Below are positions 1 to 64,000 of a DNA stretch of 64,000 nucleotides, piece by piece. The translations under genes were made by a program, and so were the position numbers. Each line of letters starts with the position of its first letter. Positions within the stretch are counted from its first letter, which is position 1. The notes under the pieces were generated by a model, which had not been told where the DNA came from, searched no databases, and saw nothing but the letters and a program-made list of their open reading frames with translations. Source of the stretch: Obelidium mucronatum (Eukaryota > Chytridiomycota > Chytridiomycetes > Chytridiales > Chytriomycetaceae); NCBI GenBank assembly GCA_025765595.1, contig JAIVFH010000052.1, forward strand, positions 179,944-243,943. The letters are read 5' to 3'.

Positions 1-2638
1 GTCGAAGCTTGCATCATTGCAACTAAAAAGTGGCGCGCTGGTGACGAAATCAGACATTGTACTGGGTAAGGAGGGGCGTGGGGAAAGATTGCTTTCGAAC
101 TTTGCGTTTTCCAACAAAAAAGATGATTCTTTCAGATACATTGCTGAATTGACTGAACAAGACGAAGACCATTTGGCGAATCGTGATTTTAGTGTCATGT
201 ATTCTACACGCAAAGGATGCATGTGTCTTTTCTTGGGTCCTGCGCGCTTTGTCAATCATGATTGTCAGCCAAACTGCAAGTTTATTCCCACAGGAGCCAA
301 TTCAATCTGCTTTAAAGTGCTTCGAGATATACAAATTGGCGAAGAGATTACTACCTTTTATGGTGGCGATTACTTTGGCGAAGGAAACCGTGAATGTTTG
401 TGTGTCACCTGTGAAGAGTTGAGTGTTTTTTTTTTGCAACTCTACCTTACCGCACTATGCGGTGCATTCTTCTGCCGAAAGCAAGGCTCTAGTAGGCGGT
501 AGATTCTTTATATACTCTACTTTATCTTCCTGTTTTTATTCTGGTGCCATCGTATCTTCTTCCACTGACAGGGAATTTTTAGCAACGGTGCTGGTGGTTT
601 TTCTGCAAAGCACGAAGAAAAGATATCATCTTGTCTTGGGGATGCAGACTTTGAAAAGCCCCTCGTCACAAAGCTTCGAAAAAGCAGACTACGCAACGAA
701 GCGTGGTCATACTACAAAAATGTGTTTGTAGGTGTTGATTTCGAAGACAAGAAGAACAAGAGGCAACTACTTCAAGAACAGGAAGAGATTGAAAATGGCG
801 GAGGACCAAAGTGCTGTAACTGTGGATCGACTGAGAACCTCATTTTGCCAAACGAAGATGACGAGGAGGAGGATTTCACTGGGGTATTTGCAATTCTTTT
901 CTTGATGTTTTTTTCCTGAAACTCGCGGCGACTATGATTTGACCTCATTTTCCATTTAAGCGTTGTGGACGATGTGAACGCAACTGGAAAATCTTTGGTG
1001 CAGAGTGGCCCAGTCGTAAAAAGAAGCTCATTGCTCAAACCATGTATGATTCTGACTTGTCAGATATTGAAATGTCCGACTCCGAGAGTAATGACGGATC
1101 TCGCAATGGTTCCTTGGAGCAAGCAGAAACTATAGAGGACTTATTTTTGCGTGTTGATTTATCTACGCTGGAAGAAGGCGAAGACGAACGTTGGGAGAAA
1201 TTGCTAGCGGTTCCAGGAAGAATTCCGCCGAATTGTTTGTGTCCCCCCTTTTTATGATTTCATTAGTTTCAACGTTGTGACTTATAGTATGTGTATAGTT
1301 GATATTCCGCACTTGGTTTTTGTTTTCCCGGAAGATGATAATGTTGAGTTATGGTGGCCGGCGTTGGTGAGGTTTATTTTTTTGTCTGTCAACTCGTGTT
1401 ATTCATCAACATATCAAAGATTGTTCCTCATTGTGAAACGGATAAGGGTATGCCCAAATTGGATACCTTTGATAACCCAGCAGAATACTGTGTTGTTGAA
1501 TATCTGGAAGTGGTTTCATAGTTAAGATGACATTTGTTATCTTTTACTGAGATTTTCTTTCCTAACATTTAACAATTTCTTATTAGTAACATTGTTAGAA
1601 AAGAAGACCTGAGAATGTTTGATCCATCCATAGAACCATACTTGTCTTTCAGCAAACTGAAAGGCTTCCACAATGATAGTGCCATTAAAAGGGCTCATGA
1701 GTTTCTGGAAACTGGAAAGCCACCTACTAAATTCAGATGGAACCGCTGGGGCAAATCAAAGCAAATGGTGCTGCTTTAAAATACTTTTGAATCTTATTTT
1801 TTTTTTCTTACGCATTATCTGTCTTAGCTGCCAGAAGATGTTACAGCTACAAATCCAGTGACGCTGTACAAAATTAAATCCGCTCTTGATGCCGGAGTAA
1901 AATGCAAGATACCAGAAACAGTTGTTGTTGTGAAGACGGAATCGAAAGATTGGGAATTGAAGTTTGGTGAGGGGTTGGGAATTTGCCCCGAAATGCCAGG
2001 ATATGATGTAACTACTGGCCATTGCGATACTGAAGCGGAGAACGAAGAAGAAGAGCATGATTTGATGGCTAGTGGCACCAGTGGTGATTACAACAGCGAG
2101 ACAAAGGTTTGAAGTTTGGTTGACTGTTTTTCCTTTGTGTTCTGATAAACGGGTTAAATTTAGCCATCCACTCAAGCTGTTGATCGCGCAAGTATTCTTC
2201 TCAAATTGTGTGGGGGGATCATTAGCCATGATGCCTTCTTCATCAACGATCAAGTCGTTGTATATCATGCAGACTATTCACTTTGGTACTTGGCTCAAGT
2301 AATTGGTGTGGACGATGTTCGAAAAGAATGCACTCTAAGATATGCTCGCTGGGGGAAGAGGTATGTAGGACCTAGTCGCCTATTCCGACCCTTTCTTTTA
2401 AAATACTCAATTCTTAAATCTTAAACCTTTTTTTTCTCATTCAGGTGGGATGCGGCCGTGCCCTTTGCTGAAATTTATAAGTTGGGTGACGGTGTTGAAG
2501 GAAAACTTGCTCAAGTTCATCACTTCTTCAAAGGTAAGAATCGTTTTTTTTTTTTTTATTTTTTTTTTTTTTATTCACAAACTATCCGTTTCTTCAGGAA
2601 TGACGGAACAAACGATGTATGATGCCTGTACCAATTGA
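1..2638 (+). CDS. SUV4-20/Set9-like histone H4K20 methyltransferase with C-terminal PWWP-like and chromo-barrel-like regions (5' partial)
   Basis: Probable nuclear SET-domain lysine methyltransferase. The window opens inside the coding region: frame 1 reads [16 protein letters not shown] from base 4, an intron (about 66-135, GTAAGG...TTTCAG) follows, then [36 protein letters not shown] and a post-SET cysteine group CLCVTCEE. The NHxC and post-SET motifs and the ITTFYG..YFG block match the SUV4-20/Set9 family, which methylates H4K20. Later exons (about 572-883, 961-1234, 1299-1365, 1417-1510, 1588-1770, 1830-2106, 2190-2360, 2445-2535, 2598-2638; edges approximate) add a CxxC...CxxC pair split by the 884-960 intron, a PWWP-like VELWWPALV segment near 1340, an acidic linker, and a chromo-barrel or Tudor-knot-like stretch ([15 protein letters not shown], then RWDAAVP). 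Stop TGA is at 2636-2638, with AATAAA near 2657. The family call is firm; the reader-domain calls are moderate. Confidence 0.85.
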
Positions 2639-2639
2639 A

Positions 2640-3115
2640 TTTAAAACTGTATATTTAAATAAATTATTATGCTTTTTTTCTGGCATTTTTTGCTTTGCTT
2701 GATGGTGAGTGCTACAGTAGGATCTGACTTTCCCCTTCTCTGATGTTGTAACCTCTCCAAATATGGAGGAGGTACCTATTCCTATTATTAGTAACCTACA
2801 ACTTCTGTTGAAAACAACGCCAGGACTCCATGGCGTATTTTTCAGGCTATATTTTGTTGCCGCACTTCGGAATGACATGGTGTATACGCACGTTGCCAAA
2901 GATATTTAAGATTTTCGAAAGAAAAACAATATTAACGTGGATCGGAAGCAGCAAGATAAGAAACTTCTCGGAAGGTCAGTTTTCTAAAAGAATCAAAAAC
3001 GTTGAAAATGGAGTTTTCAATTTATCCGAGCTTGGAAATTGAATTTGCTTCCCCAGGGAAATTCTTCGCTGATGCTGATTCAGGTGTTTTTCTAAGGCTC
3101 ATTTAATAAGTTTAT
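2640..3115 (+). other. Intergenic stretch with a possible broken small gene
   Basis: No complete gene is visible between the two flanking genes. On the plus strand, about 2720-2905 reads as a plausible protein in one frame (for example PNMEEVPIPIISNLQLLL, then TPGLHGVFFRLYFVAALRN). It is closed by TAA near 2906, after which the same frame resumes (DFRKKNNINVDRKQQDKKLLGR) up to a possible donor GTCAGT near 2974. A possible acceptor lies before 3058, followed by EILR and a stop. I do not recognise the family. It could be a small gene with one internal stop or an unrecognised intron, or simply chance coding. Confidence 0.25.
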
Positions 3116-3120
3116 TTTAG

Positions 3121-6100
3121 TTATTTCAAAGAATTGATGAGACTGGGATCGTGAATCATCACTTCTCGTTCTCGCATTTGCAGCTCCCCCCATATAGTTT
3201 CCAAGCCAACAATGTCATTACAGTTTGTGGTAAAAGATAAACGGAGAGCTTCGGCATTCATGGCAGCAGTGGTGCTATTTGAGATAGCAGCTGGGTTTGC
3301 GTAACCTCCCCTTTCACTTCCTTGTGCCGCCAAAAACAGCCTGTTGTTCACCCAGAGAAAGCCTTTCCCTTTTCCTGATGGTACGACTTGTATGAAGGCT
3401 GCACCGGTTCGATGCACAAACTGGGTATTCTCATATCGCGGTTTACTAAATGAGTAAGAAACAGTGCCTTCATCAAAGGAGTGGTCTGCTTCAACGTCCA
3501 AAATAAACCCGTTTCGCCGAGCTATTTCGCAGAGAAAGGTTGCATGAAGCACAGTGAGGGAAGCCTCGTCGTCGGGACGCACTTCGGGGTGGTTGTTGTT
3601 ACCCAAGTCGAGTTCAAAATGGGTTGATGATGATGGGTAGTATGCGACTGGAATAGGTATAACACTTTGGAAGGGGCTGTCGTTGGAGGAGACGCGTGCT
3701 TGATCAATTGGGGCTTCTACAAATTTAAAACCGTTTCGTTCCGCGGCGCGAGCCCAGCTCTGTAAAAGGTCTTCAATGAGTCTTGGTGTACAAACTAGCC
3801 AATGTAATTGAAAGTGATAGCTGAACGAGAAAGTTTTGTTAGGAACATTGATTGATTAAAAGCAACGATTACCAATTTCGGGTGTTATGTATAGTATCGT
3901 AATGAAGAATTGCCATTTCGTTTCGAGTGCTCTTTTTGTGAGGATCCATGTCAATGACTAATCGTTTTGATAGCTCAATGGGTGGAATGTGTTTGTCTAC
4001 AGTTTCACTGGAGCTATTTCTCGAAAATTTTCCATCTTTCCCATCCTTCTCTTTTTCACGTTCCTTCAAAAGCCCATCTTCTCGAGCTTTAATGGACGTA
4101 TAGTCGTTTGAAATACGGTAGTAGAAATATCCATCCAAAAACTTGTGTTTTTGGTTGGCATGTTGGAAAACTCCTTTGGTGCACAGATAGTTTCCAAATT
4201 CTACAGCTTCCTCTCGGGTAGAAATGTCAGATATCGTCCGAACCATCCAGTCTACACACTCTATGCCAATAAACATTTTCTTGTAGATTTTGAAGTGCCA
4301 AGCTATTGAAGTTTGTGAGTAAAAAATTTGCACAAAACAAAAGACCTGGTCTTACTTCTGTCCTTAATAGCAATTCCTGTCCCCGGATTCTGCATCGCCG
4401 ACACAATTGCCAAAAAGGGAGAGCTTTTGGTCAAAACTTGGTTTGGACCTGCAGTGTATTCCGAATTGAACCCTCGAAGAATGTCGGATTCCATCCCAAG
4501 CTTTAACTTGCTCCATTCATCCTTAACATACTGCGATTTGGTGAATGTGGTAAAATTAAACTTCAAGCTCATGACAGATTGAGCTCTCTTCTTTGGTTCG
4601 GCAGAAGATGGCTGATGCCATCGTGATTTTTCAAATAGCTCAACAAAACGCTGAAAGCCAGCGATTCTGAGATCGTCATCATCGACTGTATTGTCGTCAA
4701 ACGGATTGGCAATGTTCTGAACTGAATCCAAAGGAATAAGCAGGAATCGAGCCCGCCAAAAGCGTAAAGCTTCCGTCATCTCATCCAAGTAGCCTGATTT
4801 TTTTTTTCATTCAATAGGAGAATTTAAAGGGGAATGGCAGATAGATACCAGCAATCAAATGATCCAAGTAATTCCATGCATAGTTCGACAACGGTGGATA
4901 TGCAAACACAACATCTGTTTCCAAATAGCCAGGAAGATTCTTCGGCCAGATCATGCACTTGTAGTTGTAGTTGCTCATGCTATACTGAACTCGGCGAGTA
5001 TACCGTTTCACTTCAACGTTCTTTCCGGACGAATCAAAAAAGAGTTTGTGCATATGGTCACCGAAACTCAAAAAGTATGGCATTGTAGGCAAAATACGCG
5101 TTGTGGGTGCCTTGGGAGCTGCCGCCGCAGCGATAGCAACGGCAGCAGAAGGGCCAGCATCCCAAAACTTTGACCCACCCTGCGCCGGATTGAGAGCAGG
5201 CTCTTCATTCACGGGGGCCAATGGTATTTTATCGATTGCATGAGAAACAACGATTTGAAAGCCTTGCGATATTCTTTGAGAAATTAATTCAACCAAAAGA
5301 GCTTCAACTCGCTGGGTTTCGTTTGCAGAATTATCCTGATACGGATTCATTTCATCTGCTGGTGTCACAGTATATGTGTTTTCACTGTAAAGCTGAGCCA
5401 ATTCTTCAAGCGACGGAAAATAGTCTGTGGATATGGGTAAACTGAAATATTTTCAGCCAAAGAAAAAAACAGAAAACAAAGCATGTACCAGGCAGGTGTA
5501 GACAGCGACTTCCACTTGATGAGTTCTTCGTTGTGATTATGAGATAGTGGAAATAAGTGCTGCCACCGTCTAATTGTTGAACTGGCTTTAATGACGTTTT
5601 TTGAAGGGTTGCAAGGGTTTATCTGGGGTAGGGGTGGTAAAAAGGATGAGACATTGACCAAGCGGAAGAAAAAACTCACGTAATTTTGACGCATATTTGG
5701 GTTTTTCATCATGTGCCCTTTTCCTGGCGAAACCCGATCAAGCGCAACCATTCCGCCTCCGCTGCCTGCACTGCTGTTGGGTGAAGCGCCTCCCTTGAAC
5801 GAAACAGCCAACTTGTCAGGATGCGGTACATTATCCATCTGTTCTTTCTGATGGTTGCTTCGACTATTTCCAGCCGTAACAATTGTGATTGGTGCCAAAT
5901 GTGTTGTGGGAGAAACGGGTTCCTTGGGAATTAGCCCCGACATGCTGTCAGTGGAGCTATTAGATCGCTTGATAGATTCCACTAGAGAAACTTTCTCAAA
6001 AGGCAAGTCAGTTGAAGCGATGATAGTTGAGGATGATGGATTGGCCGCCTGAGGCTGGATATCATCCGTTACACTGCGATAGCTGGATGCGAGACGATGA

Positions 6101-8207
6101 GAGGTTGAATGGTTTGAGAGTAGACTAGTACGACGATTCTTAAGGTCCAGTGTTGCAGGAGTATCCAATAACTTCTGACCAAACGGCATTGACATGTTGT
6201 CGGACATGCTTTGACGAGATCCATTGGTACTGTAACTTCCAACAGGCATACTCAGTGGTGTTTCAATAAACGCATCAGTATTGAAAGGGACCTCAGATAC
6301 AGACGTGAAGACCTGTGAATCATACAAGTCATATGGCGATACTGAAGCGTTCTCAGTTGTGGTGGAATTCTCGTCGACAATTTCCTTGTTACGGCCATCC
6401 ATGTAGTCCACAATAATACAAGAAGAAAAGTCTATAGGGATCAAATGCGCTTCTGGGAGTCTACATCGAAGCATAAAATGGTTCTTTGTGTCAACACTTC
6501 GACGCCCATCCGCATTCACTGATCGATCGAAAAAGCTGACGTCCAACCACGTGGGGATGTTGAAGAAATTGGCTCGTTCACTCTCAATAGTACGAAAAGT
6601 GTAGTCGTCGTCAAAATACAGTGGATCACATATGTCTTCAACTGGTTTGCTCTTCAGGGGATTGCTACCATCGGAGCTATCATGTGATACTCCAGATACA
6701 TGAGACGTAGCGCCAGAAGCTACTCCGCTACTTCTACCAGCGCTGACACCACTTGAGTTGCCCATCCCCATTCTTAAATGAACTTTCTTTCCATGAAACT
6801 GGAACAAAGGAACGGAATATAGTGGAGGGCGAGCAAGTGATACTAAATCACACGCAATTCCATTGTCAATCATGCGTTGTGTTGTAAGACGCAGGAGCTT
6901 CTTGTCGACAGTGAAAGTGCCAGGACTAACATCGGCAAAAGAGTGAGATGACATCCAACGGGAGACGAATAACAGTACCTTGGAGTCACAACAACAATTC
7001 CCAATCCAGTTCGTAACAAATCTCTATCAATGTAATGTTTGTCGAAAGGATTCAGCGCCAAATTGATGGCTTCAAGAATATTGCCATCACATGCTGGAGA
7101 GTTAATTCCAGAAAGAATACAAGATCCATCAATCTCGTTTTGCAAGACGTCCTTCTCAAACCGAACAAACTCTCTCTTCAAAGGAACCAACACTTGCGCC
7201 CAGTCTGCCCGAGTCTCCCAATCCACCACCACACGGTAAAAGTCCCTGTACATTCTGCCGGCAAAATCGCGATCCAAATCAGAGAACAATCCAAAACTTG
7301 AAGTCGAATTGTTGCCTGCAGGTATAGAGCTGCCAACTGCGTCGCGGTAGAAGATTCGCGAAAACAGAACAACTGACACGACGTGATTTGTAGCAGCCTT
7401 TTTCCAAACGGAAAATAAATCAGGCAAAAAGCCGTGGACGCATTTTTCAAAGAATAGCTCTCCATCCTCCGCAAATTCCCACATTTCGCGACTCATTTGA
7501 ATAAAGATGAACAACTTGGCAGAATGTGATCTGAAGACTAGTTTTGTTGATTCCGTTATGTAGGCACAGGCAGTCTAAGTCTTCATAGTCAACGTTCATT
7601 CTCCCGATGACATGACCAACCTCTTTCCCGCCAATGACGACTTCTTTAACCTGAGCCCTGACTCCAAGAGTTTGAATCTTCTTTCCTTGATATACGCAAG
7701 TGTTCAGAAGCGACAGTTTAAGACGCCACATATCACTTCTGGCAATGTACTGGAAATGCAATCAACTTCAAATAACCAATGACTGGCCTCTCCACCTGAT
7801 CCCGAAAGGATAATTCAAGAAACTCCGCTCGCATGACTTCCTTATCGGCTTTTCGAACAATAACGTGGGTTCGTGGCAATAGTTCAAAGAGCGCAGCCAA
7901 GTGTTGTGCAATTGAGATCTTTCCCAAACGTGTTGAAAACATAAACTACCACTACTAGAGAATTCAAAAACCTCTTCCTCACCTGCAAATGTGGCTGCTT
8001 TGCAACAGCATCTGTATCCAGGGCGCTGACCTGCAAGACCAACCGCTGCGGTTCCCTATCGCGGTCCCGCGTTCCGCCTTCATTGTCCGGATGGAACACT
8101 TCAAGCAGGTCACCAACTGAAACGAACGCAAACGTATCGGGGTTGATGACAACTTCATGCGATGAGAATCGGGAGTCATGCACCCACAAAACACAAGTGC
8201 GTTCCAT
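3121..8207 (-). CDS. IML1: Iml1/DEPDC5 homologue, catalytic subunit of the SEACIT/GATOR1 complex
   Basis: Multi-exon minus-strand gene, ATG at 8205-8207 and stop TTA(rc TAA) at 3121-3123, with a total product of roughly 1,500 residues as expected for the family. Iml1/DEPDC5 is the GAP subunit of GATOR1 (SEACIT in yeast), which switches off Rag/Gtr GTPases and so TORC1 at the vacuole when amino acids are scarce. The N-terminal IML1 domain is clear: KADKEVMRAEFLELSFRDQ, SDMWRLKLSLLNTCVYQGKK, then FIFIQMSREMWEFAEDGELF and FLPDLFSVWKKA. A Ser/Thr-rich linker (about 5.7-6.7 kb) follows, then WSEYTE-type spacer sequence. A DEP domain lies at 4100-4320 (SIAWHFKIYKKMFIGIECVDW, GNYLCTKGVFQH, FLDGYFYYR), and the conserved C-terminal region ends near 3121. 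Introns are short (for example 7744-7788). The product is intact as far as can be read. Confidence 0.93.
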
Positions 8208-8288
8208 CACGGTTTTTTTTTATATAAATAATAATATTACACCAAAAACGGAATCGAGCCGAACCGATTATTTATTATTTAACACGAG

Positions 8289-9035
8289 TCATGAAATTGG
8301 CTGGAAGGCAAGTAGTGGACCACGCGTAATCACCGTTTGTTCGGGAATAGTATCTTCGTCGTCGTCGTCGGCTGTAAAGAATCCATCTTCATTCTCCGCA
8401 TTCTGCTTGATCCATCCCGGAAACAGAACCGTATACGCCTTCATGGTTCGCTGGTCAACAAATACAAAAGAGGCCAGCATTGGTGTTGTGCCGTCAGCAG
8501 CAGGAGGAATAACTGCAGGTCCAAAAGGATCAGACACGATGCAGTAGTAGTATGTCTTGACCTGTTCCGTTTCGCCATCCGCCGAGAGAGACGTAATCTG
8601 GTACGAGAAGGCAATGCGCGGCAGGTTGTCGACAATGTGTTGCACGGGATCGATAACCGCCTCGCTTGACACCCCTTGGATCACATTCACCGACATGATC
8701 AGCGAGCTCAGCGCACTAACAAGCTGGGGCGATTGCGTGAGGTGCTGCCTTGCTTGCTCTAGAGTCTCGAACACCCATTCGTGCGGATACACAACGACAG
8801 CGGCACGGGGAATCAATGCCTTGGCTGCGACAATACACGGAACGTCATCCACAAGCGCAAGATCAAAGATATGCTCGCGCTGCTCGGAGGTTGGGCTGAG
8901 CGACCCCATCTTGTTGGCTTCGATGCGGCCCCAGATGCTGGCCCACAGTCGTGCTGGCATGCGCGAAGCCGCCAAAGCATCAGAATTTGCTGCCAGAAAC
9001 TGGTCTAGACTTTCCTCAATGGGATGCTTGGACAT
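8289..9035 (-). CDS. TTLL12 N-terminal (SET-like) domain protein without a ligase domain, copy 1
   Basis: Single-exon ORF of 248 residues from ATG at 9033-9035; in-frame codons upstream have no ATG. From memory of the family, its whole length follows the N-terminal SET-like half of tubulin-tyrosine-ligase-like protein 12: an opening FLAANSDALAASRMPARLW block, AVVVYPHEWVFETLEQARQH, a run like LVSALSSLIMSVN, then YYYCIVSDPFGPAVIP and TMKAYTVLFPGW. The product ends in an acidic EDGFFTADDDDED tail, with no sign of the ATP-grasp TTL domain that follows in TTLL12. It is therefore a stand-alone SET-like module of unknown activity; TTLL12 itself has been linked to tubulin and H4K20 metabolism. It is divergent from the GATA gene across about 123 bp, and an identical protein is encoded at 21216-21962. 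The homology call rests on recalled alignment, hence moderate confidence. Confidence 0.65.
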   Translation of the reverse strand: MSKHPIEESLDQFLAANSDALAASRMPARLWASIWGRIEANKMGSLSPTSEQREHIFDLALVDDVPCIVAAKALIPRAAVVVYPHEWVFETLEQARQHLTQSPQLVSALSSLIMSVNVIQGVSSEAVIDPVQHIVDNLPRIAFSYQITSLSADGETEQVKTYYYCIVSDPFGPAVIPPAADGTTPMLASFVFVDQRTMKAYTVLFPGWIKQNAENEDGFFTADDDDEDTIPEQTVITRGPLLAFQPIS

Positions 9036-9158
9036 TTTTGCTGAGCTCTTTCTCAACAGAGTGAGTGATCAAAAAGAAAAGTATAAAATCTGGCCCTCCA
9101 CCCTAAACTAGCCACCACCACACAAGTGCCACTACTGCCCCATCCGCCCACCACACCA
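9036..9158. promoter_or_regulatory. Shared bidirectional promoter of the TTLL12-like/GATA pair
   Basis: A 123-bp gap between divergent start codons, containing AAAAAGAAAAGTATAAAATC (TATA-like, near 9073-9092) and a CA/CCA-rich run. It is conserved in the second copy at 21963-22085. Promoter function is inferred from position only. Confidence 0.5.
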
Positions 9159-10451
9159 ATGAGAAACATCAAGAGCAAGTCTACGCGAGCAGCAGCAAGC
9201 GCGTTCCGTGTGCAGAAAGACAGCGCGTCGCTGTTGTCCGAAGACGCGATCACCTTCAGCTTCGTCTTTACGGCCCCGTCGTATGCAGCACTGCCATCTG
9301 CGGGCTGCAGCGCAGTGAATTCACCAGAGCGCGACTCAGCCAGCGCAGAGCCCTTTGGTCGCACTGGCGATATCTGTCCAAGCACCCACAATCACGTTTC
9401 GCCAGATATGCCACTTCGTGCCATCACAGGTTCTTCGTCAGTGAGCAAGGCGTGCGCCGCGCTGGTCCAAGTGCTCAGCATGCCGCCAGAGGGCTTTGAT
9501 CTGTCTGTCAAGATTCTGCCAGGGTCGTGGGTGGAGGCGGACGATCGGTTCGTGTCGCCAAACAGGGATTATCTCAAGCGGTCTGCAATGTGAGTATCTC
9601 CAAAAGCTCTTCGTTCTTTTCCGTTTTGTATCGCACACTGTTTGTTTGGAGACACTGTGTTGTGTTTCGTGGGGCTGTTCTTTCCCGCTTTCAAATGTTG
9701 TGATTCTGATTTCTTTACCTCATGCAGGTCCACACCGGCTCCTACATCTGCAGCGTCACCAGCATACTCGGATGAAGAAGAGTCTATCCACGATGACAGC
9801 GTGTCTGCTGTTCCGCCCAAAAAGAAGCAACGCAAGAACTCTGCGACGCCATCCCTCCTTACTGTATCGTCGACAGCAAACTCCCGCCGCGCGTCAGTTG
9901 ATTCCTTGGGAGATGTAGCACCCAACTGCAGCCGACACTCTAGTCCCGACGACTCTCTTCTCGAAGACTCCAGCATCGCGTCGGCAGCAACTAGCACTGC
10001 CAAACAAGGATTCAAGAAGCAGAACATGTATGCACCAAGCGCCATGCCGTCGCTCCCATCAAGAAGGGCCGCCAAGACTGTGCTGCATGTGAACACAGAC
10101 GAAGAGAGTGACGGATACCAGAGTGGCGCCAACAACACGTCTTCTGAAACCGAAAACAGCAATCCCAAGCATCCGTCTCACGGCAAACTGAACGCGTCTC
10201 GGAGCAAGACAGTCTTTGTGCTTCCTGCTGGAGTGAGTCCCGCCAAGCCTGGTGTGTGCCACTTTTGCAAGTCCAACAAGACTGGCCAGTGGCGACGGGG
10301 ACCAGGAGGAATGCGGACACTGTGCAATGCGTGTGGAATCAACTGGTGCCGCAAAGTGCGGGCGTACGCGCGAAACAAGAACATGAGCGTAGAGGCAGCC
10401 GAACGAGCGGTGGGAGCCGATGAAGCTTGGTTTCGACGAACCTGCGTATGA
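9159..10451 (+). CDS. GATA-type zinc finger transcription factor, copy 1
   Basis: Two exons: 9159-9589 and 9728-10451, intron GTGAGT...CATGCAG. The start is the first ATG (MRNIKSKSTRAAASAF). The product is about 384 residues. The N-terminal two thirds is Ser/Pro-rich and probably disordered, with an acidic run (SDEEES) followed by a basic KKKQRKN cluster that could be a nuclear localisation signal. The C-terminus carries one GATA finger, CHFC-x18-CNAC, with TGQWRRGPGGMRTLCNACG and a basic tail. The 18-residue loop is the WC-1/WC-2-like subclass of fungal GATA fingers rather than the 17-residue AreA subclass; no PAS domain is visible. Probable DNA-binding regulator of GATA sites. A paralogue at 22086-23377 differs at only a few residues (for example W-to-C near the exon junction, R-to-K, V-to-L). 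Both copies look intact. Confidence 0.92.
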
Positions 10452-10696
10452 GTCGTGTTTTCAACTGAGATCAAGGTTGTATATTATAGTTCCTGTGAGC
10501 GAGTATTTATTTCCGTAGACTTTTACATTTTGTCCTCCTCTTTTTTATACGTTATTATTTTTGAGCTATTTACTATTTGTATTCTGTATGTTCTCCTTAT
10601 GTATTTTTGGCCCCTGTGTAAAGCGTCTTTTTGTCTTCATGAAGTATTTTGAATAAACGTATTTAATTTTTTGAATAGATCATTGCAAACACAAAC

Positions 10697-11263
10697 ATGT
10701 TCTTCTTTGTTCTCGCCTGTGTTGCATGTCTCGTTGTTGCGATTCGGTTCGTGCAGTGGAAGCGCGAACACGGCGGCGATTTCAATCCAGCGTACGAGGG
10801 CTTTGCAGACAGCCTGCGCTCGGATGCAGCGTGGCTGTTACGTGCGACGGTCGAGGCGGCGCGCGGCGGGGCTGCGCAGCTGCGGGCGTGGCGCGACGGC
10901 GGGTTTGCGGCGCCGTGGCTCGCGAACAGCGGCGCGGGCGGCTTCGTGCGAACAGCGGCGGCGCCACGCACGGCGCCGTCCGGCCGCTACTCGTTTCTCT
11001 TCGACGACGTGTCCGACTGCGACGACCGCGACCCGGCGACGCCGCGCGCCTTTGCCGCCTCGCTGGACCTCGACGTCGACCTGGACCTCGAGCTTGGCGC
11101 GCGTCCAAAGACAGTGCGCGAGCTGGACGCCGGCCAGCTGCCGCCAGTGGCAACTACAGTGAATGCACCGGCTGCATCGGCGAAGCAGCTGCTTAGTGAC
11201 TTGTTCGATGAGCAGAATCAACGTGAAGATAACAGCAGTGGCCAGTCCCTCGTAAACCTTTAG
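10697..11263 (+). CDS. Small membrane-anchored protein of unknown function, very GC-rich
   Basis: Single ORF of 188 residues, ATG at 10697. It begins with a hydrophobic segment (MFFFVLACVACLVVAIRFV, residues 1-19) directly followed by a basic-charged stretch, as in a signal anchor. The rest is Ala/Arg/Asp-rich, with an acidic patch DLDVDLDLELG near residue 125. The middle of the gene (about 10780-11150) is much richer in G+C than its surroundings, and long ORFs on other frames there are side effects of that. I do not recognise a family. It lies 250 bp after the GATA gene and 150 bp before the F-box gene, same strand. Coding status is supported by the clean start, the hydrophobic N-terminus and the codon bias, but not by homology. 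Confidence 0.55.
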   Translation: MFFFVLACVACLVVAIRFVQWKREHGGDFNPAYEGFADSLRSDAAWLLRATVEAARGGAAQLRAWRDGGFAAPWLANSGAGGFVRTAAAPRTAPSGRYSFLFDDVSDCDDRDPATPRAFAASLDLDVDLDLELGARPKTVRELDAGQLPPVATTVNAPAASAKQLLSDLFDEQNQREDNSSGQSLVNL

Positions 11264-11416
11264 AGGTGGTCCCCGTCGCATCGAAAGTCAAACCAAATTG
11301 TGTATATGCAACTCAAACTCAGTACTGAACTACAAATAAACATCATGCAGAGGAGGCCACCTCCTTGCCGTTCGCTAAAAAAATTGTTCTAGATTTCCTT
11401 AAACTCAACAAAGGAA

Positions 11417-13742
11417 ATGACCGCGCCATCACTGACCACCCGTCTCACAAAGCCCATTCTCACGCTCATCTTTTCGTTCGTAGACTCACCCTCTGAACTG
11501 GCAGTTACGTGCTCCACGTTTAACTTAATCAGTCACAATGATCTGCTTCGCGCTTCTTGGCTAAGAAACCACGCTGATATACTTGCCGCTTGGGCACAGC
11601 AAGTAATTTCGACGCGATCTCAGGGAGGAGATCGCTGTGTGGCTACTTTTCCGGGAAGAATCATCACAGAACCCGTACTTGCTCTTGCCTTCGACTCTCT
11701 CTCTTCGACAATTGGGACTCCAGCCTCTGACATACTCTTCAAAACTCTTTGGTCACTTGCAGCACAAAGAAAGTATTCCGACGTAATGTATGGCGTTTTG
11801 GCTGAAGGATACCTCAGCAGACCGCCATCCCTTCCACGGCCAAATTCCATAAGACAACCAGCAACGCAAGACCGACCCCCAATTGCGTCAGCGTCAATTT
11901 CAAGCCCCTTTCTTCAAAGTTTTGACAATATTGCTTGGAGAGACGCGTTGATGGTTGCCGTTAAGACATCAACTGAATCTCCCCGTTTCATTGATGCTCT
12001 GCTCCTCAGATTTCTCGATTCCATTAATCCATTCATTGTGAGTGTCTTCTTTCTCCCGTTGGTTTTCCTTTTGTTGTTGTTTGTTGGCTGAAATGTTAAA
12101 ATTATTTTTAGCCTGAGGCTACGCTGCTTGCTGCCTCAAATGGGAAACTACGACCAATCTCGCTCTTTTCTGAAACCGTTGCTGGCGGAAAAGTTATCCA
12201 AGAGCGTGGTCTTGAGATGCTGCGTGCCGCTGCTTCCAATGGTCATCGTGACGTAGTTCTCTACCTCGTAGGTCGTGGCGGTTTCAGTGAACATCACGAC
12301 GCTCTCGTGAGAACTTACCGTGGTCTTCATATTCTCTTGGAAGCGTCCGAGAAGGGTGTTTTGGATTCCGCCTTTTCAAGTGTGATGGAAGGTTGGAAGA
12401 ATACAACAAACAATGGAACTTCAAATGAAGAAGATCAACTGCAAATGAGATGGCGAATGGCATGTGAAATGGCGTGTGAGAGAAACTATTTGGAGCTTGT
12501 CAAAAAGTTGCTGGATGCAAGAACACCAAAACAGCTCCAAGATGGCGAGCTCAAGATTAAACTTCGTATGATTGCATTAGCAATTCAGAATGGTCATAAT
12601 GAGCTGGGAAACACATTGTTGCAAATTGCTGCCAAGGAGGAGGCAGACGCAAATTCCGCTACCATTGAATCTGGGATGTCGAACATGCTAGCTGGACTTG
12701 GATCATTGGCCACTGAAAACGAACGAAATGGTCTTCTTTTGAGAAGGTGCGCTCTTTTGTTTTTAACCGTAAATCATTCGTAGTAATTTAATGCTGTCTT
12801 CTCAGATACTGCCACATTCCTGACCACAACCTTGCCCCCCAAATCGGTCTTACGGTTACTGATACTCATAACGATTGGAAACAAAATGTGGGATATCATC
12901 GCGCAACTATTATTCGATTTTTGTGCAATAGCAATACCTCTTTCCTGGGTAGCCTTGACAAGAGCCAATTAAAAGATGATCTTTGGAGTGCATTCAAATT
13001 GGGCCATTTCGAAGCTGCAAAGTATCTGAAGGACGCCACTGGTAAGATTTTTTAATCTTACCTTTTGTCATCTTGTGTGTATCTCCATATCATTTTTTTT
13101 AAAACAGGAATTCAAGTGGAATGGATGGACACTGCGTCTTCATGGAGTCTCGTTGAAGTCGCCAACAATGACCTGACAGTCAATGCAAGCGACTCGATTC
13201 CACCAGCTCTTGCCATGGCGCTCTTTGAGACGTTGGGTGGTTCTTGGTGTGTTGGGGTGGGTGACAGTCGAGGCGCAGTGGTGACGTCCAAAGATATTGG
13301 GGCCCTTTTGGTTGCCGCAGAGGCATCGAAAGATTCATCTTTGGCACGTTTGAAAGTGAGTGACTATGATGCTGCGTCGCGTCAAATCTCGCGTGACATT
13401 TCCTTCCTCACGCAATTGCATCCACGAATGATTATTAATCCGGAAGATAAACTGTGGACTAAGTTTTTGGATGGAAAGCTGGAGGCGGCAGACAAGGGAG
13501 AAGGGTTGTCATGGATGGAGCCTAAGCAAGAGGAAACTGCAGCTCAGGATGATAGTGCTGAGCAGGTGAACAATCCAGTCACTTTGTGGAGAGATGAAAT
13601 GGGATTGAAAGAGGAAAGGGAGAATGAGGAGCTCAGCTTTTATTTGGGATTGGGGGGTCGTTTGCCAGAGACGTCGGCGCAAACGGCTGAGGAAAAAAAG
13701 GCTGAAAGCGAATTGGCCCGTCAATTTCACGCCGAGTATTGA
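11417..13742 (+). CDS. F-box-like and ankyrin-repeat protein
   Basis: Four exons that join in frame: 11417-12037, 12112-12746, 12806-13041, 13108-13742 (709 codons including stop). All introns are GT-AG (74, 59 and 66 nt). The N-terminus (LTKPILTLIFSFVDSP, then LAVTCSTFNLISHNDLLRASW) has the shape of an F-box, the SKP1-binding helix trio of SCF ubiquitin ligases. It is followed by degenerate ankyrin-like repeats such as ATLLAASNGKLRP, MLRAAASNGHRDVVLYLVGRG and LWSAFKLGHFEAAKYLKDATG. The C-terminal 100 residues are acidic and Glu-rich. F-box plus ankyrin proteins are abundant in chytrid genomes; this is likely a substrate adaptor, but its target cannot be read from the sequence. The ankyrin repeats are clearer than the F-box. 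Confidence 0.75.
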
Positions 13743-13812
13743 TGATATTCTTTCGTACTTTTTATTTATTTTTCCTCTTGCTTCAAACAGATGAATACTT
13801 TTTATTTCTAAA

Positions 13813-16800
13813 TCACTTCACAAATCGCGATACACTTTTGGTCCCCCCACTTCCCCCCAACGATTTTGCAATGTCGCCAAAAACACTTGACCGCAACCCA
13901 CCCCCTCGTAATGCCTCCCCACATCGAGCCCTCCTTTCCGCTATTTCCAAAGCATCTTCACCGTCTTTATCTTTGAGTTTTGCATCAGCACCACGAGCAA
14001 TTAAGACTTTGACGATTCCTCCGTGACCATTCACACTCGCCCAATGTAGGGCTGTTCGACCCCATTCATCCTTAAGATCAAGCAAACGCTTTTCGCCTTG
14101 AGATCCAACAAGATCAAGCAAAAATCCCACTACAGCATTTGGTGCGCCAGCACGAGATGCATGATGTAACGGCGATTGCCCATTATCGTCTCGTTGGAAA
14201 AGAAATGTGTTGGCCAGAGAATTAACTGCCAATGGCCCTTTCCGTTTTCCATTCAAGGCCATTGATGTATTACTTGTGCCGCCAGCAAGTAGGAGCTTTA
14301 ATAGAGAAACTGGACCATGCTGGCTTGCGAGGTGAACACACGTAGCACCAGTTGCATCCAACTGTGATAGCAAAGCTCCATTTTCAAGCAAAACTCTGGC
14401 AACTTCTTCATGAGAGTTAATGCAAGCAACGTGAAGTGGGCATGTCATTCTCTTTTTCGATCCGTCTCCCAACACATTGGCGTTCAAATTGGTGATAACA
14501 AAATGAGCGTGCTCTGGAAGATTTTTTGCTGCACAAGCAAATAGTAGAAGAGATTGTGGATTATTTGAATTTGCTGTGGATTCGGAATTGACTTCTTTGG
14601 AATTTTTCGTTGTAGGCTTCTTTGTGGAGTGTTGGGTTGCATTTTCTGATTGAGACGCCGAAGTGATTGATAAGCTTGACACGTCCCCAAAGGATTCCGC
14701 CAGATACTCTGCAAAATCTTTTAGCCGAGGACGCTTGATCAACTCTGCAGGAGCCAAAACTCCAAGCAATTGCCCAAATCCATTTCCACCGCCACTAGGG
14801 CCTAGAACTTGTGTTGCAGCATCTTCGTCAGAGCTGGCATCCCCACTCGTTTCAGCGATAGCAATAGCTCCGGCTTCTGAAAGCAAGTTGTTGAGCGTCT
14901 TGCAAACGACAAGGGCTTTTAAAGAGTCGCCACCAAGTTCAGCAAACTTCATTTGACGAGACAATTGAAGGTTGTCAGCAAGGCCTAATACAGACTTCCA
15001 TACTTGACTGACAGTGTCTTCCCAAAAATTGAGTTGAGCGGGCCCTTCATCATCTTGGCTAGAGTAGGAAGAATACTGAATAGGTCTTGATGCAAGATCT
15101 CTACGTGAAATTTTACCCGTAGGTGTGAAAGGAAGTTCTTGTAGAAGAATAAACTTGGATGGTATCATATGGCGTGGGAGAGTTTTTTCTGAGATAAAGG
15201 TGAGAATCTCTGTCAGAATCTTTGTTGCATTGCGGTCTGATTCGGCTTCGCCTTCCTTTTGATTGAAGTATAGAGATTCATTTGTTGGGACAATATAGCA
15301 AGCAAGTAGTTGTGCTTCTTTGTTCCAGACAACAGCTATGGAGTTCAACAGAGCTTTGGCTGATTGCAAGAGAGATTGTTCGACTTCTTCCACTTCAACG
15401 CGTTGTCCATTTATCTGCATCCCCCCAAAAAATTTCAGCAAGTTTGATAGAATTCATAGTTTTTTTGTCACCTTGATTTGAGTATCGCTTCTTCCTACAA
15501 ATTCCAGTGCTCCTACGCTGACGGAGGAGCCCCCAAAATCAAAACAAAATGTCCCCAGATCTGCCGAAAGATATACTACCTTTGCTAAATCTCCTGTTCT
15601 GAATATTTTGCCCAGTGTTGGGTGTTTCAAGAACCTCTCTGCTGACAAACCGTCCCGCTTTAAATACCCTTCTCCGACTTGCAGACCACCAATCCAAATT
15701 TCGCCAATCAGTTCTTTCTTTTCTTTGGAGGCAAGCCAAACAGTCTCATTGGTTATTTGTATCATGTCTGACCCGGATACACTCAACACGCTTTCCATCC
15801 CCAAGAGAGGCAGCCCCGCTCGCGGCTGCATAAGGTATATTGAATTACCTTTCATTCCTGTGCTTCCCATAAACTTCCTATTTCCTACATCGGTTACTGT
15901 TGAACACATTTGGTATACGGCGCATTCCGTAACACCGTACGTATTCATCAATCGAACACCCTTCTCCCTACATTTGGCCACAACACTTGTTCCCATCGGC
16001 TCTCCACCCAACGCCACAACTTTCAACGTTTCCGGAATCTCTCCCAAAACAGTATCAAACAAACTCGGATTCGTGCAAACATGAGTTGCTCCCGTCAACG
16101 CAAGACATGTAGACAGCGATGCCATTACAAGACTTCGCGTTGCACGAGCAATAATGGAGCCTGTACACAAAGAACTCAAGTGGTCGCCCAGGCTGGGATC
16201 AAATGTGTGCGATGACGCAATAAAGACGGTGCTGTTGCTGTTTGTCTCGTGGGAATGTGGTTTGGCGGTGATTGCATACGCGGACAATGCTTTGAGGCTG
16301 GAAACACAGCCTTTGGGCCGTCCTGTTGATCCACTCGTGAAGTAAATGTGGGTGATTTCTGACTCGGTGTATTCCGACCAGTCTAGTTCGGGCAATTTGG
16401 CATTGAAATCTATCGTTGTAAGGTGCTCGTCAAGTGCAAGAACAGCTGGCGCTCCCTGTGTTTGACGGTCTTGAAGTTTTGATAATGCTTCTTGAACAAC
16501 CTTCGAATCGGACAAATTCGAAAGAATATACAATGCCGGATCGGCATCCTCAAGAATCAGAGGGAGTCTCGGGTCAGATAAGTCAATTGGCACCAAAACT
16601 GAGCACGGGACATTATCAACGATCGCAACAGCTCAAGAGATAAGGCAACAAACCAACAGACGGACGACATAATATACAGGCAAGATGAAGAAGAGGAAGG
16701 TAAGGACCATCCGACACTCCAACCGCAACTACAGCATAAATGATGTAAGCTGTCAGAACTTTCCAAAAACAGACTGACCGTTCACGAGCCCATCACCCCC

Positions 16801-17034
16801 CCTTTTGATTCCTTTTACTTGTTTTGATATTTCATTGGCCCAACTTCTAGCCATGTTCCAGACTTGTATCCGGGTCCATGTCTTGAGTACAAACCCCTTC
16901 ACGTGTCTTGTTTCAGACTTCATTGATGAGGGGCAAGAAGAATCTTGCGCATTAGGCGAAGAGAGGTGGAGCAAAGAAACAGCAGTTGGCTGAATTTGGA
17001 CAGTGTTCCATATTTGTTGAGGCAAGAAGGTCAT
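13813..17034 (-). CDS. NRPS-like/AASDH-type adenylating enzyme: adenylation + carrier protein + ankyrin repeats
   Basis: Minus-strand gene of at least four exons. ATG is probably at 17032-17034 (MTFLPQQIW), with introns near 16765, 16594-16670 and 15415-15471; stop TGA(rc TCA) is at 13813. The adenylate-forming core motifs are in order: YFTSGSTGRPKGC (A3 P-loop), NTYGVTECAVYQM (A5), GEIWIGG, FRTGDLAK (A7), FVGRSDTQIK joined by splicing to INGQRVEVEEVE (A8), and PTGKISRRDL (A10 lysine). A carrier domain follows, with FAELGGDSLKAL (Ser for phosphopantetheine). Instead of a condensation, reductase or PQQ domain, the C-terminal 250 residues are ankyrin repeats (PLHVACINSHEEVARVLLENG, CVHLASQHGPVSLLKLLLAGG, LHHASRAGAPNAV, ALHWASVNGHGGIVKVLIARG). 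It would activate an amino or aryl acid as an adenylate and load it on its own carrier; the substrate is unknown. Confidence 0.85.
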
Positions 17035-17913
17035 TCGAATGAAAAAAAAGAATGAAAGGAAATCAGTGTTTCTATTGTCGTTTTTGTACAAAATCGAAAT
17101 ACAGGCGCAAATTTCGCGCGCCATTTCAATTTGCGCTTCGATTCGCGCCAACACCGTTTTGACCCTTCCCATGCAACCAGCCATCCAAACAAGTGCCGAA
17201 ACCGGTTTGTATAGTTTCGATCTTGGTTCCTGAAGCTCCTGAAGGTCGCCTGAAGGTCCAGGAAGTCTATTTTGCCTTTGTCTTGAACAAGAAGCAACAA
17301 ACCGATGGCCCAACAACTACAGGAAGGGCACAATAACGAATTTATTCAATAAACAATTTACATATCTCATATTTTGTACTTGATTTCACCCCTGTGTGAC
17401 TTTACTCAGTTGAGTCCCCAACCGTCCATCGACCCTTCACCAAGTCAAAACATACCCCAGCAAACTACTGGATACTTTGCTGGGGTACCAGATGATCTGA
17501 TGACCCGGAATTGGGTTCCTTTATCACAAAGATCGTCATAACGTCACAGAAAATATCACCTCAAGGGTTGAAGTACTTACCTCATATAGCAACATGTTCC
17601 TTGCAAGAAAATCCCTCAAAAGAATCGTATTACATCATATGGAGGGTAATTGCGGACGGAATCTTCACAAATATGCTTGCAATGCCTGCTTGTCTCAACC
17701 AAAAGTCCCGCCAGGCATCCATTGGGGCGCTCTCTTGTTGAGGGGGTTTCATACAATCAAAAGAAAACTCTGAAAGACCCCCAGCTCGATGTTTGGAGCG
17801 GCTAAATAGTCAGGGGCGGCCGGGAGAAGGGATGGCGCGAATCGAGGCGCTAATAATTTTGGATAGCTCCATTTTTTTGATTTTCTGCAAAAACGACAAT
17901 ATTTCACAACATA
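17035..17913. other. Intergenic region without recognised gene
   Basis: About 880 bp between the minus-strand adenylating enzyme and the minus-strand secreted protein. It contains short ORFs on both strands with no recognisable domain, an AATAAA near 17347 and a small inverted repeat CCCAGCAAA...TTTGCTGGG near 17455-17485. I see no tRNA or rRNA. Confidence 0.4.
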
Positions 17914-18438
17914 CTAAAACAGAAATAACGCGCTGAGCATAGCAGCTCCAACCGAAGTGGATGCTAAAAATCCACTACTCGCAGCTTTCGTGTGTTGGGT
18001 TGACGATGCTGTCGTTGTTGTTGTTCCCCCAAGGACCGGTCCCTTTTCAATGGCAGTGGGGGTGCTGTTGGTGGCAAAGAACTGTTGACAAATGCTGTCA
18101 GCGACACCAATTTGCACCGATCCTCCCTGCAGAGTCCCCTTCAACGCTCCATCAAGGCATCTGCAGGCTGGTACGACGATCGGGATTAGAAATTCAAAAG
18201 AATCAGACGATATGAATATAACCTGCACAGACAACTGAGGCAGAAGGGTTGTAACAGAGAGGTGCCAAGCCAACGCACGTGTTTGGTCGAACAGACCCAA
18301 AGCATTCAGCGCCCCAGGCAGAACAGGTTGCTGTTTGCCGGTCATGAGTTTGAGTCCAGAACTAGAAACGAACTCACTAAATGCAGCAGAAGCTGTTGAG
18401 GTCAGAGCAGCGATAGCGATAGCAATGGATGTTTTCAT
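17914..18438 (-). CDS. Small secreted, probably GPI-anchored surface protein
   Basis: ORF of 174 residues from ATG at 18438. It has a textbook signal peptide (MKTSIAIAIAALTSTASAA). A central segment has a few cysteines (ACRCLDGALKG, then ADSICQQFF), followed by a Thr/Ser-rich run (GTTTTTASSTQHT). The C-terminus is a small-residue site plus a hydrophobic tail (SVGAAMLSALFLF), as in fungal GPI proteins. It probably sits on the cell wall or membrane. A stretch at about 18170-18224 looks intron-like (GTTATA...TACCAG, 55 nt), but splicing it would break the frame, so I read it as exon. No enzyme motif is visible; a CFEM-like fold cannot be claimed with so few cysteines. Confidence 0.6.
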   Translation of the reverse strand: MKTSIAIAIAALTSTASAAFSEFVSSSGLKLMTGKQQPVLPGALNALGLFDQTRALAWHLSVTTLLPQLSVQVIFISSDSFEFLIPIVVPACRCLDGALKGTLQGGSVQIGVADSICQQFFATNSTPTAIEKGPVLGGTTTTTASSTQHTKAASSGFLASTSVGAAMLSALFLF

Positions 18439-18607
18439 TGTTTTTTTTTTTTGGTGAAGTTCGTTTCAGCAGTTTCGAACTTGAAACAAGGTATTCTTTA
18501 ATTTTACGTCATTCTGGAACTGTTCCTATTTTGGGTGCACAACTTCATGTGGAAATGGTGTACGTAGATATTCTGGAAGGATTTATTTATCACACACACA
18601 GGAAAAA

Positions 18608-21111
18608 ATGGAGAAAGAGAGTAGTGAGTCTGAGCCATCCCCCACAGATGCCGCTCCCGTACCAGCAACAGTGCATCGTGCCAGCATAGTTACCAAAAAA
18701 GCCACTAGTGTCCAGGTTAAACGGAGACCGGCCACGGAAAACACATTCTTTAACTTGGACATGGCGGTTGCAGATCAGCCAGCTATTCCCCCCACACAAC
18801 AACTGCTGCAACAACAACAACATCAGCAACAAGCCAAAGCTGTGAGTAAAGCCTTGGAAAAATAAGAGTTTTTAGTCACACCCTACATGAACCGACAGGA
18901 CGCGACGATTCCGTCCGAAACGTTCTTTGTTGAAAGCGGCGGCGCGAGCGAGCGGCCGCGCTCGTCCAAGTCGCGGCCGCACTCGGCGCACCAGCAGCAG
19001 GTCGTGATGGCGACGGACGGCGCGGCGGGCGACTTCGACGGCGGCGGCGGCGGCGGCGGGGCGGCGGCGGCGGCGGTGCTCGCGGAGGTGACGCCGGCGC
19101 GGCTCGAGGCGCTGATTGCGCAGTTTGGCTCGGACCCGGCGGCGTCCGTCGGCGGCGCGCTGCTCGACACGCCGCCGCCGTTCGGCGCCGCGGACCTGGC
19201 GACGCTGCTCGACCGCGTGCTGACGCAGGTCGCCGTGGAGATGGGCGTCGCCGTGCGCGACGTCGTTGGCGCCCACGTGCCTGGCGCGTCGACGCGCAAC
19301 GCCGCCCCCGTCGTCGCCGCAACGCTGACGCCTGCCCAAATGTCGCTGAAAATCAAAACAATGAGCTATTCAAACGCCGAAATGGGCAAAAAGCTCGAAG
19401 CCTCAAACAAAGCAATCAGCGACTTGATCAGCACTGTCGCCAAGTTGGAAGGAGAAAAAGCCGCAGCCCTGTTTCTCGTTGAACGGATGAAAACGGAAGG
19501 AAAAGCCCTGGAATTGCGTGCTCGTACTGCCGAAGCGGCGGTTAATGCCTACGACCAGGAGTTTAAAAAGTCCGTTGAAGCTCTTCTGGCTGTTGCAACC
19601 AATGCGGAAAATGGTTTGAGGACAGGAGTTATCAATAATTTGGTGTCTACAAGTGCCCCAAAAATTATCTCAGTCAAACTAACGAACAACAAATCGTCAA
19701 AGTCCAATAAACTTGATGTGACTGATTTCTCAAGCAGCGATGATGATTTCTCGGATGTGGAAGGCGGTGGTGGATATATGAGTTGAGTATAGTTCACTCA
19801 AGAAAAATACTTACCAATGTAAACCGTCAGGCGATGACCCCACAAAAATCACTCGAAAGGTGATCAATGACACTGCAAAAATGTTGGCAGGCAAGAAAAA
19901 GTTTGACCCACCAAGCATCCTCTCCGTTGGCCTGAAGTCGTGCTTAGAAAAAGAGGAGCAACTTTGGTAAGCGCGCTTTGCATGTAATACTTTTTTCTTA
20001 TTGACAAAAACGTGGTTTGTCCAGCAATCAAAATGTGTCCATCAATCCATCTTCCAGACCCATTCCGCCCCATCCCACACAAATGCAAGCGACTTCATAC
20101 CGTCCTTCAAATATTGTACCACGTCTTTCTCACCAAGCAATTGATCACGTCAATCATCTTTCAAATGTGCTTAGCGCACAAACCCAGCACCTGCTCAGTG
20201 CGTCAACCCCAAGTGAATATCTACGTATACTTCACTCCCAATTAGAAGGAATGACACATAGCATACATGAATGCCTGGATGCCCTTGCAGAAGAACGTCG
20301 AATTCGTGAAAAGTGGCGTGCGAAATGGGAAAAAACGAGTTGGTTATTGAAGAAAGAAGTGGCGAGACGCAAAAAGGAAGTTGAGGAAAGAGAAGGCACT
20401 CGATATCGGGGTAGCTATCTTGTAAATGCATTAGAGCCGATCAGTGGATATCATAGAAGTACCGCGGACGTTTTAGACGATGTATTGGGCACGACTGGTT
20501 CACAATCAGCAACATACGCTAATACAAGTGGTGATAGAAAGCGTGCTATACAGACGGCGCCTCAAGGAACCAGGAAAGTCGGTTTTGAAATTAATCAGGG
20601 AGCAAGCCCACCAAATCCTCTACAATACAATGTGGGCCACAATGAAGATATGGATATGTCAGAGAGATGGGAAAGTCGAAGTCGCGGTGTAGCTTCGGGA
20701 CACCCAAACCGACCAAGATACCAGTCGAATATGGGATCAGCAGCAGGTAGCACGGCGCGTGCATTATTTAAACCGCGAGGGCAGCCGATACCTCAAAGTC
20801 CAGCTCGTATTCCAACGGTCAAGAACGAAACTGATGGAGGAGAAAATAACTTCAGCCAAGTCAGTAACTCACTCATGATAGCAGATTCGCGATTAATGGA
20901 CATTGTCGGGTACTCGTCGTCTTGTGCATCCAGCACTTTTGCATCAGATCTGACTGGAACCAAGCCCATAATCAAGAAAGTCAATTACTCAATTCCTCCA
21001 GTTTCTGCGGTAACTCCATTTGAGAACCCACTCATTAAAAAGCGCTTGCGCAAAAAGTCACCCGCAAGTGCAATCAATCGCCATTGGGACACAAGTGGAA
21101 CAATCTTGTAA
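18608..21111 (+). CDS. Large coiled-coil protein of unknown function, four exons
   Basis: Three neighbouring open frames join perfectly through GT-AG introns: exons 18608-18841, 18899-19781, 19831-19966 and 20025-21111 give 780 codons with one stop. The first exon ends in a Gln-rich run. Exon 2 begins with a Gly/Ala-rich, extremely GC-rich part (18940-19330) that turns into a coiled coil (AEMGKKLEASNKAISDLIST and on). Exon 4 holds a second coiled coil (HSIHECLDALAEERRIREKW to KKEVEEREG) and a basic, Ser-rich, likely disordered tail. AATAAA lies at about 21138. It resembles cytoskeletal or centrosomal scaffold proteins in composition, but no family is recognised. The joined frame across all four exons is strong evidence that it is one gene. 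Confidence 0.75.
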
Positions 21112-21215
21112 AACTTTGAACAGTACTTCAAAAGAGAATAAAGGCACTCTCATTCACTGAATAATTTTCAACAAGCCGCCATGCCATCAGTCTATTAAAA
21201 CGGGCAGGACGCACG

Positions 21216-21962
21216 TCATGAAATTGGCTGGAAGGCAAGTAGTGGACCACGCGTAATCACAGTTTGTTCGGGAATAGTATCTTCGTCGTCGTCGTCGGCT
21301 GTAAAGAATCCATCTTCATTCTCCGCATTCTGCTTGATCCATCCCGGAAACAGAACCGTATACGCCTTCATGGTTCGCTGGTCAACAAATACAAAAGAGG
21401 CCAGCATTGGTGTTGTGCCGTCAGCAGCAGGAGGAATAACTGCAGGTCCAAAGGGATCAGACACGATGCAGTAGTAGTATGTCTTGACCTGTTCCGTTTC
21501 GCCATCCGCCGAGAGAGACGTAATCTGGTACGAGAAGGCAATGCGCGGCAGGTTGTCGACAATGTGTTGCACGGGATCGATAACCGCCTCGCTTGACACC
21601 CCTTGGATCACATTCACCGACATGATCAGCGAGCTCAGCGCACTAACAAGCTGGGGCGATTGCGTGAGGTGCTGCCTTGCTTGCTCTAGAGTCTCGAACA
21701 CCCATTCGTGCGGATACACAACGACAGCGGCACGGGGAATCAATGCCTTGGCTGCGACAATACACGGAACGTCATCCACAAGCGCAAGATCAAAGATATG
21801 CTCGCGCTGCTCGGAGGTTGGGCTGAGCGACCCCATCTTGTTGGCTTCGATGCGGCCCCAGATGCTGGCCCACAGTCGTGCTGGCATGCGCGAAGCCGCC
21901 AAAGCATCAGAATTTGCTGCCAGAAACTGGTCTAGACTTTCCTCAATGGGATGCTTGGACAT
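21216..21962 (-). CDS. TTLL12 N-terminal (SET-like) domain protein, copy 2
   Basis: 248-residue ORF whose protein is identical to the copy at 8289-9035; the nucleotide differences in the coding part are silent (for example CCAAAGGGATC for CCAAAAGGATC). It shows the same reading: TTLL12 SET-like half, no TTL ligase domain, acidic tail. It is divergent from GATA copy 2 over the same 123-bp spacer. The conservation of the protein with only silent changes fits either very recent copying or selection; the small number of changes cannot separate these. Confidence 0.65.
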   Translation of the reverse strand: MSKHPIEESLDQFLAANSDALAASRMPARLWASIWGRIEANKMGSLSPTSEQREHIFDLALVDDVPCIVAAKALIPRAAVVVYPHEWVFETLEQARQHLTQSPQLVSALSSLIMSVNVIQGVSSEAVIDPVQHIVDNLPRIAFSYQITSLSADGETEQVKTYYYCIVSDPFGPAVIPPAADGTTPMLASFVFVDQRTMKAYTVLFPGWIKQNAENEDGFFTADDDDEDTIPEQTVITRGPLLAFQPIS

Positions 21963-22085
21963 TTTTGCTGAGCTCTTTCTCAACAGAGTGAGTGATCAAA
22001 AAGAAAAGTATAAAATCTGGCCCTCCACCCTAAACTAGCCACCACCACACAAGTGCCACTACTGCCCCATCCGCCCACCACACCA

Positions 22086-23377
22086 ATGAGAAACATCAAG
22101 AGCAAGTCTACGCGAGCAGCAGCAAGCGCGTTCCGTGTGCAGAAAGACAGCGCGTCGCTGTTGTCCGAAGACGCGATCACCTTCAGCTTCGTCTTTACGG
22201 CCCCGTCGTATGCAGCACTGCCCTCTGCGGGCTGCAGCGCAGTGAATTCACCAGAGCGCGACTCAGCCAGCGCAGAGCCCTTTGGTCGCACTGGCGATAT
22301 CTGTCCAAGCACCCACAATCACGCTTCGCCAGATATGCCACTTCGTGCCATCACAGGTTCTTCGTCAGTGAGCAAGGCGTGCGCCGCGCTGGTCCAAGTG
22401 CTTAGCATGCCGCCAGAGGGCTTTGATCTGTCTGTCAAGATTCTGCCAGGGTCGTGTGTGGAGGCGGACGATCGGTTCGTGTCGCCAAACAGGGATTATC
22501 TCAAGCGGTCTGCAATGTGAGTATCTCCAAAAGCTCTTTGTTCTTTTCCGTTTTGTACCGCACACTGTTTGTTTGGAGACACTGTGTTGTGTTTCGTGGG
22601 GCTGTTTTTCCCGCTTTCAAATGTTGTGATTCTGATTTCTATTGCTTATGCAGGTCCACACCGGCTCCTACATCTGCAGCGTCACCAGCATACTCGGATG
22701 AAGAAGAGTCTATCCACGATGACAGCGTGTCTGCTGTTCCGCCCAAAAAGAAGCAACGCAAGAACTCTGCGACGCCATCCCTCCTTACTGTATCGTCGAC
22801 AGCAAACTCCCGCCGCGCGTCAGTTGATTCCTTGGGAGATGTAGCACCCAACTGCAGCCGACACTCTAGTCCCGACGACTCTCTTCTCGAAGACTCCAGC
22901 ATCGCGTCGGCCGCAACTAGCACTGCCAAACAAGGATTCAAGAAGCAGAACATGTATGCGCCAAGCGCCATGCCGTCGCTCCCATCAAGAAAGGCCGCCA
23001 AGACTGTGCTGCATGTGAACACAGACGAGGAGAGTGACGGATACCAGAGTGGCGCCAACAACACGTCTTCTGAAACCGAAAACAGCAATCCCAAGCATCC
23101 GTCTCACGGCAAACTGAACGCGTCTCGGAGCAAGACAGTCTTTTTGCTTCCTGCTGGAGTGAGTCCCGCCAAGCCTGGTGTGTGCCACTTTTGCAAGTCC
23201 AACAAGACTGGCCAATGGCGACGGGGGCCAGGAGGAATGCGGACACTGTGCAATGCGTGTGGAATCAACTGGTGCCGCAAAGTGCGGGCGTACGCGCGAA
23301 ACAAGAACATGAGCGTAGAGGCAGCCGAACGGGCGGTGGGAGCCGATGAAGCTTGGTTTCGACGAACCTGCGTATGA
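22086..23377 (+). CDS. GATA-type zinc finger transcription factor, copy 2
   Basis: Exons 22086-22516 and 22654-23377 with the same intron position as copy 1. It carries the same CHFC-x18-CNAC finger and basic tail. Amino-acid changes relative to copy 1 are few and lie outside the finger (V-to-A, W-to-C before the intron, R-to-K, V-to-L). The intron and 3' UTR have diverged more than the exons. Both paralogues keep the promoter shared with the TTLL12-like gene, so expression may be similar. Confidence 0.92.
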
Positions 23378-23683
23378 GTCGTGTTTTCAACTGAGATCAA
23401 GGTTGTATATTATAGTTCCTGTGAGCGAGTATTTATTTCCGTAGACTTTTACAATTTGTCCTCCTCTTTTTTATACGTTATTATTTTTGAGCTATTTACT
23501 ATTTGTATTCTGTGTGTTCTCGTTATGTACCTACGTATTTTGACCCCTGTACTATTTGTCAGTTGTTTGCACCTGTTATTAACGTTTCACATCTCCAAAC
23601 ATAATTATTATTATGTGAATTCAATAAATCCTCTCTGTTATTCCTTCTTTTTCTCTCCCCACTTTTTTTCTTGCTGTTAAATA

Positions 23684-25789
23684 TGAAGTTTACTTGGCTT
23701 AAGATATGGTTCTATGCTTATACTGCCACGGCATCGAGATCTCGTGAAGATGCCGAATCGTTGTATAAGAAGGCGCAGACAGCATACACTCAGCGTGATT
23801 TTCCAGCAGCAGTCAAGTACTTTTCTATGTTGAATATCATATTGCCGACGTGGAAGGATAACTACTACAATTGGGCTATGGCTGAACTATTTAATAAGCG
23901 CATTGGAGAGGCGTTTAAAGTTTTGGATAAAGCTGGTATGTTATTGTGTAGTTCTGTGAGTTTGATTCATAGCGAATAGTTGAACAATTCCCGAATGATG
24001 GCGATGTATATTTGAAGTATTGCGGTATCATCGCGTCCATGTTGAATCAGTATGTCTAAAGAAACATATTGTGTGGTAGTAACGCTCAATAGGCCGAACG
24101 ACTTCCTGAACGTGGACAAGTACAAATCTGTGAAGGATATGGTCGGTGTTTGCTTAAAGAGCACATATCTCCTACCTGAGGACCAGACTGCCCTTTCAAC
24201 TTTGGCTTCGCTTCTCACATTGGTTCGCGAATATGGTGCTGCTGTTGCCGTTTTTGAACAGTGGTTGGTCAAGTTCAAGAGTGCTACAACAGACGAGACT
24301 CTGTCTATTAAAACTAGTCTAGTGGAGACTCTTGTTAGAAACGGTGATTATGATCGGGCATATGAAATAGCAAAGGATGTGGTGGAACAAGACCCTTCTC
24401 CTCACCATTTACAAAAAGTTGCTTACGTACGAAAGATTGGCTGGCCATCGGATCCTATTGCATGGAAGTATCAAAATGCGTCACTCTATGCACTAGTTGA
24501 ATCGCTTCCAACAGGACATAAGGATATCTGCCAACCAGGAGGGAAATGGCGAGTAGCTTTGAATTATTCTACAGAGGCGCAACGTTTCCCAGCATCTATA
24601 TCAGCGCTTTTATTGAATCAGAACTCTGCCTATCATACGTATGGACGCTTGACGGATCCAATATTTGTCGGTCCCAAACTCCCAAAATACCCACAACTGT
24701 ATCACGAGCGCTTCATATATCTTGTTCATCTCAGGTCAGCATTTATGAGTGGACACCCTGGAATTGTTCATGGCAATTGTACTTTGTACGCTGGTGCCCA
24801 CCATGTCAACATTGACCTCCAAACATTCCCAACCAATCTCAAAGCAGAAATTATTACAATACCACACAAATCTGCACATATTATTCAACATCAAGTTCGA
24901 AACTATTATCATTGGTATTTCGCGTGTTTTGAAACCCTATCTGATTGGTTTTTTTCAGGATGCTGGAAGCTTTACCAAAGTTACTTCTACTCAAAAAACA
25001 TGTCCTCGATCTTCCCGAAAATCGCAATGTCCATATTATGGTACCAGAGCGCGGAATAGCTGGATGTATTGATAGTACTCTGGATCTGCCTGAGTTTGAT
25101 TCAATACGATCCCGATTTATATACTATGAACACCCGGCATCCTTTCGCTACCATTTTCCTAATGGACTATATCAAATACAATGGCTTCATCCTGCAAATG
25201 ATACGCATGACACTCTGAGTAAGAGTCTCTGGAGTGTTTATTGGGCCCCGAAGGAAGTGCACTTAATCTTGCGCGATTTCTTCCATGGGGTCTTGAAGTC
25301 CCGTTCGTTGTTTCCGTCACTTGAAGCTCCAGAAAGCTCCATTGTATATGTATCACGTCTAAACACAGTGCGTGGATTTCCAAATGAGCTTGAGCTACTC
25401 AGTTATTTGACCTCACGCTTTGGCTCTAAGTTTAAGATACACACTGGAAAAGAGAGCTTGCTTGAGCAAGTTGCCATTTTTGCAAAGGCAAGAGTTGTTG
25501 TTGGTAGCCATGGTGCTGGTTTGGTAAATTATGTGTTTACTCAACCTGGGGCAGCCATGGTGATGGTACCAATGGATCCGCATGTTGAGTTTTGTTTTGG
25601 TCATCTTGTTGCTGCGTTGAGTGGTAGTCATTGGGTTTTGTCAGAGATTGCAGGTGCTCATTATCATGGTACCTATGGAAAATTGAGCAAAGATGATATG
25701 AAACTGATGGGAGATACAGTTGAAACTGCTTGGAATCAAGTGCGGGGCAGCTCTCGTGGTGATTCAGAATTAAGCCATCCTGATTTGTA
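23684..25789 (+). CDS. GT61-family glycosyltransferase with N-terminal TPR-like repeats
   Basis: Four exons: 23684-23935, 23980-24049, 24093-24923, 24959-25789. The introns are unusually short (44, 43 and 35 nt). The N-terminal third has tetratricopeptide-like helices (SLYKKAQTAYTQRDFPAAVKYF; LSIKTSLVETLVRNGDYDRAY). The catalytic half shows DUF563/GT61 landmarks: NYYHWYFA joined by splicing to MLEALPKLLLLKKH, then YVSRLNTVRGFPNE, VVVGSHGAGLVNYVF, and a final hydrophobic/Asp block. GT61 enzymes (plant xylosyl/arabinosyl transferases, animal EOGT) transfer pentose or GlcNAc residues in the secretory path. The N-terminal signal anchor is weak (KFTWLKIWFYAYTATAS), so localisation is uncertain. 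Sugar specificity cannot be read. Confidence 0.85.
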
Positions 25790-26756
25790 GATGAAACATT
25801 GGCAACAGGCTGATGTTCTAAAACCCGTAAATAAACTATAGCAAATATCAAAAAAGGCGGTCCATGATAGAGGTTGAAATAAAGGCTTCTTTTTTTTTTT
25901 ATCTAAATCCAAATTGGAAAATCTAAAACTAGAGATCTCTGTGCATAGTTTTTAGTAGCTTTGATTGCATTATTCCTGAAGGTTGTGATGTGTCTGTAGT
26001 GAGTCCTGATAGAGGAGGGTACCACAAAATTTTTCATTTTTTGTATAATATTTAACTGGTGTTGATTTGTGTATTTGTAATGTTGGTTCATACTAATGTG
26101 ATTGTATGTTATCTCTCCATAGTGCTGCTATGCTTGATGATGGAGTGTGTTGGTGGGGATGGCTTCCAACTTGATGTTTTGTTTTGTCATTAGGGTTTCT
26201 CATTCAGTTGTAGTGAGTGAGAGAGTGTGAAATTTTTTTTTCAATCCATCCAGATAAACGCCTGGAAACCCACACTTTGTCTGTGGGGATAAAAACCTTT
26301 GAGATCCCAGTTCTGACAGGATTTGCAACCTGCACTGCAAAGAAGCAAAGCAACTGAGCTTATGTCTCTAGTTGCAAACAAATTGGTCACATTAGGAGTC
26401 CTAACATCCAATTAGGATGCATCGAGTAGCGGAACGCTCTGTGGATTTACAATCCTACTGATTATGTAACAAAACAAGGAAAACAGATGCGGGGCACCAA
26501 AATCACTTTCAAAAGTGGATTTTTGGTAGCTCAAGTGCAGAGATGTTTCAAAAGTGTGCGAGCTATTGTTGGAATTTAACAACGTCAGATGGCATTACTG
26601 TTCTACAAACAAAGGATGTCAAAAGACCAAGACGCAAAGGCAGAGAATAACTATCCAGTCTGGAAACGTTTGACGTTGACAGAGATAGGTCAGTTGAACG
26701 AAAGAACTCTGGATGCAAAGTTTGTCCCATTTGTGAACAAGTGCTCAAAGTTTTGT
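25790..26756. other. Gene-free stretch with a Helitron-like terminus remnant
   Basis: No gene is visible. Around 26318-26371 the minus strand carries CTAGAGACATAAGCTCAGTTG...GCAGTGCAGGTTGCAA, the 5'-terminal sequence found in the non-autonomous Helitron-like copies at 39364, 54686 and 55575. Near 26560-26760 the plus strand has a short cysteine-containing frame (KNSGCKVCPICEQVLK) that could be a relic zinc-binding domain. Confidence 0.4.
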
Positions 26757-27410
26757 TAGTCGCTAGGCAGTTGCAAACGGGTTATCTTTGGGCAAGAGAA
26801 TGGGACAAGCGTTTGAGCTACGCGAAGAACTCGAGGTCGCACACCCTCCGGATTTTATTGGTTTAACTTCAACAGAAGTAAGTAAACAATAAAGGGAGGA
26901 GGTAGGTGAAGCAATATAGGGGTGGCGAAGGGTAAGGTGCAAGATCAACACAAAATGCGATGTTAGTTGTAGCATGACGGGACCATGCTAAGAGTGCCCC
27001 ACCTTAAAAAACCAACGGTGATCAGGATAACGTTGGGAGTTGGGGCGAACAAAGTGAGTCGAGCAAATGCAAACCTAGCATTCGCGGAGGCGGCCGGGTA
27101 GCGTTAGTGATGGCCTGGAAGAGTGGTGATGGAGTCGTGTACCTGCAAGATCAACGCGAAATGTGATAGAAAAAATCTTGCAGGGTTCAACGTCCTTCGC
27201 GATGAGGGGCACGGGCTTGGACGGAGATGGGAGGGACTTGGGACCGTTACTCTGCAGTGCTGTCGTACTTTGAACCAGCTTTAGAGTGTACTCCAAAGCT
27301 ATATTCAAAGTTTCGTTAGTAGGCAGTTGCAAACGGGTTATCTTTGGGCAAGAGAATGGGACGAGCGCTTGAGCTACACGAAGAACGTGAGTTCGCACAC
27401 CCAGACACAT
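26757..27410. repeat. Direct repeat pair in the tail of retroelement 1
   Basis: 26764-26850 and 27316-27405 share GGCAGTTGCAAACGGGTTAT and then CTTTGGGCAAGAGAATGGGAC plus further bases, about 555 bp apart. A second shared motif, CAAGATCAACRCRAAATGYGAT, lies at 26940 and 27149. This fits the split direct repeats found at the 3' side of Ngaro elements. Confidence 0.6.
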
Positions 27411-27439
27411 AGTGGGCGCCCAAAGAGAGGGAGTTCTGG

Positions 27440-28510
27440 TTACAGTTTCCGAGACAGCCCTGCCGATAGGAGCGCCCGCCGTTGGAATGAGAGCTTGAGG
27501 TAAGCCAAGTAGGCGTCGGATCTCCAGCGGCCTAGTACCTGTATTTCGTTCTCTGTGTATCCCAGTGAGGCTGCGGCTGTTGCCCCTCCTATCCTGAAGC
27601 TGTGGCCTGCGTATTTTGAGGGGTCTTCTCCAACCTTAGACAAGAGCAGTCTTACTGCCTTCACTAAGAAGTCCTTGGTGAATGGAGCTCGTCCTGGGCG
27701 TTGGAAAAGCGGTGCCTTGGGTGGGAGTGGGAACTATTGGAAGAGCCTTTTCAGGAGACAGACGGCACAGGGGCCTCCTTCAGAAGCCAGTCCGATTACT
27801 ACCGTGACGCCGATCCGGAAAGGGTCTGTTTTGGACAAAGGAATCTCCAGTTCCACCCACTGAGGATTGTGTATGTTGGGGAAGAAGTTGGCACTGTCGC
27901 GGGTCAGGCAGAATGCTTTGTCAAATGATGTGGCTGAGTAAGTAAATTCCCCCGAGCGGAGGAGGGCAAAGAAGGCGGTGCAGCATGCTGCCGCAAAGTT
28001 GAGGTTGTCGTGGTCCCTGAGGTCCAGGAGTGGGAGGAACCTGCATAGGAGCGAGTAGGTGATCGGGGGAGGCGGGGCCGCGTAGGTTGGCTCCTAGTAC
28101 GCGGGATATCCCCCTACACATGCAGGATAGGGTGTAGAAGCGAGTTGACAGCCGAGAGGTACTGTTTCATGGTCTTTGGTTGTAGCGGGCGTTTTGTGAG
28201 GGAAACGGCCTAGAGGCAGAGGGTGAGTTCTGTGGCAGGGAGGAATGGGCCCATCACTGATGGCAGCTTTTCAGCTACGCAGAACCTAAGGAACTGGGTT
28301 TGGGTGGAGTTGTAGGAGGCTCGCGTAGAGGTGGCTTGGCTATGGTAGAAGAAGAAAGCCACATCTGCCGGAAGGTGCCGGTGGGACTGGTTGGGGGTGA
28401 GGGGAAGCGTTCGGAGCACAGCGACAAAACGTTTCCTGGTTCTGTCGAGAAAGGGCGTCAGCAAGGGTGTTGAGTTTGGTTGCGAGCCAAGAGGCTCGGA
28501 AGAGGAAGTG
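27440..28510 (-). pseudogene. Tyrosine recombinase of retroelement 1 (broken)
   Basis: The C-terminal catalytic part (27440-27664) reads AGHSFRIGGATAAASLGYT and QVLGRWRSDAYLAYLKLS: the HxxR, the GRW and the nucleophile-like Tyr of the integrase fold. The N-terminal core-binding part (28210-28510) includes RASYNSTQTQFLRFC. The two are in different frames with stops between, for example after SLLHPILHV near 28115. It would have circular-DNA integrated the element; it is not functional as it stands. Confidence 0.75.
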
Positions 28511-29620
28511 GTGTTTGCATGAGAGGAGGGCAAGTATGCGGAGGAGGGTTAGGCAGTGGGTCGAGCAACATGTTCCTCCGTTGAGCCAAATTGATACCGC
28601 CTTGTTGTCAATCATGAAGTCAATGCGTTTGTTAGACCAGAGGTGGCCGAAGGTGGCGGCCGCCACTACCACTGCAAAGAGCTCCTTCCACTGGATGTCC
28701 ATCGAGAGTGGGTCCTTGCAGTAGAGCTTGGATGGGTCTTGGGGGTTGTCCCAACAGCCCTGGGCCCACAGGTGGCCAAACACAATGCCCCAGCCGATGG
28801 TTCCTGAGGCATCGGTGAAGAGAGAGATCTCGTGTGAGGATTCCCAGGGTAGCCAGTCGAACATTGAGGTTCCGTTCCAGAGTGGGAGGTAGGTTTCCCA
28901 CCAGGCCAGGTCTTCCTTTAGGCTGTTTGTTAGGGTTATGTGGTGCCGTTGCTGGTGTACAGTATTGGATGCGTCTATGAACCGGCGGAGGAACGGTCTT
29001 GCTGATGGAAGGACCTTGGCGGCAAACTGCAGGCTACCGACTAGGCTTTCCATTTCTTTCTGGGTGCAGCAATTCCCTTTGAAGCTTAGGACTTTGCTCG
29101 AGATGTCAGAGAGTTTTCCTGGGGACACTGAGGCAATAAATGTCACCGAGTCCAGTAGTATTCCGACAAATGGTAAGCATGTTGATGGGCCTTCGGTCTT
29201 GTCCGGGTTCACGGAGAAGCCTAGGAGGTTGCAGGTGGAAATAAAGATGCCGAGGTTGCATGGTGGGGCGCGGGTGATTCCACAAACAGGAAGTTGTCCA
29301 CGTAGTGTAAAAGCCATGCAACACCAAATAGCAGTGCGGCCCAGTGGAGTAGTTCCGCGAATATGTTGTAGATGAATGGGCTGGAGCGCAGTCCGAAAGG
29401 AAGGAATATGTCAAAGAAGAAGCTGCCGGCCCAGTAGAATCCAAGGAGTTCAATTCTGAAGCACTTAAGGAGGTAGTTGAAGTTGGGGAAGGTGGCTAGA
29501 TCGGCAATAGAGTCCGTCTCCTTCCAGGTGTTGGATGAGACATCAACGGTGTACTCCGACTTTTCCTTCTCCTGGATAGAGTCCTTGCCCAGCGTGGAGA
29601 TTAATTTGATGTTGACGAGC
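28340..29620 (-). pseudogene. Reverse transcriptase/RNase H of retroelement 1 (deleted and frameshifted)
   Basis: The RT palm reads FFFDIFLPFGLRSSPFIYN and LHYVDNFLFV (29230-29430). The catalytic YxDD is YVDN here, and the frame then shifts by one base near 29265 into NPDKTEGPSTCLPFVG. Upstream, DLATFPNFNYLLKCFR jumps straight to ELLGFYWAG, so the finger/palm segment with the first catalytic Asp is missing. The RNase H part is well kept (ISLFTDASGTIGWG, DFMIDNKAVSIWLN, LADALSR). Confidence 0.75.
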
Positions 29621-30333
29621 TTGCTGCGGTGGAGGGAGCAATGCTGGGGAAGACGGCGTGGACCTCCTTACCTGCTGGGTGCGAGTCATCCTTAGCGTCT
29701 GGTCGCAGGTTTGACGTTTCCAGCTGAAGGCGCTGGAGCGCGTCTTGTGCCTCCTTGAGTTGCCATTGGAGGTCCAGGTGGCTCGGTTGCATTTGGGGGT
29801 ACTGTGGGTACACAAGGGAAGGGTGGTGGTACCCGTGTAATGAGGTTGCTGGTTGGTCTGGTACAACTGCTGCGTCTGTGTGTGAGGCTGTGGGGCGCTT
29901 CGGGGGTAGTGTTGGGTTTGGTGGTGAGGGAGTGGTGCCCACCGTTGCTGATGCGGGTGTTGGGTGCCCCATTGCGTTTGGTGTGTGTTCGGCAGGTCCG
30001 AGAGTGACTGGGGTGGGAATTGCTGGTGTGTTTGCTGGTGTGGAAGTACAGGTGGTTGTTGGTGTTCTGCAGAGGGGGAGGCGCCCGAAGGCTCGGCTGC
30101 TGTCTGGAAGCGGGAGGTGAGGTGACGTCCTGGGGGAACGTGCCCGGGGCAGACGGTTGTGGTTGGGGATGCGCTGAGGCAGTTGGATGGCCTATGCGCG
30201 AAAGCGCCGACAGTACAGTCATAGGGCAGTTTTGGGCGTCGATTAGGAGGCGTTGGAGGCAGCCTTCAACAAACTGGCACTTGTCTGCTTGGATGGAACC
30301 AAGGTTGGCCAGCGCGTTGGAGATGGCATTCAC
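29601..30333 (-). pseudogene. Gag-like proline-rich ORF of retroelement 1
   Basis: ATG at 30333 (MNAISNALANLGSIQADKCQ) leads into a Pro/Ser/Thr/His-rich protein. After about residue 100 the better frame is the one open at 29972-29601 (LDLQWQLKEAQDALQRLQLE, a short coiled coil), so a frameshift lies between. Position upstream of the RT and composition suggest Gag; no zinc knuckle is seen. Confidence 0.5.
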
Positions 30334-30403
30334 GTCGTGAGCCAGTGGGCAGCTTCGCCAAGCAGTCGAGAGGTCGTGCGAGGAGCTAGGCTAGCCGGCT
30401 AGA

Positions 30404-30612
30404 TTGTCCTGCAAAAGACAATGCAGATGCAGTTCAGAGCAGATGCGGTTCAGACAAGTATACAAGCCATCAGAAGTGGATGGACGCATTCAGAGCAAAT
30501 TTCCTATTCTGGGTTTGCCACTCCTGCTGAGTTATGGGCAGAACTTCAAAGTACAAAGGATCCTAATCGCAAGATGGATAGTTTGGTTGTGGACGCGCGT
30601 TTAAGGCATTAG
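30404..30612 (+). other. Short coding-like fragment of unknown origin
   Basis: A 66-codon frame containing SGFATPAELWAELQSTKDPN and ending in VVDARLRH stop. It lies between retroelement 1 and a KDZ remnant. It reads like a piece of a larger protein, possibly from a retroelement, but no family is recognised. Confidence 0.25.
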
Positions 30613-30639
30613 CAATACCTGCACATCAGTCTATTCCTT

Positions 30640-32902
30640 TTATTATAAATAAATAATTAAATAAATGGATAGTAAATAAATACACATTGCTCAACCCAGA
30701 GCTTGCAAAACTGATTCCCCTATCTTCCGATTGCAATCTGTGGCATTGCAATTGATGTTGAAGGTAACCGCTTTCTGCAAACTTTCCTGGTTACTCTTCA
30801 CTGCCCAGCTTGCCGTTCCCATTCCATCTGCCAGAATCAGCCGGATTCTCTGCTTTCTAGTATCTGTTGCAAAAAGGCTGAAAGTAAAACAAGCAAACAA
30901 GAAGATGGAAAGGATGAGGCAGGCAAAAGTGGGATCAAAGAGAAAGTGATATCACCAAGTACAGAAGCGCATGCAATAAAGGAAAACCCTCTGACACAAT
31001 TAAGGGATTTTTTCTTGCCAATACATTGGACCTACAGCGTTGTGTTGACTGTGACTGGCTGCTTTGCCCCACCAGGCTGAACGCAAACCTATTAAAACTG
31101 AATTAGAAAGAAGACATGCATTCTGGACTGCAACAAACAAGAAAAATAAAAACAAACAACCAATATGACCTTCATAGATATAGCAAGAGCTGAAGTTGGG
31201 CTGGCCAACGAGTTGCAGAAGATTGGTGCAGGATTTTGTAAGGAAAGAAAAGAAAAAAACAAAGGAAAAGAGGAAAATTAAAACTGTCTACACAATCAAT
31301 TGGAATGGTAGTAAACGTTGTTTTTACAACTTGAACGCTTTGGAAACCACTGTTTTTTCATATTCCCTGACTGGAATTGTAAAAACCAATTAATAAAATC
31401 ACAGACAACCAAACTAAACATATAAACCAGAACTGCCTTTTAAAATTACAAGCTGCAAAGATCTTTCTTGATGAAAGTGTTGCCTGCTGGATGAGAGTGT
31501 TGTTTGTTTTTCATTTCCCACCGCTCTTGTCAAAAAATATTAAACAAAAAATACAAAACCACTCTGAGCAGTCTGTGGTAATGAATGGGCTTTCTCATTC
31601 TCCCATTCCACAATCAACCAGATGATGAATGCGCTTTCTCATTCTCTCTGTTGTGGGGCTGCTCTGGTCTTGGTGTTTTCAGCCTTGGGGTCTCCACACA
31701 ATGTCCTACCTGCCTGCCACTGAAAACACGCATATTTGTATTTTCCTTATTTTTATTCAACTCTCTCTGTATCGAATCTGGTGTTAAATTGTTGTATTTT
31801 GTACCAGTAGTTGGTTTGCCGCATTGCCAGCCATTCACTTCTGCCACCTCTAGTAAAACATGCCACCTCTATGCTCAAAATGATGAAAATCAGATGATGA
31901 AAGGGCTTCCTCTTTCTCTCTGGCTTCTTGTCTGCTGTTCTTTCTGTTTGCAACATTGCCATGCTGCGGAACTGCCGCTATGCCACACACACACTCTTTC
32001 TCCTAAATACATCAATGCATCAGTTACATAAAAAGACAATGTTTGAATTGCAGATAAAAAGCAGATGATGAAAGGGCTTTCTCTTTCTCTCTGCTTTTTG
32101 TGCTGTTGTCACAGTAAGACCTGGTGCCGCTCCAATTCGCTGGAATATTAATTCAGCACAGACAGACTTGCAAACAATGGTGAACTCCAGTCTAAATTTT
32201 TCCTTTGTTTTCTATTGTAGTTTTCTATTTTTATTTTTGAATGACAGATGGACGCGTTGCGTTGCAAAGCAAGTCCCACTATTCAAGCACAATTTCATTT
32301 GTGTTAAATTCAATGGAGCAAAGGTCCGGCTATGGGGACACTACCAGCTGCATTGCAAGCCAATTACGGCAGCTTCATCCAAGTGTTCCACCACCTGCAC
32401 TTCTACAAGGCTGGGCAAAGCGGCCGTCAGTGTAAGCCAGAGACATACACAGTGGTTGGGGCCTTTGAAAACAACCAACATGTCAAGAAGGCATAGTAGC
32501 AGGAGCCGCTTCAGGAAGGAAGCGCAAGCAAGAAGGTAAAGCGCTGATTGGGGTTTTTTTTATTGATTGTTTCTTCAATATTTTGTTATTTTCAACTTTG
32601 TGCATCCTTTTTTTGTTTTTGTTTATTGTTGGTACTTTGGATTTTGTTTATTACTTTAAATACATATGTTATGGTTTTAAAACTTTTCTGCTCATTGTTT
32701 CTTACCTTTTTTGAAATAAAGTAAGGACTAGCTTTCAACTGGCTCTCCACTGGCTGTCAACTGGCTTGCGGCCTGTGAACTAACTGCAACGCGGCTGGCT
32801 TTCCACTGGTTAGCGGCTCGCACGCGGGTTGCCCACAGGTCGTGAGCAGCCTGCTAAGCGACCCGTTAGCGGCTCGCGAGGTCCGGCTCGCTATGGGGAC
32901 AC
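30640..32902 (+). mobile_element. Internally deleted KDZ transposon derivative (copy 3)
   Basis: A patchwork of the 9.4-kb element at 41383-50755. 30650-30870 matches the 3' end of its TET/JBP-like gene. From about 30868 it jumps to the 3' end of its JmjC-like gene and the first codons of its transposase (MTFIDIARAEVGLANELQK, 31167-31230). 31440-32110 holds the GAATGGGCTTTCTCATTCTC motif cluster, 32350-32560 matches the 3' end of the last gene, and 32730-32902 is the right terminal repeat ending CTCGCTATGGGGACAC. The left terminus is missing. No intact gene remains. Confidence 0.8.
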
Positions 32903-33709
32903 GTTTTTCCAAGTCCAGTGCATGCAATCGATTGATCCCAAACAGCCAGGGAAGCCACGTGCGGCATTGACAGCACTTATTCTGCACCTCTCTTCAGGTG
33001 TAGGAGGTCAAAGTAATTCTTCTCGGTACAGCTCCACAACTCCTTGGCAGAAGCGCACCAGGGACTCAAGGGCAGTTGACTCTCCAATCCGCAAGTATTT
33101 GTCCACAGAATCTGCAGCCCTACCATACGCAAGTATTCAAATTGCTGCAGTAAACTTTTGTAGATCAGAGAGTCCAAGTTGACCCACTGCATTTGGACGT
33201 TGAGTAAAATAGCTGTCATGCCTTTTCAGGTCCTCCAGTATACGCAGCGACAGCTGCTTTGAGATCCGGAAATATTGGTCAAAGTACTGTTCATACAAAG
33301 CACCATCCCCAAAATAGTTCCGGACTAGCACGTCATGGCCAGTTGAAGTTGCGGTTTATATTGGGCCGTCTGCCCTCCCTGGAGCCACCATGCACCATTC
33401 CAGGCTTGTCACCAGCAAATTCCGTCATAACAGTTGCAGCGGCAGTCATGGCTGCCGTCATGACGTCCCAGTTTCCGTCATTGAAGATGCCATCAACGTA
33501 ATCCAGAGGGTCCAGATACTCCATACTGTCTGAATACCAATTTTAGGAGGTGACCTCTAAGGGTTTTTCCTGAATGCACAGCGACTTACATCAGAATGGT
33601 GCAGTTTCAGTTATTTACCGCTGTGTTTGTTGAGTTCAAAATACACTTTCAAAATTTATTTTGAAGCAAAAAATTGAAAAATGTATTTTCCCACTGGAGA
33701 TGCTCTAAC
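32903..33709 (-). pseudogene. Harbinger/PIF-type transposase fragment with one terminal repeat
   Basis: Minus-strand frames read GREGRRPNI-like (GGSREGRRPNINRNF), VRNYFGDGALYEQYF, RQRPNAVGQLG-like, then after an in-frame TGA near 33136, LAYGRAADSVDKYLRIGEST. Finally [18 protein letters not shown] carries the first catalytic Asp of PIF/Harbinger DDE transposases. A terminus TTAGAGCATCTCCAGTGG, with a TTA-type target duplication, lies at 33691-33708. The gene is cut off at 32902, where the right end of KDZ copy 3 begins, so the KDZ element inserted into it. Confidence 0.8.
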
Positions 33710-33827
33710 GTCTCCCCCCTCCCATCCCCCAGCTCACCAGGAGCTGATCCTCCAGAGGCCTCATTAAAAAACTCCTGTGGGGAAAAAGAGAGCCCCCTCT
33801 TGAAAGATTCTTGTTCCTTGGATTGAC

Positions 33828-33829
<2 letters not shown>

Positions 33830-33867
<38 letters not shown>
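33830..33867. repeat. Poly-C homopolymer tract (38 bp)
   Basis: Uninterrupted run of C on the plus strand, between the Harbinger flank and a Helitron-like repeat fragment. Could be a real slippage tract or an assembly artefact. Confidence 0.9.
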
Positions 33868-33869
<2 letters not shown>

Positions 33870-34085
33870 ATAAAGCAGACAGATTCTCATCATGAGTCAG
33901 CCTGCAATCCGTACTGCTTGCCTTGAGTCACTTCTTATTTTGCCTTCTTGTAGAGCTTCCTTATTTGTGTAAGTTGATATTAGAGGAAAGCTTATATTGG
34001 TTTTGACACGACAGCAGCCGGAAATTAAAAAAGTAAAAGATGATTACTCAGGTCAAGAAACCCTTCTTGAGACAGTTGTGTTCAT
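33868..34085 (+). repeat. Internal fragment of the Helitron-like non-autonomous repeat
   Basis: Matches 39577-39795 and 54907-55072 (GCAGACAGATTCTCATCATG through CCCTTCTTGAGACAGTTGTG). Both termini are missing; the left edge abuts the poly-C tract. Confidence 0.75.
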
Positions 34086-34285
34086 GGTCAACTTTTACCC
34101 TCATTCATTATTAGATATAATTTATTGGATAATCAACAATAAAGAAAACTAGACGGGTTTGTTGAACGCGTTTGAGCGATTGATTCGCTAGGTTGGTTGT
34201 TACGCGCCCTACCGCCTAGTGAATTGTAGTATTGTTGAATTTGGTTGGAATTGGTATTTGATTGGAGTTGATTTGGAATTTGAAG

Positions 34286-35340
34286 TTATTGACAGAGTGC
34301 GTTGCGTAGCGGAAGCCATGTTTGAACATAGGCTTTCCAGGCAGCGGTTTGCCATCGCCCCATAAATTGAATTGTTTTTGCTGGTGTACCGCGTAATGCG
34401 AGGTCAGTAGCACCACCACCACGTAGAGATTTGCTACCAATGTTGGAGTGGAGGTAGGCTTGCAGGCGTTGCATAAACCATTTGCGTGTGGGGACATTGC
34501 AAGCAGATGTCATGAAGAGTGGGGGGGAAGTTGGGAGACGAATACGTGAAGTTAAATAAGCCATTATAATAGGAAGAGGATTGCAATCTTTCCAGTCTGG
34601 TTTATCAGAGATATAGCCCGGGCAACCAGCTGAGTTGGGATCACCCTTATGGTAAGGAAGATGATAGCTAAGGAAAGAAGGATGGTTGGGGTCATTTTAG
34701 TAGATAGAAGAAAGGAGAATACGATGGCTGCGATTGTAATGGGCTTCGGCAGGATTGTTAGAATCTACAAGTTCTCCTAATCTATGGAGAGCAATAAAAC
34801 CAAAAATGAGGATTGCTTTAAAAAGGAGGTTGTCATGGTAGGAATCTTGGGAATTCCAATAACGGAGAAGGTAGCAGAATTCATGAAATTGGAGGATACG
34901 TTTGGGGGGTTTGACGTTGTGTGCAGGGTCACGACTCCAGTCTTTTTGAATTCCCCGAAGAAGTTGTAAGAGACTGGGATGAAGTCAAATAACTGTAGTT
35001 GACCAATCGGAATGACCGAGTTCGGTGTAAATGGCACCAATACCTGCAATGTATTGGTTGATGGTGGAAGGGTTGTAACCAGCTTGAGCCAGCCACGTGG
35101 CAAAATGAGCAACCTTGTTTGCAGAATCTGGAAGGAGATTTGAAGCGAGGGAGGGATGTTGATGGCAAAATCGGATCCAATGACTCCAGGCATTTGCGTG
35201 GTCTTTCTTTGTGGAGAGTTTGTGAGATGCAGAGAGAAAAGAGAGAGTGGCTTGATTAATTTGAGAGTTGGTTGCAAGTGGAAGTTGCTTGCGGTTGTGG
35301 CAAGTTGCGGGAGGGATAGATGTTTGTTATGCAAACCATG
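34286..35340 (-). pseudogene. Tyrosine recombinase of retroelement 2 (two stops)
   Basis: Reads TLSFLSASHKLS, WIRFCHQHPSLASNLLPDSA and FATWLAQAGYNPSTINQYIA, then TGA, then LHPSLLQLLRGIQKDW. After a second stop (TAA near 34700) comes the catalytic end SKSLRGGGATDLALRGTP and FMGRWQTAAWKAYVQTW. Here the usual HxxR is SLRGG and the GRW and Tyr are kept. The stops make it inactive. Confidence 0.75.
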
Positions 35341-35385
35341 CCATTTGAGAATTTGCGAGAAACAAAATGAGACAATAATAAGTTT

Positions 35386-37419
35386 TTATATAAAGACAGA
35401 TTCAAAATATTTCACAATTGGGAGATTATTTGGTTCAAGTTGGATAAATTCTGCACCGGGTAGCATATTTTGTAATTGTACGATAGCATTTCGTGATAGC
35501 AAGTCTGCAATAATATTGTGTTGTGTTGAGATACGTTGGGGCATGATAGAGAATGAATGTGTCATTTCACATGTCACAAATGTTTGCAATAGGGAATAAT
35601 TGAAAGGAACTGGAGAATGTAAGGAATTCATGTTGAAGAATGTATTGGTGTTGTCAGTGTACATAAGTACTTTTGCGTTGCTGGATGATTTGCCAAGGAA
35701 GGTAATAGCAACTATTTGAGCATATAATTCAACCGAATTGATGGATAATGGAGCTCCGTCTGGATATTGAAATTCATTTGATGAATGGAACCAATAGCCC
35801 TGTTGATATTCGGAAATCCAGAAACCAAATCCGTTGAGAGTCGCGTCACAATAAATATGGAAGTTTGCTTGATCAGGGGACCAAGACTCTAAAAGAAGCA
35901 AACGTGTGGGAGGACAAGTGGTAATATGATGAAGTATCCAAGTGATTGCGTCTGTTGTCGGAGTATTGGCAAGAATTAGATTATGGCGAGACTTTCCTGC
36001 ACATTGGTGATAAATAGGAGAAATAAATGGTTTGATGAAGAAGTAGATGCTGCAGATCCAATTAAGACTGCCAGTAAGAATATCAAATTCCTTCCTTTTG
36101 TGAGACGAAGGAATGCACCATGGTTGGAGGTATTGCATAAATTCAGTCACTTTGTTGGGATCCAAATCAATGGTTAAATGGGCTGCTGAAACTTGGAAGC
36201 CAACAATTGTAATAGTTTGACCCCAAACATCTTTTTCATCAGATGTTTCAATACCAAGCTGATGGAGGAAATGTTTCAGATTTTGCATTTGAACAGGTGG
36301 TTTGTTTGCAAGGAAGTCATCGCGGTGTTGATGACAGATGCCCCAGAAGTCATCCATCATGACATAAACTGGTATGTGTAAAATATTGACAGCATACCAA
36401 GCAACAAGGTGAGAGATGGTTGTCCAATGGCGAGGACCTTCGCGGCATCCAAAAGATTTGGCACAGTCACCATAGAATATGCCATCAATCATTTGTATTT
36501 GCAAAGACGAATTGAGAGGGTGGTTGTGAATAAGACGAAATGCATGCCGAACGTCAGTTTTCCATTGGATGGCTACATGATCAGGGGGGCAAGTTGCGAC
36601 CATGCTTTTGAGTAATGGGATGTAATGTTGAATAGTATCATATGACACATGGACTTCAGCATCAGGTACATGGTCGTTTGCAGAATGTGCATGAGGATAT
36701 GAAAGATCGTGTATTAAACGTGGCTTAAGTTTGCTTTGGTTGATAAATAATGATACTGTAGAACAATAATTAGGAAGATGGGGCAAGCGCTGCAATCTTC
36801 CTTCAGCTATTTCTGTTGCTAGGTTTTTCCGAATAATAATTGCATCCTCTTTGCTTAATGGATGTTGTTGATAGATACGTGGTTGACGGGGACGATTCAG
36901 ATCACCATCTCCTGCGGCAAATCCGTGCTTTAAAGAATAAATCACTGATTCAATAAGGGGACGATTGGGGTGGGTTGAAAAGGCCTTAACAAAGTTTGGG
37001 ATGTGTATAGGAGTACGTGGCTGAAGTTGAGGAAACCGGGACAATTCGCTCATAATTTTTAAATAAGATTCGCTTTTATTGTGGATAAATAAAGGACTTT
37101 GTGTGAGAGTTGAAATAGCAGCATGGAATAAAATTGGGGAATGGGGATCTTGCATCAGGCCACGACTCCATTTGGGATGAAAAGAGGAGTTATTAAGGTG
37201 AAGATCCGGAGCACTCCAAACTAATTCAGGATGATTGTGATGTGGTTCAATAAACGTCGGGAGATCAATTTGTTGATGGTGAAAAGGATATTCTGTCGCG
37301 TCCTTCTTAAGCGCTCGGAAAAAAGGGCAAATTCGGATGTGTTGTGTTTGCAGGATGTTGCTCACGCTTTTGATCATTACGGAAACATACAGTACAGAAG
37401 TGGTGATATTTGCATGCAT
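35386..37419 (-). CDS. Reverse transcriptase/RNase H of retroelement 2
   Basis: Uninterrupted 677-codon ORF. The RT block has LIHDLSYPHAHSANDHVP, WKTDVRHAFRLI (motif A Asp), SFGCREGPRHWT and VYVMMDDFWGI (the YxDD-box position occupied by MMDD). A thumb and an RNase H domain follow, with FHIYCDATLNGFGFW, INSVELYAQI, VLMYTDNTNTF and HNIIADLLSR. All four acidic RNase H positions are present. The first part (before about 37250) overlaps the Gag reading frame and is probably not translated as shown. It would copy the element's RNA. Confidence 0.85.
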   Translation of the reverse strand: MHANITTSVLYVSVMIKSVSNILQTQHIRICPFFRALKKDATEYPFHHQQIDLPTFIEPHHNHPELVWSAPDLHLNNSSFHPKWSRGLMQDPHSPILFHAAISTLTQSPLFIHNKSESYLKIMSELSRFPQLQPRTPIHIPNFVKAFSTHPNRPLIESVIYSLKHGFAAGDGDLNRPRQPRIYQQHPLSKEDAIIIRKNLATEIAEGRLQRLPHLPNYCSTVSLFINQSKLKPRLIHDLSYPHAHSANDHVPDAEVHVSYDTIQHYIPLLKSMVATCPPDHVAIQWKTDVRHAFRLIHNHPLNSSLQIQMIDGIFYGDCAKSFGCREGPRHWTTISHLVAWYAVNILHIPVYVMMDDFWGICHQHRDDFLANKPPVQMQNLKHFLHQLGIETSDEKDVWGQTITIVGFQVSAAHLTIDLDPNKVTEFMQYLQPWCIPSSHKRKEFDILTGSLNWICSIYFFIKPFISPIYHQCAGKSRHNLILANTPTTDAITWILHHITTCPPTRLLLLESWSPDQANFHIYCDATLNGFGFWISEYQQGYWFHSSNEFQYPDGAPLSINSVELYAQIVAITFLGKSSSNAKVLMYTDNTNTFFNMNSLHSPVPFNYSLLQTFVTCEMTHSFSIMPQRISTQHNIIADLLSRNAIVQLQNMLPGAEFIQLEPNNLPIVKYFESVFI

Positions 37420-38736
37420 TCTTTGGCGTAGTTGTAGTTGTAACAGAGCGATTCCTTTTTGTTTCCATTAAGAATAAATGGAACAGAAGAAAAGGCTGCT
37501 GACCGTTGCGTTTGCGTTTGAAGATGTTGCCAAATAGTTGCATTTGTAGGAGGATGTGTGGGAACATCCCGAATATTGTGATTTTTATCAGATAGATTGC
37601 GTTGCTTCAGGTTCAATGTTTCTTGCGGTGATGGATTCCGGGTTGATTTAGGAGCTGCAGTCCAGAAGTTGATATTGAGTTGATGTATGGCTTGAAATAT
37701 TTGGACAATGAGTGTTGAAGATTCGCTGACAATCTTCCGTCAATTCACTGAGCTTGCGGTTTTTTGCAGCGCATAAATTTGCATGTTCGATATGAAAGAC
37801 GTAAAATTCATTGAATTCAGCCGGTTGATGGAGAACAGGATTCTTCTCAAAGTATTTGATCACTTGCTTTTCGTACATGTCAAGATCCGTGGAACAAATT
37901 TCGCCATATTCATCAAAGAGGAAAGCTGCTTGAATTTCTTTCATTTTTGAAAGGCCTGACAAAAATTGTTGCAGTGTGGTAATTTTGAAAGGCTTGCCAT
38001 TTCGAATCAAATATTTTGTAATTGCAGTGTCGATGTCTGGGAAGTCTTTGACGAGACTCTTGAGTTCTGAGATAGTATCTAATTCGCTGGTTTCGACAAG
38101 AAATTCCAAAGGACAGACATGTTTGGCAAAGAGAAACTTAATTTGCAAGACAAAATCTGCAGCTTTGGTGAGCGGAGATACTGCCATTAAGGTTTCTGAG
38201 CCGTACTCCACAGCACTTGGTTTGATCAATGGCAAAAGATTTTTGAGAATCTGGATGTTCAAGGGAGCAGATCGAAGAATAATATCGGGATTGGTGGGAT
38301 CAAGTTCCAAATGAATGCCAGAGGATGATGCGGATGCAGCCATGTACTGAACAGTTGTTGTTTGGTTTGTAGATGGGTTCGCAAGGCGCGTCAAAACATG
38401 TGGAATCAAGAGACTAATTAAGACTGATTGAATATGAGAGACTTCAGCAGTAGATGATTGAGCGGCGCTGATGGTTTGATGAAATGTTGAGTCATGCAGT
38501 TGCCGGTCGAGGGTTTCATTAAACAATGCAAGCCAATCTTCGTGTCGCATGGTTGGATAATTGTTGGAGATTGAAACAAACCAATCCGGAAGCAATGTGA
38601 CGTATGGAATCGTCGCCGACGATGGATTCGTGGTCATGGATGGATTCGACGACAAACGGGGCTTCTTTAACGAGATACGAGGGGAATCCAAAAGAGAATG
38701 TTTGGCAGGTGTAGAGGTGATGTGTTGCGATGGCAA
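37307..38736 (-). CDS. Gag-like protein of retroelement 2
   Basis: ATG at 38736 gives a 362-residue ORF to 37648: Ser/Thr/Pro-rich N-terminus, then a helical domain (ILKNLLPLIKPSAVEYG, FVLQIKFLFAKHVCPLEFL, MYEKQVIKYFEKNPVLHQPAEF). In a shifted frame downstream (37307-37567) a Cys/His string ACKYHHFCTVCFRNDQ looks like the zinc-binding end of the same protein, so one frameshift probably separates the parts. Position and composition suggest a capsid-like RNA-binding protein. No enzyme motif is seen. Confidence 0.55.
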
Positions 38737-38812
38737 GGTATTTGTAGTGGTAGATGGAGTTGTCTCATTCAGAGAGGTGGAGTGGAGGTGGAGAGGGTCA
38801 GTGTCAACAATG

Positions 38813-39180
38813 AGAGGTGGCGCAACACCCTCAAGTGCTGGAGGCAGTGTTTGCTCAAAGCCAACTCTGCGTCATTGGAAGGGTGCCAAACATATTCTGA
38901 AATATGTGAAGCATACTTACGATTTGGGTATCGTGTATTTCCGTGCGCTGAATCCCGTTCCAAAGCAGATCCATTTTGTTGGATTAACGGACGCGTCTGA
39001 ACCGGACAGTGCGAGCACGAAAGCTCAAACTGGTTGGATTTTCAAGTTCATGGGAAAATCTCCGGTATTGTGGAGGCCTTGTAAGCAAGGACTTGTTACT
39101 GTGGATCAAACTGCAGCCAAACATGTCACTTTCTATCAAGGGTCTCTAGAAGCTCCTTACCTGTTGGACTTGTGCAAAGA
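38813..39180 (+). pseudogene. Ty1/Copia RNase H fragment
   Basis: Reads KPTLRHWKGAKHILKYVKHT, GLTDASEPDSASTKAQTGWI and PVLWRPCKQGLVTVDQTAAK: the Copia RNase H pattern (HW.A.K.ILRYLK, the catalytic DA, S.SGY.F, W.SKKQ). No RT, integrase or LTR adjoins it. It is cut at 39180 by the 5' terminus of a Helitron-like repeat. Confidence 0.8.
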
Positions 39181-39363
39181 TACGCTCAGTTGCTTTGCTT
39201 CTTCACAGTGCAGGTTGCGTGCGACTCCAGAGAAATTAGGGCTTTATGGGATTGCAACACTTGTAAGCAGAAAATTTTTTTAGGGGTGTTTGAAATAAGT
39301 CAAAATTTTTATTTTGATTGCCAGAAGATTAGAAGAGGCTGTCTTCTTTGTTTCAAAATTTTA
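39179..39363 (+). repeat. Helitron-like non-autonomous repeat, 5' fragment (copy A)
   Basis: Starts ATACGCTCAGTTGCTTTGCT, contains GCAGTGCAGGTTGC, and runs about 185 bp to CTTTGTTTCAAAATTTTA. There a complete second copy starts, so the 5' part is tandemly repeated. Confidence 0.75.
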
Positions 39364-40020
39364 CTAGACACATACGCTCAGTCGCTTTGCTTCCTCGCAG
39401 TGCAGGTTGCAACTCCAGAGAAATTAGGACTTAGTGGGATGGCAACACTTGCAAGGAGAAAATTTCTTTTTAGGGGTGTGTGCAATAAGTCAGAATTTCT
39501 ATTTTGATTACCAGAAAATTAAAAGAGGCTCTCTTCTTTGTTTCCAAATTTAAACCAGAAGATGTCAAACAAGCCAAAAGCAGACAGATTCTCATCATGA
39601 GTCTGCCTGCAATCCTTTTAATCTGGCCTTGAGCCACTTCTTATTTTGCCATCTTTAAGAGCTTCCATTAAATGTGTTAGTTGATGAAATCAATTAGAGG
39701 AAAGGTTATTCTGGTTTACATGACAGCAGCTAGAAATTAAATAAGTGAAACATGATTACTCAGGTCAAAGAACCCTTCTTGAGACTTTTGTGTTGTCTGG
39801 AGTTACTTTGGTTTCCAAGTCAATTTTCCTTTAATTGCCAGGGGAGCAACAGCTTGAACATGTCCAAATTCTAAAAATAGAACTATTGAAAACCCCTTCT
39901 TAACCCTCAAACCATTCGAACAAAGTAGGAACATCTTTTCTATAAATAGAACTACAAGGAATTGGCCTCCAACCCCCTCAAACTCCCCCTTAACATGACA
40001 GGTTGACAAGCAACCTGCAA
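39364..40020 (+). mobile_element. Helitron-like non-autonomous element (copy B, complete)
   Basis: About 657 bp, from CTAGACACATACGCTCAGTC to GACAAGCAACCTGCAA. The 3' end can fold as CAGGTTG-ACAAG-CAACCTG. It has no coding capacity. The last 95 bp (from TTTTCTATAAATAGAACTAC) match the 3' end of the autonomous Helitron at 56176-56272. Confidence 0.75.
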
Positions 40021-40247
40021 TTTAAAACTGTATAATTTCTTGAAATAAAAGGAAACATCAGGTAAAGAGAATACAAACAAATAGTAATGCATAGTTTTAC
40101 CTACAGAATATTACAGCCAGCTGGCAATGCATATCCACATTTTTCCAATCAATCCATCAAGTCAAATACTAAAAATATAGTAGTGTATTCAATTGGGGGG
40201 CATTAAACTTGAATGTGATTGACGCACTCTCCGAGACTTCAAAAAAC

Positions 40248-40480
40248 TCTGAGTGGAGCAATCCTAAGGATCAACAAGGGAGAAATAAAATATTAAATTC
40301 TGTGAAATGCACTCTGGTCTTGTTCAGCCCAGGGTCCGAGTGGCACGCGTGATTCGGGGTAAAAACTCTGAGATGAGCAATCCTTAGGATCAACAAGGGA
40401 GAAATAAAATATAAAATTCTGTGAAACGCAAAGACCCGGTCTAGTTCAGCCCGGGGTCCAAGCGGCATGCGCCATTCGTT
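40248..40480. repeat. Two tandem units of about 117 bp
   Basis: Units begin AACTCTGAGTGGAGCAATCC (40248) and AACTCTGAGATGAGCAATCC (about 40364). Both include ATCAACAAGGGAGAAATAAA and end in GGTCCRAGYGGCAYGCGYSATTCG. The end motif resembles the termini of the foldback family below. Confidence 0.85.
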
Positions 40481-40588
40481 AGGCCTAACAGACAGCCCAG
40501 TCCGATTCCGACTAAGGACTCCGAATTGTTTTCCGAATAGGAGTCCGAATCAGGTCCGAATCGGGAGTGCCGCTCGCTATAGTACGTG
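40478..40588 (-). repeat. ATTCGG foldback element fragment
   Basis: Ends GGGAGTGCCGCTCGCTATAG followed by TACGTG; contains GGACTCCGAATTGTTTTCCG and AATAGGAGTCCG, an internal hairpin. Other copies: 51597-52790 and 55329-55570. Confidence 0.7.
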
Positions 40589-40836
40589 GTCTTGTTCTTT
40601 TGATTGTGTTGTGTGTGTTATTGAGATTGGGCTGCAATGCAGGCAATCAAGAACTATTTACCTTTCTGCATGTCTGATTTCATTGGGAAGGTATCAATAA
40701 GTGTTTTATAGCTGGAACGTGTTGGAAATCACCTTCTGCTCATATTCCCTACCAGGAATTGTGAAAAACAATTATAGCAAAGACCGAAAAAGTTGTCCAA
40801 TTCATTTTTCCAATAAAATTTAACAATTCCCATTCG

Positions 40837-41205
40837 ATGCGAGGACGCCGAGTGGACCTGCAAATGAGAGAAGCCATTATAGCAAGGCTGGAAGATGGGC
40901 GCAGTGTCTCTGATGTTGCAGATTGGTTTGGCATACATGCCAGAACAATTCGACGGATTCGCAAAACCTACCTCAACTATGGATTGTACTTCAACCCTTC
41001 ACTTTCGAGATCTGGGAGACCAATGACATTAGGAGGCAAAGACCTTGCAGTTCTTCAAACTTTGAGGCGTGAGCAACCAGACTTGTACTTCGATGAGCTT
41101 GCCATTGAACTTAGCAATCGTCTTCATCGCCCAGTAACTAACAAAACAACCTTGATATCTTTGATGGAACAGCCAAGGCTGTCTTTGATAGTGATAACTA
41201 CATGA
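40837..41205 (+). pseudogene. HTH DNA-binding part of a Tc1/mariner (IS630)-type transposase, truncated
   Basis: ATG at 40837 inside 60 bp of the inverted repeat. MRGRRVDLQMREAIIARLED, then VSDVADWFGIHARTIRRIRK and LSRSGRPMTLGGKD, match the bipartite HTH of Tc1/IS630-type transposases. The family-like part ends at about codon 105 (TNKTT); the last 17 residues are unrelated and no DDE region follows. Confidence 0.75.
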
Positions 41206-41382
41206 CCAAGCTTTTTCTTTCCGTCTGGTGCCTTATGAGTTGCGGCAAAACTCACTGGTTTAAATTCGACATCAGCGAGAACTAGCTCCTCCTGATCACT
41301 CATATTGAGGTTTTCTTTGTCCCCATTCTCAACCCCTGCCTCCTCCTCCTCCTCCTCCTCCTCCTCCTCCTCCTCACAATTC
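41124..41382 (-). pseudogene. 3' part of an acidic ORF interrupted by the KDZ element
   Basis: The minus-strand ORF that starts at 50897 (MMSASAIGTAANLRKGSKRS) and reaches SYYMNC at the right target duplication continues here in frame as NCEEEEEE..., then ENLNMSDQEELVLADVEF and LGHVVITIKDSLGCSIKDIK. The two halves meet exactly at CACAATTC. The Glu run is coded by a CCT microsatellite at 41339-41374. Function unknown. Confidence 0.7.
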
Positions 41383-41577
41383 CAATTGGGGATGCGGGCC
41401 GGACCTCGCGAGTCGCGATACCGGGCGCGTTGCGAGCCGCTCACGGGCCGCTTGCGACCTGCTGACGAGCCGCTAGCGGGCCGCTTGCGACCTGTGCCAC
41501 GGCCTGTTGGCAGGCCGCTCTGTACCTTTTTATGTGGGGCGCGAGCCGCAAGCCACTTGTTCACAGGCCGCTAACCC
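41383..41577 (+). repeat. Left terminal and subterminal GC-rich repeat of the KDZ element
   Basis: About 195 bp with two units of GAGCCGCTnrCGGGCCGCTT followed by GCGACCTG, then GGCCTGTTGGCAGGCCGCTC and GCGAGCCGCAAGCC. The CGGCC/GGCCG words are self-complementary, so multiple hairpins are possible. The counterpart at 50583-50755 is in inverted orientation. Confidence 0.85.
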
Positions 41578-41694
41578 CCAACTGTCACTAAAACTCAAGA
41601 ATAAGCCACAAAAAATGTATCAAATAAGGCTGTTTATTAAGGCTGTTTATTATCAATAAATAAATAAGTAAATAAGTAAATAAGTACACATTGC

Positions 41695-42976
41695 TCAACC
41701 CAGGGCTTGCAAAACCGATTCCCGTATCTTCCGATTGCGATCTGTGGCATCGCGATTAATGTTGAAGGTAACTCCCCGCTTCTCCACCACAGCGCTTCCC
41801 ACAAACCTGTCCTGGTTGTGCTTCACAGCCCAACTCGCTGTTCCCATTCCATCTGCCAGAATCAGCGAGATTCTCCGCTTTCTAGTATCTACCTCCGCCA
41901 CCAACTCCGCTGCCTCCGCAAATCGTCTCTCCCCTGAATGCCACATCCTGGTCCCATGTTTTTCATGCTTGAACATGGAAACAATCGCCTCCCCATGAAC
42001 CGCTGGGATCACCACATTTCGATCTGGTAGGTACAGTGCTGGCCATACCACGGGCAGTTCCGCGTCTTCCTCATCCACCACAACACTGAAGTTGATCCCG
42101 AACGTTGAATTTTTGCTGTCCAGGTGGAATTTGAAGTCCCCGCTGTTAGAGCACGCAAGAAACGAGGATGTGAAGATCCCAAAGATGGGATCGCATGTGG
42201 TTGCAACTTCCTATTGGTCTCGTTTTCGCAATTAGAAGGTGAGCGCTAAACTATAACAAACACATACATACCTTTGTAATGTTAGCCACCATCTCAAACG
42301 CCTCCCGATGTACCAGAGACTCCACAACGCCAGTGAGGTAAGCGACCAGCGGCTGAAGGCCCTCAAAGTGGGGCAGCAGCTCTGGCTTGATGTTCTCCTT
42401 TCCAAACACCGCCAGCCCGTTCGCTACTTTTTCGGCATGTTCTTTTACCTTGACAGACGCTACATCCGCTGGGTAGTGCGGGTCCTTGATGCCGTCTGCA
42501 ACTCCAGTCCAGGAGCACAGGTTGATGACTCGCATGTTGCCGCGCGTCTTGACCTTTGGCTGCGAGCGTCGAAAGATAGCTGCGAGATCGCGGATGTGCG
42601 GCATGGCGTCCTTGAGTATATAGGGCGGCAGTTTGATTCTAATAGCACTCCCAAGTTGTTAGCAACGCTTGGACTGCAACAACACCAAAAAAACCCTCAC
42701 CTCCCTGCAACAAGCTCTTCAACTCCGTCTGTGTTTAGACCATACACAAACTCCTGTCCCTTGGTTCTGTCATCCAGCACTCGCAGCTCTGCAGGTTTTG
42801 TTGCTGAAAATGTTTAACACCAACCACAGCAAAAAAAAGAAGTTGGCCCACCAACCTATAATATCAGCGCGGCTCAATCCCTGCTCAGACATGTGCTTTT
42901 GGCGTTTCAGCATCTGGTGTGCAGCGGTGGATGCTGACTTTTTGACGCGTTTTCGTTTGTTACGCGTTTTGTCCAT
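41695..42976 (-). CDS. TET/JBP-like 2-oxoglutarate/Fe(II) dioxygenase carried by the KDZ element
   Basis: Minus-strand gene, ATG at 42974-42976, stop near 41695, four exons (introns near 42825-42865, 42640-42710 and 42212-42273, all GT-AG). The N-terminus is Lys/Arg-rich (MDKTRNKRKRVKKSAS), a likely nuclear signal. The catalytic fold near the C-terminus shows FKFHLDSKN (HxD plus the Ser-Lys-Asn/Asp that follows it in fungal TET/JBP proteins), ALYLPDRNVVIP, a distal His in HEKHGTRMW, and an Arg strand RRISLILADG for 2-oxoglutarate. The order and spacing match TET/JBP enzymes, which oxidise 5-methylcytosine or thymine in DNA. Fungal members are known to travel with KDZ transposons. It is divergent from the JmjC-like gene with 163 bp between. 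Copy at 53151-54424 is broken; copy at 30690-30870 is only a 3' piece. Confidence 0.72.
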
Positions 42977-43139
42977 TGCATTAATAGATAAATAAATAAA
43001 TAAATAAATAATCAAGTTAACTCAACAATACTAAGGTAATTTATTGAATCAAAGTATTCCTTGCATATCAACGGCTACAAAGCTGTAATAAAGTATTCTC
43101 TGCGTTGTTGTGTTCTCCCTCATCACTTTGACTTGAAGA
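42977..43139. promoter_or_regulatory. Shared promoter between the two dioxygenase-like genes
   Basis: 163 bp between divergent ATGs with an (AAAT)n tract TAGATAAATAAATAAATAAA and TATTGAATCAAAGTATTCC. Conserved at 54425-54583 in KDZ copy 2. Promoter role inferred. Confidence 0.5.
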
Positions 43140-44294
43140 ATGCGACGCTCAACAAGACAACGCCAAGCCGCCGCCGCTGCCACAGCCTCAACCAAACATA
43201 CAACAGCATCAACCTCTTCTATCAACCCGATCACAGCAATTAGAGCGTGTCCTGCTGCTCCTGCTGAGATCCTTGCCGCTCTGGATCAAATTGAGCAAGT
43301 CCTGTTGGATCGCAGCCGCATCTATATCCTGTCGGACTGCAACCTGGATCTTACGCGCTTGGAATGCCTCCTTCTTGCCAATCCTGGCAAGATTCTATTC
43401 CTGCCATCCTCCAGTATTCCTGCTGATCGCTTGACGTCAGGGGAGTATTATCCCACAGCCTGCTACCACGACCGTCAACCACACAAAAGGAGCTTTGTCT
43501 CTGGGTTTTTTGATCCATTGGAGCAATGGGAGCTGCAGCATGCAGCGTTTTCCGCTCCAATCATGTTGTGTCAACCCATCAACCACTACCGCCACTCCCC
43601 CCTCCATCAGGACTATGGAACAGCCATCAACGTCCTCCTTCAATTACCCACCAATCAGCAGCTATTCAAGCTGTGGGTGGTGCTTGTCCCCAGCGACCCT
43701 ACAGCCATCATCCCTACCCTTAATCCCCTGTCTTTCGCTCAAGCCATGGCTTTGGAGGTGGGCCCTTCCTGCACATACACAGCAAGGATCTGCTTTGTAA
43801 AGAGGCCTGGCGATCTCTCCGTCATTCCTTCTGGCTACCCACACGCTGTGATCACAGTCTCAACAACCAGGGACGCGACATCCATCATGGGCGGCGCCCA
43901 CGTCATCTTTCCAAAGGACTACCTGTATGTGTACAAGTACAATTGTGCCAGCAAGCACACTTACCTTAGGGGGAACACCAACATCAAGTACCACTACTAC
44001 ATGGTTTGGTTTTATTTCCGCTCTACTATCTTCAAGGGTGCCAATGGTGGTTGTCATGAGTTGGAAGGGGACTTGCTAACTATAGAAGAGTATAGCGATT
44101 GCAGGTTTGATGGGGTGAGGGATGCGGTGGCGGAGTTAGTGTCAAGTTGGACAGTGCGGGGTGATGCCAAAAGGGAAGCTGCAGCCAAAGCAGCAAAGCA
44201 AGGTGTTTCAAAAAGGCTGAAAGCAAAACAAGCAAATAGGGAGAAGATGGAAAGGGTGAGACATGCAAAAGTGGGAGGATCAAAGAGAAAGTGA
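43140..44294 (+). CDS. JmjC-like (cupin-fold) 2-oxoglutarate/Fe(II) dioxygenase carried by the KDZ element
   Basis: Single-exon ORF of 384 residues. After a basic, Ala/Ser/Thr-rich N-terminus comes a region with IMLCQPINHYRHSPLHQDYG (H156 and D158 as the HxD metal pair), INVLLQLP, FKLWVVLVPSD, then GDLSVIPSGYPHAVITVS (H235 as the third metal ligand). This HxD...H order with the 'hydrophobic-P-x-G-x-x-H-x-V' strand is that of JmjC-type oxygenases (histone or protein hydroxylases/demethylases); a fungal family name cannot be given. The C-terminus is Lys/Arg-rich (RLKAKQANREKMERVRHAK) and may bind nucleic acid. Its 3' end recurs at 30870-30950, and its 5' end at 54584-54685, where a Helitron-like element interrupts it. 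Confidence 0.62.
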   Translation: MRRSTRQRQAAAAATASTKHTTASTSSINPITAIRACPAAPAEILAALDQIEQVLLDRSRIYILSDCNLDLTRLECLLLANPGKILFLPSSSIPADRLTSGEYYPTACYHDRQPHKRSFVSGFFDPLEQWELQHAAFSAPIMLCQPINHYRHSPLHQDYGTAINVLLQLPTNQQLFKLWVVLVPSDPTAIIPTLNPLSFAQAMALEVGPSCTYTARICFVKRPGDLSVIPSGYPHAVITVSTTRDATSIMGGAHVIFPKDYLYVYKYNCASKHTYLRGNTNIKYHYYMVWFYFRSTIFKGANGGCHELEGDLLTIEEYSDCRFDGVRDAVAELVSSWTVRGDAKREAAAKAAKQGVSKRLKAKQANREKMERVRHAKVGGSKRK

Positions 44295-44504
44295 TATCAT
44301 AACTATAGAAGCACATGCAATAAAGGAAAACCCTCTGACACAATTAAAGAATTCTTTATTGCCAATATACTGGACCTATAGCGTCGCGTTGATTGTGATT
44401 AGTTGGTTTGCCCCAACAGGCTGAACGCAAACTTATCAAAAATAAATTGGAAAGAAGGGAGGCATTCTGGAATGTTCAGAACAACAAAAGTAAAAACAAC
44501 CATC

Positions 44505-46586
44505 ATGTCCTTTATAGATGAAGCAAGAGCTGTAGTTGTGCTGGCCAACGAGTTGCAGAAAGTCAAGCCGTTCCTGCATAGGTTCAAGACTGCAGTCAAA
44601 CTATATGACAACAACAACCGCATGAGGGCGATCTGTGATCACATCTCCAAGCAGTTTTCCTTGACCAATGAAACAGTATTTACCTTGGCTGACAAAGTAT
44701 TCCAGTGCCCAGGCATGGACGCGGTCAATCACTGGAAACCTGTCCAGCCATCTGTCCTTGTGGCTCCATTCTCGCAATGCCACAGGTGCACCAAGAACTT
44801 GACTTTCAGCAGCACGCAAGTAGTGGTGTTGGGAATGGAAGGCCCATACCACGCGTCGCTGTTCAAGGGCAACTGCACTAAATGCCGCATGTGGTACAAT
44901 GTGGATTCTGTCGCGTACATGAGCGAAGACAAACAGAAGCAGCTGATAGAGATGTATCCGCTTGAAACTATCATGTCAGTTGGCTTCCTCAAGATCAATG
45001 AGCAGTACTACGTCACCATACCTTTTGCGGATCTCTGGCTAAAGCACCTGCCGTCTGGCCTTCTGTTGGTATTTTCTTCCATGGTAAATACTAAATTGCT
45101 TATTTACTCATGCCTCACACATAGGGTGAAGCTGTATCGTGAGCAGCGCACATATTCACTGGCCTTTCCAAAAATCAAAGTGCCTGATCCAGACAGCGCG
45201 GTGATCTTCAAACGTGGATTTTACGTGTATCACATGCTACTACTGCAGCAGTACATCTCCAAGATCCCTGCCAATGATGACTATGAACATATGCGGTACA
45301 GTCACTTCAGACCTTCCTGGGCCCCCAAAACAACGCATGTGTGGAGCAACACCCTATTTCTGGGACCATACTTACCAAAAACAGGTGATTCCATTCATGA
45401 CATCAGACCCGCGATGCGGGAATACGTCACGTTCATGACTGATTACTTCAGCAAGAAGTGGCAGCACCGCTGCAACGGCTGCCACCAGTTTTACAACGGA
45501 AAGGAAATCTCTGGCAGTGTAATGGATGGGAAAGTCATGGGGCATCTATTGTGCTCTGTGCCTGGGTGTGTGTTGCCTATTCTTGGTGTGAACACATTGT
45601 TCTGCTCATCGCATGCGCCCCTGAAGAATGAGTGCATCATCTCTGGCTGCAAGCGAAAAAAGACTGACTCTGTTTTGCATACTTGCGGACTCAGCGCTCA
45701 CAACGCGACTGTCCAGGAAATCATTGGAAAACAGTGGAACAAGGACTTTAAAGCGACGCGAAAGTCCAAGAGAACGCGAACATCTACAGTGCATATTGAT
45801 ACACAAGAAAAAGAGTTAGTAGCGGATCAGCAGTTCAAGTACAGTCTGAAGCAGCGGTTCCTGCCTGGAATATTTATGGCTGTGTGGAGCTGCGGCATGA
45901 TCATTGGAATATCTAAGATGTACTCTTTTGAGTCTTCTACCTTTATTTCTCGCTTCTTATGCCACTGTTTTGAGCGAATGGGCGAAGTACCTACCTTTGT
46001 TTTCTACGATAGAGCCTGCCGCTTGCTCCAATCCCTACGCGCGCGACACGTCGCAGGAAAATTCACAATATATGAAAGGTGCACTTTACTTATTTATTAT
46101 CACGCGTTCCGTTCATTAAATAGTGTTCTCTTCTTATACTTACCACCAATCTTTGTTGGAAACAGGCTCTTGTACAAGACTGTTACGTTTGTGGTTGACA
46201 GGTTCCACTTTCGGATGCACAGGGACGACTTCTGTACAGAGCATTGCGATCCAGCAAAATTCAAGGAATTGACGTCAGGAGGGCCTGCAAATGGAAAGGG
46301 GAGGTTTAACACGTCCGCGGCAGAACACTGTGCCAAGTGGTTCGATCAAACCGCTCACCTGATTCGCTTCCACGAGCCCGTCCAAGCGGATTTCATTATG
46401 TGGTGTCTCGCAGACTTGAGAAACGCGGACATCCAGAGCGGAATTTCAAAGAAGAAAAGAGTTATTAGAAACGAAAGCGAAGACAAAATGGAGGCGGAGG
46501 AGGAACAACAAGAAAAGGATGATGAGGAGGATGATGAAGACACCAACGAAGATGATGGTGAAGGAGAGGAAGAAGAGGATGAATAA
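44505..46586 (+). CDS. KDZ transposase with CxC5/CxC6-like cysteine clusters
   Basis: Starts at MSFIDEARAVVVLANELQ (ATG 44505; the same start is kept in copy 3). First cysteine cluster: QCHRCTKNLTF, KGNCTKCRMWYN. Second: HRCNGCHQFYNGKEISGS, LLCSVPGCVLPILG, LFCSSHAPLKNECIISGC, LHTCGLSAHN, as in the CxC5 and CxC6 domains found only with KDZ transposases. The catalytic core follows: FVFYDRACRLLQSL (Asp), VDRFHFRMHRDDFC with CDPAKF, then FNTSAAEHCAKWF (Glu). It ends in an acidic tail (DEEDDEDTNEDDGEGEEEED). One in-frame intron is likely (46079-46165, GTGCAC...AAACAG), since the joined text ER-LLYKTVTF reads better. The enzyme would cut and join the GC-rich ends. Confidence 0.85.
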   Translation: MSFIDEARAVVVLANELQKVKPFLHRFKTAVKLYDNNNRMRAICDHISKQFSLTNETVFTLADKVFQCPGMDAVNHWKPVQPSVLVAPFSQCHRCTKNLTFSSTQVVVLGMEGPYHASLFKGNCTKCRMWYNVDSVAYMSEDKQKQLIEMYPLETIMSVGFLKINEQYYVTIPFADLWLKHLPSGLLLVFSSMVNTKLLIYSCLTHRVKLYREQRTYSLAFPKIKVPDPDSAVIFKRGFYVYHMLLLQQYISKIPANDDYEHMRYSHFRPSWAPKTTHVWSNTLFLGPYLPKTGDSIHDIRPAMREYVTFMTDYFSKKWQHRCNGCHQFYNGKEISGSVMDGKVMGHLLCSVPGCVLPILGVNTLFCSSHAPLKNECIISGCKRKKTDSVLHTCGLSAHNATVQEIIGKQWNKDFKATRKSKRTRTSTVHIDTQEKELVADQQFKYSLKQRFLPGIFMAVWSCGMIIGISKMYSFESSTFISRFLCHCFERMGEVPTFVFYDRACRLLQSLRARHVAGKFTIYERCTLLIYYHAFRSLNSVLFLYLPPIFVGNRLLYKTVTFVVDRFHFRMHRDDFCTEHCDPAKFKELTSGGPANGKGRFNTSAAEHCAKWFDQTAHLIRFHEPVQADFIMWCLADLRNADIQSGISKKKRVIRNESEDKMEAEEEQQEKDDEEDDEDTNEDDGEGEEEEDE

Positions 46587-46639
46587 ATAACAAAACTCAC
46601 CTTTACAAACTTTGTTTTTGCGCCGCTTGCGTCGACAGT

Positions 46640-46845
46640 GAGAAACACAGTACAGAGAGAATGAGAAAGCCCATTCGTCATCTGGATAGAAGTGTTTGGG
46701 GAGCGGGAGAACGAGAAAGCCCATTCATCACCACTGAATCAAACAACAAACTGGCGCCGCAGGACAGAGAGAATGAGAAAGCCCATTCATCATCTGAGTA
46801 TCTGCGAAGTAGGAGAATGAGAAAGCCCATTCATCACTACCAACT
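46640..46845. repeat. Cluster of four GAGAATGAGAAAGCCCATTCATCA motifs
   Basis: Starts near 46656, 46706, 46769 and 46813, spaced 40-65 bp, just after the transposase gene. The reverse complement occurs in copy 3 (31584, 31626, 31895, 32064) and at 51142 and 51186. Confidence 0.85.
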
Positions 46846-47058
46846 GCGCATTTTTGCTATTTTTTTTGTTAAGTCTCTTTTGGCGGGACAAAATTAAACA
46901 GCAATAACGTCAAAGTATTTTTCAAACACTGCGCCTATACAACAATCCAACAACCCCCTATCGCTGCATCCATCTTTGATGGCCTCCCTGCTGAGACAGT
47001 GAGCGTGATTCTTTGATTGGGGTATGTGTGTTTCTTCTCTTTTTATTTTTTAAATATT

Positions 47059-47664
47059 ATGTCCCCATTAACACGATTGCGAGCCAATCCTCAGGAAATC
47101 GTGGATCCAACCAAGGCACCGTGGCCGAGCCGGTGTGCCAAACCAGGATCGCGTCGACAAGCACCGAAATCGAAGCAGGGGGGGAAGGAGAGGCAGTTGG
47201 AAACTAAAGCAACAGAAGAAACCAAGGCAATCACGGTCTCACAGGTGGTCCTGTCCAACGGAGTTAAGTCAAAAAAACCAAAGGCAACAATTCGGCTTGA
47301 TCGAGCGACAGCGTCGAGGAGATCTACAGACGCGGAGCACATCAATGCTGGACCAAGCAACACTAAGCCAAAAGCGCGGATACGGCTCAATCTGTCGAAA
47401 GGATTGTACAAATCAAAAGAACAGGTGAAGATGGAACCTGTTGGTGCTGGATGGAATCACGGGGATGACAATGATGGTGGATCTCCTGGACCAACACCAA
47501 AAGTGGAGGACGACGACGATGAAGTACTGTCATATTCAAGTTCGGATGTGGGATCGGATTGGGGACCCGATCGGATGATTTTGGTTGATGGGGAACTCAT
47601 GGAAGGGCTCCCAATTGTAGATGGGGAATTGTACACGCCTGGGCGATACAGGGCAGACTTCTGA
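47059..47664 (+). CDS. Basic, disordered protein of the KDZ element
   Basis: 201-residue ORF from ATG 47059. The first 130 residues are Lys/Arg-rich with two related motifs, KSKKPKATIRLDRA and NTKPKARIRLNLSK. Then comes an acidic stretch (KVEDDDDEVLSYSSSDVGS) and a C-terminal hydrophobic/acidic repeat (DGELMEGLPIVDGELYTPG). No domain is recognised. It could be a DNA-binding accessory factor; evidence is only the charge pattern and its place between transposase and the next gene, same strand. Confidence 0.55.
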   Translation: MSPLTRLRANPQEIVDPTKAPWPSRCAKPGSRRQAPKSKQGGKERQLETKATEETKAITVSQVVLSNGVKSKKPKATIRLDRATASRRSTDAEHINAGPSNTKPKARIRLNLSKGLYKSKEQVKMEPVGAGWNHGDDNDGGSPGPTPKVEDDDDEVLSYSSSDVGSDWGPDRMILVDGELMEGLPIVDGELYTPGRYRADF

Positions 47665-47791
47665 GTGTATATGTGGGTTCTTTATTCCTTCCCTACTCTC
47701 AATTTGTCTTTTCACAAATAAAGAAACTTTGGGTTGTTTTTAAAAAATAAATTAACTTTGGTGCATTTTTAAAAAATAAAGAAGATTTACA

Positions 47792-50402
47792 ATGTCCGAA
47801 CATCCATTAGCCCCAGGAAACCCCAGCACGGTCGCAGGTCTGCTGGATCGTCTCGCCAACAGTCGTGACTGCAGACACTTCATCAATGTTCCATTTTCGC
47901 TCCCCTCAGTTGCAGACGGGACGTGGATTAGCGGCTACCAATGGATAACCAAGCCGCGCGCGGATGGCTCCGTTAACCCCAAGTCACTCAAGTACCTTTG
48001 GAAGACAATCCACGGGCACGTGTTTTACCCAAACATCTCGAAATTGGCACCCAACCCATGCACAGATGCAATGCGAGAGCTGGTGCCACATATAATCATG
48101 TAATGTTTGTTCATAGTTCCGCACTATCCTACGCACTATATCTAACATGTGTTTTTTAGTATGTTGAATACTAACTTTGCGCCAGTGGTGTACAACTACC
48201 ACATGAAAGAAAACGATGAACAGCTAATGACTGTTGTACACCTGGACTTCCCGATTGTCTTAACAACACTGAAAAAAACAGTTGAATCTTTTCAGTTTCT
48301 TACAGACGATGACCTCGCAGTTCTGGCTGGACAAGTGGGGTTTGGTGTCCAGTTTCCTGACGAAACGGAGTTAGACCTCGACGTAGCAAGAAAACTAATG
48401 CCGCGATTCATCTACGGTAATGTTTTCTTTGCCTTCAAGTGTATATGTACTGCTAAAGCTCTGTTTTTTGTTGTTATAGATCGCAAGAATGTGAACAACA
48501 TGTTCAAGGTGCGTTTTACCACACAGCTGTACCCAGAACCCAGCAAAACAAACGTGGATGGATCAAAAAACGCGGAGCGCTTGCACAGGGTCCCACTGCG
48601 GGAGTCGCGGATTGACCTGCAGGAAGCGATCCGGAACGAAGTTCGCAGAGAGCAACGCCAACGCGAAGATGGGAGTGAGAGTGGCTTTATTCTCCACGTT
48701 TCCGATGACGAAGAAAAGGAAAGTGACGACGATGTTGTAATTGTTGGTCCAACGATTGCAGGTATGTTTCTTTATTTTTTATGTCTAAGACTAAGCGCCA
48801 AGCATCACCAACACCAGCCAAACAGCCTGTGCGCAAAACCTACAGCAAGACGCCCAGCTCTGCTAAATGTGACGAGACGGCTATGGAAAGGCGCAGAAGA
48901 CGTAAGCGTCATTAAAATGTGGTTTCTTCAATTTTAATCTATAAAAATCACACAACAGGGTCTGTAAGTCCACCAGACGAACGGGGAATCCAATCTGAAA
49001 GTGACGCAGACAATGGCGCCGATGATGACGATGTCAATGCATCCTCAAGCGAGTCTGATAGACAGGACGCTCGCAATGATGACGAAGACTTGGATGAAGA
49101 CGAAGATGAGGACAAAGACGAACAAGTGTCAAGCCAGCCGCAGTCGTCTGGCTCTATCCGCAGCCGCATTAGTGATACGCAGCCTTTTCCTTTGGATTAC
49201 GATGATGGTGAGAGATATGTTTTTATTGCTTGGCTAACAACATTCAGCAGATGAAGCCGACGAAAGTCCAGCACCGGAACCGCCGAAAGCCAAAATCGGA
49301 GTCACTCTTATTGCGGACAAGTCGACAAAGCTGCTTGTTGAAATTCCGTATGTGATGGATCGGAAAGACCGCTATGTTTTAGGTAAGTGGATTCTTTCTT
49401 CCGCTGTTGTTTCCTCAAATCCTCTGAGTATTAACTCTGTTTTAGGTCCAAGTGACATCATCAAGTTCCTCTCAAGTCACGCAGCATTCCTGGCAAGGGG
49501 TATCCGCTGCGACTACGTGGAGCTTGTTGACGAAGATGGCTTTGGACGATCGTCGTTTGTAATTCAATACACAGCTGTCTTTGGACAGATTGACATCAAA
49601 GCCGGAAGCAGTGAGTGTGTTGTGATTTGTTTGAGCAGGGAAGGGTACTAACTGCCTTTCTATTGATAGTCTCGCAACCAGTGTTTGCTCGCCCTGCCGT
49701 TGTGACCCCACTGTCGTCGCAATTGTATTCAACTCCAATGCTTCCAAGCTCTGGCTCCGGCAGCTCCCGCCGTGATTCGATGGAATCAACTTCGACGCAG
49801 TCGTCAATTGTGTTTCGCCCAGCGGGACGTTCGGGAGGAGTGAAGGAGAAGCAAGTCGATGATGTGATGAAGTATGCGATCATCTACTGCAAGCTGTTGG
49901 CTGAAGGGAACATACGAAAGGACAAGATCCCGGCAATGGTCAAGCAGGAGACTGGGTTGGTCAACTTTCCTGACAAGAAGGAGTCTGGACATGCGTACGT
50001 TGGGCTCCATTTGTACAATGAGGAGCTGAAAAAGGTGATTGCATGTTTATTGAGTGTTATCTGCATTTTCTGACTTTGCTATAGATCTTCTTGAAGTACA
50101 AGTGCTTCTTTGCGACATACAGTGGAATGACGTTTACTTTTGAATTAGCGAAACGTCATTTTGCTGAATGGACCAAAAAGCTGTCGTTCCATACTGGTGT
50201 TCCTGACGAAAACCACAATTCTGGCAGCTTCATCCAAGCATTCAACCATCTGCACTTCTACAAGGCAGGGCAAAGCCGCCATCAGCGCAAGCCAGAGACG
50301 TATGTGGTGCTTCGGGCCTTTGCAAACAACCAACACGTCAAGAAGGCGTATTGGCGGGAGCCGCTTCAGGAAGGAAGCGCAAGCAAGAAGGCAAAGCGCT
50401 GA
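47792..50402 (+). CDS. Multi-exon protein of unknown function, last gene of the KDZ element
   Basis: Starts MSEHPLAPGNPSTVAGLLDR at 47792. At least eight exons, edges approximate: 47792-48100, 48160-48416, 48480-48760, 48960-49207, 49250-49382, 49446-49610, 49670-50034, 50086-50402. Successive conserved-looking blocks: RHFINVPFSLPSVADGTWIS, YNYHMKENDEQLMTVVHLDF, a Ser/Asp/Glu-rich linker, IADKSTKLLVEIPYVMDRKD, FARPAVVTPLSSQLYSTPML, and a C-terminal block ELAKRHFAEWTKKL, SGSFIQAFNHLHFYKAGQ, YVVLRAFANNQHVKKAYW. No catalytic motif is recognised. The 3' 200 bp are repeated at 32350-32560. Being kept intact beside the transposase suggests a role in transposition or in controlling the host. Confidence 0.6.
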
Positions 50403-50582
50403 TTGGGGGTTTTTTTATTTATTGTTTCTTCAATATTTTGTTTATTTCAACTTTGCGCATCCTTTTTTGTTTTTGTTTATTGTTGGTACTTTGGATTTTG
50501 TTTATTACTTTAAATACATATATTATGGTCTTAAAACTTTTCTACTCATTGTTCTTACCTTTTTCAAAATAAAGTAACGACT

Positions 50583-50755
50583 AGCTTTCAACTGGCTCTC
50601 CACTGGCTGTCAACTGGCTTGCGGCCTGTGAACTAGCTGCGACGCGGCTGGCTTTCCACTGGTTAGCGGCTCGCACGCAGGTCGCCCACAGGTCGCGAGC
50701 GGCCTGCTAAGCGGCCCGTTAGCGGCTCGCGAGGTCCGGCTCGCTATGGGGACAC
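50583..50755 (-). repeat. Right terminal and subterminal GC-rich repeat of the KDZ element
   Basis: Reading outward to inward on the minus strand: GTGTCCCCATAGCGAGCCGG, ACCTCGCGAGCCGCTAACGG, GCCGCTTAGCAGGCCGC and so on to AGAGCCAGTTGAAAGC. Near-identical to 32730-32902. Confidence 0.85.
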
Positions 50756-50763
50756 CACAATTC

Positions 50764-50897
50764 ATGTAATATGACATTCCTCTCTTTTGTTGTTGATCCT
50801 CGTCTGAGCCACTTTCATTCTGACCATCAGAAGCACGAGACCGCTTGGATCCTTTTCTAAGATTTGCTGCTGTCCCGATGGCGCTAGCACTCATCAT
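50764..50897 (-). pseudogene. 5' part of the acidic ORF interrupted by the KDZ element
   Basis: Starts MMSASAIGTAANLRKGSKRS with a basic patch, then ESGSDEDQQQKRG and SYYMNC. See the 3' part at 41124-41382. The start lies about 10 bp inside the inverted repeat end at 50908. Confidence 0.65.
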
Positions 50898-50999
50898 TTG
50901 AAACTTGAAATTTTATTGGAAAAATGAAATGGACAACTTTTTCGGTCTTTGCTTTAGTACATGAATAGAAGAATAAATGCAAATGTTTTTCGAAAATGC

Positions 51000-51215
51000 C
51001 AAGGTGCAAATCTATTTCTTTATGTAGGTGTTGCTTGCAGGATGAGAATGTGGTAGATACCATGTTTGTTTTTCTTCTCCCACCGCCCTTGTCAAAAAAA
51101 GTTAAACAAAAAATACAAAACCATTCTGAGCAGTCTGTGGTGATGAATGGGCTTTTTCATTCTCCCATTCCACAACTAACAGATGATGAATGGACTTGCT
51201 CGTATTCGCTCAGGC
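51000..51215 (+). repeat. Copy of the KDZ copy-3 internal segment
   Basis: Resembles 31450-31640 (CTTGTCAAAAAAAGTTAAAC, ACAAAACCATTCTGAGCAGT, CTGTGGTGATGAATGGGC) but lies outside the complete KDZ element and its flank. A further scattered remnant. Confidence 0.7.
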
Positions 51216-51480
51216 AGTGATGGCAAAGGCTGATGAGAGCGTGGCCGTTTTGAATGTGAGTGATTCTGAATTCTCAAAAGGCTTGCTTGTAAGTGTCTTG
51301 CTGAAATGACTCATGATCATTGTGCTTGATATGTTGGATGGATTGGCCATTGACACCGCAAACTTACAGATCTCTCGAAGAACAGTGCAGCGTGTGCGAA
51401 TGTTTTGGAACACTTGGACAACCTGTTTAAGAAAGTTTGAGGCTGCAAACAGTCTATTGAGCGAGACTATTGCCAGGTAA
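51213..51480 (+). pseudogene. Possible HTH fragment of another transposase
   Basis: One frame reads VAVLNVSDSEFSKGLLVSVL, stop, then LDGLAIDTANLQISRRTVQR, VRMFWNTWTTC: an ISRRTVQRV-type recognition helix as in IS630/Tc1-type HTH domains. A stop lies inside, and no catalytic part follows. Confidence 0.35.
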
Positions 51481-51596
51481 ATACTTTGTACACTTCGGAA
51501 AATATTTAGGAATTATTTTATAGTATTTGTGCATTTTGTTGAGAATGAAAGGACTGATTGGTATCTGTTTGAGCTCAAAGATGAGCTCAAACGCAC

Positions 51597-52790
51597 GTAC
51601 TAGAGCAAGCGGCACTCCCGATTTGTATTCAATTTGGACTCCTATTCGGAAAACAATTCGGAGTCCGACTACGGCCTAATTTGGGTTCGAATGGGAGTCG
51701 AAACCGGACTAGGCTGTCTGTTAGGCCTAACGGCGCTCCAAACAGACTCCAATTGAGCTCCAATTGAGCTCCGAGTGCGCTTCCAATTGGATTTACAGCT
51801 CCTAACAGCTTTTTGAGCCCATTGAATAGCAAGTTGACAGTCCTACTCGGAATGCTAGTCAAAAACGGGTAGGGTCCGAATAGGATCCCTGTTGGGACTC
51901 CAAATCTCAAAAACTTGGTGAACATAGGGGGGTTTGAAGCCATCAGAAAAATTTTCTGAGCCTTCATCCTGAAAATTTCAAACAAAAATTTCACTCAAAT
52001 TGAAAAAGTTGTTGCCCAGTCCTCTCAATGGGTTTAATAAATGACGTAATACAAACTTGTGTCGCACGTATGTTAATTATTATTTCTGTTTGACAATCAT
52101 GAATTTATTCACTTCAAAATAAGTAGCTATGTTTGCATGCAATCAAGAATTTATATAAGTTGACATGGTGCAGTTAAGAAATGGCAGTAGCATTAAACAA
52201 TTATTATTGGGTGAGACAAATCAAAGTTAGGCATGAGTGATAAATTTTTAAAGTTCTATATTAAAATTGTTAATAAGTATGCAGGGTGAAAAATTGATAG
52301 AGGGAAAAAAATTTGCCATGAAATTTTAATGGGGATGGAAATAATTATGTACAAGTGCAGATTTGAGAAAATTTTCATTTTGATAATTATGCCAAGTTGA
52401 AAATTCTTAAAGTTTCAATTGCAATGGAAGAGATTTCTGCAGTAAAGTTGCTATAGTCCGCATTGTGCAGCAGCGTAAATATTTGTTCTTGGTTGCTTTC
52501 TTTATCGGTGGAAAACTGCCATTAGGGCTTTTAATGGCCCCATTAGGGCTCCTAATGGGTCCAATTGGTTTGCTATTAGGAGTGAAAACGCGAATAGAGC
52601 TCCTATTAGGAGCAAAAAATCCAATTAGGAGCAATGAAAATATGTGTTTTTTTCAATTGGAATTCCTATTGAAGCCCCAATTGGGGCCAAATAGGCTCCG
52701 AATCACTCTCAGTCCGATTCGGACCCCGAATAGCGCCGGAATTGGACCCCGAATTGCACGTGCCACTCGGACTACGGGCTGCTTGCAAGG
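51597..52790 (+). mobile_element. ATTCGG foldback element, longest copy
   Basis: Left terminus CACGTACTAGAGCAAGCGGC then ACTCCCGA; right part GATTCGGACCCCGAATAGCG and TTGCACGTGCCACTCGGAC. Between them is an AT-rich 800-bp core without a recognisable gene, and subterminal runs of ATTCGGA/CAATTGGA/ATTAGGA words in both orientations. Borders approximate. Confidence 0.5.
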
Positions 52791-53150
52791 GTCTCGAATG
52801 TGAAAATCACTCTGCCTACACTATGGTGATGCCTGGAAAGAGCAATTGGGGATGCGGGCCGGACCTCGCAAGTTGCAATGCCGGTTACGTCACGAGCCGC
52901 TCACGGGCCATTGCGACCTGCTGACGAGCCGCTAGCGGGCCGCTTGCGACCTGTGCCACGGCCTGCTGGCAGGCCGCTCTGTTCCTTTTTATGTGGGGCG
53001 CGAGCCGCAAGCTACTGGTTCACAAGCCGCTACCCCCCAACCATCACTAAAACTCAAGGAGAAATCACAAAAAATATATAAAATAAGGAAAACAGCTGTT
53101 TATTATTAATAAATAATTAAATAAATGGATAGTAAATAAATGCACATTGC

Positions 53151-54424
53151 TCAACCCAAAGCTTGCAAAACCAATTCCCGTATCTTCCGATTGCGATCTG
53201 TGGCATCGCGATTAATGTTGAAGGTAACTCCCCGCTTCTCCACCACAGCGCTTCCCACGAACCTGTCCTGGTTGCGCTTCACCGCCCAACTCACTGTTCC
53301 CATTCCATCTGCCAGAATCAGCGAGATTCTCCGCTTTCTAGTATCTGCCTCCGCCGCCAACTCTGCTGCCTCCACAAATCGTCGCTCCCCTGAATGCCAC
53401 ATCCTGGCACCATGTTTTTCATGCTTGAACATGGAAACAATTGCCTCCCCATGCACCGCTGGGATCACCACGTTTCGATCCGGTAGATACAGCGCTGGCC
53501 ATACCACGGGCAGTTCCGCGTCTTCCTCATCCACCACAACACTGAAGTTGATCCCAAAGGTTGAATTCTTGCTGTCCAGGTGGAACTTGAAGTCCCCGTT
53601 ATTTGAGCACGCAAGAAACAAGGACGTGAAGATCCCAAAGATGGGATCACATGTGGTTGCAACTTCCTATTGGTCTCGTTTTCGCAATTAGAAGGTGAGC
53701 GCTAAACTATAACAAACACATACCTTTGTAATGTTGGCCACCATCTCAAACGCCTCCCGATGTACCAGAGACTCCACAACGCCAGTGAGGTAAGCGACCA
53801 GTGGCTGAAGGCCCTCAAAGAGGGGCAGCTGCTCTGGCTTGATGTTCTCCTTTCCAAACACCGCCAGCCCGTTCGCTACCTTTCGGCATGTTCTTTCACC
53901 TTGACAGACGCTACATCTGCCAGGTAGTGTGGGTCCTTGATGCCGTCTGCAACTCCAGTCCAGGAGCACAGGTTGATGACACGCATGTTGCCGCGTGTCT
54001 TGACCTTCGGCTGCGAGCGTCGAAATATTGCGGCAAGATCGCGGATGTGCGTCATGGCGACCTTGAGTATATAGGGCGGCAGCTTGATTCTAACAGCAAT
54101 CTGAACCTTTTTAGCAATGCTTGACCGCAACAAAACCAAAAACCCCCTCACCTCCCTGCAACAAGCTCCTCAACTCCGTCTGTGTTTAGACCGTACACAA
54201 ATTCCTGTCCCTTGGTTCTGTCATCCAGCACTCGCAGCTCTGCAGGTTTTGTTGCTGAAAATGTTAAACAGCAACCACAGCAAAAATAAAAGTATTGGCC
54301 CACCAACCTAAAACATCAGCGCGGCTCAGTCCCTGCTCAGACATGTGCTACTGGCGTTTCAGCATCTGGTGTGCAGTGGTGGATGCTGACTTTTTGATGC
54401 CTTTTCGTTTGTTACGCGTTTTGT
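53151..54424 (-). pseudogene. TET/JBP-like dioxygenase, broken copy
   Basis: Close copy of 41695-42976. A premature TAG replaces the Lys codon in the N-terminal KRQ-K-HMSEQG stretch (near 54345), and one T is missing from the TACTTTTTCGG run (near 53880), shifting the frame before the catalytic part. The catalytic motifs FHLDSKN, HGARMW and RRISLILADG are still readable in the last exon. Confidence 0.85.
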
Positions 54425-54583
54425 CCATTGCATTAATAGATAAATAAATAAATAATCAAGTTAACGCAACGATACCAATGTAATTTATTGAATCAAATTA
54501 TTCCTTGCATATCAACGGCTACAAAGCTGTAATAAAGTATTCTCTGGTTTGTTGTGTTCTCGCTCATCACTTTGGCTTGAAGA

Positions 54584-54685
54584 ATGCGACGCTCAACAAG
54601 ACAACGCCAAGCCGCCGCAACCGCTGCCATCGCCTCAAGCAAACATACAGCAGCATCAACCTCTTCTATTAACCCTATCTCTGCA
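54584..54685 (+). pseudogene. 5' piece of the JmjC-like gene, interrupted
   Basis: Reads MRRSTRQRQAAATAAIASSK and TAASTSSINPIS, matching the start at 43140, then stops being similar at the Helitron-like terminus CTAGAGACATACG. Confidence 0.85.
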
Positions 54686-55301
54686 CTAGAGACATACGCT
54701 CAGTCACTTTGCTTCTTCGCAGTGCAGGTTGTAACTCCAGGGAAATTAGGACTTAAAGGGATTGCAACGCTTGTCAGCAGAAAATTTCTTATAAGGGGTG
54801 TTTGCAAAAAGTCAGAATTTTTATTTTATTGCAAGAAAATTAGAAGAGGCTGTGTTCTTAATTTCCAAATTTAAAATATTGGGGAATGACCAGAAGATGT
54901 CAAACAAGCCAAAAGCAGACAGAATCTCATTGTGAGTCTGCCTGCAAGCTGTACTGCTTACTGAAAGCTTATTCTGGTTTTCAGGTGGACAAGCATGACA
55001 TGACAGCAGCTGGAAATTAAACATGTAAAACATGATTACTCTGGTCAAAAAACCCTTCTTGAGACAGTTGTCTTGTCTGGAGTTACGTTGGTTTCCAAGT
55101 CAATTTTCCTTTAATTGCCAGGGAAGCAACAGCTTGAACAAGTCCATTTTTTAAAAATAGAACTATTAAAAACCCCCTTCTTAACCCTCAAACCATTTGA
55201 ACAAAGAAGGAACATCTTTTCTATAAATAGAACCACAAGGAATTGGTCCCCAACCCCCTCAAACTCCCCCTTAACATGACAGGTTGACAAACAACCTGCA
55301 A
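54686..55301 (+). mobile_element. Helitron-like non-autonomous element (copy C), inserted in the JmjC-like gene
   Basis: 616 bp from CTAGAGACATACGCTCAGTC to AACAACCTGCAA. Comparison with the intact gene (43236-43250, AGCAATTAGAGCG) places the insertion at GCA^ATTAG without a target duplication, which is the Helitron habit. Confidence 0.78.
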
Positions 55302-55328
55302 ATTAGAGCGAATGGGAGCTGCAGCATG

Positions 55329-55570
55329 CCACGTACTATAGCGAGCGGCACTCCCGATTCGGACCCTATTCGGACTCCTATTCGGAAAACAATTCGGAGT
55401 CCGATTAGGGCCCAATTAGGGCCCAATTTGGGTCCAATTCGGACTCCGAATCGGACTAGGCTGTCCGTTAGGCCTAACAGCACTCCAAACGGACTCCAAT
55501 TGAGCTCCAAATGCGCTTCCAATTGGATTTACAGCTCCTAAGGCTTTTTGAGCCCATTGCTGATAGCAAG
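55329..55570 (+). repeat. ATTCGG foldback element, third copy
   Basis: Terminus CACGTACTATAGCGAGCGGC then ACTCCCGATTCGGACC; contains CGGACTCCTATTCGGAAAAC and AATTCGGAGTCCG. Inserted in the JmjC-like remnant after GCAGCATGC. Confidence 0.75.
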
Positions 55571-55574
55571 TTGA

Positions 55575-55642
55575 CTAGAGACATACGCTCAGTCACTTTG
55601 CTTCTTCGCAGTGCAGGTTGCAAATCCAGAGAAATTAGGTCT
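55575..55642 (+). repeat. Helitron-like 5' terminus fragment (copy D)
   Basis: CTAGAGACATACGCTCAGTC to GGTTGCAAATCCAGAGAAAT; similarity ends at about 55642. Confidence 0.8.
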
Positions 55643-56175
55643 TTGCTCAAAAGTAGAACAATCAGTTCCAACGCGTCCAAAGTAATAGGCAATAGCCATA
55701 AAAGCGGATAAAAACCTTCAAGAGCGTAAAAGAAGAATACAAGAGATTAAAACCACAAAATTCCGAATAAAGAATAATAAGTAGGGGAAGAACTTCAAGT
55801 TTATATAGGAAAAGGCAAAACAATAAGAAAAATAACAATGATAATAAAAAGTCCGAGACGATCAGCCACAAAGAACAGGGCAATTGCTCTAGGAGAATTC
55901 GTAGTGTTTGTTTTGAAGCAGCGTCGGCTGTTACACGGAAATCCCGAAAATCAGGGAAGAAATACTTGACATGAAACGCAAGTGCAAGTAACACCACTTG
56001 GGACAGGAAAATAAGCATGTCCCAAAACATGTGGATATATGGTATCACTACAGCTATAGCTACTGTATTTCAGGGGCAAGCTTTACAGTCACCACCACAT
56101 TGATTGTTGCGACGGTAGACTTGGATGGCCCCTTCCTGAGAACCAGTGAGACTTGCAACATGCTTTAGGGCTGCA
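55643..56175. other. AT-rich stretch without recognised feature
   Basis: A hydrophobic minus-strand ORF (55662-56048) is open here, but it has no recognisable domain, and its composition follows from the A/T-rich sequence. Nothing else is seen. Confidence 0.4.
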
Positions 56176-56280
56176 TTGCAGGTTGCTTGTCAACCTGTCA
56201 TGTTAAAGGGGAGTTTGAGGGGGTTGGAAGGCGATTCCTTGTAGTTCTATTTATAGAAAAAATGAAAAAATTTGGGTCCT
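56176..56280 (-). terminator. Helitron 3' terminus with hairpin
   Basis: In element orientation: TTTTTCTATAAATAGAACTA, CAAGGAATCGCCTTCCAACC, CCCTCAAACTCCCCTTTAAC, ATGACAGGTTGACAAGCAAC, CTGCAA. The stem CAGGTTG/CAACCTG with a 5-nt loop ends 4 nt before the element's end, as expected of a rolling-circle termination hairpin. Shared with copies B and C. Confidence 0.72.
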
Positions 56281-56346
56281 TTCAAGGGGGTTAGGGGTCA
56301 ATTTCTTAGAGAAATAACAATTTTGGTATAGAGATCTTTATTCATG

Positions 56347-58993
56347 CTATTCCAGTGGTACATATATGACTAGCGCACATTTTCGAGAGGGAACAGAGAG
56401 ATACTGATTAAAATCAAAATCCCTGGGTAATTCTGAAAGTTGCCCATGATTTTTCATCCCATCATAAAATTTCCATGAGCTGTTGCGTGGGTCAAACAAG
56501 AGAGTTGTATAGTGTTCATTTTCCAAGACATGAATTGCATGAAGCTGAAAGTCACTGAGAGAAAAGGATTGGTCCTCTGCAAGAGTGGGAATAGTAAGTT
56601 CTGTGGTGAGCTGTATATATGACGGTGAATCTGTTGCCAGTTCAAAAGCTAATAAGGGAAGACTATCTTCATAAGAATAAGCACAGACAGTAGGATGAAA
56701 GCATGTGGGACAATTGGTTTCTGACTCCCGTGATTGAAGAAATAGTGATTGGATAGTGATTGGGCAACCAGAAACATTGGTTAAAAGGTACACACTCCAT
56801 GAATGTGGCTGAAATGTCTGTGTATCACAAATAAAACAGCTCATGTGCCATTGACCAGAATGAGTAGTAGATGTAGAAACTAAATGCTGATATGCCAAGG
56901 ACATGTCTTTTAAATGTCTTCCATGGTAGGGGAAGTTAGTAGGATCTACTTTAGACAATTCCTTGTGAAGGAGGTTCCGTATAGCATTTATGTTGGTTGT
57001 GGCAAAGCGGGAAAGAATCAATTGCATAAGTGGTGAGAAAGCAAGGAGTGCCTGTTGCTGAATAGGTGTGATGTGATACCAAACATATTTCAGACTTGTG
57101 ATAAGGCAATCAAGTGCACAAGTGAGCCGAGAGGCAACCCATACACATCCAACCAGTGTGTTTGGTTGAGGAATAGAGGTCAAGGCATGGCTCCTTCCTG
57201 AAAATAAAGAGCGCAATGATGGTGGGGATTGGGATTGATACTTTGATGTAGATGTGTTGATAGGCCTTTGGTTACTAAGAGAAGAGTCATGATGTTTTGC
57301 TTTAAGCCACTGGTTGGCAAGAAAAGCATCCATGTTTCCAGGTAGAAAGTTAGCTCCTTTAAAATTTAGGAGTGCTGACACAACGTCAGTATGGGTTGTG
57401 CATGCAGAGAAATCAATCTCTGCATTTGACCTTATCATCATACTGGTTGCTGCATCAAGAAACTCTAAATCTACCAACACTTTCAGGTAATCATAAGGAG
57501 GCAAAGTGACCAAGAGCTGAAGATTTACATGACCAAGAATACCTGTGGTTGTAGCTTGGGTGGAACGAGAAGCCATTGTATACATGCTCTGAATTCTACA
57601 AACTTGTTCCCCAAAAAACAAATTGTATTGTCGACCTTTCCCCTGGGAGGCATAATCTGTCATTGCAAAATTTGGGAGCACTTGATGCATGCGTCTACTG
57701 ATACGACACAATCCATGCCCAGGAATGTCAACTGTAATTGCGTTGGAGACAGGGACAATTGGGACAATACCAGGCCCAAGCGCTTGGTCAAAAACTGTTT
57801 CTGCGTATTTTCCTATCAGTTTAACATACAATACATCCAGGATATTCATCCCTGGGTAATGTTGATGATCAAAGCTGGTCCATCCAACAACAAATCCTTC
57901 AGCTCCATTTGTAACACCACTACCAACGCTAAGGTTGCGTTTTATCAAAACAGGAAGACCGTAGCAAAGACGTAGAAGTCCTGCAATGTGTTCAGTTAAT
58001 GTTGGAGGCATTTCCCATAAAGCTGCCTGTATTGAGGCTGGAAGAAATTTCCGTCTCTTTGCTGAGTCTGTATAAGTATCTAACGAGCAAAACGTCACCA
58101 ACTCTTGTTGTTGTATAATGCTAAACTTTTTAACACCAGCATCATTCACATAATCACGCCTCTTGTTCCGGGTGGAGAGAATGCTAACCGGCCAAAAGCT
58201 AGGATCGTTCATGTTGACCACACATGAGGGATGCTGAAGCATACAAGATTGGAACAGTGCAAGAGAATGAACATCACAAGCACCAACACACATTTGATTG
58301 AGCATTCTTAAATATGGTCCAGAGGTCCTCATACAAGTGCGCAATATGACAACAATGAGGAATTGAGAAAACATAAACTGCCCAGCTTCATCTTGCAAAC
58401 GGAGCTTTTCACTTTTGCTTTGAAATTTCAAAGTATATAATGGGGGGCCTCCAGTTGGCGGTGGTGGCAATTGCCGAAAGTCAAAGACTAAGATGACATT
58501 CAGTTGAGCAAACCCTCCATTCCCCTGATAATTGTAAACTCGATTGATAATGTCTCCAATCAAATAGAAATTCCTTGATGATATCATGCTAGCTTCATCA
58601 ATTACTGGCCAGGAAAAAAAGTTATGACCTTACCAAGTATGTATAAAACTTACTAATGAAATCAGCTCCTTTGATTTTGGCAGCAACAGAAGCAATATCC
58701 AGCTTATTTTTCAAAGCATCTTCAAAATCAAGGACTGAATGATATGTTTGTCCGTCAATCAGGCTTGCTGCAGTTCCAGTTGGAGCAAGCTTCAATAGCC
58801 GATGAGATTCTGATCTTTCTTTGAGAAAAGCTGTAAACCCGTGAATGACAGTAGATTTGCCACTTCCTGCAATGCCAGTACAAAGCATACGTAGTGGCAA
58901 AGGCCCGGGATCGGTTACAGCCCCAGCCATCAGACGAAAAGCACGTTCCTGATCGTCATACATTGAAAACTGTTGGATTATGTTCTGTTTCAT
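56347..58993 (-). CDS. Helitron PIF1-like helicase with C-terminal USP-like cysteine peptidase domain
   Basis: C-terminal part of the Helitron protein. Helicase motifs in order: GIAGSGKSTVIHGF (Walker A), LAPTGTAASLI, an intron near 58610-58660, VIDEASMISS (Walker B, across the splice), VILVFDFRQLPPP, GLPVLIKRN, and MTDYASQGK (motif V/VI-like, MTD.ASQG). After the helicase (from about 57150) comes a region unlike helicases: VASRLTCALDCLITSLKYVW (a Cys box like the ubiquitin-specific proteases), a CxxC pair (MSCFICDTQ; ETNCPTCFHP) and, near the end, IHVLENEHYTTLLFD and SWKFYDGMKNHG (His box and Asp). This fits a USP/UCH-type fold. The helicase unwinds DNA in rolling-circle transposition; the peptidase role is unknown. 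Confidence 0.78.
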
Positions 58994-59039
58994 AGTTTCT
59001 GAGCTGGAAGACTGTAGTATATAGTGAGTATCTTGACAT

Positions 59040-62000
59040 GAATTAAAATGAGTCTACCTGGAGATTTGCGACACTTTCAGTTACTGGGTTAATCACTGCT
59101 GCAGAATTATACAATGGTCTCATTCCAATGCTCTCCCGGACACCATCACAAAGATCAACTCTTTGGTTTCGTATATGTTCCTCAACAGCTTTGCCAATAT
59201 TCAGATGTGTAGATCTCAGAGGATAGCACTTCTTCGTTCATAATAGGTAAATTCTGGATGGGCATACAGGTGTCAGTTTGTGTCCATCCACAATGGTCCA
59301 GTAATTGTTGTGTATGTGTATCTTCTCCTTTGTGAGGACTAAGTATCTCAGAGTTTGTATTGGCAGATTCAATGAACCCATCCATGTCAAACAAAGGGTC
59401 TGGATCTTCAACAGAATCAAAGTGGACGTATGCTCCAACACCAGCCTTTTGGAGAAAAGTAGTCATTTTCTTCCTGTCTTTAGCAAGATCATCTCGTGCA
59501 TCATAGCACTCATTGAGGATGTTCCAATTCTTTAAGGCTTGACCACCGGAGGCAGGTATATTAAGGCGAGTAAATGCCTGAAACCAAGTCTCATTTGGTT
59601 CGAGGAGATCATGAATACTTCGCCACGTATTAGTTGCAAATAGAATAACCAATAGTTTATAGTAGTCTTCAGCATCAGATGCAAGTGACGGTAACTTGGG
59701 CCCAGACAAAACTAGGACATGACGCTGAGAAAATGGCACATATACAGTTTGTTGAAATTTAGAATGAGTTGGAAGGGGTTTCAGTGGTAAATTCGGATCC
59801 TCTGCATCTCGAGAAAAAACTTGAACAGAAGTGAGTACATATCAAGAAACTGAGAATCTACTATATACATACCATGTTCACTCTTTTTCATATACTTGAC
59901 TTCAAATGAACTGAAAAAATCAAAGAATGACATTCCTTTTGCCCAGTTGCCCCTTTTTTCCCAGTCCTCAATAAGGCTGACACATGTCAGACCAGATGAA
60001 CTGCATTCAACTCTAATTGATTGAATTAAGGGACCTGATTTTGCCATCCGCACATTGTTTTGATCAGTCAAAACATCCATATACTGCTGATACTTAATAC
60101 GGACAAATTTGAGGTTGGTATAACGCCCTTTTCCACCAAAAAGATAATGAGAGATCAAAGGACCACCAAAGGCATGCTTTGAAGTCATGACATTAGCAGA
60201 TTTAATCAAGAGTGCCCTTGCATTTGCGACACATTCTACCATGTTAGCTGATTGAAGTAAAGATGTATTCCGTGAAGCTACTTCTTTTAGAACGGCAAAC
60301 GTGGTTCCAAATTTGACTGATGATTTTGTTATGTAGTCCGTGATGTAACAAATGATTGCTTTCACAATAGTTCCAGAAAACAATGCAGTTAAGTCAGAAT
60401 TGCAACCAAGGACATAGGAAACAATAGAATTCACAGTGTTTGACCAGACATCATGCTTTCTCAGAAAAAAATGACCAGTTTCATCAACATAGCTTGCCTG
60501 CACAAACTCCCTTGGGAAGCGTGCCTTACAGCCATGTACTGTGGCACAATGCTTTCCACAGCTATGACTTTGAAGATGGTAGCGAATTTGATTAAGTCTG
60601 GTTTTAACTTCAGGTATGGCACAGAAAGATTTAAATCTTGATAGTTCTTGACTAAGAGGTTTTCCAAATACCTCGCATATTTCTACAATCTTGGTTACAT
60701 ATGGAAAAACAGCCCTTATTACAATCAAATGTACCTGGTATCCGAGATTTCCCTTCATTTTCTGCTGCAACATATTCTTTGGTAGAGTCAATGTAATCCC
60801 CCAACATGTGCGACTCAACAAAAGCAACAAATTCCTTCCGCCATTTGGCATCATCTCGGAGCTTGTCACGAATTTCATTTAAACTCCACATGTTTCGAAT
60901 CCAAAGAAGCATGTGCAAATGCAATGTTTTTCGTTTTTGTTCCTCCACTGTACCATAGTAGTAGCTCACGTCTCCCAAAGCCCCTTTCTCAATCAGAAAC
61001 TTAATCAAGTTCTTCACTAGAAAATCAAAAGCACGTTCACTGGCAACAGGATTGCCATATACAGCAGCAACTCTTGCAGCAAAACCAGGATCGTGACCTG
61101 ACATCAACTCTTGATAGTCAAACCCCACATAACTTAAAGTGATAGGGTTATGCAAATCAGAGAATGTAACTGTGAGGAACCAAGTAGGAGTACCCATCCA
61201 TCGAGTAGCACTGAACAATTCTAGTTTCTGAATATTTTTTTCATGATTAGACCCTAGGGAGAGCCCCCTTGCTGAATTTATCTTGTCTGCTACTTGTATA
61301 ACTTGTCTCTCATTTTCAGTTGTTGCATAGGTTTCCTGCCCCAGGTCAAACCGATGGATTAAAGCATCCAACGCATCTGGATCAAGCTCATTTAAGCTTT
61401 CAGCAAAGGAGGGAAAGTCTTCCTGAGCCACCACTGGGGATGTACCATAACAAACTTTTTGAATTTGAACTAAGCTGAAGTACAAATACATGAAACTCTC
61501 ATCTTCTTGAAACAACTTTGAGCCATAAAGCAAATAGTGTTGAATTTCGCCTAAATCAGTTGATGAAACTTTTCTGATGCCACCTATAGAGAAGGGTGTG
61601 AGATACTTAAAATTTATGTTAAGTGTAAAATACCGTATCCATATGGGTGTATGCAAACAAACAACTTTTCCCAAGCAGTGGGGTTATTAAACATGGAAAC
61701 CAGCTCTTCTCCACGACCAACTTCCAATACATCACCTCCATTCTGAACATGTCGAATTGCTAATAGCTTTTTTTGTTGCTGTGTCAACAAATCAAACTCT
61801 TCCTCCCCAATTCCCGAGATAGAAAATGAAACACTTGATTCAGATGCAGCCTCCTTAAATGGAGTGTCTTCATTTTGGTGCACAGAGGGTTCATGAGGTG
61901 GTGGGGAGTCAGCTGCTTGATGAAAAAATATAGGTAAAGGACAGTGGCCTGGTCTGCTTGTCTCATATTCTTTCATATTCTCCTGTTGTATATGAATAGT

Positions 62001-63631
62001 TGAATATTAACAATATTGCTGTGAGCAACAGACAAATTACCAGTGATATTTGAATGTTTTGATAGTGGCGATTGTACTTCATCAACCACAGTAATGCATC
62101 AACAATGAAACTTGCCCTGACATGCAAAAATGTTGCTTGATTTAGCATAATAGCCCATTCCTCATCATTGGGTTTTTCAGGGCCAGTAAATGTAATGACC
62201 AAAATTTTAGAGAGTTCTGCAAGAGACAATGGGAGAATAAGAGATGCCACATCATTGATTGGTGTTGGAAAGACAGCAGCATTTCCAGATAAGTGGCGGT
62301 AGTGTCGAAAAAGAGAAACAGTAAACTTGCAGGCACGTAGTTGGGAAATTACAATTTTCTCCACAAAACTTAATCTTTCAAGAACTGGTGGTGAGGTTCC
62401 CAAGTACTTTCCATTTGCAAGTGCAAATTGAGGACATACTCCAAGAAATAGCTGTTCTGTACAGGCATCACAGGCATGAGGACCCCACTGAGAGAAGTTT
62501 TCATTCCAGTAAAATCCACCTTGAAAAAGAACAGGATTTCCATTCTCATGCATAACGCATTCTTTTACGTCAGTGGGAATATAGTCATTGAAGTCCCATT
62601 CCAAGTCATATTCCTCAATTGTAAACCAGTTTCGATCAATGCAAGGAGATTTATAAAAACTAGGAACTGCTTCTGCGTTTGTTAAGAGGAGCCGTACTTG
62701 GTTTGTCAAGGGCAACTCTTTAAGCTGTTGACTTTGTCTCAGCTCCCCACAAACTGCACATGGATAAATGGCCAATTTTTCCTCACGGATTGACTCATGC
62801 CACTCATTTACTAATTGAATTTGTTTTGTAAGAGGGAGTGGTTGCAGCTGGGCATTTGTGTGTCCATTGTTGTGATGAAGAACTTGGGCAACACTCCTAT
62901 TGAAATGTAAGCAGGGGTGATTTTAACAAAGAGTTTTTTTACCTGCTGCAATATACACGCGCAAACTGATACACCAGGGCACAACAGCCATCACAACGGT
63001 GCTGATCTGCAATTCGATAGAGAGCTCTCAGCTGCTGACTGTCAAAGAAATGACGATACCCATTCCCACATGAATGCATCATTAAAATATCGATCAATTG
63101 TGACTTTCAAAGCTTTCTTTTTAAAGCGCGAAAATCAAATTGGTTTGATAAGTGGGCAGTTAAATCCTGATGCCCCTTTTGTGCACACCCAATGAACTCA
63201 AATAATTCAGTCCCAGCATTCTTGAATCCCAATTCTTGACCAGTGAAGAGATATGCACTATTAAGCTTAGAAGTAAAAGCTGGAGTGGCCTTTGGTTGTG
63301 GATGTACTTTCAATCTTCTTTGTCTCAAATCATTGATAGTAGCTGTCATTTGATGAAACTCAAGAACCATAACACATGGGTTTAAAGTACATTGGTATTC
63401 ACAAGGGCGATTGGGCTCATAATTGTCTTGACAGAACCAAAAGTCATCTTGGCGAATAAACTTGGGGTATAGCTGGCATAATGGTACATTGCCATACACA
63501 ATTGGTTCAGCTCTTGTCTGAAAAGTGGCAATGCAATATATTCCTCCTGCTGTAATAACATCTGTTTCACAGGCCTGATGCAATAAAAGTACTTGGTTGT
63601 AGGTTAATGGCCAAGCATAGAAAAAATCCAT
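59040..63631 (-). CDS. Helitron replication initiator (HUH endonuclease) region with N-terminal Cys-rich and DUF6570-like domains
   Basis: N-terminal and middle part of the same Helitron protein, read through several short introns (about 62896-62942, 61975-62000, 61590-61630, 60690, 59830-59870). From the start: MDFFYAWPLTYNQ (the frame is open upstream after CTGCAG, so the true start may lie before 63655), a Cys string CEYQCTLNPCV, then RCDGCCALVYQFARVYCS, YPCAVCGELRQS, CDACTEQLFLGVCPQFALAN and GNAAVFPTPIND (DUF6570-like). Helitron_like_N follows: PTWFLTVTFSDLHNP, the HUH-type KTLHLHMLLWI, and the two-tyrosine motif YITDYITKSS. An accessory block (YYKLLVILFATNTWRSIHDL) leads to the helicase. 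Near 59215 two frames overlap (EEVLSSEIYTSEYW and NIGKAVEEHIRNQ), so a frameshift or an unseen intron is possible there. Confidence 0.75.
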
Positions 63632-63838
63632 GTCTCTTACTGTCTGCAGGAATAGTTTTAGTCATTATAAATTTGTCTTTACGCACAAAAAAATTTTAAA
63701 AAATGTTAATTTTATTTTGAAACAATGAAGTACATGCTAATTGTTTGAAAGTACAGGGAGCTTAGAAAACAATCTGTTGATACATCATAGCATCAAGAGA
63801 AGGGTTCCAATGCAGATGCAGTTTAGGCAAAAAAAAAA

Positions 63839-63879
<41 letters not shown>

Positions 63880-64000
63880 AGTGGGAGACTGTAAGTGACT
63901 GTATTGTATAGAATATAAAATATTGTATTGTATTGTATTTTATTGTATAGTATGTACTGTATTGTATTGTATTGTATGGTATGGTATGGTATAGTATAAA
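63632..64000. repeat. Low-complexity end: poly-G tract and TATTG microsatellite
   Basis: A run of A (63829-63838) passes into 39 G (63839-63877). After CCAGTGGGAGACTGTAAGTG the rest is repeats of TATTG/TATGG (63900-64000). No gene. Confidence 0.85.

Follow-up and report, generated by a model that had tools for sequence, protein, structure and literature searches.

A KDZ-type DNA transposon of the chytrid Obelidium mucronatum with candidate TET/JBP-like and JmjC-like oxygenase genes beside its transposase

TET-bearing KDZ transposons (TET+ KDZ) were reportedly the subject of Iyer's KDZ-TET/JBP paper of 2014. According to Kojima 2025, TET-bearing DNA transposons occur in three lineages of Dikarya, and the TET+ KDZ transposons of Basidiomycota comprise Kyakuja, Dileera and Zisupton elements with a TET/JBP gene (PMC12730594). 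The same paper mentions a SET methyltransferase carried by HarbingerS and MuDR in Phytophthora, as well as sequence-specific silencing regulators of plant Vandal/MuDR elements (PMC12730594). The element described here resembles the latter group in being a DNA transposon that encodes proteins, here candidates, directed against or acting on host silencing marks; yet those elements bring a writer or a regulator, whereas here a pair of candidate erasers was encountered. It shares with the TET+ KDZ elements of Basidiomycota a KDZ-type transposase and a putative TET/JBP-like gene within the same ends, with Zisupton and Dileera an 8-bp duplication (in this copy and in four of nine other two-ended copies), and with TET+ KDZ transposons the function proposed, namely escape from methylation (PMC12730594). 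It differs from the Dikarya elements by its chytrid host, by a gene A too diverged for Pfam TET_JBP and by a second, JmjC-like candidate gene B that adjoins A divergently. The words Obelidium, chytrid and JmjC are absent from the main text of PMC12730594, and neither a chytrid TET+ KDZ element nor one with a JmjC-like partner was found in an open-access collection that takes in few subscription journals.

The window, i.e. the whole stretch of 64,000 nucleotides that was analysed (contig JAIVFH010000052.1, positions 179,944 to 243,943), contains a 9.37-kb DNA transposon of Obelidium mucronatum at window positions 41383-50755, with five open genes (A to E) inside. Its left terminus CAATTGGGGATGCGGG starts at 41383, its right terminus ...GGGGACAC stops at 50755, and a perfect 8-bp target duplication CACAATTC borders it at 41375-41382 and 50756-50763. 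Within the imperfect element ends there is an exact 14-bp inverted repeat (CCGGACCTCGCGAG at 41399-41412, its complement at 50726-50739). An earlier note had described a complete KDZ element at 41375..50763 with five apparently intact genes and a perfect 8-bp duplication. This was upheld, the interval being the element plus both duplications. The features are given below; introns were placed from splice signals and codon constraint.

41375..41382, no strand: target-site duplication, left copy CACAATTC, 8 bp
41383..41580, no strand: left end, G+C 68%, 25 CpG, six GCCGCT subterminal repeats, CCGGACCTCGCGAG inverted repeat at 41399
41695..42976, minus strand: gene A, TET/JBP-like 2OG-oxygenase candidate, 371 aa, 4 exons (42976-42856, 42803-42701, 42647-42272 and 42210-41695 with stop; splice signals and codon constraint); H229-x-D231, H285, R312/R313
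42977..43139, no strand: intergenic stretch between A and B, presumed shared promoter, 163 bp, 92-100% identity in the 8 copies compared
43140..44294, plus strand: gene B, JmjC-like oxygenase candidate, 384 aa, single exon; H156-x-D158, K177, H235
44505..46586, plus strand: gene C, KDZ-type transposase, 664 aa (start assumed), predicted 87-nt intron 46079-46165; CxC5, CxC6 and weak KDZ domain
47059..47664, plus strand: gene D, 201 aa, without family match
47792..50402, plus strand: gene E, 691 aa, 8 exons, long acidic stretch, without credible family match
50580..50755, no strand: right end, G+C 65%, 18 CpG, left-end repeats present as inverted counterparts
50756..50763, no strand: target-site duplication, right copy CACAATTC, 8 bp

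The assignment of gene C to the KDZ-type transposases, also made in the earlier note, is supported because CxC6 exceeded its Pfam cut-off (50.3 bits, E=2.8e-13, cut-off 27.5), indicating that the CxC cysteine cluster of KDZ transposases is present, because the CxC5 and KDZ domains were seen below their cut-offs, and because of the 8-bp duplication. CxC5 reached 22.0 bits (cut-off 26.9) and the KDZ RNase-H-like catalytic domain PF18758 15.8 bits (E=0.012, cut-off 26.6; a partial match, 76-162 of 217), which appeared only once the predicted intron was removed. Genes D and E would be accessory. No credible family was found for D in Pfam, NCBIfam and PHROGs scans; E gave two Pfam matches, both below cut-off, and a single weak match in PDB (residues 303-408).

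The left-end 16-mer displayed 45 exact matches in the 48.3-Mb genome and 113 with up to two mismatches, against one match for its reversed control. Twenty genomic stretches, taken at 20 of the 45 exact left ends, formed our sample of copies. Among them, L026 was the sole end-to-end match in a single piece (98%); L032 covered the element except for small gaps and the final 59 bp, L031 covered it with interruptions, and the remaining stretches were partial matches. Both ends occurred on one strand in nine of the 20. A perfect 8-bp duplication was observed in four of these nine (L024 ATAATGTC, L026 ATGAGAAG, L028 AATCAGTG and L040 CCTACAGC, L040 being a short derivative) and was absent in the other five (L023, L025, L031, L034 and L035). 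In a search of 5.8 billion proteins, all 16 matches of the gene A protein came from Obelidium mucronatum, as did by name 11 of the 12 matches of the gene B protein, the twelfth being the window's own protein; this search requires shared exact words, so distant relatives of A or B could escape it. The presence of the same two oxygenases in other genomes, which the earlier note had named as a check, was not borne out by this search, and so far the element is a one-species family with many copies within the Obelidium mucronatum genome.

Genes A and B are divergent, with start codons 163 bp apart; of the shared promoter proposed in the earlier note, this arrangement is the part observed. Gene B is a candidate JmjC-like oxygenase, well supported at the level of sequence profiles. 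It displays an HxD motif, a 2OG-binding K (assigned by position) and a distal H after PG(D/E)..P.G. No credible family emerged from Pfam, NCBIfam and PHROGs scans, and Pfam JmjC (PF02373) gave no match at E up to 10. A diverged relative of B, C545:105-383, which holds a same-frame match 61% identical to B residues 154-254, scored 23.2 bits with Pfam JmjC (cut-off 24), and weak Cupin_1 and Cupin_2 matches below cut-off (E 0.02-0.04) were recorded in one of eight other B proteins scanned. A clear likeness was observed at the level of profiles. With hhalign, a B profile of seven sequences scored 30.1 with six host domains, of which Pfam JmjC had picked up three and Pfam Cupin_8 the other three (L050, L052, L053), against a mean of 13.1 (sd 2.2, maximum 19.4) for 60 column-shuffled decoys. 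Likewise, the B core scored 28.2 with this host JmjC/Cupin_8 set, and the 73 window ORFs from outside the element region reached at most 16.5; these ORFs were run as single sequences, not profiles, and are therefore a softer control than shuffled profiles. The hhalign probabilities were low (12-34% with the pooled or JMJD6-like sets, 0.9% with the KDM3-like one). In pairwise comparisons, the best host match of B was the JMJD6-like L045 (z=6.7, 0 of 1000 shuffles as high); the KDM3-like L048 gave z=3.5 (7 of 1000), and three of the six reference domains displayed no likeness (z -0.3 to 1.0). L045 has both HxD and the downstream PG(D/E)...P.G..H in register with B, L048 the HxD only; both pass the Pfam JmjC cut-off, unlike B. 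Two matches, weak and unrelated, were returned by a PDB sequence search with the B profile. The JmjC-like second oxygenase proposed in the earlier note is well supported by sequence profiles, with a likeness beyond all decoys that falls short of a fold.

For gene A, motif and profile evidence was positive and modestly supports a TET/JBP-like candidate. HxD, distal H and 2OG-binding R follow the order expected for TET/JBP proteins, with a presumed role for each residue. No credible family was found in Pfam, NCBIfam and PHROGs scans, nor any match to Pfam TET_JBP (PF12851) at E up to 10; in the genome this model matched nine places, one of them over cut-off, with gene A outside all nine and no overlap with A's genome matches among the matches listed. 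The core of A scored 20.9 with the widest, six-sequence TET/JBP profile, above 40 of 40 decoys (mean 11.5, maximum 16.8) and 73 of 73 ORFs (at most 15.7), in an alignment spanning HxD to distal H. Whole A with a five-sequence TET profile stayed within the decoys (23.0; maximum of 60, 23.6), and its core was not beyond them with a four-sequence profile (1 of 40 as high), so that at least one decoy equalled A in two of the three tests. Pairwise likeness was observed with the TET_JBP proteins L041 from Obelidium and P0030 from Siphonaria, the latter marked unverified and partial by a source (z=5.5 and 3.8; 1 and 3 of 1000 shuffles as high). L042 and P0031 reached only z 2.1-2.2, and pieces of CcTET (z -0.3) and NgTET (z 0.4) showed no likeness. 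L041 and P0030 have the HxD...H...RxSLI order in common with A, and L041 also DSKN; unlike A, they are narrowly over the Pfam TET_JBP cut-off, and the L041 gene lies outside the element. The hhalign probability of A with TET was low (2-7%), and the two PDB matches of its profile were weak and unrelated.

It could be argued that B is the only oxygenase and A some other conserved accessory protein, e.g. a DNA-binding regulator, whose HxD...H...R is coincidental, as the missing Pfam match, the two unclear profile tests and the lack of likeness to CcTET and NgTET would allow. We consider this distinctly unlikely given the result with the widest profile and the fact that HxDSKN, the LYLPD/FYFPD strand, GEAIV/GDLIV and the distal H of A stand in register with TET proteins; moreover, A scored lower with the JmjC set (16.9, 1 of 40 decoys as high). 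The TET/JBP-like reading of the earlier note has modest support from motif order and the six-sequence profile, with a less clear signal from the two smaller profiles and no Pfam TET_JBP match. We infer a double-stranded beta-helix fold for both A and B, together with their chemistry and substrates.

Both genes are under purifying selection, B only in more distant copies. The test models CpG and transition bias and, for each gene, was confined to copies in which 60% or more of it was covered; copies were projected on reference codons, which masks insertions and deletions, and comparisons to one reference are non-independent. Under these terms, omega was 0.06-0.53 for gene A in 15 of 15 copies (P <0.05 each), 0.22-0.41 for gene B in 6 of 6 copies of a more distant clade and 0.36-0.53 for gene C in 9 of 9; in all nine copies having both genes, A was below C. 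In the five nearest copies, with 5 to 21 changes each, purifying selection on B was not detected (P 0.11-0.96). H229, D231, H285 and R313 of A were invariant in every covering copy and H156, D158, K177 and H235 of B in 11 of 11 (11-16 copies cover each motif residue of A and B); R312 of A became W in one copy, L040. A and B could also be captured host genes that are carried along as passengers and do nothing for the element. The result for the nearest B copies would fit this, as would the state of the gene B matches in the genome (112, mostly pieces, with full-length stop-free frames at 10 places). It is nevertheless very improbable: purifying selection on A and B, with omega well below 1 and, for A, below that of the transposase, largely refutes it, and their motif residues were retained in copies.

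The copies also carry a record of CpG decay. In the reference together with 16 copies that each had over 1500 mapped bases, scored against the majority base of a site where this reached at least 60%, CG changed to TG or CA in 455 of 3735 cases (12.2%), compared with 212 of 5874 (3.6%) for GC to AC or GT and 141 of 13616 (1.0%) for the reverse, TG or CA to CG. This loss looks like the scar of CpG methylation or of CpG-directed mutation. The host genome displayed 25 exon-level matches to the DNA-methyltransferase family PF00145 and 11 to MT-A70. In another chytrid, Spizellomyces, 5mC is restricted to transposons (PMC12695648). A review describes early-diverging fungi, Chytridiomycota among them, as dominated by 6mA, which has nearly displaced 5mC in that role (PMC13297926).

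Decay could reflect RIP-like mutation instead of 5mC deamination. A and B might be 2OG oxygenases that, instead of clearing 5mC and histone marks so as to permit transcription, counter such CpG-directed mutation or have another substrate, be it RNA, 6mA, a host protein or the transposase. Silencing and methylation-linked mutation would account equally well for the CpG scars, and for the Puccinia elements Kojima proposes protection against C-to-T hypermutation, the same paper attributing activity on 6mA to CcTET too (PMC12730594). The host MT-A70 genes and the prominence of 6mA in such fungi point the same way, as does the JMJD6-like L045, the best host match of B: its four top PDB sequences belong to JMJD6, under the name of arginine demethylase and lysyl-hydroxylase. 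Yet every gene and either end had its share of CpG transitions (4.6-9.7%), with few stops in A and B (0-4 per copy, insertions and deletions being masked), so that decay looks gradual, unlike a single round of RIP. We regard this alternative as fairly unlikely.

With moderate confidence, we favour an autonomous KDZ-type cut-and-paste transposon equipped with a counter-silencing cassette of enzymes A and B. The host would set CpG methylation on element copies; protein A, as a TET/JBP-like 2OG-Fe(II) oxygenase, would act on the DNA of the element, its CpG-dense ends included, by oxidising methylated bases (5mC being the likeliest), and protein B, as a JmjC-like 2OG-Fe(II) oxygenase, would remove or change a second mark, most likely a histone methyl group. 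Jointly, they would allow gene C, the transposase gene, to be expressed and keep the ends open to access. Such an escape from silencing would be consistent with the CpG-specific decay and the selection on A and B. More tentatively, and at less than even confidence, the locus may represent a mobile two-layer desilencing module of an early-diverging fungus, in which one divergent promoter would drive two erasers, one JmjC-like for histone marks and the other TET/JBP-like for DNA methylation.

The presence of TET/JBP-like and JmjC-like candidate genes beside the transposase suggests that the element may carry its own tools against host silencing marks. If the chytrid case is true, the alliance between KDZ elements and methylation erasers would be older, or would have arisen anew outside Dikarya. 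If the second eraser is of JmjC type, one transposon could counter both DNA methylation and silencing at the chromatin level. Here, a single free-living chytrid offers copies whose genes are open, along with a strong record of CpG decay, and self-protection by transposon-borne erasers would be open to methylation mapping there.

The earlier note had assigned defined ends and an 8-bp target duplication to a single transposon. This was confirmed: the element (window 41383-50755) was bounded by two copies of CACAATTC, and four of the nine two-ended copies displayed a perfect 8-bp duplication, its absence from the other five being possibly due to nesting or recombination. The left-end 16-mer had 45 exact occurrences in the 48.3-Mb genome, and 113 when at most two mismatches were allowed. 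Among stretches taken at 20 of the 45 exact left ends, L026 displayed 98% alignment across the full element length and L032 a near-full-length one; the others were broken, internally deleted or ended by a contig edge. In L026, L030, L031 and L034, gene B was 99.0-99.6% identical to the window copy versus 97.1-98.8% for gene A, a contrast which suggests that copies are mosaics formed through exchange between them; in L032, A and B were alike in this respect.

Shorter relatives were also encountered. A second, truncated copy (L029, window 52843-54691) corresponded to element positions 1-1863 at an identity of about 92% and carried a stop codon in gene A, and a short internally deleted relative (window 30639-32902) matched only parts near both ends plus small pieces between them. 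L040 harbored a 2.35-kb short derivative (approximately 4088-1738, minus strand); its left end reads CAATTGGGGAAGCGAG, and its 8-bp duplication is perfect. Since this end variant recurred in the genome-wide list of left ends, a non-autonomous subfamily probably exists. A dispersed short repeat of the AGAATGAGAAAGCCCATTCATCA type was found in the C-D interval (window 46648-46837), at 31531-31651 and at 51093-51201, and is thus present outside the element too.

Genes of the element (window coordinates)
Start 42976, leftward, minus strand: gene A, four exons, 371 aa
43140 to 44294, rightward, plus strand: gene B, one exon, 384 aa
163 bp: gap between the divergent genes A and B
Downstream of B, plus strand: genes C, D and E

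Gene C is, judging from its domains, a KDZ-type transposase. CxC6 exceeded the Pfam cut-off; CxC5 and KDZ remained below theirs. Further KDZ elements reside in the Obelidium genome, as shown by PF18758 matches at 17 other places. Searches of Pfam, NCBIfam and PHROGs gave nothing for gene D, and those of Pfam and the PDB no credible match for gene E. Gene E (window 47792-50402) contains SDDDVVIVGPTI, presumably resembling a SUMO-interacting motif, followed by a long acidic stretch.

Gene B itself had no Pfam JmjC match. Yet, in hhalign comparisons, a profile of seven B proteins scored 30.1 against six host domains (three recognized via Pfam JmjC and three via Cupin_8), higher than all 60 column-shuffled decoys (at most 19.4), so that B stands as a well-supported JmjC-like candidate at the profile level. 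The B core reached 28.2 against the same set, where 73 single ORFs from the window outside the element region scored at most 16.5, and 10.9 against the TET profile. Pairwise z values were 6.7 with the JMJD6-like L045, 3.5 with the KDM3-like L048 and 3.2 with L050, and only -0.3 to 1.0 with the host domains L044, L052 and L053. The z values of 2.8 and 3.1 obtained with two TET_JBP proteins could stem from a shared fold or from chance. The hhalign probability for B lay at 12-34% with the pooled set and the JMJD6-like set, and at 0.9% with the KDM3-like one. Pfam JmjC scored 23.2 bits (cut-off 24) at C545:105-383, where the B query matched in the same frame (61% identity, residues 154-254). Scans of eight further B proteins gave weak Cupin_1 and Cupin_2 matches below cut-off in P0004; the remaining seven matched no cupin or JmjC model.

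The TET/JBP assignment of A is less certain than the JmjC one of B. Gene A had no Pfam match and was not one of the nine TET_JBP places in the genome (one above cut-off), none of which was among its listed genome matches. Against the widest profile (six sequences, including aligned pieces of the known TET proteins CcTET and NgTET), the A core scored 20.9, above 40 decoys (at most 16.8) and the 73 ORFs (at most 15.7), but with four- or five-sequence TET sets at least one decoy scored as well. Pairwise z values with TET_JBP proteins were 5.5 (L041), 3.8 (P0030), 2.2 (L042) and 2.1 (P0031), and no likeness to CcTET or NgTET was detected. A and L041 had in common, in this order, K.H.DSKN, [LF]Y.PD, G[ED].IV and a distal H, followed, as judged by eye, by R.SLI. 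The TET/JBP-like reading announced earlier is retained, with A as a candidate member of the family.

Diverged A relatives devoid of stops occurred at G000:C78:6202-6663 (51% identity) and C95:94893-95177 (46%), possibly belonging to other element families or host genes. L042 and L043, 9.5 kb apart on G000:C41, displayed an identical TET_JBP ORF and ORF list, and the TET_JBP ORF adjoined ORFs that resemble, by eye, a copia-type polyprotein; a retroelement may carry this TET gene or have trapped it. The survey by Kojima (2025, PMC12730594) reported no TET-bearing retrotransposon.

Selection was estimated under a neutral model with transition bias and CpG hypermutability, counting copies that covered at least 60% of a gene. 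Omega was 0.06-0.53 for A (15 of 15 copies), 0.22-0.41 for B (six copies, all from the more distant B clade), 0.36-0.53 for C (nine copies), 0.24-0.65 for D (six copies, P<0.05 in three) and 0.28-0.55 for E (six copies, P<0.05 in four). It was lower for A than for C in all nine copies having both, and lower than for B in four of the six distant-clade copies. The five B copies closest to that of the window, differing from it by 5 to 21 changes each, gave no selection signal. Residues expected to bind iron or 2-oxoglutarate were invariant in both A and B (11-16 covering copies each), the single exception being R312 of A, which is W in L040, a decayed copy. Since 106 of 371 positions varied in A and 92 of 384 in B, this invariance is a modest but fitting observation.

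Across 16 copies and the reference, transitions affected 6.2% of CpG versus 1.1% of other C positions. CG to TG/CA changes amounted to 12.2% versus 3.6% for GC to AC/GT (reverse changes, 1.0% and 1.2%), and CA, CC and CT all remained at 1.0-1.2%, making the excess CpG-specific. It extended over all five genes and both ends and was small in the B-C interval (5.7% versus 3.7%). Such decay is, by its signature, a scar of CpG methylation and deamination, or of CpG-directed mutation. Gene B was CpG-poor (observed/expected 0.49 versus 0.75-0.95 in the other genes). The host genome contained 25 exon-level DNA-cytosine methyltransferase matches (PF00145) and 11 MT-A70 matches. Several PF00145 matches recurred at near-equal scores (G000:C26, C338, C40, C412, C12, C127 and C549), so that mobile elements may carry some of these genes.

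The most likely mechanism begins with methylation of the element's CpGs by the host; A would then oxidise 5mC on the element and B would act on a methyl mark carried by a histone or another protein, two enzymatic steps that we infer, after which C would become expressible and reach the CpG-dense ends. The substrate of A may instead be 6mA, since, according to a review (PMC13297926), this mark has all but displaced 5mC as the main one in early-diverging fungi, including Chytridiomycota. The role proposed here for A equals that proposed by Kojima (PMC12730594) for TET genes of Dikarya transposons, by that author's own account without experimental validation.

Protein searches with A and B, which rely on exact word matches and may miss distant relatives, gave matches in one species only, Obelidium mucronatum of the Chytridiales, so the expectation that other genomes would have both oxygenases was not borne out; this restriction and the unproven fold of A lower the weight of the finding. 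As TET-bearing KDZ elements are already known, the present element is a variant of them. Neither a chytrid host for such an element nor a JmjC-like partner on one was found in the open-access literature searched.
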